A stretch of 48,537 nucleotides of DNA. It comes from Nostoc sp. TH1S01 (GTDB lineage: Bacteria; Cyanobacteriota; Cyanobacteriia; Cyanobacteriales; Nostocaceae). The stretch lies in the NCBI GenBank assembly GCA_018993265.1, contig JAGKSW010000168.1, positions 1-48,537 on the forward strand, read 5' to 3'. Made by a program: the position numbers and the translations under genes. The notes under the pieces were generated by a model. It did no database searches. It saw nothing but the letters and a program-made list of their open reading frames with translations, and was not told the origin of the DNA. Positions 1 through 48,537 of this stretch are shown in pieces (the stretch's first letter is position 1; each line of letters starts with the position of its first letter).

Positions 1-549
1 GGTGATGGTAACGATACCTTAACTGGTGATGCTGGTAACGATATCCTTAATGGTGATGCTGGTAACGATATCCTCAACGGTGGTAATGGCAACGATACCC
101 TGGCGGGTGGTGCTGGTAACGATACCTTAACTGGCGGCGATGGTAACGATACCTTAACTGGCGGCGATGGTAACGATAACTTAACTGGCGGTAATGGCAG
201 CGATAGCCTGACGGGTGGTGATGGTAACGATACCTTAACTGGCGGTGCTGGTAATGATAACTTAATTGGCGGTAATGGTTTGGACTTGTTGTTTGGTGGT
301 CTGGGTAGCGATATCCTCACTGGTGGCAATGCTCAGGATACTTTTATCTTGGCGGCGAATCAGGGTAATGATGTGATTACAGATTTCACGATAGGTACTG
401 ATTTGATTGGGCTGTCTGGTGGGTTGAGTTTCGCTCAACTCAGGTTTTCTGGTAGCAATATTTTGCTCAGTTCTACTGATGAGGTTTTGGCAACGCTGAC
501 CGGAATTAATACCGCAACGTTGACTGTTGCTGATTTTACTGTGATCTAA
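1..549 (+). CDS. RTX (hemolysin-type calcium-binding) protein, C-terminal part
   Basis: The reading frame is open from base 1, so the N-terminus lies outside the window; 182 residues remain. About twelve glycine/aspartate nonapeptides of the GGxGxDxLx type run over the first ~108 residues (bases 1-324). They are encoded by a nearly perfect 27-bp DNA repeat. In the RTX family such repeats form a calcium-filled parallel beta-roll in secreted proteins. After the roll come 'DTFILA', 'NDVITDF' and '[10 protein letters not shown]', the usual C-terminal closing segment of cyanobacterial RTX proteins and the likely region of the type I (ABC-exporter) secretion signal. Any enzymatic or adhesive domain would be upstream, so the activity cannot be read here. 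A hairpin follows at 585-615. Confidence 0.9.
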
Positions 550-584
550 CTCGTAGTCTGGCAAACAAACTATGAGATGGCATA

Positions 585-615
585 GATACCCGACTTTTTC
601 AAAAAGTCGGGTATC
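585..615. terminator. Hairpin between convergent genes, probable bidirectional terminator
   Basis: A perfect palindrome (arms GATACCCGACTTTTT around one C) lies between the convergent ends of the RTX gene and the FAD oxidoreductase gene. The arms contain T and A runs, so transcripts in both directions would form a GC stem next to a U stretch. The same GATACCCGACTT core is found in the mobile-element-like repeat at 30346-30448. Confidence 0.6.
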
Positions 616-686
616 TTGTAACCCAGCAAAATTAATGGGACAGACCACTAATTTATTGAGGTTGGCTGGCTTTGATTGCTATCCCG

Positions 687-2195
687 TTAAATCTGCAAAT
701 TCTTTAATAACTCTGCTGTTTGCGATCGCTCCACCAAGCTATTTGCACATAAAATACCAGAAGCGGCAACTGCTGGTACACCAATTCCAGGTATGGTGCT
801 GTCCCCTACACGATACAAACCGGAAATTGGCGTGTGTGTACTCGGAAACATCGCTTTACCCGCAGCGATGGCAGGGCCATAAGTTCCCTGATATCTTCGT
901 AAATAATGAGCATGAGTTAATGGTGTCCCGATAAGTTCTAACACTACACGTTCTCGAATATCCGGGATAATTCGCTCTAAGGCGCGGTATAAAGTTTGGG
1001 CTTTCTCTTTTTTCTTGGCTTCATAACCCTGATTTCGTTCCCAGCCAGCAAACGGTTCTAGGGTGTAAGCATGAACTACATGATGTCCCTCTGGCGCGAG
1101 AGTTGCATCCCACACACTAGGAATGGAAATCATGCAAGTATTACCAGGGGTGGTGATATCTTGGTGGGAGCCGTGAACTACAACATGATGTCCTGTTAAA
1201 TTTTCCAGTCCCTCGCTACGAATACCCAAATGTAAATGGATGAAACTCTCAACGGCTGGTGTATGCAATGCAGTTTGGCGATAAGCTTGAGGTAAATCTT
1301 CGGGACGCAATAGTTGATTGTAAGTATCCCAAATTGTCGCGTTGGAAATTACAATTGGTGCTTTGAGGATTTCCCCTTTCTTTAACCTTACACCCACAGC
1401 TTTACCAGAGTCTACGAGAATTTGCTCAACGTGACAGCCTAAGCGTAACTTGCCACCCCAGCGTTCTAAACCACGCACCAAAGCATTAACAATTGCCGCA
1501 CTACCCCCCACAGGATACTCAACTCCGCGCCCACGTTCACCTAACATAAAAGCGACTTCTGGGGCAATTGTGCCATGTGCCTTTAAGCCAGAAAGTAGAA
1601 AACATTCTACATCGATGAGTCGTCTTACCCAAGGGTCTTTGACAGTGGCATCCATAACAGTGCCAGCTGAAGACTGCACCAAAGGCAAGTAAGGTAACAT
1701 TTTACCCAGCGATCGCACATAATTTAGTAACACAAAAATTACTTGCCAGTCAGCCCTTAAAGCCAAAGTAGGTATATCTTTCATACCTTCATACAAACCT
1801 AATAAGCGGGCGGCGAAATTTTGAAACTCTGCTGCACCTTGGGGTGTAATTGTTTGTAGCTCATGATGCAATCTTTGCAAATTGCTGTAAATTGCTACAC
1901 TCGCTTCCGGAAAATGGTAATGTCCTAAAGGATCATAAGGTATAACTTGGAGGGATTCTCCCAGAACATCAAGAACTTGTTTTACAGGATTTAAACTATC
2001 CTTTCCTGAAAGTCCACAATAAAAAGAGGGGCCAGAATCAAATTCAAATCCTCGTCGTCGAAAGCTATGGGCTGCACCACCGGGAATTGTATGGCTTTCA
2101 CACACAATTACTCGCTTGCCATACCGTGCAAGTAAAGCCGCAGCACATAACCCACCAATACCGCTACCGATAACTATGACATCGTTGTTTGTCAT
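687..2195 (-). CDS. FAD-dependent carotenoid isomerase/desaturase-family oxidoreductase (CrtISO/CrtH-like)
   Basis: 502 residues, the usual length of cyanobacterial CrtISO-type proteins (about 500). The N-terminus has the dinucleotide-binding motif VIGSGIGG (residues 8-15), followed by 'ESHTIPGGAAHSFRRRGFEFDSGPS', here quoted in two parts: ESHTIPGGAAHSF and GFEFDSGPS. These are typical of the carotene cis-trans isomerase, retinol saturase and phytoene desaturase superfamily. The C-terminus 'YRVGDSTIPGIGVPAVAASG' is the conserved second FAD-contact region. CrtISO converts poly-cis-lycopene to the all-trans form. Paralogues act on other polyenes, so the substrate is not certain. The gene diverges from the MlaF-like gene. 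Its start codon (ATGACAAAC) lies inside a heptamer repeat, with GGA eight bases upstream. Confidence 0.8.
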   Translation of the reverse strand: MTNNDVIVIGSGIGGLCAAALLARYGKRVIVCESHTIPGGAAHSFRRRGFEFDSGPSFYCGLSGKDSLNPVKQVLDVLGESLQVIPYDPLGHYHFPEASVAIYSNLQRLHHELQTITPQGAAEFQNFAARLLGLYEGMKDIPTLALRADWQVIFVLLNYVRSLGKMLPYLPLVQSSAGTVMDATVKDPWVRRLIDVECFLLSGLKAHGTIAPEVAFMLGERGRGVEYPVGGSAAIVNALVRGLERWGGKLRLGCHVEQILVDSGKAVGVRLKKGEILKAPIVISNATIWDTYNQLLRPEDLPQAYRQTALHTPAVESFIHLHLGIRSEGLENLTGHHVVVHGSHQDITTPGNTCMISIPSVWDATLAPEGHHVVHAYTLEPFAGWERNQGYEAKKKEKAQTLYRALERIIPDIRERVVLELIGTPLTHAHYLRRYQGTYGPAIAAGKAMFPSTHTPISGLYRVGDSTIPGIGVPAVAASGILCANSLVERSQTAELLKNLQI

Positions 2196-2277
2196 TTGTC
2201 CTTTATCCTTTGTCCTTTGTATAAATCTTAATGACCAATGACCAATGACCTTTGACTATTGACTAGTGACTAATGAC
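2190..2277. repeat. STRR heptamer array (ATGACCA type) in a divergent promoter
   Basis: The array has degenerate copies of ATGACCA/ATGACTA towards the right gene and GACAAAG/GACAAAT (read on the minus strand) towards the left gene. It fills the whole gap between two divergent genes. ATG ACA of the left gene and ATG ACT of the right gene are both part of the repeat pattern. Tandem heptamers of this kind are characteristic of Nostocales genomes. Confidence 0.85.
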
Positions 2278-3055
2278 TGAACCACTGATTGAACTGAAAG
2301 GCGTTTCTAAGTCCTTTGGTAACAATAAGGTTTTAGATAATGTAGATTTGACAATATACCGAGGAGAAGCACTGGGAATTATCGGCCCTTCCGGTACTGG
2401 AAAATCGACAATTTTAAGAGTGATAGCAGGATTAACTAACCCTGATGAGGGCGAAATATATGTACAGGGAGTGCGACGTGAAGGGTTGATAGAAGATGGT
2501 GCTGACCCAATTGGTATTGGGATGGTATTTCAGCAAGCGGCATTATTTGATTCGTTGAATGTAGATGAGAATGTCGGATTTTTACTGTATCAAAATTCCC
2601 AGTTACCGCGATCGCAAATTCGAGAACTAGTCAAAGAAAAATTAGACATGGTTGGTTTACCAGGAATCAGTCATCTCTATCCCTCGGAACTTTCTGGTGG
2701 GATGCGTAAACGAGTGAGTTTTGCCCGTGCAATTATGTCTAACCCCGAAAATCCCAAAGAAGGGCCAGAAGTTTTACTCTACGATGAACCCACAGCCGGA
2801 CTCGACCCCATTGCTTCGACAGTTATTGAAGACTTGATTCGTGATTTGCAAGGGATGCACGGAGTTTGTAGTACTTATGCCATTGTTACCCACCAAGATA
2901 GTACGATTCGCCGGACAGCTGATAGACTAGTGTTTCTCTACCAAGGTAGAGTGCAGTGGCAAGGTACAGTTAGTGAAATGGATAGCACCGACCACCCATT
3001 AATTAGACAATTTATGAGTGGGAGTGTGCAAGGGCCGATTCAAGTTGTTGGTTAG
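2273..3055 (+). CDS. ABC transporter ATP-binding protein, MlaF-like (MCE/lipid transport)
   Basis: 260 residues with a complete ABC ATPase set: Walker A GPSGTGKST (38-46), Q-loop 'MVFQQAALFDSLNV' (84-97), signature LSGGMRKRV (140-148), Walker B VLLYDEP (167-173) and a D-loop/H-loop region ending 'AIVTHQ'. The phenylalanine-rich 'QQAALFDSLNV' Q-loop and 'LSGGMRKRVSFARA' are typical of MlaF/TTG2A ATPases, which energise phospholipid transport between membranes. The MCE substrate-binding protein follows 16 bp after the stop. The MlaE-type permease is not in this window; in cyanobacteria it is commonly encoded elsewhere. The start codon lies in the heptamer repeat and lacks a clear Shine-Dalgarno sequence. 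Confidence 0.9.
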   Translation: MTEPLIELKGVSKSFGNNKVLDNVDLTIYRGEALGIIGPSGTGKSTILRVIAGLTNPDEGEIYVQGVRREGLIEDGADPIGIGMVFQQAALFDSLNVDENVGFLLYQNSQLPRSQIRELVKEKLDMVGLPGISHLYPSELSGGMRKRVSFARAIMSNPENPKEGPEVLLYDEPTAGLDPIASTVIEDLIRDLQGMHGVCSTYAIVTHQDSTIRRTADRLVFLYQGRVQWQGTVSEMDSTDHPLIRQFMSGSVQGPIQVVG

Positions 3056-3071
3056 GTGGTTGGAGAAACAA

Positions 3072-4502
3072 ATGCGAGAATTAATCACAAACCGTTTCAC
3101 ATCTAGACGAACGCTGAGAGAAGGTTCAGTCGGGTTATTGCTCTTGCTGGGGCTAGGTTCCTTTGGAGCGATCGTTCTGTGGTTGAATGGAGTGAGTGCC
3201 GGACGCAGCTCGTATAAGTTCATCGTCGAATTTGCCAACGCTGGGGGAATGCAAAAAGGTGCATCAGTCCGTTATCGTGGTGTGAAAGTCGGCAAAATTT
3301 CCGAGATCCGCCCCAAACCAAATGCTATTGATGTAGAAATAGAAATTGCTCCCGCAGATTTAATCATTCCCAGTGATGTCAAGATTGATGCTAACCAAAG
3401 TGGATTAATTAGTGAAAGTATTATCGACATTACACCCAGAACATCGCTAGTCGGTGAGGTGAAGGCGAAACCTTTAGAGAGAGGCTGTAATCAAAGCTTA
3501 ATTGTTTGTAATGGTTCTCGCTTGAAGGGTCAAATTGGTATTAGTGTTGATGACTTAATTCGTAGCACTACAGAATTAGCTACTTTGTACAACGACCCAA
3601 AATTTTATCAAAGAGTTAATAGACTATTAGAAAGTTCCGCCGCCGCCGCCACCAACGTTGCAGCCCTCACTCAAGATTTTAGAGGTTTAACGAAAGGCTT
3701 CCAAGGACAGCTAAATACATTTGGTGCAACAGCTAACTCTGTACAACGCGCCACAAATGAACTCACTGCATCGACTACAAAAACAGCTAATCAATTAAGC
3801 GTAACTGCTAGTCAGTTTGGTGCAACGGCCAAAGAATTTGGCGTAACTGCTACTACAGCCAATCGTTTGCTAACTAACTTAGATGATTTGGTCACTACTA
3901 ATCGTTCATCGTTAGTCGGCGCTCTGAATAATATTACCGAAACTAGCAATCAATTACGTGCCACTGTCACTAGTTTATCGCCATCACTAAATCGCTTAAC
4001 CCAAGGTGAAGTAATCAAAAATTTAGAAACACTTTCAGCTAATGCAGCCCAAGCTTCTGCTAATTTACGTGATGCGACAAAAACTTTAAATGATCCCAAA
4101 AATGTCTTGTTACTACAACAAACTTTAGATTCAGCCAGAGTCACTTTTGAAAATACCCAAAAAATTACATCTGATTTAGATGAATTGACAGGTGATCCCA
4201 AGTTTAGAGACAATCTCCGGCAATTAGTTAACGGCTTGAGTGGTTTAGTTTCTTCTACACAACAAATGCAGCAACAAATTCAGTTTGCGGCAACTTTAGA
4301 TGGAATGAAATTAGCAGCAATTAAACCAAATATAGTATTTCCTACAGCAGTAGCAACTGAACAAACAACATTGATTAATCCTGCAACTCCTGTTGTCAAA
4401 ACTTTAGAAAAAGAAACTCAATCTCCTGATTTAGCAACTCTGAATTCCTCCCAAGAAAAATTATTACAGCAGCTACGAGAACATAGTAAACAAAAAAAAT
4501 AA
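3072..4502 (+). CDS. MCE (MlaD/Ycf22-like) substrate-binding protein
   Basis: 476 residues from the ATG at 3072, which has GGTGG and GGAG 8-18 bases upstream. A GTG at 3018 would overlap the ATPase gene and is less likely. One membrane segment (about residues 18-38, GLLLLLGLGSFGAIVLWLNG) is followed by an MCE domain (about 46-130: 'GASVRYRGVKVGKI', 'DANQSGLISESIIDI'). A long helical, Thr/Ala/Asn-rich C-terminal region (about 170-440) probably forms the extended tunnel or needle seen in MCE proteins. With the MlaF-like ATPase upstream it should carry lipids across the cell envelope. The plastid/cyanobacterial name for this type is ycf22. The start is the main uncertainty. Confidence 0.85.
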   Translation: MRELITNRFTSRRTLREGSVGLLLLLGLGSFGAIVLWLNGVSAGRSSYKFIVEFANAGGMQKGASVRYRGVKVGKISEIRPKPNAIDVEIEIAPADLIIPSDVKIDANQSGLISESIIDITPRTSLVGEVKAKPLERGCNQSLIVCNGSRLKGQIGISVDDLIRSTTELATLYNDPKFYQRVNRLLESSAAAATNVAALTQDFRGLTKGFQGQLNTFGATANSVQRATNELTASTTKTANQLSVTASQFGATAKEFGVTATTANRLLTNLDDLVTTNRSSLVGALNNITETSNQLRATVTSLSPSLNRLTQGEVIKNLETLSANAAQASANLRDATKTLNDPKNVLLLQQTLDSARVTFENTQKITSDLDELTGDPKFRDNLRQLVNGLSGLVSSTQQMQQQIQFAATLDGMKLAAIKPNIVFPTAVATEQTTLINPATPVVKTLEKETQSPDLATLNSSQEKLLQQLREHSKQKK

Positions 4503-4953
4503 AAATAGGAAATTAAGATAATATAGCAGGAGGTTTTGCTTCGACTCCGCTCACCAAACGGAGTTAAGAGTAAAAATTTTATTCTTACTGGAATTCCAGC
4601 TTTCCAAATGTCCTAATACTAAATCGATATGAAGAAAGCCTTGGTTCGGCTTTGTCGTTGCTGATAGCCTAGGCAGGCTTTGTTTGTATAGCCCCAGACT
4701 TCCAGTCTGAGGGGTGTATTCCCAACACCAATAGAGAATTTGTCTACAACGTCTCTACAAATTTGACTGCAATTTGATATAAATCTAGAAATTGTCAACC
4801 TCTCAACTGCTATACATCTCAAGATATAGAAACAGTATAATTTTTTGATTTAAATCTATTCTCAAGATAGTAGATATACTCTCTGAAACATCCTAATCTA
4901 GTTCTCGAACCTATGAAACAACATACTTTTCTTTAAAATCGAGGACATTTATT
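4503..4953. other. Intergenic region with small palindromes
   Basis: No convincing coding frame. It holds short palindromic stretches of the kind scattered in Nostocales genomes, mainly the hairpin at 4692-4714, and presumably the promoter of the following gene. That gene has GAGGAC about ten bases before its ATG. Confidence 0.5.
4692..4714. repeat. Small dispersed palindrome
   Basis: CCCCAGACT and AGTCTGAGGGG pair around TCC, with a two-base bulge. There is no T run next to it, so it looks like a dispersed intergenic palindrome, not a terminator. Confidence 0.5.
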
Positions 4954-5361
4954 ATGGCTAATGAAAAATTTAAAAAAGCAGTAGATTCATCCGAAAGAGC
5001 AGAAGTAGATACTTATGATAGAGGCATTGTTCCTGCTGAAACTGCTGCTCGTAAAGAAAGAGAGGGAGATTTATATAAAACATTACCCACAGAAGAAAGA
5101 GAAGCAGCAGCCCCTACTGATGACCAAACCGATGCAGAAAGTATCCACACTACAGACGGTTACACAGTAGATAAAGAAGGTTTATTAAATAACTACGCAA
5201 TTGAACCAGAAATGTATTACGAAGTTCCTGGTGATGCACGTCAAGAAGTTGCTGAAGATAGCGCACAACGCTTAGAGGAACTTCAAGAAGTCAAAGAAGA
5301 TAAGGAAGGTGAGTTAACCGAAGAAGGTGACAGACGTGGTAGAGGTCAAGGAATAGTTTAG
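4954..5361 (+). CDS. Small acidic, hydrophilic, probably disordered protein of unknown function
   Basis: 135 residues with a clear ribosome-binding site (GAGGAC) before ATG. The composition is dominated by Glu, Asp, Lys, Arg and Ala, with hardly any hydrophobic core, no cysteine and no membrane segment. The low-complexity pattern ('VDSSERAEVDTYDRG', 'GDARQEVAEDSAQRLEEL') suggests an intrinsically disordered or partly helical protein. Such proteins are often stress-related in cyanobacteria, but no family is recognised and no function is claimed. It is a stand-alone gene ended by the terminator at 5474-5507. Confidence 0.75.
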   Translation: MANEKFKKAVDSSERAEVDTYDRGIVPAETAARKEREGDLYKTLPTEEREAAAPTDDQTDAESIHTTDGYTVDKEGLLNNYAIEPEMYYEVPGDARQEVAEDSAQRLEELQEVKEDKEGELTEEGDRRGRGQGIV

Positions 5362-5473
5362 TAATTGAAGAATACAGAAGCCAGAATAGAGAATTCAGAA
5401 TCCATATTCTGACTCCTAGATTGTATTTAGATCACTCTCACTCGCCAATTCTTTTATAAAACTCCACCAATAA

Positions 5474-5507
5474 CCTCTCTTAAAATTGTTAAGAGGGGTT
5501 TTATTTT
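5474..5507 (+). terminator. Rho-independent terminator
   Basis: The stem CCTCTCTTAA/TTAAGAGGGG around AATTG is followed directly by TTTTATTTT. It ends the gene at 4954-5361. Confidence 0.85.
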
Positions 5508-5508
5508 A

Positions 5509-5544
5509 CAGCACTTTCAACTCAGCACTCAGCACTCAGCACTT
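5509..5544. repeat. STRR heptamer array (CTCAGCA/TGCTGAG type)
   Basis: About four copies of CTCAGCA lie at the 3' end of the acyl-CoA dehydrogenase gene. The last four residues (SAEC) and the stop codon of that gene, read on the minus strand, fall within the repeat. Confidence 0.85.
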
Positions 5545-6728
5545 TTATTGAGTGCGGCTTTACCTAAAGATTGACAAATTACATCATTTTGTGGTGTGTG
5601 AATACGACTGCACAAAACATCACGATAATGTCTTTCTAAAGGATTCTTTTTTGTTAATCCAGGATTACCGATAAGTTCTAAACCAATTTCTACTGCACGA
5701 ATGGAGTTGGTTGTGCTGAGATATTTTACAGCTTGTGCTTGTAATTCTGCATTAGGTTCAGACTCGCCTTTGTCAATTGCTTGTGCCAAGTTGTAAATTA
5801 GTTGGCGGTTAGCATACAGCAGTGCTTCGATTTCACCAACAGCTATTTGAAAGCGTGACAAACTAGCCAGGGGTGTTCCCAAATTTGACGGAGTGCGATC
5901 GCCCAGGTATTCTATTAACCAGTCTCGCGCAGCTGTGGCAACTCCTAAATACAATGCACTCAAGGTCAAGCTATTCCACACGGCTGTCATTGGGTCTGGT
6001 GGTGATTTAATAGCAACAGGACGAATATCTAAAGCATATTCATCGGGAATTAGGACATTTTCTAAAATTAAATCATGGCTTCCAGTCGCTCTCATTCCCA
6101 AATGATCCCAAGTTTCGACAATTCGCAACCCAGGTAAGTCACGAGGAACTAAAAAATTACCAACTTGGGGTTCATCTTCGGTTGTTTTTGCCCAAACCAC
6201 AAAGTAGCTGAGAATTGGACTACCTGTGGTGTATTGTTTATGTCCAGTTAACAGCCAGCCTTGTGCTGTTTTTTGGGCAGTTGTCGCTGGTAAACCGCCT
6301 CTGGCTGGTGTACCTAACTCTGGTTCTACACGGGCGGCGTTGATAAGGGCGGAGTTGGCGATCGCTTCCCGACAAACTTTCTTGTATACTTCAGGATGCC
6401 AGGAACGGCTACGATTAGCTTTAGCGTGTTGTAAATAGTGCATATTCAAAACTAAAGCCGTAGAAGCATCACCACGGGCTATCCCCTCAATAACTTGACA
6501 AATACTAGCCAGTCCTAAATCCTGTCCTCCCAAATCACGGGGAATTGTTAAACCCAACAGTCCCGCTTCATGCAGCGCCGTAAAATTCTCAAAAGGAAAT
6601 GAACCATCTTTATCATGCACTGCGGCGCGAGTCGCAAAATCTTGTGATAGGGTTTTAACTTGATCAAAAAGTGATAAAGAAGTTTCTAAACCTTGATTTA
6701 CAAAAGTTTCTAGTACTAGTTGCTTCAT
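5529..6728 (-). CDS. Acyl-CoA dehydrogenase family flavoprotein
   Basis: 399 residues, a normal length for the family. The three-domain fold is visible: an N-terminal helical part with 'GLLGLTIPRDLGGQDLGL', a middle beta part with 'GWLLTGHKQYTTGSP' and 'THDHLGM'-like 'WDHLGMRATGSHDLIL', and a C-terminal helical bundle with 'RDVLCSRIHTPQND'. The family oxidises acyl-CoA esters or, in relatives such as the DszC/SfnB and hydroxylase groups, uses reduced flavin for monooxygenation. 'GMRATGSHDL' is found in both, so the substrate is open. The neighbours do not form a fatty-acid pathway. The protein end (SAEC) is encoded by a heptamer repeat, so the original C-terminus was probably slightly different. 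Confidence 0.8.
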   Translation of the reverse strand: MKQLVLETFVNQGLETSLSLFDQVKTLSQDFATRAAVHDKDGSFPFENFTALHEAGLLGLTIPRDLGGQDLGLASICQVIEGIARGDASTALVLNMHYLQHAKANRSRSWHPEVYKKVCREAIANSALINAARVEPELGTPARGGLPATTAQKTAQGWLLTGHKQYTTGSPILSYFVVWAKTTEDEPQVGNFLVPRDLPGLRIVETWDHLGMRATGSHDLILENVLIPDEYALDIRPVAIKSPPDPMTAVWNSLTLSALYLGVATAARDWLIEYLGDRTPSNLGTPLASLSRFQIAVGEIEALLYANRQLIYNLAQAIDKGESEPNAELQAQAVKYLSTTNSIRAVEIGLELIGNPGLTKKNPLERHYRDVLCSRIHTPQNDVICQSLGKAALNKSAEC

Positions 6729-6790
6729 TTTAATGCCAGCCCAAAATTGACTTAAAATTACAGATAATAGTCAAAAAATCGCAAATAACT

Positions 6791-7012
6791 ATGCACCCGA
6801 TATTAAAAGTTGATATTTCTGAACTCAGCATATCTGAGCGAATACAGCTTGCAGAAGATTTATGGGACAGCATTCTGACTGATAGTAATGCAGTGACTCT
6901 GAGCGAGGAACAAAAGCAAGAATTGGATAGACGCTTAGAAGTACATAAACAAAACCCAAACCGGGGTTCAAGTTGGGAGCAGGTTAAGCAGCGACTGGGT
7001 TTTGCTCAATAA
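6791..7012 (+). CDS. Type II antitoxin, putative addiction module component family
   Basis: 73 residues. The pattern 'ISELSISERIQLAEDLWDSI' and 'LSEEQKQELDRRLEVHKQNP' is the family signature of the small RelB-like 'putative addiction module component' antitoxins (TIGR02574 type). The C-terminal 'GSSWEQVKQRL' is the usual toxin-wrapping end. The stop codon TAA shares its last A with the ATG of the toxin gene, so the two are translationally coupled. It should bind and neutralise the toxin encoded next. Confidence 0.9.
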   Translation: MHPILKVDISELSISERIQLAEDLWDSILTDSNAVTLSEEQKQELDRRLEVHKQNPNRGSSWEQVKQRLGFAQ

Positions 7013-7308
7013 TGTATCAGTTAATAGTTAGTCCAGAAGCAGAGCTTAATATCCAAAATGGCTTTGAATGGTATGAGCAACGTAGCTCTGGATTAGGTTC
7101 TGAATTTGTCCGCGCTGTCGATAGCAGTTTCGCACTTATCGGACGTAACCCTTTAGCTTATCCGATAGTGTATCAGCAAGTGCGACGGCTGCTAATCCGG
7201 CGGTTTCCTTTTGGGGTGATGTACGTTGTAGAAGAAGATGTGATCACTATCATTGCTTGTTTTCACGTTAAACGTGATCCAAAGCAATGGCAAGATAGAA
7301 AAATTTAA
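7012..7308 (+). CDS. RelE/ParE family toxin
   Basis: 98 residues with the RelE/ParE fold signature: 'SPEAELNIQNGFEWYEQRSSG' at the N-terminus, 'LLIRRFPFGVMYVVEEDVITI' in the beta-sheet core and the C-terminal 'IIACFHVKRDPKQW'. RelE members cleave mRNA on the ribosome and ParE members inhibit gyrase; the sequence does not decide between them. It begins one base inside the antitoxin stop codon, the normal arrangement for such pairs. Both ORFs look intact. Confidence 0.9.
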   Translation: MYQLIVSPEAELNIQNGFEWYEQRSSGLGSEFVRAVDSSFALIGRNPLAYPIVYQQVRRLLIRRFPFGVMYVVEEDVITIIACFHVKRDPKQWQDRKI

Positions 7309-7320
7309 ATCGACCTTTAC

Positions 7321-8325
7321 TTACCTAGTTTCTACTCCCCCACTCTCTATTTTTGAGCTTCCACCTCCGCAAGCAAACATGTGTAGACACAACTGCTGGG
7401 AAAGTTCTTTACACACTTCGACTCCCCGTACGCTGTTACCTCGCGCATCTAAGGGTGGCGAAAATACTCCAATCCCCATCTGATTGGGTACAACTGCAAG
7501 AATTCCGCCACAAACGCCACTTTTAGCGGGAATACCGACTGTATACGCCCATTCGCCTGCAAAGTTGTACATTCCACAGGTGTACATAAGGCTGAGAATA
7601 TCCTTTATATATTGATGGTCTACAGCTCGTTTACCTGTGATGGGGTTAATACCTTTATTTGCCAATGTCGCCGCCATAACTGCTAAGTCGTGGCAATTCA
7701 CTATCACGGCACATTGCTGAAAATAAAGGTCTAATGCTTCTTCTATATTTTGGTCGATCATGCCAAAGTTCAGCATCAGGTGAGCCATTGCGCGGTTGCG
7801 ATGTCCGGTGCTGCGTTCGGAAGTAAATACTGATATATCTACAAATACGTCGTGGCCGGTGTAGCGATGGAACATATCAAGGACGCGGTTGAGGCGTTCG
7901 GTTGCACCATCTCCTTTAATTAAGCTGGTGGTGGCGATCGCACCAGCATTTACCATTGGGTTATATGGTCGCTTCGATTGCTCATCCAAAATAATTGAGT
8001 TGAATGCGTCTCCTGTTGGTTCTACGCCAACTCTGGTCAACACATAATCTCGCCCATGATCTTCTAGTGCTAGTCCGTAAGCAAAAACTTTCGATATGGA
8101 CTGGATAGTAAATAGTTGTTGATAATCCCCAACTTCATACACTTGGCCATCTACAGTCACGATGCAAATGCTAAATAAATCCGGATTTACTTTTGCTAAT
8201 TCTGGAATATAGTTTGCGACTGCACCTTCTTGCAGAGACTTGTACTTAGAATGCAAGTCTTGGAGAACAGATAACAATGATGATGAATTTATTTCTAAAT
8301 CTCCTGAATTTGCTTGTTTTGCCAT
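7321..8325 (-). CDS. glsA: Glutaminase (serine-dependent, beta-lactamase fold)
   Basis: 334 residues. It hydrolyses L-glutamine to glutamate and ammonia in the cytoplasm. The catalytic S-x-x-K is S76-I-S-K79 in '[16 protein letters not shown]'. Other family blocks are '[12 protein letters not shown]', '[12 protein letters not shown]', '[14 protein letters not shown]', '[11 protein letters not shown]', '[20 protein letters not shown]' and the closing '[14 protein letters not shown]'. It is transcribed towards the toxin-antitoxin pair, with 12 bp between the ends. No NtcA-type GTA-N8-TAC site was found by eye upstream. No strong Shine-Dalgarno precedes the start, but the start matches the usual family length. 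Confidence 0.95.
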
Positions 8326-9141
8326 GAAGATAATAATTTATATCAGAAAATCATCAATAATCAATTAGTATATTCTTGAGGTAATTTTTGCTACCTCGTA
8401 AAACTCATGAATATACGTCCACTCGCATTTTTTAATTTTCTCATTCTTATTTTTCTTTTAATTGTAAAAAATATTAGTTGAAAAAGCACCCAATTTTTTT
8501 GCTCCTGACTGCAAACAATACTAGTTTTATATATTACTTTTTTTGTCAAAAAAGTAAGTATATTTCCTTGTAGCTATTAACTACATAAGTTTTTTTGAAA
8601 CATTTATATTTTTTTTCAGTCAAAAGATTGAATTTGCCTAAAAATATTGATTTAACTAGTTTTGAGCTTATTTTAAAGATTATATAAATCCACTCTAAAT
8701 GAGTATTGACACTGGTTTTTTGACTTTAATATATTTAAAACTTATAATTAATATTTTAAAAAACTATATGTTCTATTACATACAAATTTGTGGAGGAACC
8801 TAACAGGTAAATCGAGCAAGTTTCGCCAAAATCCAATCTGAGAAGAATGTAAAGTTTTAAGAAGAAAAATGTTAGTAGTCGAAAAAAACGCTACACACCC
8901 AAAATCCGCATTTGAACAAGGTTTCACTGTTTTGATGGACATTTAAATTTAAGAAAATGAGGCTTGATTACGATAAAACCCTGATCCCCAAGTCCAAAAG
9001 TTCGTGTTAGTCTGTTGCAGTTATGAAAAACAAAGTGAAAGCGGAACGAGTTCGATTTTAAGGAAAACTTTTGCTGTTTATGGCAATGAATTCCGTTAAT
9101 CAAAAAAACTACTGTTCTACAGTCGCTTGAAAATTGGACGC
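8326..9141. other. Long AT-rich intergenic region
   Basis: About 800 bp between the divergent glutaminase and RlpA genes. Bases 8400-8760 are very AT-rich with many T and A runs and no coding signal. The part next to the RlpA gene has two very short reading frames, 9022-9060 (12 codons) and 9080-9130 (16 codons), the second ending 11 bases before the chosen start. They may be chance. Confidence 0.5.
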
Positions 9142-10251
9142 ATGAACCAAAGACATTTGTGGACTATTGTCGCCTTGTTTGTGACTCTGACTGGGATACC
9201 CTCAATGGGTCGCACTCAAACTATCACTCAAACCACTAAAGAAACTCATCCAGTTTCTCAAAAATCATCTGATGGTGAAGTGGTTAAGGTAGGTGAGTAC
9301 CAATCCCCTACAGAGAATCAGAACTCGGATGCTGTGATTACAAGCATTCATTCTCACAGCATTGGAGGTCTTCAGGCGGCAACCCTGTACATCCGGAATA
9401 TACCAGTACTCACTTTTGTGAGTTCTAAGCCAGTTGCTAGTGGTGAAGCGAAACAAGGTGTTGTAGGAGAAGGACGGGGCGTGCAGTCGTACGCCCTTAT
9501 TGCTGAAAACTCAACTAAAGTGGCAAGTACTGGCAATGTAGTAAGTTCCAAAAACCAAGTCGGCACACTAGACAATGACCCGGTTCAAAGAGCTAGTGCG
9601 ATCGCAGCTAAAATTAACCAACTGATTCAAAACAACGTTGATGCCGAGCAGATTACGGTCAGTTGGAAAGATGAGAGCAAAACTGCCAATCAAGCCCAAG
9701 ATAAAAGCTCATCAGCACAGCAGCCTAGCGATCGCTATACAATCAAAATCAAAGACCAAGAATTGGTGGAAATCAACCAAAATACCCGCCTAGCAGATAC
9801 CACCAATAATCTGGCACAAGACGCATTACAAGCAACCAACCGCCTACGTAGACTCATTGGTAACGCATCTCCCATCGATAAAATCGCCAACTTACCATCG
9901 CGTTCACCATTGTCAATCCCACCGTTACCACAACAAATTGCCATTGGTAACGTCAGACTTACCTTTAGAGGCATGGCCTCCTTTTATGGCTATGATGGCT
10001 CAGGCAGCATGACAGCTAGTGGACAGAGATTTAATCCTGAAGCCATGACTGCTGCACACCGCACTTTACCCTTTGGTACAAGAGTTCGTGTCACCAACAC
10101 CCGTAATGGTCGTTCTGTCATAGTACGAATTAACGACCGTGGCCCATACATCCGGGGCCGAGTCATTGACTTATCTACTGCGGCTGCCCGCACTATCGGC
10201 ATGATTGGTAGTGGTGTAGCACCAGTGCATATCGAAGTACTGGGACGATAA
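9142..10251 (+). CDS. rlpA: RlpA-like septal ring lytic transglycosylase family protein
   Basis: About 369 residues from the ATG at 9142; an in-frame TTG at 9127 is less likely. It has a signal peptide ([23 protein letters not shown]) then a long Gln/Ser/Thr-rich linker (about 30-265). The C-terminal double-psi beta-barrel (about 275-369) has the family blocks '[21 protein letters not shown]' (split: [18 protein letters not shown]), '[16 protein letters not shown]', '[12 protein letters not shown]' and '[15 protein letters not shown]'. In Pseudomonas RlpA cleaves naked glycan strands at the septum; in cyanobacteria the role is presumably cell-wall remodelling in the periplasm. No lipobox cysteine is seen, so it is probably secreted and not a lipoprotein. 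Confidence 0.88.
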
Positions 10252-10453
10252 GTCTGAGGTAATTTGCTGGATGCTAAGGATAGTTTCACTCAATTTTGGA
10301 TTTCTCAGTTCCCAATCCAAAATCTCAAATCTAAAATCCAAAATTTATCGGCTGTTCGGCGTAGTGTTTTCCCTAAACGCGCTAAGCGCGAATTAATGAC
10401 AAAGGCTCAATTTTAAAATCTCATCCTGCATCCTGCAAACTTACCTAATTTTT

Positions 10454-10531
10454 AATTCCCCTAGTTCTCACATCTTTTCCCCAATTTCAGATATAAACTA
10501 ACGGGGGAGGTTTAGAAGAACTAGGGGAATT
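10454..10531 (+). promoter_or_regulatory. Long inverted repeat covering the panC-cmk ribosome-binding site
   Basis: AATTCCCCTAGTTCT at 10454-10468 is the exact 15-base reverse complement of AGAACTAGGGGAATT at 10517-10531. The loop is 48 bases, and in it TCCCC (about 10478) can pair with GGGGGA (about 10503) as a nested stem. The right arm contains the AGGGGA that serves as Shine-Dalgarno for the GTG at 10534. In the folded RNA the ribosome-binding site would be fully paired, so translation would depend on opening the stem. No known riboswitch class is recognised in the loop. Confidence 0.55.
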
Positions 10532-10533
10532 TT

Positions 10534-12138
10534 GTGCGCCTGCTGACAACAGTCGCAGCTTTACGCTGCTATTTAAATAAACTTCGCTCGGAAAGCCAAC
10601 TGACAGTTTCAGAGGATCTAGTTGCAGATGAAATGAGCAGTTGGGATCGGACAGCAGTCGGTTTGGTGCCGACAATGGGAGGTTTACATCAAGGTCATTT
10701 AAACTTAATTAAACGCGCCAGGCAAGAAAACTCGACGGTAATTGTCAGTATTTTTGTCAATCCGCTGCAATTTGGCCCTAATGAAGATTATGCACACTAT
10801 CCACGGACTTTAGAACAAGACCGAAGATTATGTGAAGAGGCAGGGGTAGATGCGATTTTTGCCCCTACTCCGGAAGTAATGGGAGTGGGAGCGAAAAATA
10901 TACAAGATTCATTGATTACCCAAGTCATTCCTCCATCTGCTATGATATTAGGTTTGTGTGGCCGTTCTCGGCTAGGTCACTTTCAGGGTGTAGCAACGAT
11001 TGTGACAAAGCTTTTGAACTTGGTACAGCCTGACCGCGCCTACTTTGGTCAAAAAGATGGTCAGCAACTGGCGATTATTAAACGACTAGTGGCTGATTTA
11101 AATTTGCCAGTAGAAATTGTTGCCTGTCCGACAGTCCGAGAAGCGTCTGGGTTAGCTTTTAGTTCGCGCAATCAATATTTGAGTGCGACAGAAAAAGCGC
11201 AAGCAGCAGTTTTATATCAAGGATTAAAAAAAGCTGAAGCTGCATTTAAATCTGGTGTGCGCCATAGCAGCCAGTTGATAGCAGTGGTACAACAAGAAGT
11301 GGCTAGGGTTAGTACTGTTTTATTGGAATATATTGAATTGGTTGAACCGACTACGTTAATGTCATTAGAAACAATTGAGGAGGAAGGAATGCTGGCGATC
11401 GCAGCTCGTCTTGGTTCTACACGTTTGATTGATAATACCATCTTGCGCGATCGCCAGCCCATCATCGCTATTGATGGGCCAGCCGGAGCCGGAAAATCTA
11501 CGGTAGCACGCCAAGTAGCTGCGGAACTAGGATTAGTATATTTAGATACAGGTGCTATGTATCGGGCGATGACTTGGCTAGTAGTACAAAAAGGTATTGC
11601 TCTTGATGATGAATGTGCGATCGCCGAATTAGCCAATACATGTGAAATTACATTAACTCCCAGTCCAGATTTAAAATCTCCTGTGCGGGTTTGGATTGAT
11701 GATATTGATGTAACTCAAGAAATTCGTACTGTTGAGGTAACATCGAAAGTATCTGCGATCGCAGCCCAAAGTGCTGTACGTCAGGCTTTAGTTAAACAGC
11801 AGCAAAACTGGGGTAAAAAAGGTGGTTTAGTCGCAGAAGGGCGGGATATTGGTAGCCATGTCTTCCCCGATGCGGAAGTTAAGATATTTTTAACCGCCTC
11901 AGTCAGTGAACGCGCTCGTCGTCGCCAGCAAGACTTTAAAAAACAAGGTCAACCCGAAGTTAGCTTAGAACAGCTAGAACGGGACATTGCCGAACGGGAC
12001 TGGAAAGATAGCACTCGTAAAGTTTCTCCCTTACAAAAAGCTGCGGATGCAGTGGAACTTCAAACTGATGGTATGAATATCTCTGAAGTTGCTGCCCAAA
12101 TAATTAATTATTACCATCAAAAGTTATCTCAATGGTAA
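10534..12138 (+). CDS. panC/cmk: Bifunctional pantoate--beta-alanine ligase / cytidylate kinase
   Basis: 534 residues: a fusion typical of cyanobacteria. The PanC part (about 1-290) joins pantoate and beta-alanine using ATP to make pantothenate, the CoA precursor; 'LVPTMGGLHQGHLNLI' carries the HxGH-type motif, and 'FGQKDGQQLAIIKRL' and 'GLAFSSRNQYLS' are the other substrate/ATP blocks. The CMK part (about 305-534) phosphorylates CMP/dCMP: P-loop 'IDGPAGAGKSTVA', 'DTGAMYRAMTW', 'EGRDIGSHVFPDA' and 'RARRRQQD'. The start is GTG at 10534 with AGGGGA seven bases upstream; translation is probably influenced by the inverted repeat at 10454-10531. Confidence 0.95.
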   Translation: MRLLTTVAALRCYLNKLRSESQLTVSEDLVADEMSSWDRTAVGLVPTMGGLHQGHLNLIKRARQENSTVIVSIFVNPLQFGPNEDYAHYPRTLEQDRRLCEEAGVDAIFAPTPEVMGVGAKNIQDSLITQVIPPSAMILGLCGRSRLGHFQGVATIVTKLLNLVQPDRAYFGQKDGQQLAIIKRLVADLNLPVEIVACPTVREASGLAFSSRNQYLSATEKAQAAVLYQGLKKAEAAFKSGVRHSSQLIAVVQQEVARVSTVLLEYIELVEPTTLMSLETIEEEGMLAIAARLGSTRLIDNTILRDRQPIIAIDGPAGAGKSTVARQVAAELGLVYLDTGAMYRAMTWLVVQKGIALDDECAIAELANTCEITLTPSPDLKSPVRVWIDDIDVTQEIRTVEVTSKVSAIAAQSAVRQALVKQQQNWGKKGGLVAEGRDIGSHVFPDAEVKIFLTASVSERARRRQQDFKKQGQPEVSLEQLERDIAERDWKDSTRKVSPLQKAADAVELQTDGMNISEVAAQIINYYHQKLSQW

Positions 12139-12173
12139 TCATAGAGATGGGCATTTAGTTTTTCTTTCAACCG

Positions 12174-12205
12174 AGTGGTGAGTAACTCATTACTTACCCA
12201 CCACT
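12174..12205 (+). terminator. Hairpin after panC-cmk
   Basis: AGTGGTGAGTAA pairs with TTACCCACCACT (one mismatch) around eight bases. A short T run (GGTTTTTAG) begins 12 bases further on, so termination is plausible but not certain. Confidence 0.5.
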
Positions 12206-12869
12206 TGCAAATCTGGTTTTTAGCTAACTATATATAGATTGAGTTTATCGCTGTATATTATATTTTAGTAACTTTAAATATTAATTCATCCCACTTAAGG
12301 CTGAGTCGCAATCATGATGATGACTATACCTTAAGGTAGAAGTATCCCAGGTTAAGAATTCGCTAAATAAATGTGTGGATAAATAATGCCCACAACATTA
12401 TAAACTCTGCCTGTAAAAACCAAAGTTAATTGCCAAAGCATTACCTCTTTTCATTCCCCCCTAACTTAGGGGGGAATATATTTCTTGGCTATGCAAGGGA
12501 TAGAAGATTTGAGGGGTAATGATTTGCTAGGACAACCTAGAGCAATAAACCAACGGTTTCAAATGTCTGAACAATTGCTAAAAAGGCAATTATCAATTAC
12601 AAATTCAGCCTAGCGGTACTAGTGGCTAATTATTAAATACCTTAGTGTTCAAATATTAGTTGTTTTTATTTAAAGTTCTGATGCCAGCCGCATTTGACTT
12701 ATAAAAAAAGTCTTTTGTTTTCATCATCACTTTGGTAGTAGAATGACGATGTTAAGTTTTATGTTTCCTGAATGCAAGGACATTAAAACTAATAAACACA
12801 AAACCTGTAATTTTCTAAGCTTCAGTAATAGCTTTAGGCCGGGAAACAGTAAAGAGAGGATTTCATAAA
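12206..12869. other. Intergenic region upstream of sodB
   Basis: No coding frame is convincing. It contains the palindrome at 12453-12477 and must contain the sodB promoter. A good ribosome-binding site (GAGAGGA) lies 10-16 bases before the sodB ATG. Confidence 0.5.
12453..12477. repeat. C/G-run palindrome
   Basis: Perfect 12-bp arms ATTCCCCCCTAA/TTAGGGGGGAAT around one C. It resembles the C/G-run palindromes at 26472-26621 and 34581-34632 and looks like a dispersed intergenic repeat. Confidence 0.6.
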
Positions 12870-13472
12870 ATGGCATTTACACAGCCCCCCTTACCCTTTG
12901 ACTTTAATGCTTTAGAGCCATACGGTATGAAAGCTGAGACTTTCGAGTATCACTATGGTAAGCATCACAAGGCTTATGTCGATAACCTCAACAAGCTCAC
13001 AGAAGGTACCGAACTAGCTGATAAATCCTTAGAAGAAGTAATCCAAATCTCCTTTAAAGATTCCTCTAAAGCAGGTATCTTCAACAATGCTGCTCAAGTT
13101 TGGAACCACACCTTCTTTTGGAATAGCTTGAAACCAGCAGGTGGCGGCGCACCTAGCGGTGAACTTGCAACCAGAATTGAAAAAGACTTTGGTAGCTTCG
13201 ACAAATTCAAAGAAGAGTTCTCGAATGCTGCTGCTACTCAATTTGGTAGTGGTTGGGCTTGGCTAATTGATGATGGTGGTACTCTCAAGGTAATTAAAAC
13301 ACCTAACGCTGAAAACCCTTTAGCCCACGGCAAAAAAGCATTGCTCACCCTTGACGTTTGGGAACATGCTTATTACATCGACTTCCGCAATGCTCGTCCC
13401 GCATTCATTAAAAATTTCTTAGATCAATTGGTTAACTGGGACTTCGTTGCTGAAAATCTGGCTAAAGCATAA
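12870..13472 (+). CDS. sodB: Iron superoxide dismutase
   Basis: 200 residues, the standard length. It disproportionates superoxide in the cytosol. Metal ligands expected from the family are present: H28 (in 'FEYHYGKHH'), H80 (in 'VWNHTFFW'), D162 and H166 (in 'LDVWEHAYY'). 'NNAAQVWNHTFFW' with Gln before the ligand is the Fe-type signature; Mn enzymes have Gly-His there. There is no leader peptide or membrane anchor, which separates it from the membrane-bound MnSOD (SodA) of Nostocales. It is probably transcribed alone; GAGAGGA precedes the ATG. Confidence 0.97.
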   Translation: MAFTQPPLPFDFNALEPYGMKAETFEYHYGKHHKAYVDNLNKLTEGTELADKSLEEVIQISFKDSSKAGIFNNAAQVWNHTFFWNSLKPAGGGAPSGELATRIEKDFGSFDKFKEEFSNAAATQFGSGWAWLIDDGGTLKVIKTPNAENPLAHGKKALLTLDVWEHAYYIDFRNARPAFIKNFLDQLVNWDFVAENLAKA

Positions 13473-13553
13473 TATCTATCTGGCAGAAGGTGGTTGTACA
13501 CTTCTGCTAGATGTTTAAAGTACAGATATTCAATTGATATCGAAAATATCACC

Positions 13554-13586
13554 AACAGTCACGACGCATATTCGTGGCTGTTTTTG
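13554..13586 (+). terminator. Rho-independent terminator after sodB
   Basis: ACAGTCACGA and TCGTGGCTGT pair around CGCATAT and are followed by TTTTT. A second weak hairpin (CTGGCAGAAG/CTTCTGCTAG) lies at about 13480-13510. Confidence 0.75.
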
Positions 13587-13721
13587 CTTCAGTTAAATCT
13601 TCTGCTCACACGGTAGAAGCGATCGCTCCTCTGAATTATCTTGAAAATAGGGAGTCGGGATGTGAAAGCCGTGAAGGTAATTAACTTCTTAATTCTTTTT
13701 GCCAAAAAAAACATAAAATAT

Positions 13722-13928
13722 ATGGACAGCAAACAACTAGCACAATACCTCGAAGCCACAGATAGCATCACTAAACCTTGGCTATTGGTACAACTACGCC
13801 TGAAAAAATTACAAGAACGCCGAGACTCAATTTCTGAAGATACCTACGCTAATGAGTTAGCAGACATTCACCAAGATTTAATGAATTTGGGTGAATGGTG
13901 GCGAGGTATAGAAGATGATGTCTTTTAA
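13722..13928 (+). CDS. Small conserved-looking protein of unknown function
   Basis: 68 residues from the ATG at 13722. The frame is open from 13641, but the extra part is low-complexity and has no start signal. The protein is soluble and helical, with 'ITKPWLLVQLRLKKLQERRD' and 'ELADIHQDLMNLGEWWRGIEDDVF'. The organised, tryptophan-containing C-terminus argues for a real protein. No known domain is recognised. It lies between sodB and purM, in neither operon as far as can be seen. Confidence 0.65.
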   Translation: MDSKQLAQYLEATDSITKPWLLVQLRLKKLQERRDSISEDTYANELADIHQDLMNLGEWWRGIEDDVF

Positions 13929-13942
13929 TGCGGTAATATCAA

Positions 13943-14028
13943 TAGTCCATAGTCAAAAGTCCAGAGTCAAATGACCATTGACCATTGACTAATGACTAAT
14001 GACTAATGACCATTGACTATTAACTAAC
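13943..14028. repeat. STRR heptamer array (ATGACTA type) before purM
   Basis: Degenerate AGTCCAT/AGTCAAA units run into about eight ATGACCATTG/ATGACTA units. The array ends about five bases before the purM ATG and so occupies its 5' leader and any ribosome-binding site. Confidence 0.85.
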
Positions 14029-14032
14029 TCTT

Positions 14033-15058
14033 ATGGATTATCGGGATGCAGGGGTTGATGTTGAGGCTGGTAGAGCCTTTGTAGATCAAATTCGCAATTT
14101 GGTTCATAGTACCTTTCGCCCAGAAGTACTCGGTGGCTTAGGTGGTTTTGGCGGTTGCTTTCAACTCCCCACAGGTTACAAGGAACCCGTACTAGTTTCG
14201 GGAACCGATGGTGTAGGTACAAAGCTGAAAATTGCCCAAATTCTCAACCGCCACGACACCGTGGGAATTGATTTAGTTGCTATGTGCGTCAATGATGTGT
14301 TGACATCTGGTGCAGAACCCCTGTTTTTTTTAGATTATGTAGCAACAGGTAAGTTAGATAAAGAGCAGTTGACACAGGTAGTAGCAGGTATAGCTTCTGG
14401 GTGTAAATTGGCTGGTTGTGCCTTATTAGGCGGAGAAACAGCGGAAATGCCTGGCTTTTACCAAGTCGGGGAATATGACTTGGCAGGTTTTTGTGTGGGA
14501 ATTGTCGAAAAAAGCCAGATGTTGGATGGTTCTCAGGTGCAGGTAGGAGATGTAGCGATCGCACTTGCGAGTGCTGGTGTCCACAGTAATGGTATCAGCT
14601 TAGTCCGCAAAATTGTGAGTGATAATGGTTTTGCTTGGAGCGACACCCCAGAGTTGTTAAGTGGCGAAACTATCGGGGAAGCATTTCTCCAACCAACTCG
14701 CATTTATGTCAAACCTGTTCTCGCCGCGCGTCAAGCAGGCTTAGAAATTCATGGGATGGCGCATATTACAGGTGGCGGTTTACCAGAAAACTTACCCCGA
14801 TGTTTAGGCAAAAATCAAGCAATTAAAGTTAACCCCAACAGTTGGACAATTCCCGCTTCATTTCAATGGTTAGCTGAAGTCGGCGCAGTCAGCGACGAAG
14901 CCATGTTTAATACTTTCAATATGGGGATTGGATTTGTACTATTAGTACCACCTTTGCAGGTAGAACAAACAATTAGCTTTTTTGCATCACAAAATATTCC
15001 CGCCTTTGCAATTGGTGAGGTAATTCCTGGTGCGGGTACGCTGGAGGGATTGTTTTAG
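14033..15058 (+). CDS. purM: Phosphoribosylformylglycinamidine cyclo-ligase
   Basis: 341 residues, the normal size. It closes the imidazole ring in purine synthesis (FGAM + ATP to AIR). Family blocks are '[13 protein letters not shown]' at the start, '[14 protein letters not shown]', '[20 protein letters not shown]', '[16 protein letters not shown]', '[17 protein letters not shown]', '[16 protein letters not shown]' and '[15 protein letters not shown]'. It is cytoplasmic. It is not next to other pur genes, as is usual in cyanobacteria. The leader consists of heptamer repeats; no good Shine-Dalgarno is seen. Confidence 0.97.
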
Positions 15059-15372
15059 TAGGGAGTGGAGAGTAGGGAGTGGGGAGTGGGGTAGACTCCC
15101 TCATCCCTCTAGTATTCATTTTGAAAATTCGTATCAGTATTTACTTGAATTTTTGAGAAAAGTTTTTGACTTGCACTTATCAAAGCAATCGAAAATACTC
15201 ATGCTCATTATCATTGAGATTTGCTAACGTAGTCTTAACATATTGCAAAATTTAGCTGAGTAAGCTAGTCAAATACCTACTAGCACTGATTAAAGGTGCT
15301 GGTAATTTCTTATCTAATAGGTGTGGTGTTTTGGTGTGTGAATAACTGCGTATATTTGTGCAGAGGGTATAT
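15059..15372. other. Intergenic region with GGGAGTG repeats
   Basis: GGGAGTGGAGAGTAGGGAGTG-type short repeats (15060-15103) follow directly after the purM stop. The rest has no recognised element. GAGGG at 15361-15365 serves as ribosome-binding site for the next gene. Confidence 0.5.
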
Positions 15373-16059
15373 ATGGTGATGAACTGTACGCGGACATCGA
15401 CTTCTTGCGAACTTTTAAAACAAGTATTCCAGAAGATTGATGCCCAAAGTTGTCCGAAATTATTTAATTTTCACATGCACACTGTCTATTCTGACGGTAA
15501 GTTAGAGCCGAGTGCATTGATGGAACAAGCGATCGCAATTGGCTTAAAAGGATTAGCAATTACTGATCATCATAATGTTGGTGGCTATTTAGCAGCAAAA
15601 GCTTGGTTAGAAGACTGGAAGTGGAAAAATCCTGATAGTCATACTCCTCATTTATGGAGTGGTACAGAAATCAATGCGAACCTCTTAGAGAATGAGGTTC
15701 ATATTTTGGCTTACGCCTTTGAGCCAAATCACTCCAGCATCAAACCTTACTTGCAAAGACATGCTGTAACCGGTAGAGAATATGAAGCAATTAACGTAAT
15801 TGCTGCAATTCATGAAGCTGGTGGATTAGCGGTTTTAGCGCACCCAGCACGTTATCGGCGATCGCACTTTGAATTGATTGCGGCTGCGGCTGAACAGGGA
15901 ATTGATGGTGTAGAAAGTTTCTACGCTTATAATAATCCCAACCCCTGGAAACCCAGTCCTACAGAATCACAACAAGTGCAACAGTTGGCTAGTGAATATG
16001 GCTTGTTCAATACCTGTGGTACTGATACTCATGGTTTAAATTTACTCCAGCGATTGTAA
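15373..16059 (+). CDS. PHP-domain metal-dependent phosphoesterase
   Basis: 228 residues from ATG 15373, which has GAGGG seven bases upstream; ATG 15379 is also possible. PHP-family metal-binding motifs are present in order: 'FHMHTVYSDG', 'ITDHHN', 'GTEINANL...VHILAYAF', 'VLAHPARYR', 'GVESFYAYN' and 'CGTDTHG'. PHP proteins hydrolyse phosphate esters. Relatives include histidinol phosphatase, the YciV/TrpH nucleoside-3',5'-bisphosphate and RNA exonucleases, and polymerase exonuclease domains. The length and order fit the small TrpH-like group, but the substrate cannot be told. It is a single gene with hairpins downstream. Confidence 0.85.
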   Translation: MVMNCTRTSTSCELLKQVFQKIDAQSCPKLFNFHMHTVYSDGKLEPSALMEQAIAIGLKGLAITDHHNVGGYLAAKAWLEDWKWKNPDSHTPHLWSGTEINANLLENEVHILAYAFEPNHSSIKPYLQRHAVTGREYEAINVIAAIHEAGGLAVLAHPARYRRSHFELIAAAAEQGIDGVESFYAYNNPNPWKPSPTESQQVQQLASEYGLFNTCGTDTHGLNLLQRL

Positions 16060-16082
16060 ATTTATATTTAATTGTGTTAACT

Positions 16083-16108
16083 ACTCCTGGTTGAATCAGC
16101 CAGGGAGT
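16083..16108 (+). terminator. Hairpin after the PHP gene (weak)
   Basis: ACTCCTGG and CCAGGGAGT pair with a one-base bulge. No T run follows, so it is only a candidate. Confidence 0.35.
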
Positions 16109-16219
16109 TACCCCATCACAAAATTTTCCCAGGTTAACATCTACATCTGCGGTTAATTTTATTTAATACAATCTACTAAATTAGTTCGGTTAAGCCACTA
16201 CATCTAATCCAAAGCTTCA

Positions 16220-16256
16220 AATCCCCGACTTCTTATTAAAGTCGGGGATTTTATTG
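16220..16256 (+). terminator. Rho-independent terminator-like hairpin
   Basis: AATCCCCGACTT and AAGTCGGGGATT pair around CTTATTA and are followed by TTATT. The stem is related to the CCCGACTT hairpins at 585, 26183 and 30346. Confidence 0.65.
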
Positions 16257-16557
16257 TTGAAAGACTGTAACAACACATACATTATTCCAACCGCAATACA
16301 ATATATATTTCAAAAAAACATATATCTACGGCTGTATAAATCATCTACCTTAAGATACAATTAATTTCATTTGATCAACAAAAATATCACAAGACTTCTA
16401 ATTTTTTAGGTCAAACAATCCTTTGTCTGACTACCGTGAATTTACACAATAAGTCAGCCTTAAGTATTGAAGAAGTCTTGGAAATGCTGACTCACTGCGT
16501 ATTAGTCCCACAGTTTTTCCTCAACACAATCACCACTGCACAAACAAAAGCTAAAGG
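16257..16557. other. Intergenic region upstream of the metalloprotease gene
   Basis: About 300 bp without a coding frame or recognised element. The next gene starts at 16558 with AAAGG immediately before ATG. Confidence 0.4.
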
Positions 16558-19422
16558 ATGAGACACTGGATCGCAAAATTCGCAATCTGTACACTATTGC
16601 TATACAATTTTTTCCTAAATAATGGTTGGGCAAGTGCAAATCAACTATCAGAATCTGATGTTCAAGAACTAAACTCAATTCCAGTAGTGGAAAATTTAGC
16701 AGTTGCTAGTAATTTTGGTGAAACTAAAAAAGAAGAACTGCGCCGATATCGTGAAATAGTTAAAGGCGTGATTAAACAAGCAGGATTATTCACACTTTAT
16801 CATCATGAAGAGTCAGGGCAAGTTTATTTAGAAATCAAGCCAGAGCAGCTAAATAAAAGTTATCTGGCAACAGTAACTTTAGAATCTGGACTAGGGGAAA
16901 ATGGGATTTATAGTGGATTACCTTTAGCTGATTTTTTGTTTTATTTGCGGCGCGTGAATAACAATTTGCATTTTGTAATTCAGAATGTCAAATTTCGGAT
17001 AAAATCAGGTGAAGCAGAACAGCGATCACTTGCTCGTTCCTTTAGCGATTCGGTGCTTTATTCTGTAGCGATAGATAGTATTGATCCACGGAGCAAAAAT
17101 ATAGTAATTGACCTAGAAGAACTGCTAATGCAGGATTTTTCCGGGTTAACTCCTTTATTAAAATATTATTTACAAGCTGATTACCGCTTAGATAAAAGTA
17201 AATCTTATTTTGGTGATGTTCATACTTTTCCAGAAAATATCGAGATTGATTCTATTTATGGTTTTTCCTCGCCAGAAGGAGCGAATTTAGTTACATTACC
17301 AGATAGCCGCGCTCTTAGTTTAAAGGTACATTATAGTTTTTCCCAACTGCCAGAAAATAACGGTTATATTCCCAGAATTGCTGATGACAGAGTAGGTTAT
17401 TTTATAACTGCTTTCCAAGATTTTTCTCAAGATAATATTCAAGAACCATTTGTCCGTTATATTAATCGTTGGCATTTAGAACCATTTGACCCTAACGCAC
17501 CTTTATCTCCACCCAAAAAGCCGATTGTTTTTTGGATTGAAAATGCTGTACCCCCTATTTACAGAGATGCCATTCGAGAAGGCGTTTTAATGTGGAATAA
17601 AGCCTTTGAAAAAGCTGGATTTCAAAATGCCATAGAAGTGCGACAAATGCCAGATGATGCTGAATGGTATCCCGCAGATGTGCGCTATAACACAATTCGC
17701 TGGTTCAATTCTTTAGATGCTGGTTTTGCCAGAGGGCCAATGCGTGTTAACCCCCTGACTGGCGAAATCTTAGATGCAGATATTATTGTCGATGCCAATA
17801 TGGTGCGCTCAGTTCAGCAAGAATATCATGCACTGATCGAAGCTTCATCAATGTGTCAGGTAGAAGGCAGTCCCGATGAAACAAGCTTCATAGCCAAGGA
17901 TAAAAGTGGGACTGGTATTTCTACTCAGCACTCAGCACTCAGCACTCAGCACTTTCAAGCTAGGAGGCAGGAGGCAGGAGGAATACAATTTTTTACTCAG
18001 CACTCAGCACTCAGCGAGAAGTTGCGTGCGGGGGTTCCCCCCGTTGAGCAAACTTCGGTGACTCAGCACTCCCACACTGAAATTTGTTATGGCGCAGAAT
18101 CAACAGAGCAAGTCGCTATGGGGGCGTTAGCATTATCACTGCTGCAAAATACCAAGCCTAATAGTGAAACGATGAAGGAGTATGTTCATCAATATTTGCG
18201 TTCTGTAATTGCCCATGAAGTGGGACATACTCTCGGTTTGCGGCATAATTTTCATGGCAGCACGATGTTAACGCCGCAAGAATTAAATAACCCTGAAATC
18301 ACCCAAACCAAAGGTTTAGCAGGTTCGGTGATGGATTATTTACCTGTAAATATTGCCCCTCAAGGAATGCCGCAAGGTGAGTATTTTCCTAGTGTGGTTG
18401 GCCCTTATGATGAATGGGCTATCCAATATGGTTATAAAAAAATTCCTGATGCAGCAGGTGAGATAGTTACACCAGAAGCGGAAAAAAGCTTTTTAGAAGA
18501 AATTGCTTTAGCATCACCGCAACCAGAATTGTCTTATGCGACTGATGAAGACACCCACGACATCAACCCACTAGCAAATCTCTGGGATATGAGTAGCGAT
18601 GTGCTGGTTTATTCCCAATGGCAAATGGATAACGCCCGTCTGATGTGGCAACGTCTGGATGAGGGTTATTTACCCAAGGGTGAAAGCTATAGTAGCTTAC
18701 GGGTTTTATTTAATCGAGTGCTGAGATATTATTTTCGCAATGCCAGCTTACTGTCTCAATATATTGGTGGGCAATCATTTCGACGACTTCATGCTGGTGA
18801 TGATAATTCCTGGGCTTTTGTACCCGTTTCGCTCACACAACAACGTCAAGCATTAGCAAAGTTGCAAGAATATGTTTTTGCTGAAGATGCTTTTAGTTTC
18901 TCACCGCAATTATTAAATCAACTTGCACCTTCACGCTGGCAACATTGGGGTAGCCCGATACTGCATAGTCGGCTTGATTATCCCATTCACGATCGCATTC
19001 TCTCTTTTCAAAGTGCCATATTACGATCGCTTTTAGATAGCGATCGCTTAAATCGTCTCAGGGATGTAGAATTAAAAACTCAACCTGGGCAAGCACTTTC
19101 CCTGCCAGAGTTATTTGATACCCTGCAAACAGGCATTTGGACAGAAGTTTTAACCCCAGAAGAAGCAAAATCAATTTCTAGCATTCGCCGTTCCCTGCAA
19201 AGAGAACATCTCAATATATTGTTAGAAATGGTGTTGAATGCTCATGATGAATTAGAAGATGGCCGCACACTGGCTTGGTATGAATTGCAGCAACTGCAAA
19301 AGGCAATTGACACCAAGCTACAGCAGTTTGGCACAGCATTAGATATTTACACAGTAGCCCATCTAGAATTTGCAGGCGATCGCATCACGAAGGCGTTAAA
19401 CGCGCAGTTGGTTTCTCGGTAG
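16558..19422 (+). CDS. Secreted zinc-dependent metalloprotease (DUF5117/DUF4953 type)
   Basis: 954 residues. An N-terminal signal segment (about 1-26, 'FAICTLLLYNFFLNNGWASA') suggests export. The DUF5117-like N-terminal part covers about 60-320; the metzincin-like catalytic part follows 'KPIVFWIENAVPPIYRDAIREG' (two blocks: KPIVFWIENAVPP, YRDAIREG). The zinc site H553-EVGH-TLG-LRH (HExxHxxGxxH) and the Met-turn-like 'GSVMDY' are intact. A C-terminal helical domain follows. The natural substrate is unknown. About 50 residues before the active site (bases ~17915-18070) the frame runs through heptamer repeats and an intergenic-type hairpin, encoding the odd peptide with repeated STQHSAL. The rest looks normal, so the enzyme is probably still active. 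Confidence 0.85.
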   Translation: MRHWIAKFAICTLLLYNFFLNNGWASANQLSESDVQELNSIPVVENLAVASNFGETKKEELRRYREIVKGVIKQAGLFTLYHHEESGQVYLEIKPEQLNKSYLATVTLESGLGENGIYSGLPLADFLFYLRRVNNNLHFVIQNVKFRIKSGEAEQRSLARSFSDSVLYSVAIDSIDPRSKNIVIDLEELLMQDFSGLTPLLKYYLQADYRLDKSKSYFGDVHTFPENIEIDSIYGFSSPEGANLVTLPDSRALSLKVHYSFSQLPENNGYIPRIADDRVGYFITAFQDFSQDNIQEPFVRYINRWHLEPFDPNAPLSPPKKPIVFWIENAVPPIYRDAIREGVLMWNKAFEKAGFQNAIEVRQMPDDAEWYPADVRYNTIRWFNSLDAGFARGPMRVNPLTGEILDADIIVDANMVRSVQQEYHALIEASSMCQVEGSPDETSFIAKDKSGTGISTQHSALSTQHFQARRQEAGGIQFFTQHSALSEKLRAGVPPVEQTSVTQHSHTEICYGAESTEQVAMGALALSLLQNTKPNSETMKEYVHQYLRSVIAHEVGHTLGLRHNFHGSTMLTPQELNNPEITQTKGLAGSVMDYLPVNIAPQGMPQGEYFPSVVGPYDEWAIQYGYKKIPDAAGEIVTPEAEKSFLEEIALASPQPELSYATDEDTHDINPLANLWDMSSDVLVYSQWQMDNARLMWQRLDEGYLPKGESYSSLRVLFNRVLRYYFRNASLLSQYIGGQSFRRLHAGDDNSWAFVPVSLTQQRQALAKLQEYVFAEDAFSFSPQLLNQLAPSRWQHWGSPILHSRLDYPIHDRILSFQSAILRSLLDSDRLNRLRDVELKTQPGQALSLPELFDTLQTGIWTEVLTPEEAKSISSIRRSLQREHLNILLEMVLNAHDELEDGRTLAWYELQQLQKAIDTKLQQFGTALDIYTVAHLEFAGDRITKALNAQLVSR
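17915..18070. repeat. STRR heptamers and palindrome inserted inside a coding sequence
   Basis: About four CTCAGCA copies, then AGGAGGCAGGAGG, further CTCAGCA copies, a hairpin with GCGGGGGTTCCCCCCG, and one more ACTCAGCAC. All are typical of intergenic DNA here (compare 5509-5544 and 21684-21817). The block is open in the metalloprotease frame. Confidence 0.85.
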
Positions 19423-19818
19423 TGTTAAAAAGAGGCTAGGGGCTAAAGGCTAGGGACTAGTAGAATTTCACTGATAATATGGTGCGTTGCGCTACATGAT
19501 ATCATGTTCGCTTAATTACTTACCAAAACCTCTAAACCCCACCCCACCAACGATCGCAATTTATCTTCTGTTTTGAAGAATGCGATCGCTCATATTTTCG
19601 TAAGGATTCAGGTGGAAGCTAGTGATTTACCAACCCAATTTTGCTGTGTAGACCCGCTCTTGAGTTCCCTCTCCCGCAGGGAGTTGATGTCTTAGTATAT
19701 TGATGAGTCAAATGAATTCCTGATTTTTCTACTCTTCTGACTCCTGAATTCTGGCTCCTGAATTCTTACGTAAAAATATATTGAAATCATACAATATTAA
19801 AATAAGCATCTCGCTTGG
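19423..19818. other. Intergenic region with GCTAGGG repeats and a palindrome
   Basis: GCTAGGG-type short repeats lie at about 19434-19462, and a perfect 14-bp palindrome ACATGATATCATGT at 19494-19507. The remainder has no coding frame. It holds the promoter of the regulator gene at 19819. Confidence 0.5.
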
Positions 19819-21690
19819 ATGCCACCCATGAAAATTTTATTGGTAGAAGATGATATATTACTCAGCACGGCAGTAGTAGATTTGCTGAGAGCAAAGCAAT
19901 ATAGTGTTGATGTAGCTAATAATGGGCAAACTGGGTTAGAACTGGCAATTTCGAGTGAATATCACCTGATTTTGCTGGATTGGCTCATTCCACAACTTGA
20001 TGGAATTAGTTTGTGTCGTCAACTGCGATCGCAAGGCTACCGTCAACCAATTCTGATACTCACAGCAAAAAATACTAATGCAGATATTGTGGCAGGTTTG
20101 GAAGCTGGGGCAGATGATTACATCATCAAGCCATACAATTCGGATGCATTATTAGCAAAAATTCGGTCTTTATTACGTCGTACAGGGGTAATTGCATTAT
20201 CCCCACTCATTTGGGGAAATCTTTGTTTAGACCAAACCTCTGGTAAAGTCACGGTTGATCAGCAATTAATTGCACTCACAGCCACAGAATACAAATTGCT
20301 GGAATTGTTTTTGCAAAATCCCAATCGCATCTTTAGCCGCAGGTTGATTTTAGATCAGCTGTGGGGATTTGATGACGCACCAATAGAAAACGCGGTGACA
20401 ACTCATATCAAAGATTTACGCAAGAAACTAAAAGCCGGAGGATTAACTGAAGACATTCTAGAAACAGTGTATGGGATGGGCTATCGCTTAAAGTCAGCCC
20501 CCAAAAATTCTATTAAGGCTGAGACGAAAACTTCACAACAACAGAATACTCAAACAAAATCCCGCACTAAGGATTTAGCCTCGGTTAATAAAGTATTAGA
20601 AAAATTTCGTGATTCTTTTACTCAACAAGTAGCCATACTAGAACAAGCGCATATTGCACTCTTGGCAGAAAATTTCCCTGAAGAGTTACAGCAACAAGCA
20701 AAGCATGAAGCGCACAAACTGGCAGGTTCAATGGGATCATTTGGCTATCCAGAAGGATCTAAGCTGGCTAGATCCATTGAGAATTTATTAATAGAGCATC
20801 GTACTTTCACCCATGATGAAATTACACAATTTTCTCAATTGTTAACAGCGTTGGAACAGGAACTAGCAAAACCACCTGTGAGTGTAACTTCTCAACCTGC
20901 CATATTACAGCAGACTTATCGTGTGTTGGTAATTGATGATGACAATATGCTGAATCAGCAATTGTTAGCAGAAGCAGAAGCTTGGGGAATGCGGTTAAAA
21001 ATTGCGCCTGATTTAGCAACGGCGCGATCGCACTTGGCTTTAGCTACGCCGGATGCAGTATTACTAGATTTAAGCTTTCCTGGAACTCAAGAAGATGGAT
21101 TGATTCTGCTGCGGGAATTAGGGGAAAAATTACCCAACTTACCAATTATTGTTTTTACTGCTAGAGATAGCCTGGCCGATCGCTTGGCTGTGTCACGCTT
21201 AGGCGCAAGACAATTTTTACATAAACCTGCCACAACTGAGCAAATTTTTCGAGCGATCGCCCGTACCTTACCACAATCGCAACCTTCAGCTGCTAAGGTT
21301 TTAATTGTTGATGATGACCCAGTAATTTTAACTAGCTTATCAGCCTTGCTCACACCTTGGGGGCTAGAAGTAACCACACTTTCACAACCGCAACAATTTT
21401 GGGAAGTACTAATTGCCACATCTCCAGATTTAGTGGTACTAGATTTAGAAATGCCAGTAGTAAATGGTTTAGAGTTGTGTCAAGTGGTGCGCCAGGATGC
21501 TAAGTGGGGGAATTTACCTGTTTTAGTAGTCACAGCCCATACTGATGCAAACTCCTTAAGGCAGGCCTTTGCGGCTGGAGCCGATGATTTTATTACCAAG
21601 CCAGTGTTAGGGCCAGAACTGGTGACACGAGTATTGAGCCGCATTGAGCGAGTCCGTTCGCGTTTGCAGTCAGTTAAAGAAAAGTGCTGA
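19819..21690 (+). CDS. Multidomain response regulator REC-wHTH-HPt-REC-REC
   Basis: 623 residues; ATG at 19819 or 19828 (MKILLVEDD). Domain order: REC1 (about 4-122, phospho-acceptor D54 in 'LILLDWLIP'), OmpR/PhoB winged helix (about 130-228, 'LTATEYKLLELFLQNPNRIFSR'), HPt (about 245-350, H299 in 'EAHKLAGSMGSFG'), REC2 (about 370-485, D417) and REC3 (about 490-615, D542). It is a DNA-binding output protein that can also relay phosphate through its own HPt. The kinase gene next to it has no receiver, so phosphate may pass kinase to REC to HPt to REC1. The last residue and stop codon (TGC TGA) lie in a heptamer repeat. Confidence 0.9.
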   Translation: MPPMKILLVEDDILLSTAVVDLLRAKQYSVDVANNGQTGLELAISSEYHLILLDWLIPQLDGISLCRQLRSQGYRQPILILTAKNTNADIVAGLEAGADDYIIKPYNSDALLAKIRSLLRRTGVIALSPLIWGNLCLDQTSGKVTVDQQLIALTATEYKLLELFLQNPNRIFSRRLILDQLWGFDDAPIENAVTTHIKDLRKKLKAGGLTEDILETVYGMGYRLKSAPKNSIKAETKTSQQQNTQTKSRTKDLASVNKVLEKFRDSFTQQVAILEQAHIALLAENFPEELQQQAKHEAHKLAGSMGSFGYPEGSKLARSIENLLIEHRTFTHDEITQFSQLLTALEQELAKPPVSVTSQPAILQQTYRVLVIDDDNMLNQQLLAEAEAWGMRLKIAPDLATARSHLALATPDAVLLDLSFPGTQEDGLILLRELGEKLPNLPIIVFTARDSLADRLAVSRLGARQFLHKPATTEQIFRAIARTLPQSQPSAAKVLIVDDDPVILTSLSALLTPWGLEVTTLSQPQQFWEVLIATSPDLVVLDLEMPVVNGLELCQVVRQDAKWGNLPVLVVTAHTDANSLRQAFAAGADDFITKPVLGPELVTRVLSRIERVRSRLQSVKEKC

Positions 21691-21817
21691 GTGCTGAGTG
21701 CTGAGTGCTGAGTGCTGAGTGCTGAGTGTTGGGTGTTGGGTGTTGAGTGCTGAGTGCTGAGTGCTGAGTGCTGAGTGTTGGGTGTTGAGTGCTGAGTGCT
21801 GAGTGCTGAGTGCTGAG
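21684..21817. repeat. STRR heptamer array (GTGCTGA type), about 18 copies
   Basis: Perfect GTGCTGA copies are interrupted by GTGTTGG/GTGTTGA variants in a second-order pattern. The array begins inside the stop codon of the regulator gene and ends about 13 bases before the kinase start. It fills almost the entire spacer. Confidence 0.95.
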
Positions 21818-21830
21818 AGAGGTAAAGAAT

Positions 21831-24800
21831 ATGGAAATTTATGCGCGATTATTGCCTTATTGTGTGGCGATTGGCACAACTGCGATCGCTCTAGTGTTGA
21901 GACTTTGGCTACAAAATCTACTACCTGAAACTTTGGGTGGTTTCTTTTATATCGCAATTCTGATTAGCACTTGGTATGGCGGCTTTCGTCCGGGAATTGT
22001 TGCTGTTGTGCTTTCAACACTGGCGGTCGAATATTTCTTACTTTACCCAAGATACCAATTCTCGCTATTGCAACCACAAAATTTATTGCAATTAAGCCTG
22101 TTTATACTGGTTGCTTTAATTATTAATCTACTAACTAGTAACTTTTTGGCCAGCAAACACAAGATTCAACAACTCAGCCAAAAATTAGCACAAGAAAATG
22201 CCGAGCAACTAAAAATGGCACTATCGGCCGCGCAAATGGGAATGTGGAATTGGGATATGGTGACAGGAGAAATCGAGTGGTCGCCAGAACACGAACAGTT
22301 ATTTGGGTTGGCTGTGGGGAGTTTTGATGGCAGATATGAAACTTTTGCAGCTCGTGTGCATATGGAAGATCATCCAGATGTGGAGCAAGCAATACAACAG
22401 TCACTGCAAACTCAAAGTATTTACCAGCAAGAATATCGTATAGTTTGGGCAGATGGAACTATCCATTGGGTAGAAGGACGAGGACAGGCATTTTATAACG
22501 CCGTAGGTGGGCCTGTGCGAATGACGGGAACTGTGATGGCAATTGATGAGCGCAAACAAGCTCAAATAACCTTACAGCAGCAATTTGAGCAACAACGCTT
22601 AGTGATGGAAATGTCTCAGCGTATCCGTAGCTCAATCAATATACAAGAGATTCTGCAAACTACGGTCAATGAAGTACGCCAGTTTTTACAGTGCGATCGC
22701 GTTATTATCTTTCAGTTTGCCTCGGATGGCAATGGCACTGTTGTCATCGAATCTGTGGGTGCTAATTGGACAGCTATATTATCGAGCAATATTTATGACC
22801 CTTGCTTTAGCACATATATTGAACCTTTTAAACAAGGTTTAGTGACAGCCAAATCTGATATTTATACTGCTGGTATTGACGCTTGTCATGTGGAACTTTT
22901 GGCAAGTTTTCAAGTTAGAGCTAATTTGGTTGTGCCGATTCTCAACCAAGATGAATTATGGGGGTTACTGATTGCTCATCACTGTGAGACTCCGCGAGAA
23001 TGGCAATCAACAGAAATTGATTTGCTGCGACAGTTAGGAACACAGTTAAGTATTGCTCTTCAACAAGCCGAATTATTTGAACAGTTACAAACTCAACTGC
23101 AAGAGCGCCAAAAAGCAGAATTAGCATTACAACAACTCAATGCCGAACTTGAACAAAAGATAACTCAGCGAACAGCACAATTGGCTCAAACAAATGCTCG
23201 CCTCATCGAAACAGTAATAGATCAGCAACACACCCAACTTATCCTATTAGAACAGGCACAATTGCTGGATCTAGCACATGACATGATCGTGACCCGTGAC
23301 TTAAACGGAGCAATCACCTTCTGGAACGAAGGAGCCGAATATATGTATGGCTGGACAAAAGCCGAAGCTTTGGGTCAAATATTGCATAATCTTCTGAAAA
23401 CTCAATTTTCTCAACCATTAACTGAAATAGAAACTCAACTTTTAGAAAACGGTTATTGGGAAGGAGAACTGATCCATTTCCGCAGAGATGGTCAACCTGT
23501 AACTGTAGCTAGTCGTTGGGTATTACAAAAAGACAATGCTAATAGAGCAATTAAAATTTTAGAAATCAACAATGACATTACTGAACGCAAACAAGCAGAA
23601 AAAATTCTGCAACAATATGAACGCATAGTTTCCAATATACAAGATGGTATCGCACTGCTAAATCGAGATTATACTTATCAACTTGTTAATCAAACTTACC
23701 TCGACTGGTACAACAAAGTTGATACCGAAGTTTTAGGACATTCGGTCAAAGAGATTTTAGGTCAACAATTGTTTGATAGTTTCATTCAGCCTCGCTTAGA
23801 CAGGTGTTTGGCAGGAGAAAATATTCAGTATGCAAGATGGTTTGATTACCCAAATCGACCACCGCAATTTATGAGTGTGACCTATACTCCTTACCGGGAA
23901 CAAGACGAAACTATTTCAGCAGTGATAGTTAGTTTACGTGATATTACTCGGCTGCAAAAAGCCGAAGCAGCCTTACGCCATAGCGAAGAAAGATTTCGGC
24001 AACTTGCAGAAAACATCCAAGCAGTATTTTGGATGACAGATATTGACAATCAACAAGTTCTATATGTAAGTCCGGCTTACGAAACTATCTGGCAAAGAAG
24101 TTGTGAAAGTCTTTATCAAAATTCTTCTGCTTGGTTAGATGCAATTCATCCAGATGATCGTCCTCTTGCCGAGATGACATTTAATGAACAATTAATAATA
24201 GAAAAAGCTGATATAAAATATCGCATCATTCGCCCTGATGGTTCAATGTGTTGGATTCGCGATCGCGCTTTCCCAATTAAAAATGAACTAGGCGAAATAG
24301 TGCGGATTGCCGGTCTTGCAGAAGACATTACAGAACTGCAACAAATTGAGCAGATGAAAAGTGAGTTTATTGGTATTGTCAGTCACGAACTCCGTACTCC
24401 TTTAACGGCAATTCGCGCCGCTATGGGCTTATTGAAAAGTGGCATCTATGACAGCAAACCAGACAAGTTCAAACGCATGATTGAAATTGCCGCCATCGAT
24501 AGCGATCGCTTAGTGCGCCTAGTTAATGATATTCTCGATTTAGAACGCTTAGAATCGGGGCGGCCAGTTTTAGAAAAAACAATCTGCAATGCCGCTGATT
24601 TAATAGAACAAGCAGTAGCCGGAGTGCAAGCGATCGCTAAAGAACAGAATATCAAATTCGACATTCAACTTACTGATGTGCGAGTATGGGCGGCTGCGGA
24701 TGCAATTATTCAAACCCTGACTAATCTGTTAGGTAATGCAATTAAATTTTCACCTGCTGATGCGACTATTAGTTTGCGTGTTCACCAGCAAACAGATCAC

Positions 24801-25034
24801 GTATTATTTGAAATTAGAGATCAAGGACGCGGGATTCCCAGTGATAAATTAGAAGCGATATTTGGTAGATTTCAGCAAGTAGATGCCTCAGACTCTCGCT
24901 CTAAAGATGGCACAGGCTTAGGCTTGGCAATCTGCCGTAGTATTATTGATCTGCACGGTGGAAAAATCTGGGCTGAAAGTACAGTTGGTGTCGGTAGTGT
25001 ATTTTTCTTCACTCTACCAATAAATAGAGAGTAA
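21831..25034 (+). CDS. Membrane histidine kinase with DXCF-type cyanobacteriochrome GAF and four PAS domains
   Basis: 1067 residues from ATG 21831 (GAGAGG about ten bases upstream); a GTG at 21810 lies in the repeat. Order: four-helix DUF4118-like membrane region (about 5-105), PAS (about 125-240), GAF (about 265-425), coiled coil, three PAS regions (about 475-835), HisKA with H852 in 'SHELRTPLTAIRA', and HATPase with 'NLLGNAIKF', 'DQGRGIP' and 'GTGLGLAI'. The GAF has both bilin-type cysteines: C325 in D-P-C-F and C352 in 'DACHVELL', then 'FQVRANLVVPI' and 'LWGLLIAHHC'. That is the DXCF cyanobacteriochrome pattern, usually a blue/green-type photosensor. It lacks a receiver domain; partners are probably the flanking regulators. 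Confidence 0.9.
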   Translation: MEIYARLLPYCVAIGTTAIALVLRLWLQNLLPETLGGFFYIAILISTWYGGFRPGIVAVVLSTLAVEYFLLYPRYQFSLLQPQNLLQLSLFILVALIINLLTSNFLASKHKIQQLSQKLAQENAEQLKMALSAAQMGMWNWDMVTGEIEWSPEHEQLFGLAVGSFDGRYETFAARVHMEDHPDVEQAIQQSLQTQSIYQQEYRIVWADGTIHWVEGRGQAFYNAVGGPVRMTGTVMAIDERKQAQITLQQQFEQQRLVMEMSQRIRSSINIQEILQTTVNEVRQFLQCDRVIIFQFASDGNGTVVIESVGANWTAILSSNIYDPCFSTYIEPFKQGLVTAKSDIYTAGIDACHVELLASFQVRANLVVPILNQDELWGLLIAHHCETPREWQSTEIDLLRQLGTQLSIALQQAELFEQLQTQLQERQKAELALQQLNAELEQKITQRTAQLAQTNARLIETVIDQQHTQLILLEQAQLLDLAHDMIVTRDLNGAITFWNEGAEYMYGWTKAEALGQILHNLLKTQFSQPLTEIETQLLENGYWEGELIHFRRDGQPVTVASRWVLQKDNANRAIKILEINNDITERKQAEKILQQYERIVSNIQDGIALLNRDYTYQLVNQTYLDWYNKVDTEVLGHSVKEILGQQLFDSFIQPRLDRCLAGENIQYARWFDYPNRPPQFMSVTYTPYREQDETISAVIVSLRDITRLQKAEAALRHSEERFRQLAENIQAVFWMTDIDNQQVLYVSPAYETIWQRSCESLYQNSSAWLDAIHPDDRPLAEMTFNEQLIIEKADIKYRIIRPDGSMCWIRDRAFPIKNELGEIVRIAGLAEDITELQQIEQMKSEFIGIVSHELRTPLTAIRAAMGLLKSGIYDSKPDKFKRMIEIAAIDSDRLVRLVNDILDLERLESGRPVLEKTICNAADLIEQAVAGVQAIAKEQNIKFDIQLTDVRVWAAADAIIQTLTNLLGNAIKFSPADATISLRVHQQTDHVLFEIRDQGRGIPSDKLEAIFGRFQQVDASDSRSKDGTGLGLAICRSIIDLHGGKIWAESTVGVGSVFFFTLPINRE

Positions 25035-25050
25035 GTAGAGGCGAATAATT

Positions 25051-25106
25051 AATGACAAATGCCAAATGACAAATGACAAATGACCAATGACCAATGACCA
25101 ATGACT
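25051..25106. repeat. STRR heptamer array (ATGACAA/ATGACCA) running into a start codon
   Basis: Seven or so ATGACAA/ATGACCA units end with ATGACTA, whose ATG is the start of the response-regulator gene at 25101. No separate Shine-Dalgarno is present. Confidence 0.9.
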
Positions 25107-25481
25107 AAAAAACTATTGATTGTAGATGATGAAGAACGAATCCGCGAATTAGTGCAAGCTTGTTTAGAAGATTTGGGCGGATGGGATACTGTGACAGCTG
25201 CATCTGGTCAGGAGGGGTTAAATATTGCTCAGATAGAACCTGATATTGATGCTATTGTGTTAGATGTTTCTATGCCTGATATGGATGGTTTTGCTGTTTA
25301 CGAACAACTTCAGGCAAATACCCTTACCCAATCTATCCCCGTGATTTTGCTCACGGCGAAAGTTCAACCGAGCGATCGCGATCGTTTTGCCACAATGGGT
25401 ATTGCAGGCGTAATTACCAAACCATTTGAACCAATAACTATTTCTCAAGAAGTTGCTGAAATTTTAGGTTGGTCAGATTAA
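25101..25481 (+). CDS. Single-domain response regulator (REC)
   Basis: 126 residues, one complete CheY-like receiver: acidic pocket 'IVDDEE' (8-12), phospho-acceptor D55 in 'AIVLDVSMPDMDG', Thr in 'ILLTAK', and Lys in 'ITKPF'. There is no output domain. It lies 66 bp after the cyanobacteriochrome kinase and is the best candidate for its direct phosphate acceptor, possibly shuttling to the HPt of the protein encoded at 19819. The start codon is part of the heptamer repeat. Confidence 0.93.
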   Translation: MTKKLLIVDDEERIRELVQACLEDLGGWDTVTAASGQEGLNIAQIEPDIDAIVLDVSMPDMDGFAVYEQLQANTLTQSIPVILLTAKVQPSDRDRFATMGIAGVITKPFEPITISQEVAEILGWSD

Positions 25482-25758
25482 TTTTAAACTTTTGTAAAGA
25501 AATTACAATCTTTATTAGTTCTTTATTTTTGCTAGATATCTTTCTTATTTAGAAATAAAAATTCTTTCTGCCAAACAGAATAAGGATAGATGAATATTTG
25601 CCAAGCTAAAGGCTCCAAAAAAGCTATCACCTTTAATTTATTACCATTTCATAGTAGTGCTTTAGGGGAAATCAAAGATAATCGTTATTTATACTCAGCA
25701 CTTTGCCATAATTTACCGCTTTACTATGAAGATTTCAAGCTTTCTGGAGTTTAATTAA

Positions 25759-26181
25759 ATGAATATTGTAGAGGAGGTAAATATCACCGCCAAAACGATA
25801 TTGCTGATCGACAATGAATTTAGTGTACGCGAAGTTGTGGGACTTTGCTTACAAGATTTAGCTGGTTGGAATGTAGTAGTTGCTGATTCTCCATTAACAG
25901 GATTGCAAAAGGTTGCACTTGCTTTTCCTGATGCGATTGTTCTGGATTTATCAATGTGTGACCTCAATAATTTTGAATTTATGCAAATACTGAGAAATAA
26001 TCCAGAAACTCAATCTATTCCTGTGATACTTCTAAGTGCGAAGGCGAGGTGGCTAGATTCATATATTTTACGCGAGTATCAAATAGCAGGTGTAATTCGC
26101 AAACCCTTTGATCCTGTGAAATTACCTGTTCAGATTGCTATGTTACTAGGTTGGAATTTAAAGTCGGAGAGTGATTATTAG
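25759..26181 (+). CDS. Single-domain response regulator (REC), slightly divergent
   Basis: 140 residues with a receiver fold: 'ILLIDNEF' (14-21), phospho-acceptor D63 in 'AIVLDLSM', Ser in 'ILLSAKA', Lys in 'IRKPF'. The second acid of the pocket is Asn (D18-N19), and 'MCDLNN' replaces the usual MPxMDG. It resembles the protein encoded at 25101 ('SIPVILL', 'IAGVI.KPF', C-terminal 'LGW'), so the two probably arose by duplication. Phosphorylation may be altered. A GAGGAGG stretch lies inside the early codons (GTAGAGGAGGTA), so a start at a later codon cannot be excluded. A 103-bp repeat starts 2 bp after the stop. Confidence 0.85.
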   Translation: MNIVEEVNITAKTILLIDNEFSVREVVGLCLQDLAGWNVVVADSPLTGLQKVALAFPDAIVLDLSMCDLNNFEFMQILRNNPETQSIPVILLSAKARWLDSYILREYQIAGVIRKPFDPVKLPVQIAMLLGWNLKSESDY

Positions 26182-26182
26182 T

Positions 26183-26285
26183 TATAGCAGTCCTAAATCA
26201 TTTGTGAACAAAGAGATTCCCGACTTCTTTGAGAAGTCGGGAATCTGAGCCTCTCAATTTTTACAACTCATGTATGATTGCTATA
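26183..26285. mobile_element. 103-bp MITE-like element, copy 1
   Basis: The ends TATAGCAGTCCTA and (reverse) TATAGCAATCATA form imperfect terminal inverted repeats. The centre is the perfect hairpin GATTCCCGACTTCT..AGAAGTCGGGAATC. Copy 2 (30346-30448) has the same length and differs at 7 positions. No coding capacity, so movement would need a transposase encoded elsewhere. The central hairpin may also act as terminator for the regulator gene. Confidence 0.7.
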
Positions 26286-26471
26286 GTGTCTAATTATGAC
26301 TGAATAGTTGCTATTAATCTTCCCCTGCGGAAAGGCGAACCCTAAGTTCCTAATAGTTATCGTACGTGTAGCAAGATGTTGGTGAATTGGTATTAGATGC
26401 TCGGCTTTGTCAATAAGTCGAGTATTTTTATCTGTCTACAGAATTGAGAATTCTTATAGCAGTAAATCTTC
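26286..26471. other. Intergenic spacer with hairpin
   Basis: It contains the stem CTCGGCTT/AAGTCGAG at 26400-26422 followed by TATTTTTA, a weak terminator candidate. No coding frame. Confidence 0.4.
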
Positions 26472-26621
26472 ATACCATTTCTTTATGAAGCTGCAATATA
26501 TTTTACCCCTCCCTAACCCTCCCCTTATAAAGGGGAGGGAACAAGATTTTCCGGTTTCCCCCCTTTATAAGGGGGGATTAAGGGGGGTCTAGTAAAGCGC
26601 ATCTTCATAGAGAATTGGTAT
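26472..26621. mobile_element. 150-bp MITE-like element with C/G-run palindromes
   Basis: Ends ATACCATTTCTTTATGAAG and (reverse complement of the right end) ATACCAATTCTCTATGAAG match at 17 of 19 positions. The interior holds the palindromes CCCTCCCC..GGGGAGGG and CCCCCCTTTATAAGGGGGG. No coding frame. The length, inverted ends and lack of a gene fit a miniature inverted-repeat element. Confidence 0.65.
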
Positions 26622-27065
26622 CAGTAGGGTGCGTTAGGCGATCGTATATATAGGAATCCGATTTAATTTCTGAAAAAAATTTCAGTATTTGTAGGGTGTG
26701 TGAGGCGTAAGCCTTATCGCACCGAAAACTTGGCGTTAGATGCGTTACGCTGTCGCTAACACATTTTACGTACTACGTACTAAATATACCTAAAATTTTT
26801 GAGTCTACTTGAGTAGACTTTAGCTGTTAGCCTTGAGCTTTAGTTCTAGGCGGGTGAGGAAGCCAACAGTTAAGGCCTTTTATATATTAGTGTTAAGTTT
26901 CTTAAACTATGTACATCTATCTTTACTTTATATTTACTTTACAAAACATCTATTTAATTTCAGTAATATTCCGGTGATGTTTAGTAGAGATATTTACTTA
27001 AATATATTGATAACTAACAAAACTTTTTTCTTTAACAAAATTTAATTTAAGTAGATACTGATACT
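26622..27065. other. Intergenic region with GTAGGGTG-type repeats
   Basis: Repeated GTAGGGTGCGTTAGGCG-like stretches (26628-26760), common intergenic repeats in such genomes, then about 250 bp of AT-rich sequence leading to the diguanylate cyclase gene. A 70-codon frame at 26833-27045 is low-complexity and not accepted. Confidence 0.45.
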
Positions 27066-29975
27066 ATGCTCTTGAATAATTTAGCCAATGCTGAAATTGA
27101 CTTAAAGCAAATTCAGCATCAAATGATGATGCTGAGTTGGCAAATTCACAACACATCAGAATTGAGTGAAATTCTGAATATAACTATTGCTGAAGTCAGA
27201 AAAACCTTAGAGTGCGATCGCGTAGTTATTTATCAATTTCATCTAGATGGAGATGGAGTAATTGCACAAGAGTCTGTCAGTACAAAATTTCAAGCAATTC
27301 AGGGACAATCAATTTATGAACCTTGCTTAAAAACTAAATGGTTAGAGCAATATCGAGATGGAAAGATTAGTGTTATTGAAGATGCTAATCATCCATTAAT
27401 TGAACCTTGTTATAAACAGCTATTAACTAAGTGGCAGGTTAAAGCTAATTTAGTAGTCCCTATTTTACTGAATAATCAAAATAGTGATATATTTTCCAGC
27501 TTATATCCTCAATTATGGGGATTATTAATTGCTCATCAATGTAGTAATCCACGTCAATGGAAACCTTTAGAAATTAAGTTTTTACAATTAGTAGCCACTG
27601 AGTTGGGCATCACAATTGGACAAGTACCAAGAAACTGGCAAAAATCTACTTATAAAAGTAAAAATTCCGCAGTTGAATTGCAGCAGTTTATGTCCACAAC
27701 AATCACGCTGCATCAGCATCAACAAAAAGCTATCAAATCAGAAACGTCACTTACTAAAATATCAGTTTCAGACTTAATCGCCTTTGATAGATTACAAACT
27801 CCTATTTGGATTTATGATATTCAAAACTTGCAAATGTGGTGGGTGAACTCCGCCGCACTTCAGCTTTGGAATGTGCAGAATATAGAAGAATTACGTAAAT
27901 GCAAATTCAGTAGTTTTTCTGAATCTACTTACATACGATTGCAAAGCTATCTCCAGCAATTTGAGCAAGGTAAAATCATCGCCGAAAACTGGACATTTTA
28001 TCGAGAAAATCAGCCGATTTCGATGCGTTGTCTTTGCTCTGGGATTCAAATTGAGCCAGGAAGAATGGCGATGCTAGTTGAAGGTACAACAGCAATTGTC
28101 AATCAAATTGATCAAGAAATCCTACGAGCAGTAGAAACATTACGCCACACTACCTTGATGATTTCACTGTACACAATCAATGGTGTACCTTTAATGCAAA
28201 ATCCTGCTGCCTTGCATTGTTATGGTGATACCTTACATCCAAACTCATCAACTGAGAATACTTTTGTTAAACACTTTGTTGACAAGAGTATAGGCAAACA
28301 AGCTATGCAGGCGATTAATTTGGGTGAAGTGTTCTGCACAGAAGCTCAAGTTTACACTAATGAAGGGATTCGCTGGCACGAAATCCATACACAATGTATT
28401 CGCGATCCCGCCACAGGTGATTTGATGATTTTGGTGAACGAAAAAGATATTACCAAGCAACAAGCTGCACTACAAGAAAGTCAGCGTGCGGAAGCAGCCT
28501 TACGAGAAAGTGAACAACGCTATCGTTCTGTAATTACAGCAATGGCAGAAGGTATTGTACTACAGCAAGCTGATGGGCGAATTATTGCCTGTAACAACAG
28601 TGCAGAAAGAATTTTAGGAATAACTACTGATCAAATTATGGGGAAGACTTCTATTGATCCCCAATGGAAGGCGATTCATGAGGATGGTTCTTTTTTTCCC
28701 GATGAAACTCATCCCGCCATTGTTACCTTACGCACTGGAAAACCTCAATTTAACGTTGTTATGGGTGTTCATCAGCCTGATGGCCATCTGATTTGGATTT
28801 CGATGAATTCCCAGCCATTGTTTCAACCTGATGAATCAAGACCTTATGCAGTGGTGACATCTTTTACAGATATTACAGCCCATAAACAAGCACAGCAAGC
28901 ACTGCAACAGCAAGCACAACGGGAACGGATGATTGCGGCGATCGCACAACACATTCGCCAATCTTTGAATTTAGATGAAATTTTGAATACAACTGTGGCG
29001 GAAGTCCGACGCTTTTTGCAAAGCGATCGCGTCATGATTTATCGTTGTCATCCAGATGAGAGTTGTGTAGTGGTTACAGAGTCTGTGGCTGAAAATTGCC
29101 AATCGCTGCTGAATATGGAAATTACCGATCCTTACTTTCTGCAAACGCAAGACACTATCAAAGCTATTTCCGATATCCATCAGGCTGGATTAGCTGATAG
29201 TTATGTCCAGTTATTAGAAAAATTGTCAGTCAAAGCCAAGCTAGTGGTATCGATTTTACAAGGCGATCGCCTCTGGGGATATTTAGTGGCTCATCATTGT
29301 ACCACTCCTCGTGAATGGCAACCCTGGGAAAGTGAACTGCTGCAACAACTAGCCACACAAGTAGCGATCGCTATTCAGCAATCAGAACTTTATCAGCAAT
29401 TGCAACTTGCTAACCAACAACTAAAAAATATAGCAATGGTGGATCAATTAACTCAGATTGCCAATCGCCGCCGTTTTGATAGTGAGTTGGAATATGTGTG
29501 GCAATATTTTGTCCGAGAACAAGGTTATGTCTCACTATTGCTATGCGATATTGATTATTTCAAACAATATAACGATACTTACGGTCATGCTGCTGGAGAT
29601 GATTGTTTGCGTCTGATTGCTCAAGTTCTGCAACAAACTGTTAAACGTTCTACAGATTTAGCAGCTCGCTATGGCGGAGAAGAATTTGTCGTAATTTTAC
29701 CTAATACTGATAGTAATGGTGCTTTTCAAGTAGCACAAGAAATTCATCAAGCTATTAAAAATTTGCATATTCCTCATGCTGCATCGATTGTGAAGCCTTA
29801 CGTTACCTTAAGTATTGGAATTGCGACAGTGATTCCTCAATTGAATATGACTTCTTTAAATTTGATTGAGGTAGCAGATGAGGCTCTTTACCTAGCCAAA
29901 GCCAAAGGACGCGATCGCTCTTGTATAGGACTTACGCCAGAAAACGAAAAATTAAGGTTACGTAGCAGAGTGTAG
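27066..29975 (+). CDS. Diguanylate cyclase with two cyanobacteriochrome-like GAF domains and PAS domains
   Basis: 969 residues, soluble. Order: GAF1 (about 20-195), PAS-like regions (about 235-470), PAS (about 475-615), GAF2 (about 625-775), GGDEF (about 790-960). The GGDEF domain has G870-G-E-E-F874, 'DIDYFKQYNDTYGHAAGDDCL' (parts: DIDYFKQYND, GHAAGD) and an inhibitory-site RxxD (R861, D864), so it should make c-di-GMP from GTP with product feedback. GAF1 has cysteines at both bilin positions but in unusual settings: E-P-C87-L and P-C115-Y. GAF2 has lost both (D-P-Y690-F and D-S712-Y) yet keeps the rest ('LWGYLVAHHCTTPREW'). Covalent bilin is possible in GAF1 only. Confidence 0.9.
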   Translation: MLLNNLANAEIDLKQIQHQMMMLSWQIHNTSELSEILNITIAEVRKTLECDRVVIYQFHLDGDGVIAQESVSTKFQAIQGQSIYEPCLKTKWLEQYRDGKISVIEDANHPLIEPCYKQLLTKWQVKANLVVPILLNNQNSDIFSSLYPQLWGLLIAHQCSNPRQWKPLEIKFLQLVATELGITIGQVPRNWQKSTYKSKNSAVELQQFMSTTITLHQHQQKAIKSETSLTKISVSDLIAFDRLQTPIWIYDIQNLQMWWVNSAALQLWNVQNIEELRKCKFSSFSESTYIRLQSYLQQFEQGKIIAENWTFYRENQPISMRCLCSGIQIEPGRMAMLVEGTTAIVNQIDQEILRAVETLRHTTLMISLYTINGVPLMQNPAALHCYGDTLHPNSSTENTFVKHFVDKSIGKQAMQAINLGEVFCTEAQVYTNEGIRWHEIHTQCIRDPATGDLMILVNEKDITKQQAALQESQRAEAALRESEQRYRSVITAMAEGIVLQQADGRIIACNNSAERILGITTDQIMGKTSIDPQWKAIHEDGSFFPDETHPAIVTLRTGKPQFNVVMGVHQPDGHLIWISMNSQPLFQPDESRPYAVVTSFTDITAHKQAQQALQQQAQRERMIAAIAQHIRQSLNLDEILNTTVAEVRRFLQSDRVMIYRCHPDESCVVVTESVAENCQSLLNMEITDPYFLQTQDTIKAISDIHQAGLADSYVQLLEKLSVKAKLVVSILQGDRLWGYLVAHHCTTPREWQPWESELLQQLATQVAIAIQQSELYQQLQLANQQLKNIAMVDQLTQIANRRRFDSELEYVWQYFVREQGYVSLLLCDIDYFKQYNDTYGHAAGDDCLRLIAQVLQQTVKRSTDLAARYGGEEFVVILPNTDSNGAFQVAQEIHQAIKNLHIPHAASIVKPYVTLSIGIATVIPQLNMTSLNLIEVADEALYLAKAKGRDRSCIGLTPENEKLRLRSRV

Positions 29976-30345
29976 GGGCAAAATCAAGTTAAAAATCAAA
30001 CATTTTCTTACTTTTGAATTTTGATTTCCCCGTAGAGGTGTAGATGTTCAAAACCCCTACACTCGTCTCAACCGACAATCTTTGTGCCTAAGTCCTACCT
30101 CAAAAAAGCCCCTAAATCCCAAAACAGCAGTTAGCGGTAAAACTAGGGTGTTTCAAAGCTCTTTATAATTTGCTGAAAACTATTATTTTTTTGCAAAAGA
30201 TTACAAAATATTCATTCTTTATCAGTTTTTTATTTTTTGTTTATAAGCTAAATCTACCTTGGAATCAATTCCAAGTTTCATAGCAATACGCTTCGGATAA
30301 GAAATTTATTGAAGAGACATCTTAACCGAACGGTATTAAGTCTCA
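29976..30345. other. Intergenic region
   Basis: 370 bp without a coding frame. AAAATCAA and TTGATTT stretches at about 29985-30028 could pair weakly. Nothing else recognised. Confidence 0.35.
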
Positions 30346-30448
30346 TATAGCAGTCTTAAATCATTTGTGAACAACAAGATACCCGACTTCTTTGAGAAGT
30401 CGGGTATCTGAGCCTCTCAATTTTTACATCTCATGTAGGATTGCTATA
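30346..30448. mobile_element. 103-bp MITE-like element, copy 2
   Basis: Same length and ends as copy 1 at 26183-26285 (TATAGCAGTCTTA...TAGGATTGCTATA). The hairpin differs from copy 1 by a compensated pair (GATACCC/GGGTATC in place of GATTCCC/GGGAATC), so the stem stays perfect. It lies 35 bp before the next response-regulator gene. Confidence 0.7.
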
Positions 30449-30483
30449 GCACAAGTTCTCTATTAATACGTAAGGAAGTACTT

Positions 30484-30867
30484 ATGAAATCTAGTAATTT
30501 AGTTAAACGCAAAGTATTAATTGCAGAAGATGATGAAGATATTCGAGATTTATTTTCTCTTATACTTGAGCGTGAAGGTTGGGAAGTCAACCAGGCAAAA
30601 GATGGGAAAGAGGCACTAGAAAAGATATTGGAATGGCAACCAGACTTATTAATTTTAGATTATCACATGCCAGAATTAACAGGATTAGAAGTTTACAACT
30701 ATCTGCAATTACTGGAAATAGAAATTGTAATTATCCTGATGTCTTCTCATGCTTATTTAGAAAAAATAGCCACAGATGTAGGAATTAATTATTATATTCG
30801 TAAGCCATGTACAATTACCCAAATTCTCCAAACAGTAAACTTGGCATATACAAAATCAAAAGTTTAA
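30484..30867 (+). CDS. Single-domain response regulator (REC)
   Basis: 127 residues. A complete receiver: 'IAEDDEDI' (13-20) acidic pocket, D59 in 'LLILDYHMPELTG', Ser-Ser in 'ILMSSHA' and Lys in 'IRKPC'. It has no output domain. AAGGAAG lies about ten bases before ATG. It is 145 bp upstream of a histidine kinase gene in the same direction and is probably that kinase's partner. Confidence 0.92.
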   Translation: MKSSNLVKRKVLIAEDDEDIRDLFSLILEREGWEVNQAKDGKEALEKILEWQPDLLILDYHMPELTGLEVYNYLQLLEIEIVIILMSSHAYLEKIATDVGINYYIRKPCTITQILQTVNLAYTKSKV

Positions 30868-31012
30868 TGTTTGTTGTGATTAATTTGGCAAATAAATGAT
30901 TCACGAAACTTCTGTTTTTTATATATCAAGATTTAATTTCATAATACCATTATTCTTTATTGTGTGTTGATAAAAATTTAATTCTCAGATAGAACAATCT
31001 GATAAACTTAAT

Positions 31013-32443
31013 ATGACAGAATTTGAGATCGCCAAACCGATTCATTTAAATAGTGCCGAAGCTCAATTTAATTTGCTGCATCAAGAATTAGAGCAAAAAG
31101 TCGAACTTCGCACTCAACAACTACAGCAATCTTTGAATTTTGAAGCCACACTCAAACGGATTTCTGATAAAGTTCGGGATACTCTCAACCAACACCAGAT
31201 TTTGCAAACTGCTGTAGAGGAATTAGCCATAGCCTTAAAGGTTAAATGCTGTGATGCTGTACTTTATACTAGCGATCGCCAATCTTCAATTATCCACTAC
31301 CAATATGTTGCTGCTGGCCAGTTGTCTACTCAGGGACAAACCCTATATATAGCAGATGCACCAGAAATTTATCATCAGTTACAACAACAAAAGTCTTATT
31401 TTGCTTTCTGTCAAATTCAGCAAACACCCATTCGCTACCACTCAGCAATTTTAGCTTGCGCGATTTTTGATGATCAGGTAGAAACAAAAGGTGTCTTGGG
31501 CGACTTATGGTTATTTAAAGACATTGATTCTACTTTTAGTGAAATGGAAATTAATTTAGTGCAACAAGTAGCCAACCAATGTGCGATCGCGTTGCGCCAA
31601 GCTTATCTGTATGAAGCAGCTCAAGCCCAAGTTAAAGAACTCCAGCGACTTAACCAACTCAAGGACGATTTTCTATATACTATCACCCACGAATTACGCA
31701 CTCCTATTGCTACTATCAAAATGATTGTTCAGTTATTAAAAAGTCTGAGCAAACAAGAAGATGACATAATTCCTGAAATATCTCAATCCTCTTGCCATGA
31801 GTGTAAAACGATTCACTACTTGAACATCTTACAGTCTGAGTGCGATCGGGAACTCCAATTAATTGAAGACATATTAAAATTGCAACATTTACAAGCTGGA
31901 ACTTACCCGCAAAAACTGACAGTAAATAACATTCATGACTTGATTTGTCATATCATTGAGCCTCACGAAATCCAAATTCAACAGCAACAGCAACATACTT
32001 TTGAGATACATCTAGCATCCAACTTACCAACTATTGAAATTGATTCGTTCAGCTTCACTCACATTATTACAGAACTGCTCAAAAATGCCCGTAAATACAC
32101 ACCACCAAGCGAAAAAATTTCCCTAACAGCCACTGTCATTCAAGATGAAACTACAACTGATAACAAAATTCCCAGATGTATTGCCAGAAAATCCTCTTTT
32201 CTGCAAATCATTGTAGCCAATACAGGTATAACAATTTCCCCTGAAGAACTGACTCGTATATTTGAAAAATTTTATCGAATTCCTAGCCAAAATCCTTGGC
32301 AACATCATGGTACTGGCTTAGGGCTAGCATTGGTTAAAAAATTAGTTGAAAATATGAATGGCTCGATTGTTGCTGAAAGCGCGAACAATCTCATTCAATT
32401 TATCGTCCGATTACCCTTTGCTCCTCTATATAGAGTTGAATAA
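31013..32443 (+). CDS. Soluble GAF-domain histidine kinase
   Basis: 476 residues. An N-terminal coiled coil (about 15-45, 'LHQELEQKVELRTQQLQQSL') leads to a GAF domain (about 50-200) that lacks the bilin-type cysteine motifs. HisKA follows with H226 in 'THELRTPIATIKM', then HATPase_c (about 345-470) with N box 'ELLKNARKYT', a degenerate G1 box ('VANTGITIS', where D is replaced by N) and 'GTGLGLALVKKL'. It is probably a cytoplasmic sensor of an unknown ligand, working with the response regulator just upstream. The Asp-to-Asn change in the G1 box may weaken ATP binding. Confidence 0.88.
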   Translation: MTEFEIAKPIHLNSAEAQFNLLHQELEQKVELRTQQLQQSLNFEATLKRISDKVRDTLNQHQILQTAVEELAIALKVKCCDAVLYTSDRQSSIIHYQYVAAGQLSTQGQTLYIADAPEIYHQLQQQKSYFAFCQIQQTPIRYHSAILACAIFDDQVETKGVLGDLWLFKDIDSTFSEMEINLVQQVANQCAIALRQAYLYEAAQAQVKELQRLNQLKDDFLYTITHELRTPIATIKMIVQLLKSLSKQEDDIIPEISQSSCHECKTIHYLNILQSECDRELQLIEDILKLQHLQAGTYPQKLTVNNIHDLICHIIEPHEIQIQQQQQHTFEIHLASNLPTIEIDSFSFTHIITELLKNARKYTPPSEKISLTATVIQDETTTDNKIPRCIARKSSFLQIIVANTGITISPEELTRIFEKFYRIPSQNPWQHHGTGLGLALVKKLVENMNGSIVAESANNLIQFIVRLPFAPLYRVE

Positions 32444-32510
32444 AACAAAGCATGATCCACAAGCGCCTTGGATAAAAGATATCATTAAGTGTGCATTGTG
32501 AATTGTTGAT

Positions 32511-33563
32511 ATGGTTACTCTGTCTCCCAGTCTGCAAGCTAGACTCTCCCAACCTTTAAAAATCGGCTCTTTTGAAGTAAAAAGCCGGGTTCTACAATCG
32601 CCTTTATCTGGGGTGACAGATTTGGTGTTTCGTCGGCTAGTACGTCGCTATGCACCAGATTCGATGATGTATACAGAAATGGTCAACGCCACGGGGCTGC
32701 ACTATGTGAAGCAGTTACCCAAAATCATGGAAGTTGACCCCAATGAACGCCCAATTAGTATCCAGTTATTTGACTGTCGTCCCGATTTTTTAGCCGAAGC
32801 AGCCGTCAAAGCTGTTGCCGAAGGGGCTGATACTGTTGATATTAATATGGGATGTCCGGTAAATAAAATTACCAAAAATGGTGGTGGTTCTTCCCTGTTG
32901 CGTCAACCAGAAGTCGCCGAAGCAATTGTCCGGGAAGTGGTTAAAGCTGTGGATGTACCAGTAACAGTTAAAACCCGGATTGGTTGGAATGACAAAGAAA
33001 TCACCATTCTTGATTTTGCCAAGCGGATGGAAGATGCTGGGGCAAAAATGATTACTGTGCATGGACGCACCCGCGCTCAAGGTTACAATGGTAACGCGCG
33101 TTGGGAATGGATAGCCCGTGTTAAAGAAGTGCTATCGATCCCCGTAATTGGTAATGGCGATATATTTTCCGTCGAAGCTGCTGTGAAATGCTTAGAACAA
33201 ACTGGCGCTGATGGTGTGATGTGTTCTCGCGGAACTTTGGGTTATCCCTTTTTGGTAGGCGAAGTTGACCACTTTCTCAAAACAGGCGAACTTTTACCGC
33301 CGCCAACCCCAATTCAACGCTTAGAATGTGCCAGAGATCATTTACAAGCTTTATGGGAATATAAAGGCGATCGCGGTGTTCGTCAAGCCCGTAAACACAT
33401 GACTTGGTACGCTAAAGGATTCGTCGGCGCTGCTGACTTGCGTGGACAATTAAGTGTCATTGAAACAGTCCAGCAAGGTTTAGATTTAATTGACCGCGCC
33501 ATTGAAAAATTAGCATTTGGTTATGAACTAGTAGAAGAAGCTACTAATTTTCAAATGGTGTGA
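32511..33563 (+). CDS. dusB: tRNA-dihydrouridine synthase
   Basis: 350 residues. An FMN enzyme that reduces uridine to dihydrouridine in tRNA. Motifs: 'LQSPLSGVTDLVFRRLVRRY' at the N-terminus (FMN loop), 'DINMGCPVNKITKNGGGSSLL' (catalytic Cys in MGCPVNK; parts quoted separately as MGCPVNKI and NGGGSSLL), 'VKTRIGW', 'TVHGRTRAQGYNG', 'IGNGDIFS' and 'GVMCSRGTLGYPFL'. The pattern fits the DusB/NifR3 group best; subgroup assignment is by eye. It starts 67 bp after the kinase gene, outside the signalling set in function. Confidence 0.9.
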   Translation: MVTLSPSLQARLSQPLKIGSFEVKSRVLQSPLSGVTDLVFRRLVRRYAPDSMMYTEMVNATGLHYVKQLPKIMEVDPNERPISIQLFDCRPDFLAEAAVKAVAEGADTVDINMGCPVNKITKNGGGSSLLRQPEVAEAIVREVVKAVDVPVTVKTRIGWNDKEITILDFAKRMEDAGAKMITVHGRTRAQGYNGNARWEWIARVKEVLSIPVIGNGDIFSVEAAVKCLEQTGADGVMCSRGTLGYPFLVGEVDHFLKTGELLPPPTPIQRLECARDHLQALWEYKGDRGVRQARKHMTWYAKGFVGAADLRGQLSVIETVQQGLDLIDRAIEKLAFGYELVEEATNFQMV

Positions 33564-33576
33564 AACAGGGGCTAGG

Positions 33577-33843
33577 GGCTAGAGACTAGAGATTACGCCG
33601 TGTGCAACTTTCTCTCAAACCTAACCCCCAGCCCCTTCCCTACGAGGGAAGGGGAGCAAGATTCAAAGCCTCTCTCCTTGCAGGGGAGAGGTTTGGAGAG
33701 GGGTTTCAAAAAATAAGTTGCACATCGCGTGAGATTAGTATTTTTCTCCGACTCAGCACTTTTAAGTCAACTATTCATCAAAAAATCTGACAACCAAACA
33801 TGAAAAACTGTCTTTTCTAGCCCTTAGCCTCTAGTCTCTAGCC
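33577..33843. repeat. 15-bp inverted repeats flanking a repeat-rich spacer
   Basis: GGCTAGAGACTAGAG at 33577-33591 is the exact reverse complement of 33829-33843. Both belong to GCTAGGG-type short repeats and lie in opposite orientation around the element at 33595-33730. Confidence 0.7.
33595..33730. mobile_element. 136-bp MITE-like element
   Basis: The ends ACGCCGTGTGCAACTT and (reverse complement of the right end) ACGCGATGTGCAACTT match at 14 of 16 positions. The interior has two further palindromes, CCCCTTCCC..GGGAAGGGG and CTCTCC..GGAGAG. No real coding frame. Confidence 0.65.
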
Positions 33844-34339
<496 letters not shown>

Positions 34340-34410
34340 TGCGGAATTTATTCTAAAATTTCTCATCAGACTCTCAATTAAGTGTCTCCATAGCAAGCTT
34401 TTTTAGCACT

Positions 34411-34435
34411 GTAAGGTGGGTACTGCCCACCTTAC
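34411..34435 (+). terminator. Hairpin after psaC
   Basis: GTAAGGTGGG and CCCACCTTAC pair around TACTG. No T run follows, so it may protect the 3' end or be a dispersed repeat. Confidence 0.45.
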
Positions 34436-34478
34436 TAGGGTAAAACTTCAAAAACCATAAAAATACCTTAGTGGCAGA

Positions 34479-34503
34479 GGGAGCAAGTTGCTCCTTTTTT
34501 TTT
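34479..34503 (+). terminator. Rho-independent terminator after psaC
   Basis: GGAGC and GCTCC (extended by AA/TT) form a tight stem followed by nine T residues. Confidence 0.9.
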
Positions 34504-34580
34504 GTGGGAACTTAGGTTCAGTTAAGGTGATGAAAGTTGATTTCTCAATTTCTGCTCTACCTATCAGACAATGAATAAGA

Positions 34581-34632
34581 TTTGGGGGATTCTCCCCCAA
34601 ACCCCCGATTGGGGGACGGTTGCGTCCCCCAA
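34581..34632. repeat. C/G-run palindromes
   Basis: TTTGGGGGATTCTCCCCCAA is a near-perfect palindrome, followed by TTGGGGGAC..GTCCCCCAA. These are dispersed intergenic palindromes without coding capacity. Confidence 0.7.
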
Positions 34633-34810
34633 GCCCCCTCCAAAATCATTTTTTCGTTTTTTGTGGAGTCATTGATTTGTTGATTTTTTTATGATTTAGT
34701 TTTATTATCTGAACCGTATTGCCCTAAAACCGTTTCACTTTAAGTTTGATACAAATAGACCGCAGAGGGGTAGGGAGCAAGGGGAAAGAATTCCTCCTAC
34801 GCAGTCAACT

Positions 34811-34945
34811 TTAGGGTTTATTCCAATTTTTGGGAATGATGTCTGGCTTCATGGAATTACTGCTGCGATCGCTATTTACTTTGGCTTTATTGCTACACCA
34901 GATTTATTAGAACTACGCACAGGACAAAGCAGCACTCGTAGTTAG
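34811..34945 (+). pseudogene. Remnant of a DUF4383-type membrane protein gene (C-terminal end only)
   Basis: The plus-strand frame at 34811 reads 'LGFIPIFGNDVWLHGITAAI' followed by 'AIYFGFIATPDLLELRTG' and a stop at 34943-34945. 'GNDVWLH' and 'YFGF' match what I recall of the last part of small cyanobacterial DUF4383 membrane proteins of about 150 residues. There is no start codon or upstream membrane part; the frame upstream is repeat-like. It looks like a deleted gene of which about 44 codons survive. Confidence 0.6.
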
Positions 34946-35100
34946 GTATAAAAAGGACTTGTAATGAGATTGAGTGGGCTAGTTCTTTAATTTTGGCTGA
35001 GTTTAATGTAATTTCTCCTCCTATACCCCTATACCCATACACCCCTTTTGCCAACATCTATACTGGATTTAATAATCCTAATACCAAAATGGTGTGAGCA

Positions 35101-36969
35101 ATGTGTGGAATCGTCGGGTATATCGGCACTCAAGCAGCAACAGAAATTTTACTGTCTGGTCTAGAAAAACTAGAGTATAGAGGCTACGATTCTGCGGGAA
35201 TCGCCACAATTTGGGAAGGAGAAGTTAATTGTGTTAGAGCGAAAGGAAAACTACATAACCTGCGTTCTAAACTGGAACAGCTAGAAAACCCGTCTCAAAT
35301 CGGTATTGGTCATACTCGCTGGGCTACTCATGGTAAACCAGAAGAACACAATGCTCATCCACATTTAGATACAGCATTACGTATTGCGGTAGTTCAAAAT
35401 GGCATTGTGGAAAATTACCGCGAGTTACGCGAAGAATTAAAACAAAAAGGACATGAGTTTCGTTCGGAAACTGATACAGAAGTAATTCCCCATTTGATTG
35501 CGGAATTGTTAAAAAATCCGGCATTAAATTTTTTAGAAGCAGTTCGTCAAGCTGCTAACTATCTAGAAGGTGCATTTGCGATCGCAGTTATTTCGGCTGA
35601 TTATCCTGATGAATTAATTGTGGTGCGTCAACAAGCACCTTTAGTAATTGGATTTGGCCAGGGTGAATTTTTCTGTGCTTCCGATACCCCGGCGATCGTT
35701 GCATATACCCGTGCCGTATTACCCTTAGAAAACGGTGAAATTGCCCGCCTCACACCATTAGGCGTAGAAATTTATAACTTTGCTGGCGAGAGGTTGAAAA
35801 AACAACCCCGAATGCTCAACTTGAGTCCCACAATGGTCGAAAAGCAGGGATTCAAACACTTCATGCTCAAAGAAATTTACGAGCAACCAGGAGTGGTAAG
35901 AGCTAATTTAGAAGCATACTTTCATAATTCCAGTGATGCGTCTGTGTCGCCTATTAATCTCGGTTTGTCTGAGTCAGTTTACGCAGATTTAGAACAAATT
36001 CATATTGTCGCCTGTGGTACAAGTTGGCACGCTGCTTTGGTTGGCAAACACTTGTTAGAACAATTAGCAGAAATTCCCACCCAAGTACACTACGCTTCGG
36101 AATATCGTTATGCACCATCACCATTAACACCAAATACCTTAATTATTGGTGTTACCCAATCTGGTGAAACTGCTGATACTTTGGCAGCTTTAGCGATGGA
36201 AAAAGAACGCCGCCAAGGTCAAGAGGCGAAATATCAAGCGCGACTTTTAGGCATTACCAACCGCCCAGAAAGTAGCCTTGGTCATAGTGTACCGCATATT
36301 ATTAGTACCTTAGCGGGCATAGAAATTGGCGTAGCAGCGACAAAAACTTTTATCGCCCAATTGATGGCGTTTTATGCTTTAGCATTAGACTTAGCTGCCC
36401 GTCGTCAAACAATTTCAAAAGAAAAGATAGAGCAAATTATTAATGGTTTGCGACAAATTCCTCAAGAAATTGAAGAAACATTGGCAAGCCAAGAACGTTT
36501 AACAGAACACCTAGCCCACGAATTTGCTGATACTCAAGATTTCATCTTTTTAGGTAGAGGAATTAACTTCCCCATTGCGTTAGAAGGGGCTTTGAAATTA
36601 AAAGAAATTAGCTATATTCACGCCGAAGGTTATCCGGCTGGCGAAATGAAACACGGCCCCATTGCTTTATTAGATGCGAAAGTTCCGGTGGTGGCGATCG
36701 CTGTTCCTGGTAGTGTGTATGAAAAGGTAATTTCTAACGCCCAAGAAGCCAAAGCCAGAGATTCGCGGTTGATTGGTGTAACACCTGTAAAAGATGGCGA
36801 AGCAGGAGAAATATTTAACGATTTACTCCCCGTTTCATCAGTCGATGAATTATTATCGCCAATACTTACAGTTGTACCTCTGCAACTATTGGCTTATCAC
36901 ATCGCCGCCCGTCGCGGTTTAGACGTTGACCAGCCCCGGAATTTAGCAAAATCGGTGACTGTGGAATAA
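35101..36969 (+). CDS. glmS: Glutamine--fructose-6-phosphate aminotransferase (isomerising)
   Basis: 622 residues. It makes glucosamine-6-phosphate from fructose-6-phosphate and glutamine, the first step to UDP-GlcNAc for peptidoglycan and LPS. The class II glutaminase domain (about 2-230) starts with the catalytic cysteine in MCGIVGYIG and has 'GIGHTRWATHGKP' and 'VQNGIVENY'. Two SIS isomerase domains follow (about 290-430 and 465-600) with 'ACGTSWHA', 'TQSGETADTL', 'LGRGINFPIALEGALKLKEI' and the C-terminal 'DVDQPRNLAKSVTVE'. No glmS ribozyme is expected or seen. A terminator lies at 37019-37060. Confidence 0.98.
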   Translation: MCGIVGYIGTQAATEILLSGLEKLEYRGYDSAGIATIWEGEVNCVRAKGKLHNLRSKLEQLENPSQIGIGHTRWATHGKPEEHNAHPHLDTALRIAVVQNGIVENYRELREELKQKGHEFRSETDTEVIPHLIAELLKNPALNFLEAVRQAANYLEGAFAIAVISADYPDELIVVRQQAPLVIGFGQGEFFCASDTPAIVAYTRAVLPLENGEIARLTPLGVEIYNFAGERLKKQPRMLNLSPTMVEKQGFKHFMLKEIYEQPGVVRANLEAYFHNSSDASVSPINLGLSESVYADLEQIHIVACGTSWHAALVGKHLLEQLAEIPTQVHYASEYRYAPSPLTPNTLIIGVTQSGETADTLAALAMEKERRQGQEAKYQARLLGITNRPESSLGHSVPHIISTLAGIEIGVAATKTFIAQLMAFYALALDLAARRQTISKEKIEQIINGLRQIPQEIEETLASQERLTEHLAHEFADTQDFIFLGRGINFPIALEGALKLKEISYIHAEGYPAGEMKHGPIALLDAKVPVVAIAVPGSVYEKVISNAQEAKARDSRLIGVTPVKDGEAGEIFNDLLPVSSVDELLSPILTVVPLQLLAYHIAARRGLDVDQPRNLAKSVTVE

Positions 36970-37018
36970 ATTAATTCTGGTTTTTTTGAAGTAATATTTG
37001 TAGAGTAGATGAGATAAT

Positions 37019-37060
37019 TTCTGGATGTGATCATTATATTACATCCAGAATTATTTTTTT
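37019..37060 (+). terminator. Rho-independent terminator after glmS
   Basis: TTCTGGATGT and ACATCCAGAA pair around 12 AT-rich bases and are followed by TTATTTTTTT. Confidence 0.85.
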
Positions 37061-37130
37061 GGGCATTGTCTACAACAATGCTGTGTCTATCTCGCCAGCA
37101 CTGATTTGTCAGATGGTAATGTCAACTTGT

Positions 37131-40100
37131 TTAGCCACATACCAAATCCCATAGCAAATTTATTCCATATCCAACATATTCTGAATCTTGGTTCTCATTA
37201 ATCCATTGAGAAAGATTAATGACTACACTATGAGTTTTTTTGTCAATTTTATTCAGCGCATCTGCGGCAATAGAACGCACATCAGATTTTGAGTCTTTGA
37301 GAAGTTCTAGTAAGTCAGGAATTGCTACTTCTGCACCTATTTTACCTAACGCTTCTGTGGCAATAAAACGCACATCAGATTCTGAGTCTTTGAGGAGTTC
37401 TAGTAACTCAGGAATTGCGGCTTCTGCACCTATTTTACCTAACGCTTCTGCGGCAATAAAACGCACATCAGATTCTGGGTCTTTGAGGAGTTCGAGTAAC
37501 TCAGGGATTGCGGCGGCTGCACCTATTTTACCTAACGCAACTGCGGCAATAGAACGCACATTAGATTCTGAGTATTTGAGGAGTTCTAGTAAGCCAGAAA
37601 TTGCGGCTTCTGTACCTATTTGACCTAACGCTTCTGCGGCTCCAAAACGCACAATAAATTTTGAGTCTTTGAGAAGTTTTAGTAAGTCAGGAATTGCGGT
37701 TGCTGCACCTATTTTACCTAACGCTTCTGCGGCACTAGAACGCACATGAGATTCTGAGTCTTTGAGGAGTTCCAGTAAATCAGGAATTGTGGCTTCTGTA
37801 CCTATTTTACCTAACGCTTCTGCGGCACTAGAACGCACATGAGATTCTGAGTCTTTGAAGAGTTCTAGTAAATCAGGAATTGCGGCTTCTGTACCTATTT
37901 TACCTAACGCAATTGTGGCACTATTACGCACAATAAATTTTGAATCTTTGAGAAGTTCTAGTAAATCAGGAATTGCGGCTTCTGTACCTATTTTACCTAA
38001 CGCTTCTGCGGCACTAGAACGCACATTAGATTCGGAGTTTTGGAGGAGTTCTAGTAATTTATTAACTGCCGCATCTTCCTCTCCTAACGCTGCACAATAT
38101 TCTTGAAATCTTACTTGTTCTATTTGTTGCTCTTTCTCTTTTAACAGTTGCAAAGCTTGAGATTGAAAAGCTGTTTCGTTCAAGCTACATAAAATTTGAA
38201 ACACTTGTGATTTAATTCGAGAACTAACTTGCAACAAATCACTGACTTCAAGATTTACTAAATCTTGCAAAATTTCTATAGCTGGAGAATCTTTGGCAGT
38301 TTTTAAATTTTTGATATCTTCAGCAAGGCAATTCCCAGCAAATAATAAGTCACGATGCAACCATCGTTCATATTCGCTATTCTTGCTAAGAACTCTTTTA
38401 ATGGCTGTAGCCGCTTTATTTGGTGCTTGCTGAGTAATTAATAGCAGTAATACCTCTCGCCAATGAGGGTCATGGAGATGCTGATCAATATACTGTAAAA
38501 CAATCTCAAAATCATCTTGATCATCTGCTTGATAATTAATCTCTCTAGCACACAGATATTCTTGAAATGTTTTATGCACAAAAGCATAGCAATCTTGGCC
38601 TTGTTCATTAAGTAGTCCAGTACGTTCCTGAATTAAACTTAAAAACCGTTTGGCTTTTTCTTCTGCTTTATAAAGTTCAATTTCTTTCAAAGATTTGATT
38701 TCTCTTTTTAATTTGTCAAGTAAATCTTCACAAGCAATTAGTGTTCCCCCTTCTTTATCTGCTGTACTACCTTGTTCATGAATCCAAAAAGCTATTTTTT
38801 GCATTAAAAATAGCAAGTCTTCAATATCAATATCTTGTAAGAAATGGTTGACGCTAATTTCTTTATTAGCATCCCAAGAAGTTAGGAGAGTTTCTACGGC
38901 TTTCTCATAAAGTTTGTGACGACCTTTAGGTAAAACTGCTTGATAGCGATGAATCAAAGCAATAATAGTCAACAGCAAAGGGTTACGTGCTAGTAATTTG
39001 AGACGCTCATTTTTATTTAATGCTTCTCTTAAAGTTGTTTTACGTCGTTCTGCTTCTGATTTATCCTGAATACGGCTGTCATACCAACAATTAATAAACT
39101 TTTCTATTTTCTCATCATCAAAAGCTAAAAGCTCGTAATGGGCAAACTCTTGAGTATTAAAAAAATCACGTTTATAGCCAGCAGGGCGAGAGGTAATAAC
39201 TGCACAATTTTTCGGAAACTGCCCTAAAAAATTCTCAATTTTACGCACTACCTCATATCGTTTATTTTCTTGAGCAATTTCATCCAAACCATCAAAAAAG
39301 ATAAAAGTATGTCCATCTTCTAACCAATATTCAAAAAAACCTACAGGTAAGGTTTTAACACATAAATTTTTTTCAACAAATTGCTTAACATATTCAATAA
39401 CGCTAGTATTTTCGTGCCTAGCAAAATCTCGTATAGGAATTATAAGAGGTAAATAATCTGCTGCTGCTGTTATATTTAGTTGATCAATCTGCTTCTGAGC
39501 TATCATCACCACAAAATAACTCAGCAAGGTAGTTTTTCCAGAGCCAGGCGCACCTAAAAGCACAAACTTTTGGCAGTTGCTTTGACTTAAAATTTGGGAA
39601 GCCAACAATTTTCTCCCAGAAGAGTTGCGTAAAGCACGCTGTCTTTGTTCCCAAAGTAATTGTTGCTGATTTTGACTCAAATTCGATGAAAACAACTCTG
39701 TTTCTATGCTGGAGTTAAAATTATTTATATCATTTTGATTATCCTCCTGCACTTCTGGCAACACAAAAATATTGACTAGCTTCTCTGATTTTTCTAATTC
39801 TTGTCCTGGTACAGCAATCCCAGCAAATTTAACATCATCAAACCAATTTAATAATTGCTGACAATAGTTTTCTTTAGCAATCTGAAACCTTATACAATTA
39901 TCTGTATTTTGAAAATAAGTTGTAACAAAAACCTCCATCCATGAATTAACATAGTCAATTTTAATTTCTTTCATTTTTGAGTCAGCTAAAGCTGCTTTTT
40001 TAAAAACCTCAACTAAAAACTCTAAATCAGGCCTTCCCTCATCTTTTAATGGTTTCTGTAGCTCCGACAATCCTTGTTCCTTAAAAAAATTACATAAAAA

Positions 40101-40292
40101 TTTTGGGATAAAGTCTGGTGGACAAGAATAAAATAATCGGGTTTCTTGATTACAAGCTTCTATAGTTGCAGTTTTAATCGCCTTATCTAAATCACTAGGG
40201 TTAAGTTTGCTGGTAACACCACTTAGCAAAGCTTTAGAAACTTCTACTGTGGCAAATTCTCCTAGCCATGCACCAATCGTTGCACTAATCAC
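37131..40292 (-). CDS. NACHT-family NTPase with C-terminal HEAT repeats
   Basis: 1053 residues. An N-terminal region of about 230 residues without a recognised domain is followed by a NACHT module: Walker A 'GAPGSGKTT' (247-255), Walker B 'FIFFDGLDE' (330-338), sensor-like 'VITSRPAGY' (365-373), 'LLARNPLLLTIIALIH' (433-448) and the winged-helix 'FVHKTFQEYLCA' (571-582). Nine 31-residue HEAT units (744-1022) of the PBS-lyase-like type end the protein. This is the layout of STAND signalling ATPases, where the repeats sense a ligand and the NACHT oligomerises. Bacterial NACHT proteins include antiphage proteins. A defence role is possible but not shown. No nuclease or protease effector is visible at either end. 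Confidence 0.9.
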   Translation of the reverse strand: MISATIGAWLGEFATVEVSKALLSGVTSKLNPSDLDKAIKTATIEACNQETRLFYSCPPDFIPKFLCNFFKEQGLSELQKPLKDEGRPDLEFLVEVFKKAALADSKMKEIKIDYVNSWMEVFVTTYFQNTDNCIRFQIAKENYCQQLLNWFDDVKFAGIAVPGQELEKSEKLVNIFVLPEVQEDNQNDINNFNSSIETELFSSNLSQNQQQLLWEQRQRALRNSSGRKLLASQILSQSNCQKFVLLGAPGSGKTTLLSYFVVMIAQKQIDQLNITAAADYLPLIIPIRDFARHENTSVIEYVKQFVEKNLCVKTLPVGFFEYWLEDGHTFIFFDGLDEIAQENKRYEVVRKIENFLGQFPKNCAVITSRPAGYKRDFFNTQEFAHYELLAFDDEKIEKFINCWYDSRIQDKSEAERRKTTLREALNKNERLKLLARNPLLLTIIALIHRYQAVLPKGRHKLYEKAVETLLTSWDANKEISVNHFLQDIDIEDLLFLMQKIAFWIHEQGSTADKEGGTLIACEDLLDKLKREIKSLKEIELYKAEEKAKRFLSLIQERTGLLNEQGQDCYAFVHKTFQEYLCAREINYQADDQDDFEIVLQYIDQHLHDPHWREVLLLLITQQAPNKAATAIKRVLSKNSEYERWLHRDLLFAGNCLAEDIKNLKTAKDSPAIEILQDLVNLEVSDLLQVSSRIKSQVFQILCSLNETAFQSQALQLLKEKEQQIEQVRFQEYCAALGEEDAAVNKLLELLQNSESNVRSSAAEALGKIGTEAAIPDLLELLKDSKFIVRNSATIALGKIGTEAAIPDLLELFKDSESHVRSSAAEALGKIGTEATIPDLLELLKDSESHVRSSAAEALGKIGAATAIPDLLKLLKDSKFIVRFGAAEALGQIGTEAAISGLLELLKYSESNVRSIAAVALGKIGAAAAIPELLELLKDPESDVRFIAAEALGKIGAEAAIPELLELLKDSESDVRFIATEALGKIGAEVAIPDLLELLKDSKSDVRSIAADALNKIDKKTHSVVINLSQWINENQDSEYVGYGINLLWDLVCG
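37227..38063. repeat. Nine tandem 93-bp units encoding HEAT repeats
   Basis: Each unit encodes a 31-residue HEAT motif (PDLLELLKDSES-VRSSAAEALGKIG). The DNA units are highly alike, with whole blocks shared between neighbours (for example AGTCTTTGAG(A/G)AGTTCTAGTAA). That suggests recent duplication or gene conversion. Confidence 0.9.
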
Positions 40293-40473
40293 GATTATGG
40301 TCTCTATATAATGGATTTAAATGAATAAGATAAATTATAGATTGATACTAGCAATATCAGTATATCTGCGCTCGCAGTTATTGTTTAATCTAATTCGTAG
40401 TTATAAATTACGATCGCCCCTACCAGAAACTCCCAAAGCGATCGCACAAATACTAATTCTCAACACAATAATA
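40293..40473. other. NACHT gene upstream region
   Basis: The divergent promoter region of the NACHT gene. It joins the tandem repeats at 40474-40684 and has no accepted coding frame. Confidence 0.4.
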
Positions 40474-40684
40474 GCTTCTGCTTATCGTGCAGCAGCTTCC
40501 ACTTTCACGTTTCCGTGTTTCTTTCATTGTGTAAGAACTTCCGCTTATCGTGCAGCAGCTTCCACTTTCACGTTTCCGTGTTCTGCTCATTGTGTAAGAA
40601 CTTCCACTTTAGCGTTTCCGTGTTTTGCTCATTGTGCAGCAACTTCCGCTTTAACGTTTCCGTGTTTTGTTCATTGTGTAAGAT
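40474..40684. repeat. Complex tandem repeat (63- and 42-bp units)
   Basis: Two 63-bp units (TTCCGCTTATCGTGCAGCAG, then TTCCACTTTCACGTTTCCGTG and a CTCATTGTGTAAGAAC part) are followed by two shorter units of about 42 bp in which the first part is deleted. All unit lengths are multiples of 21. GTTTCCGTGTT occurs four times. It lies between the NACHT gene and the gene at 40797. It is not a CRISPR array: there are no unique spacers. Confidence 0.85.
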
Positions 40685-40796
40685 AAATTGTACAAACTTT
40701 AAGTTTTTTTAAAAAATCAATAATTTTACGTATGACAATTTTTTCTAATATTGTCCACTATAGAGTTATCAGTAAATTAGAAAACCAGTATTAATT

Positions 40797-41156
40797 ATGG
40801 CAAGAAGAAGACGCAATTCACGTACTCTAGAAAAAGCTCAAGTACGTCTAGCTGGCATTAAATCTATTAGTCCGACTCTCGATGTTGGAGAAGGTTTAAC
40901 AGTTCAAGATTATACAGAAAAAATTGAAAGCCTCCGAAATTCTATAGAAGCATACAATTCTGCTCTCTCTGATGTTGATGTCTTGCGAACCCAAATCCTG
41001 GAAAATGAAAAAACTGTGGCAGACTATTCTGACAAATTCTTGCGTGGTATTTCTTACAAATATGGCAACAATAGCTATGAGTATCAAAAGGCTGGAGGTA
41101 CAAGGAAAAGCGATCGCAAGCGTACCACACGTCAAAGCATGGCTTCGCCAAATTGA
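40797..41156 (+). CDS. Small conserved-looking protein of unknown function
   Basis: 119 residues. The N-terminus is strongly basic (MARRRRNSRTLEKAQVRLAG). The central helical part (about 38-85, 'YTEKIESLRNSIEAYNSALS', 'VLRTQILENEKTVADYSDKF') is probably a coiled coil. The C-terminus 'ISYKYGNNSYEYQKAGGTRK' and 'SDRKRTTRQ' is again basic. It looks like a nucleic-acid-associated or structural protein, but no family is recognised. It diverges from the NACHT gene and ends facing the ribbon-helix-helix gene on the other strand. Whether it works with the NACHT protein is unknown. Confidence 0.75.
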   Translation: MARRRRNSRTLEKAQVRLAGIKSISPTLDVGEGLTVQDYTEKIESLRNSIEAYNSALSDVDVLRTQILENEKTVADYSDKFLRGISYKYGNNSYEYQKAGGTRKSDRKRTTRQSMASPN

Positions 41157-41220
41157 ATAGGTGTAATTATTTTGGATATAAAGACGTTGTAAGCTAATAC
41201 AAAACTAGCCCTCCCTACTA

Positions 41221-41588
41221 TTAAATTTTGGTGATTATTTTTTCCCACTGCTCAATCTGGTGCTGTAGTTGTAATTGGCGATCGCTCAAATCTTGACTAT
41301 CACCAACAGACAAATTCTGATCGCTCAATCGCTCACGGTAAAGAGAAATCAGTTCGGTTAGGGCTTTTTTATTGCTTGCTTATCCTCCTGAGTCAGAGAA
41401 CTCACATTGACTGAAATCAGCTTTCTGCCAATTCTCTCCACAAATTCAGACCGACTTAAATCCATACTGTCGGCGATCGCATCTAATCCTTCAATCGCGG
41501 TAGGAGTTAGGGCTAGGTTAACTCGTTTCTTCACCTCATCATACAGTTCTGGTACGTCTTTTTGACCTTTTTGCCCTTTCTTACCCAT
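41221..41588 (-). CDS. Ribbon-helix-helix protein with -1 frameshift (two overlapping frames)
   Basis: Frame 1 (41588 to stop at 41360-41358) gives 76 residues with a basic N-terminus and an RHH/CopG-like segment 'RVNLALTPTAIEGLDAIADS' and 'LSRSEFVERIGRKLI'. The -1 frame continues without interruption from the end of frame 1 for 47 more residues to the stop at 41223-41221: 'ALTELISLYRERLSDQNLSV', then a Gln-rich helix ending 'QIEQWEKIITKI'. Joining at the heptamer A-AAA-AAG (41370-41364) gives a 122-residue protein. Either this is programmed frameshifting, a recent one-base loss in an A run, or a sequencing error. RHH proteins are usually small DNA-binding repressors or antitoxins; no toxin gene is adjacent. 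Confidence 0.75.
41364..41389 (-). promoter_or_regulatory. Candidate programmed -1 frameshift signal
   Basis: On the minus strand AGGAGG (41389-41384) lies 13 bases before A-AAA-AAG (41370-41364), which is in the right phase (ATA AAA AAG). This is the arrangement of the E. coli dnaX frameshift site. No strong downstream stem was seen by eye. Confidence 0.5.
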
Positions 41589-41676
41589 TGCCGTCTTCTA
41601 TCTCAAAATTTCCCCAGCATAACTGAAGAACTAGAATAATTATGCTTGAGCGCAACTTGGTATCAGACAACGCACT

Positions 41677-43044
41677 CTAGTCTTTTTTCCCCTCATCTCC
41701 CAACATCCGCAGTAATTTTCTTGCAACTAAAACACTCACTACCCCAGCACCTACTAACTCCACAGCCTGTACAACTTTTTTACCTACGTCGTGAGGGTCA
41801 AGATGGTGATGAAATACTTCTTCATCCAGCCATTCTGTTGTGGCTTTAAAGTCATGAATTGGGCTTGGTAATAGTGTTAAATAAGTACCTTGACGAATTA
41901 AATGTGCAGTTTCACCTACCACTTCAAACAGGTTGAATAAGTTAGCAGCAGCGTCATTAACTCCCAACTTGAGCAAAGTTCCCCGGATATTAACCTTAGC
42001 TGGTTTGGGGTTTTCTCCAAGAGCGAGTGCTTTCAAATTATGAGCAATATTTGCGCCTTGTTGATAAGCGACTTGCGCTGTAGGTGGTAACGAACTATCA
42101 ACAACTGCTGCACAATCACCGCCTGCAAATACTTCTGGAAAATCGAGCAATTGCATCGTGGGAGTAACTAATGGACGGTGATGATGATCCCGATGTTCTT
42201 TGGGGATGGGTAAATCTTGAATTAGGGGATGGATAGAAGTACCAGCAGTCCAGATTGTCGTGTGTGTTGGTAGTGTTTTAATTTCATCATTAATTTTATA
42301 TTCAATTGCATTGGGACGAACAGCAGTGGCTTCTGCGCCTGAGATGGTTTCAATCGAGATAGTCCGTTTTTGTAATTCTTTTTCAGCAATTGGACGCAAG
42401 GGATCGTTAATATCACCATCGAGAATTTTTTGACCATGATTGAGCAGAAGCAACCGAATTTCTTGAGAATTACCACCTAAAGCACTATACCAATGCGGGA
42501 GGAAATCAGCTAAAGTGGCGGCCATTTCCACACCAGATGCACCACCACCAACTACAACTACTGTTAACAGTTTGCGGCGTTGTTCTATATCTTCTGTTTG
42601 AATAGCTGTTTGTAAACAGTCCCGTAAATGTTTATCAAGTGCGATCGCATCTGCTTGTGTCCAAAACGGAAAGGCATGTTCTTTAGCACCTTCAACGTAA
42701 TGATAGCCAGTTACACTACCCAAAGCTAATACTAAATTACTGTAATTGTAAGAGTTACCCGAAACTAATTTCACTTCCCTTTGATGCAAGTCTATTGACT
42801 GTACTGTATCCTGCACAAAGATGACCCCACTCCCTTTAAGTAATTCCGAAAAACGCGGCACTACTTGAATCGAATCCATCTCGCCATCAAAATATTCATA
42901 AAGCAATGGCTTAAAGCAAAATCGCTCATTTTTATCAATCAAAATTACAGAACGTGGATAATGCTCATGAGCTAAATGTAAGGCAGTAAATAATCCAGTA
43001 AACCCACCACCGATAATTACTGTTTGATAAACTGGGCTGTTCAT
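41677..43044 (-). CDS. Type II NADH dehydrogenase (NDH-2)-like FAD oxidoreductase
   Basis: 455 residues. Two dinucleotide-binding motifs are present: 'VIIGGGFTGLFTAL' (9-22, FAD) and 'VVVVGGGASGVEMAATL' (NADH). 'TTIWTAGTSIHPLI' and 'PEVFAGGDCAAV' are typical of NDH-2, and a C-terminal region with 'VVQAVELVGAGVVSVLVARK' could attach to the membrane. NDH-2 passes electrons from NAD(P)H to quinone without pumping protons. It is the last gene in the same direction as the oxidase operon, 71 bp after the small membrane protein gene, so it may supply the oxidase with reduced quinone. Substrate preference (NADH or NADPH) is not known. Confidence 0.88.
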   Translation of the reverse strand: MNSPVYQTVIIGGGFTGLFTALHLAHEHYPRSVILIDKNERFCFKPLLYEYFDGEMDSIQVVPRFSELLKGSGVIFVQDTVQSIDLHQREVKLVSGNSYNYSNLVLALGSVTGYHYVEGAKEHAFPFWTQADAIALDKHLRDCLQTAIQTEDIEQRRKLLTVVVVGGGASGVEMAATLADFLPHWYSALGGNSQEIRLLLLNHGQKILDGDINDPLRPIAEKELQKRTISIETISGAEATAVRPNAIEYKINDEIKTLPTHTTIWTAGTSIHPLIQDLPIPKEHRDHHHRPLVTPTMQLLDFPEVFAGGDCAAVVDSSLPPTAQVAYQQGANIAHNLKALALGENPKPAKVNIRGTLLKLGVNDAAANLFNLFEVVGETAHLIRQGTYLTLLPSPIHDFKATTEWLDEEVFHHHLDPHDVGKKVVQAVELVGAGVVSVLVARKLLRMLGDEGKKD

Positions 43045-43115
43045 AACAATTCTACTTTTAACAGATTTATTTCACGCAGATGTGCAGAAGAGAATAACTA
43101 TTGAATATTGACAAA

Positions 43116-43355
43116 TCAAATAAATAAAAAGAAAGCAATCAAGACTGCGCTCAAAGCAATAGCAAACATAATAGCGTATTCAACTCTGCGGCTAAAAAAT
43201 CCCACAGCAGCAACTAGTGCGATCGCTAGTCCCAGAATGCCCACATATTGACCTTTCTGTAAATTCTTGGCTATAAGTGGGTCTTGGTTTGTGCCTGGTG
43301 GTGGAGTTTCTTGAATTGACCGTGGTGATGGTAATTCTTGTGCTAATAACTTCAT
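43116..43355 (-). CDS. Small two-helix membrane protein of the oxidase operon
   Basis: 79 residues from the ATG at 43355, chosen for its excellent ribosome-binding site AGGAGG nine bases upstream; a longer frame from 43436 would overlap the subunit III gene. A proline-rich soluble N-terminus (SPRSIQETPPPG) is followed by two membrane helices (about 40-58 and 62-79: 'YVGILGLAIALVAAVGFF' and 'YAIMFAIALSAVLIAFFLF'). It may be an accessory or small subunit of the oxidase, judged only by position. Confidence 0.8.
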   Translation of the reverse strand: MKLLAQELPSPRSIQETPPPGTNQDPLIAKNLQKGQYVGILGLAIALVAAVGFFSRRVEYAIMFAIALSAVLIAFFLFI

Positions 43356-43393
43356 AAATATCCTCCTAGAATACTCTAAATTTTGGAAAATTT

Positions 43394-44062
43394 TTATGCT
43401 TGCCATAAGTAAAGCAATGAAAATAGAAACACCCAAACAATATCAACAAAGTGCCAAAATAATGTGGTTGCACTTGCACCAAAATGACCTTTGTTATAGT
43501 TACCCGGAATAAAGGAACGGACAAGCATAATTATCTGGAGAATCACACCAGTCAAAACATGTAAACCGTGGAAACCAGTTAACACATAAAATGTTGAACC
43601 AACTAATCCCGTACTTAAGCCAAAATTGAGATTGTGCCACTCAATGATTTGACCAATTACGAAATAAGTACCCATAACGATTGTAATTAACCAAAGCCAG
43701 CGAAATTTATTTAACCTCCCTCGTTTCAGAGCATTTTCTGCTGGTTGAATTACAAAACTGCTAGAAAGTAAGACAATGGTATTAATAATCACAAATGTCG
43801 ATAATTCCGGCCCTGAAACACCAGGAGGTAGCCAGTTTCTTGAGTGGGTTAATCGCAGAGCAATATAAGTCAAAATAAAACTCAAAAAAATTAAGCTTTC
43901 TGATAGCAGGAACACAGTAAACCCGAACATTCCTTTACCATGATGGTCTTCAGCCTTGCCGCCACCACTGGGTAAAAAACGCTGCAACCACTGTGGCAAA
44001 TTTCTTCGCCACTTCTCAAAACGGATAGGACTTTCATCTATATGGATAACGCGACGGGTCAT
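43394..44062 (-). CDS. ctaE: Haem-copper terminal oxidase subunit III
   Basis: 222 residues with about five to six membrane helices. Family blocks: 'GMFGFTVFLLSESLIFLSFI', 'GPELSTFVIINTIVLLSSSF', 'FHGLHVLTGVILQIIML' and 'LFWHFVDIVWVFLFSLLYLW'. It stabilises subunit I in the membrane. It is the third structural gene of the operon, 52 bp after the subunit I gene, with ATGACTA-type repeats in the spacer. The protein has about five helices plus an N-terminal extension, the shorter type of subunit III found with cyanobacterial and bacterial oxidases. Confidence 0.93.
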   Translation of the reverse strand: MTRRVIHIDESPIRFEKWRRNLPQWLQRFLPSGGGKAEDHHGKGMFGFTVFLLSESLIFLSFILTYIALRLTHSRNWLPPGVSGPELSTFVIINTIVLLSSSFVIQPAENALKRGRLNKFRWLWLITIVMGTYFVIGQIIEWHNLNFGLSTGLVGSTFYVLTGFHGLHVLTGVILQIIMLVRSFIPGNYNKGHFGASATTLFWHFVDIVWVFLFSLLYLWQA

Positions 44063-44070
44063 AATTTTTG

Positions 44071-44100
44071 ATTAGTCATTAGTCATTTGTCCTTGGTCAA
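44071..44100. repeat. Short STRR stretch upstream of subunit III gene
   Basis: Read on the minus strand: GACCAAGG-ACAAATGACTAATGACTAAT, about three ATGACTA-type units, nine bases before the ctaE start. Confidence 0.7.
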
Positions 44101-44114
44101 CTTTCGGCTCCCTA

Positions 44115-45797
44115 CTATGTAGATTCATGGTTTTCGGAATTTTCGATAACAGAGTATTTAGGATCGCCGTAGTCATAAGGTGGTCTTTTCACTACTGGAA
44201 TCTCCTCAAAATTTTCTCGCGGTGGTGGTGAGGTGGTTGTCCATTCCAATCCTGTAGCGTGCCAAGGATTATTAACTGCTCTCGGCCCGTATAACCAAGA
44301 ACCTATCATGTTGGCAATAAAAGGAAGTATGGACACTCCCAGCAAAAAACCCCCAAGACTAGCAATCACATTCCATCCTTGATACTGTGGGGCGTAGGAG
44401 GAAATACGACGCACCATTCCTTGTAAACCGAGTGGGTGCATTGGAAAGAATGTTAAGTTAGCACCGATAAATGTCAACAAAAAATGCAATTTTCCCCAGC
44501 CTTCGGCATACATTCTGCCAGTTATCTTCGGAAACCAAAAGTAAATGGCTGCAAAAATTGCCATCGTGATGGTATTAAAAACAATGTAGTGGAAGTGTCC
44601 CACCACAAAATAAGTATTATTGACGTGAATATCAAAAGGTGTGGCGGCAAGCATTACACCAGTCACACCACCAAAAATAAACATAGCTGCACCTTCCATT
44701 GCAAATAGCATTGGTGTTTCTAGGTGGAGCTTACTTTTCCAAACTGTAGCAGTCCAACCGAAGGCCTTCACACCGGTGGGTATAGCAACCAACATTGATG
44801 TAACCATAAAAGTCATTCGCATCCAGCCAGGGGTAGCACTGGTGAACATGTGATGCACCCAAACAAAAATACTCACTAAAGCAATGCCTAAAGAAGCAAG
44901 GGCTAACGAGCGATAGCCAAATAAAGGATTACGCGAGAAAGCTGGTAATACCTCTGCAAAAATCCCAAAAGCTGGCAGTGCCATGATATAAACGGCTGGG
45001 TGGGAGTAAAACCAAAATAAGTGTTGATAAAGAATGGGGTCGCCATTTTCTAATGGTTTAAAGAAATTTGTGCCGAAAGCTAAGTCAAATAACAGTAATA
45101 TCAATGCTCCTGTCAAAGAAGGTAAATTAATTAGCTGCAATATTTGTGCGCTCAAAACTGACCACACAAACACAGGCATCCTAAAAAATGTCATCCCTGG
45201 CGCACGCATCCAAAAAATGGTAGTGACAAAATTGACTGCCCCCATAATGGAAGAAATACCAATTAGTAGTAAGCTGACAATCCAAAATAATTCACCATTA
45301 AATGGTTGACCAGGCGGAAATTGCAAGCTAACTGGTGGATATGACCACCAACCGGCTTGGGCAGGGCCATTAGGTAACAAAAAGCTAGACAGTAAAAAAA
45401 TCCCCGCTGGTGGAATCATCCAAAAAGAAATGGCATTGAGCAGGGGAAACGCCATATCCCGCGCTCCAATCATCAGCGGTACTAAGTAATTAGAAATACC
45501 TGCATTAAATGGGATAATCCACAGGAAAATCATGATTGTCCCGTGCATAGAGAACAAGCTGTTGTAGAGAGGACGGTCAACTACATTTAATTCTGGGGTA
45601 AGTAGTTCGGCACGGATGAGCATTGCCAACAAACCGCCAATCAGGAAGAAAATGAAAGTCATGACCATGTACTGCACACCGATAACTTTATGGTCGGTGC
45701 TAAAGCTGAAGTATTGTCGCCAGTTATCAACAGTCTTGTTGGTGGAATTTTCTGAATTAGCAACAGTAGACATACTTGCATCGGAATCATGTGTCAT
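44115..45797 (-). CDS. ctaD: Haem-copper terminal oxidase subunit I
   Basis: 560 residues with twelve membrane helices. Haem and copper ligands are present: H85, H266, H315, H316, H401 and H403 ('GHFHYIVF'). The tyrosine for the His-Tyr crosslink is Y270. The usual glutamate of HPEVY is Ala (Y264-S-H-P-A268-V-Y), as in A2-type enzymes where the Tyr-Ser pair takes its place. D114 and K344 of the proton pathways are kept. It reduces O2 to water. The start ATG at 45797 overlaps the subunit II stop by 11 bases and has GGAAGG upstream, indicating coupled translation. Confidence 0.96.
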   Translation of the reverse strand: MTHDSDASMSTVANSENSTNKTVDNWRQYFSFSTDHKVIGVQYMVMTFIFFLIGGLLAMLIRAELLTPELNVVDRPLYNSLFSMHGTIMIFLWIIPFNAGISNYLVPLMIGARDMAFPLLNAISFWMIPPAGIFLLSSFLLPNGPAQAGWWSYPPVSLQFPPGQPFNGELFWIVSLLLIGISSIMGAVNFVTTIFWMRAPGMTFFRMPVFVWSVLSAQILQLINLPSLTGALILLLFDLAFGTNFFKPLENGDPILYQHLFWFYSHPAVYIMALPAFGIFAEVLPAFSRNPLFGYRSLALASLGIALVSIFVWVHHMFTSATPGWMRMTFMVTSMLVAIPTGVKAFGWTATVWKSKLHLETPMLFAMEGAAMFIFGGVTGVMLAATPFDIHVNNTYFVVGHFHYIVFNTITMAIFAAIYFWFPKITGRMYAEGWGKLHFLLTFIGANLTFFPMHPLGLQGMVRRISSYAPQYQGWNVIASLGGFLLGVSILPFIANMIGSWLYGPRAVNNPWHATGLEWTTTSPPPRENFEEIPVVKRPPYDYGDPKYSVIENSENHEST

Positions 45798-46704
45798 TGC
45801 TTACCTTCCTTTTGTGAGCAACGGCGCTTTCTGCGGGGCTGACAGTGTGCCAGCTAGTTTTAAATAATGTCTTTGGTGGTTGGCTAGATTCAGCCACAGC
45901 CTGATTGTTAATAGTTATTGGTTTACTAGCTATTTGAGTGAGCCATTGGTTATATTGCTCAATTGGTTCTACGTATACATCTGCATCCATCAGTGCAAAG
46001 TAAGTCCCACTAAATTGAGAATCCTTCAATGTGTATTTACCTGTGCGAATTGGTGTTACTACAAGGTCAATATTCCGTCCAGGAACTATATCTTGCTTTA
46101 AACGAAAATCAGGAATATAAAACCCGTGAATCACTTCCTGAGCGTGCATATTTAAACGAGTACGATGATTTACCACCACATGTAATTCATTACTAGTGAC
46201 ATTGTTGGGATACACAAACGACCAATGCCATTGTTTGGCGAAAACCTCAATAGTTTCATCGGCAGGTTTAGGAACATCGCTGATTTCTGCTGCGGCTACT
46301 GGTTCTTCTAAAGATAGATGTAAATGTACAATTTGCTGTAAACCTAAAATATTTAATTGCTGATAAATATTAAATCCTTGAAATGCAATCCAAATTACTA
46401 ATAATGTTGGAGTTACTGTCCAGAGTATTTCTAGCCTCACATCTCCTCTGGAGGGATGTCCTTCGGTGTAATCTTCCTTGGGTGCGCGAAAAAACAGGAT
46501 TGAATATGTCATCATTCCCACCAATCCAAGGAAAATAAATGCTCCGACTGAGACTAAAAAGCTAAATAAATTATCGACTTTTTGTGCTTCTGCTGTAGCT
46601 TCAGGTGGCATCCAAGCATAAGCTTGCTGTCCAAGCCAATGACTGACTACAAGCAAAACTGCTATACAACAAGCTATTAATAAATATTCCAAAAATCTAA
46701 ACAT
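45787..46704 (-). CDS. ctaC: Oxidase subunit II lacking CuA (alternative terminal oxidase, ARTO type)
   Basis: 305 residues: two N-terminal membrane helices (about 5-25 and 45-72) and a C-terminal cupredoxin domain. The CuA ligand segment is 'GKYTLKDSQFSGTYFALMDA'. The two cysteines and one histidine of CuA are replaced by D228, S232 and F236; H193 ('VIHGFYIPDF') and M239 remain. Loss of CuA is the mark of the cyanobacterial alternative respiratory terminal oxidase (ARTO/Cox3), which probably takes electrons from quinol and not from cytochrome c. The order DUF2231-DUF2231-II-I-III fits what I recall of the heterocyst-expressed cox3 cluster in Anabaena. Confidence 0.92.
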   Translation of the reverse strand: MFRFLEYLLIACCIAVLLVVSHWLGQQAYAWMPPEATAEAQKVDNLFSFLVSVGAFIFLGLVGMMTYSILFFRAPKEDYTEGHPSRGDVRLEILWTVTPTLLVIWIAFQGFNIYQQLNILGLQQIVHLHLSLEEPVAAAEISDVPKPADETIEVFAKQWHWSFVYPNNVTSNELHVVVNHRTRLNMHAQEVIHGFYIPDFRLKQDIVPGRNIDLVVTPIRTGKYTLKDSQFSGTYFALMDADVYVEPIEQYNQWLTQIASKPITINNQAVAESSQPPKTLFKTSWHTVSPAESAVAHKRKVSNDT

Positions 46705-46728
46705 AAAATTCGAGAACTTCTCGGTTAA

Positions 46729-47340
46729 TTATTTAACTAATAAATTGGGATTGGTACCTTTTTGGATTAACTTAGCCGCCGTCACATGAATCCCGAATTG
46801 TTCTCCTAGATGCGCCCCTAAAGTTCCATGAACATATAAAAGACCTAATATTGCAATACCTGCTAATAAATAACTCCACTGAACTTGTCTAGAAGCGTCT
46901 TTGCGCCAACGATAACGTTGTACACCTCTCCATACTGTCATAGCAACAATAATTCCCAGCAATAAAACACCACCTAAACCATGCAAAAGCATTGTCCAAC
47001 CAGGATTCAACCCCCAATCACTCTTGTCATCAACTGATGGATTTGCCAGTAGTAGCTCGAAAAAACCAAATGCAACCGTGAAAAATGTCACAATAGCTGC
47101 TGCTACTAAGTTGTACCAGCCAACATCAAAAAAGCCAGAACGGATAGCAGTGAGACCTAAAAATTTAAATATTGGTTTTTCTAGAGGAAAAAAACTTCCT
47201 GCTATGTCAAACACAATACCAATGATGAATAAACCTAATGTTAAATGTACCAACTGTGGATGTATAGGAATTTCGTAGGGTAGTCCGTTTGCACCTAAAT
47301 GCAATCTTAAAGAGTCAATCAGTGGCGAGTTCATCATCAA
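46729..47340 (-). CDS. DUF2231 membrane protein
   Basis: 203 residues, four or five membrane helices ('YEIPIHPQLVHLTLGLFIIG', 'NLVAAAIVTFFTVAFGFF', 'TMLLHGLGGVLLLGIIVAMT', 'YLLAGIAILGLLYVHGTLG'). Conserved His residues in 'PIHPQLVHL', 'LLHGLGG' and 'LYVHGTLG' could bind haem; this is an inference. It resembles the next protein upstream and is a paralogue of it (4-bp ATGA overlap). The pair leads the oxidase operon. Its function is not known; an accessory electron-transfer or assembly role is plausible from context. Confidence 0.88.
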   Translation of the reverse strand: MMMNSPLIDSLRLHLGANGLPYEIPIHPQLVHLTLGLFIIGIVFDIAGSFFPLEKPIFKFLGLTAIRSGFFDVGWYNLVAAAIVTFFTVAFGFFELLLANPSVDDKSDWGLNPGWTMLLHGLGGVLLLGIIVAMTVWRGVQRYRWRKDASRQVQWSYLLAGIAILGLLYVHGTLGAHLGEQFGIHVTAAKLIQKGTNPNLLVK

Positions 47341-47825
47341 ACTCCCTGCTTCATCGCTTCAACGACAGGCTCAACATGTAACCCGTATACCCAAAATAAT
47401 TTGCTGCCTAGATATACTTGCAAAAAAACTAAACAAATTAAGAAGGTTGCAACACCAAGATAAGCAGGCGGTACTTTCAGCGGGTTGCGATTACGAATTA
47501 CAAAACGCCAAGCTGTAATGGCAACGACTAGTACTGCCAGTGACCAACCCATAATTGTATGAAAATTAAGTGTTGGTTGAACTGCTGCGTAGACTTGTGC
47601 TAAACCGGCTTCAAATTGTCCAAATATGACTGCTAAAAAAATGGCTACGGCAGCGACTAGCAAATTCCAAAAGCTGACTTCAAACAAACGCACGTTATGA
47701 GTAAAATAACCTGCTACATCAAAAACAAATGATAGTAGTACCATCGCAATTACAAAATGTACGATGATGGGGTGTATCGGGTCGGGGTACGGGAGATTTT
47801 GGCTATTGAGAGGTAGAGCAGGCAT
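47337..47825 (-). CDS. DUF2231 membrane protein
   Basis: 162 residues with four membrane helices. 'DPIHPIIVHFVIAMVLLSFV' matches the paralogue's 'PIHPQLVHL' block, and 'NFHTIMGWSLAVLVVAITAW' and 'YLGSKLFWVYGLHVEPV' correspond too. This is the first gene of the oxidase operon; its promoter must lie in 47826-48250. The stop overlaps the next start by four bases. Role unknown; see the paralogue. Confidence 0.88.
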   Translation of the reverse strand: MPALPLNSQNLPYPDPIHPIIVHFVIAMVLLSFVFDVAGYFTHNVRLFEVSFWNLLVAAVAIFLAVIFGQFEAGLAQVYAAVQPTLNFHTIMGWSLAVLVVAITAWRFVIRNRNPLKVPPAYLGVATFLICLVFLQVYLGSKLFWVYGLHVEPVVEAMKQGV

Positions 47826-48250
47826 AGTTTTTCCTGAATTTATTCATACAATATAGTTAATTGTTATTTAAAATAATTTGTGTTAACCTATGAAAAATTT
47901 TAGCTTTTAAATAACTGTCATATTTGAGAAATTGAGATATATTCCTCAATAAATATTTTCTGAAAAATAAATTTTAAGGAACTATCTTAGGGATGATATT
48001 TGATAAAAATATAAATATGGCTTGTATAACTGTTTTTTTGTTATTCGCATCTGTTATTAACTATATGCTTGCAAGATTTCAGAGAATCATGAAATAAAAA
48101 TGAATTTTTTCTAATTCTTTAGTTAGAGATATTTATTACTTCAACAGTTAGAAGCGATCGCCACAGCAAACATCTACATTAATGCCAGAATCTGATGAGC
48201 ATTTCTCACAGATTAGCTATGTCATCAGCTCTAAATTTTAAGGAAACATC
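47826..48250. other. Divergent intergenic region between the oxidase operon and an SDR gene
   Basis: 425 bp, AT-rich, without coding frames or recognised repeats. It should contain promoters for both directions. No NtcA-type GTA-N8-TAC site was found by eye. AAGGAAAC lies about ten bases before the SDR start. Confidence 0.45.
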
Positions 48251-48537
48251 ATGAGCTATTCTCCTTACCTGCTTAAAGGTCAAAAAGCACTTGTAACGGG
48301 TGCTAGTTCTGGCATTGGTGAAGCTATAGCTCGTTATTTAGCTTCATCAGGTGCGGCTGTGGCGATTAACTACCATTCTGAAGCTGAAGAAGCACAAAAA
48401 ATTGTTGATGATATACAAGCTGCAAATGGTGAAGCCTTTGCTATCAAAGCAGATGTTAGTAAAGAAGATGAAGTTAAGGCAATGTTCAGCCAGACACTTC
48501 AAAAGTTTGGCACTGTTGACCGAAGCAATTTTAGATT
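48251..48537 (+). CDS. Short-chain dehydrogenase/reductase, N-terminal part
   Basis: About 95 residues to the window end. The Rossmann start 'KGQKALVTGASSGIGEAIAR' has the TGxxxGIG cofactor motif. 'AAVAINYHSEAEEAQKIV' suggests the glucose 1-dehydrogenase-like group; the Tyr/Lys catalytic residues would lie further on. The match is good up to 'KFGTVD'. Family members continue with (I/V)L(V/I)NNAG, but this sequence reads RSNFR to the edge. The last ~18 bases may be a sequence end artefact or an insertion. Confidence 0.85.
   Translation, partial: MSYSPYLLKGQKALVTGASSGIGEAIARYLASSGAAVAINYHSEAEEAQKIVDDIQAANGEAFAIKADVSKEDEVKAMFSQTLQKFGTVDRSNFR

Follow-up and report, generated by a model that had tools for sequence, protein, structure and literature searches.

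Programmed −1 frameshifting probably yields two forms of a regulator of type I-B CRISPR-associated transposons (CASTs) from one small gene of Nostoc sp. TH1S01, namely a ribbon-helix-helix (RHH) protein and the same protein extended by a helical hairpin, a reading to which a probability of roughly three in four can be given. The gene was found in the window, i.e., the whole stretch of 48,537 nucleotides that was analysed, which is an entire contig. Its two-frame layout, its conservation, the constraint on its tail, the location of its relatives in CASTs and the operator-like sites beside them were established by sequence comparison.

On the minus strand, a 0-frame ORF at 41358–41588 (recognised from the sequence, the ORF list, the Pfam RHH_1 profile and orthologues) encodes an RHH (CopG-type) protein of 76 residues, the short product. 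It ends with ATA AAA AAG CCC TAA, in which the slippery heptamer A_AAA_AAG (41364–41370) stands in the 0 frame and the stop codon TAA (41358–41360) is the second codon past it. The −1 frame, whose first residues are ALTELISLYRERL, is open from 41364 for 47 codons up to a stop codon at 41223–41221; this tail (41221–41364 with its stop) is predicted to form a helical hairpin, as judged from the sequence, constraint, single-frame fusions and an AlphaFold2 model of one such fusion. An internal Shine-Dalgarno-like AGGAGG (41384–41389) lies 13 nt ahead of the heptamer. All three elements, i.e., the 76-residue frame with this ending, the 47-codon extension and the position of AGGAGG, had been described in an earlier note made from the window alone, and all were confirmed. 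An open −1 frame is in itself common: among 152 window ORFs (stop-to-stop, at least 60 codons), 19 have at least 46 such codons beyond the stop, as do 409 of 2102 ORFs of the same kind in 33 context loci (L159–L191), which are not independent of one another. In the 23 long ORFs of the window, with the two-frame gene left out, an in-frame A_AAA_AAG occurs once per 11,514 codon positions. A single one of the 152 window ORFs has it inside the last five codons, with an open −1 frame as well, and this must be the two-frame gene; nine of the 2102 context ORFs end on it, and all nine are open-framed and are the two-frame gene. Within the window and the 33 context loci, the combination of heptamer and open −1 frame was therefore seen in this gene only.

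A search of 100 relatives and 217 family genomes, together with one scan of genome contigs, found close copies in 12 genomes besides that of the window. The 13 genomes carry six genus labels, and the organisms of seven of the loci are Nostoc sp. FACHB-152, N. parmelioides, Calothrix membranacea, Dendronalium phyllosphericum, Nostoc sp. LPT, N. calcicola, and N. carneum. RHH identity is 71–95% in 11 copies; in the twelfth, the interrupted gene of G140, it is 63% over residues 22–75. The counts exclude two remnants, namely a decayed copy in G247, the tail of which contains a stop, and a tail without RHH part in G044. In all 13 genomes, the 0-frame stop is the second to fifth codon past AAA AAG, the −1 tail is 47 to 64 codons long, and GGAGG is found at −25 from the heptamer end. 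The heptamer itself is kept in 12 of the 13; the exception, G171, has C_AAA_AAG, at which the first tRNA would be unable to re-pair fully, and this counts against the slippage model. Comparison with orthologues, which the earlier note had named as a check, thus found the two-frame layout in all 12 other genomes and the heptamer in 11, so that the note's interpretation of a programmed −1 site is supported at the level of sequence; its proposal of a dnaX-like upstream stimulator likewise gains from the fixed position of GGAGG. In G140, the RHH gene is split (L190, 7395–9836): the first 24 residues are encoded from 7395 and the remainder from about 9679, and the sequence between the two parts includes a match to a group II intron (RF00029) at 9600–9677. 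Splicing could therefore come before frameshifting in this genome.

Within the Shine-Dalgarno-like sequence, the codon that precedes GAG has G as its third base in all 13 genomes, though the residue it encodes is Q, L, E or G. Codons with a final G are used in a minority of cases in the window (CAG 0.25, GAG 0.20, AAG 0.21; ATA accounts for 0.16 of Ile codons), and it appears that such a codon is kept because the Shine-Dalgarno-like sequence requires the G. An exact-pattern search for the 16S 3′ end gave no match in the assembly, and pairing of AGGAGG with 16S rRNA is thus assumed. The window's genome has a tRNA-Lys with the anticodon CUU, and a pattern search of the same genome returned no match for tRNA-Lys UUU; since tRNA-Lys(CUU) reads AAG without wobble, slippage is expected to be lower than in E. 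coli. Downstream of the heptamer, folds of the first 42 nt reach −7.5 kcal/mol or lower in 10 of the 13 genomes, one of these (G045) being placed elsewhere, and are weak in the window (−4.0 kcal/mol), G003 (−2.6), and G108 (−3.2). The register of this hairpin varies between clades, and fold z-scores of the +5 to +55 region are negative in all 13 genomes, from −0.66 (window) to −3.11. Support for a conserved downstream RNA structure is partial, and it was set aside as evidence: RNAalifold (10 sequences) gave a long-range stem with mostly invariant pairs, and the local hairpin changes register.

Tail and RHH profiles were also run over a sample of 388 genomes of the order and 388 of the class, and distant homologues appear to reach the same RHH-tail junction by several recoding routes. 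A −1 shift at A_AAA_AAG recurs in G595, and also in G263 and G080, where the RHH_1 domain ahead of it is of another type but clear (39 bits); in other genomes, the −1 site is G_GGA_AAG (G314 and one G279 copy, L091) or G_GGA_AAA (two further G279 copies, G402, G696, and G719), or the phase is −1 with G_GGG_GAA or an indistinct site (G304, G433, G410, and G148). A +1 phase was found at TCC_AAA_AGT (G778, G617, G666, G427, and a second copy in G304) and at ACC_AAA_AGT (G422). RHH and tail share a single frame in G557 and G816 (both near the two-frame G595) and in G083; such genes show that the family naturally encodes RHH joined to the tail. The tail profile pointed to 23 places in the order, of which 10 are two-frame −1 genes (four of the main clade), three are two-frame +1 genes, six are decayed or fragments (G247, G044, G373:C29, G511, and two in G073), one has some 580 nt between RHH and tail (G385), and three seem unrelated (G455; G319 and G378 at guessed coordinates). 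Coordinates are approximate for three truncated loci, L084, L086, and L087, of which L084 is excluded. The 24 places in the class comprise two counted before, three new −1, three new +1, two single-frame, and seven decayed or fragmentary genes, seven further places (L132, L134–L138, and L142) being left out of the tally.

RHH loci were tallied where they could be properly placed (33 of 40; L111, L118, L051, L052, L073, L117, and L050 were left out). A −1 tail is found in six of them, three with a canonical heptamer (L101, L113, and L097, the last already among the tail-profile places) and three without it (L107, L114, and L053), one is single-frame (L011), four have a decayed tail, and 22 are tail-less; judged by this tally, most RHH relatives seem to have no tail. 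Several RHH-domain relatives (L093–L096, L098, L099, and L065) form single-frame fusions with a longer domain, which in L065 is GIY-YIG-like (17.6 bits, under the cut-off); L065 adjoins TnsA-TnsB-like, TnsC-like, and Cas6-like genes. Two loci of G073 (L127 and L139) hold the latter half of the tail by itself (GDRIQQLQQQI...); no upstream RHH frame was seen in either, and this half resembles a repeat in its own right, around a GCGATCGC site. The two-frame gene can escape annotation: on the Gloeocapsa sp. PCC 7428 plasmid pGLO7428.03 (L143, 3501–3716), it has no feature among the PLSDB entries listed.

Among the other explanations, the one that survives best, although it is unlikely, is termination at the 0-frame stop followed by reinitiation a few bases on, in which case the tail would be a separate small protein. 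Indeed, a CTG, TTG or ATG stands at +11 in the tail frame in all 13 genomes (six, five, and two, respectively), and this codon overlaps the stop, as TTGA, in G221 and G211. However, CTG, the codon of six genomes including the window's, is a rare start, and GGAGG lies about 31 nt upstream of the +11 codon, too distant for initiation. Reinitiation would also drop the first four tail residues, which are well conserved, and it leaves unexplained the conserved heptamer, the G_GGA_AAR sites elsewhere, and the single-frame fusions.

The tail itself appears to be under purifying selection, as judged from codon alignments of 12 genomes. Its pN/pS is 0.55 over the whole tail and 0.49 on 47 gap-free codons, and that of the RHH part is 0.23, i.e., the tail is the less constrained of the two; neutral HKY simulation on the same tree gave a mean tail pN/pS of 0.76, and 3 of 400 runs reached 0.49. 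Both frames thus bear the mark of protein-level selection across orthologues (0.23 for RHH; 0.49 against a neutral 0.76 for the tail). The remaining two frames of the tail region contain two to nine stops in every one of the 13 genomes. Conservation is concentrated in the helical stretches ALTELI and QIEQWEKI, and the tail varies in its middle and at its end. Tail codon 5 (Leu or Met) is CTG, TTG or ATG in all 13 genomes, and the commonest Leu codon of the window is TTA. These data bear on the explanation that an ancestor lost a base near the junction and that the tail is a decaying leftover of a fixed frameshift mutation. Single-frame homologues do exist, mobile elements often decay, and several loci, including the near relative in G247, are visibly broken. 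Nonetheless, none of the 400 neutral runs kept all 12 tails open, and the same junction has been kept by many lineages with different slippery sequences; conservation thus largely refutes decay, which is left with a very small probability.

Slightly less credible still is transcriptional slippage, in which RNA polymerase would supply the second frame on the A run. Such slippage is known for longer runs (more than seven A's) and, in the part of PMC3711429 that is available, is argued for dnaX genes with as few as seven. The run here is of six A's, and of five in G171, the GGGAAAA or GGGAAAG of other lineages offers at most four, and the conserved internal Shine-Dalgarno sequence has no evident transcriptional role. 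Finally, although homopolymers are prone to error, a sequencing or assembly error in the run (six A's for seven), which the earlier note had kept as an alternative, has a negligible chance of being correct, since the six A's are identical in 12 of 13 genomes under six genus labels and none of the 12 orthologues has seven A's in one frame.

At the protein level, the 0-frame product matches Pfam RHH_1 (PF01402) with an E-value of 6.2e-4 and 20.1 bits, against a cut-off of 20.5. The scores of homologues are 23.7 bits for L065, 20.0 for G557, 15.2 for G279, and 39 for G263, which has the other RHH type, and the N-terminal domains of G666, G304 (C166), and G778 matched no Pfam family. Not every N-terminal domain in the family may thus be taken, from sequence, as a proven RHH. 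For the tail, DUF1216 was the sole Pfam match, at E 0.06 and under its cut-off. In the AlphaFold2 model of the G557 fusion, the junction (after residue 71) lies within a helix of residues 63–85, followed by a second helix of residues 98–118; pLDDT block means are 84–95 for residues 61–120 and below 50 for residues 1–24, no strand was modelled, and a Foldseek search with the model gave no PDB match at E ≤0.001. As the junction lies within one helix, the short product would end in mid-helix.

The genomic context of the relatives indicates the element in which the gene resides. CAST genes accompany the RHH-tail gene in all 12 other genomes, in fragmentary form in G003 (scant cas7 and cas8), G221 (without cas7 or cas5 and with part of tnsC and of cas8), and G211 (without tnsC and with scant tniQ). 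The gene order is TnsC, TniQ, Cas6, Cas8, Cas7, Cas5, the RHH gene (on the opposite strand), and TnsD; in G108, other genes separate cas5 from the RHH gene. Neighbour profiles matched TnsD (E 2.8e-117), Cas5, Cas6, and TnsC; Cas7 matches type I-B Cst2, and Cas8 matches Cas8a1. tnsD adjoins the gene in 11 of the 12 genomes (truncated or incomplete in G045 and G140), the contig of G003 stopping earlier, and the interval from cas5 to the RHH gene holds a CRISPR array in all four loci examined for it. A divergent fifth CRISPR repeat in L183 (9688–9727), 213 nt past the fourth and near the end of the tail frame, is possibly part of an atypical guide. glmS is present on the same stretch in four of the 12 relatives (G003, G045, G211, and G221) and in G247, and most of the other stretches may stop short of it. 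Type I-B1 CASTs are cyanobacterial elements described, in the available part of PMC11406308, as having a glmS-homing TnsD, and the main clade can accordingly be read as I-B1-like. A transposase identity for the frameshift gene was considered and rejected, as the window has no tns/cas similarity and the product is RHH-like.

Of 208 family genomes searched, 11 encode a TnsD with 60% or more identity to the query, and the two-frame gene adjoins it in 10; the eleventh, G039, has a different, HTH-like gene in the RHH position (L222, 10226–10567, an ORF judged HTH-like by eye, at the RHH gene's usual place in a type I-B CAST), next to what is presumably a DUF262-like gene. G110 has cas genes, with neither such a TnsD nor an RHH match in the stretch read. 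G039 and G110 thus have type I-B CAST genes without the RHH-tail gene in the stretches read. A tblastn search of 38 sequences for Cas12k at 1e-4 gave no match in the main-clade stretches or the window, the only matches being in L169 and L159, around distant members. These Cas12k genes (NCBIfam NF038191; L169, 4465–6372, and L159, 13043–15286) are located within a few kb of distant two-frame members, some of which may therefore be V-K CAST regulators or cargo.

Between the gene and tnsD, the relatives carry candidate operators. In all 11 relatives with 400 nt of upstream sequence, twin near-palindromic sites like AGGYATTACACAATRCCTA (at most three mismatches) occur 129–139 and 95–105 nt before the RHH ATG, spaced by 34–36, and a two-mismatch scan gave no further match in these loci except an overlapping one on the opposite strand in G254. 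No twin sites were found in the window, in G003 (165 nt available), or in G039, which is without the RHH-tail gene. This co-occurrence with the gene suggests binding of the candidate sites by the RHH protein, and it is probable, from sequence evidence, that the protein binds the twin AGGYATTACACAATRCCTA-like sites between its gene and tnsD.

The copy in the window has a different setting. No tns/cas similarity was found at 1e-4 within the 48.5 kb, and the sole CAST-like DNA around the gene, glmS and its flank aside, is the stretch 41222–41596 on the minus strand (blastn, 90–94% to L187, L188, and L185). It ends 8 nt upstream of the ATG, and the operator-like sites and tnsD are thus absent. glmS, known from the ORF list at 35101–36969 on the plus strand, lies 4.4 kb from the two-frame gene; Tn7 and type I-B1 CASTs use it as their attachment gene (PMC11406308, in its available part, for glmS targeting). 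The gene in between (37131–40292) encodes a protein of 1053 aa that has HEAT-type repeats and weakly matches the NACHT protein EruA, and its DNA repeats in register every 93 bp, with nine copies of at least 61% identity. G247 has glmS and the HEAT-repeat gene as in the window, and its RHH-tail gene is present in pieces only. By sequence, the window copy is thus an intact orphan near glmS, without twin sites, and it may be a relic. A gene on the same strand (41677–43044) precedes it by 88 nt, a spacing from which we infer that the two might be cotranscribed.

For the conserved gene, the mechanism that we infer comprises slipping, both products, DNA binding, and control of tnsD. The ribosome would translate the RHH protein as far as A_AAA_AAG, where pairing of the just-translated AGGAGG with 16S rRNA would pause or strain it. 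A fraction of ribosomes would then slip back by one base, with the tRNAs re-pairing on AAA AAA, and read 47–64 more codons, and the non-slipping ribosomes would meet the stop, which is the second to fifth codon past the heptamer. A single mRNA would thereby yield both a short RHH form, which breaks off within a predicted helix, and a long form that includes a helical hairpin. The role of the gene would be that of a regulator residing in a glmS-homing type I-B CAST. Transcription of the gene in the relatives runs away from tnsD, and binding at the twin sites would set expression both of tnsD, i.e., of the homing pathway, and of the regulator itself. The ratio of short to long form would tune oligomerisation or partner binding. 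A broader proposal, which we put forward tentatively and consider rather doubtful, is that recoding acts as a control knob across a family of CAST and mobile-element regulators: the slipping share (−1 or +1 by lineage) would set the short-to-long ratio of the repressor on the twin sites upstream of tnsD and hence the choice between glmS homing and silence, and orphan copies such as that of the window, retained after loss of the element, could be domesticated repressors that guard glmS against new CASTs.

Several known systems resemble this gene in part. In E. coli dnaX, an SD-like sequence upstream of the slippery site acts as a stimulator, which the AGGAGG described here parallels. The dnaX gene also has an in-frame A_AAA_AAG (PMC3711429, in its available part) and two products with a common N-terminus. 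However, the dnaX frameshift yields the shorter product (in the same part of PMC3711429), whereas that of the RHH-tail gene would yield the longer one; the downstream hairpin of the RHH-tail gene is not consistently kept, and the protein and its biology are different. The transposases of the IS1 and IS3 families likewise depend on a programmed −1 shift in a transposable-element gene, with A_AAA_AAG in use according to the descriptions available, but there the shift gives a transposase and here it would give a second form of a putative repressor. In phage lambda gpG/gpGT, a tail-assembly chaperone, a slip at G_GGA_AAG extends the protein by an extra domain; this is the heptamer of the distant members G314 and G279 (L091), although the protein family is different, and to our knowledge gpG/gpGT has no internal Shine-Dalgarno sequence.

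Small DNA-binding regulators of cyanobacterial V-K CASTs have been described, namely CvkR, Arc_1, and Arc_2, of which Arc_1 and Arc_2 are RHH proteins; the Arc proteins are of 53–72 aa and are nearly all reverse-oriented upstream of cas12k (PMC9938897, in its available part, the main text of which does not contain the word frameshift). By these descriptions, as far as they are available, the main clade is set apart, as it belongs to type I-B CASTs and lies beside tnsD, not upstream of cas12k. PMC3711429 reports 146 GeneTack clusters, and in its main text, as available, the terms ribbon, CopG, and antitoxin are absent. No such gene was seen in the available parts of PMC5009743, PMC10293859, and PMC4066793, and no description of the RHH-tail gene was found in the open-access literature, as partly available, on frameshifting, RHH/CopG/antitoxin proteins, cyanobacteria/Nostoc, or CASTs. 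Programmed frameshifting is thus known, and what appears to be new is its use in a CAST-resident RHH regulator and the presence of several recoding routes within one family.

Transposases, phage genes, prfB, and dnaX make up most of the well-studied bacterial frameshift genes; the RHH-tail frameshift gene is conserved, short, and convergent. Since two kinds of −1 site, a +1 phase, and direct fusions all give one RHH-tail junction, it becomes possible to ask why recoding is used over fusion. The in situ control of CASTs, which serve as genome-engineering tools, is described as largely unknown in the available part of PMC9938897, and the present analysis names a candidate regulator and candidate operators for type I-B CASTs. 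The slip may help to control when these CRISPR-guided transposons jump.
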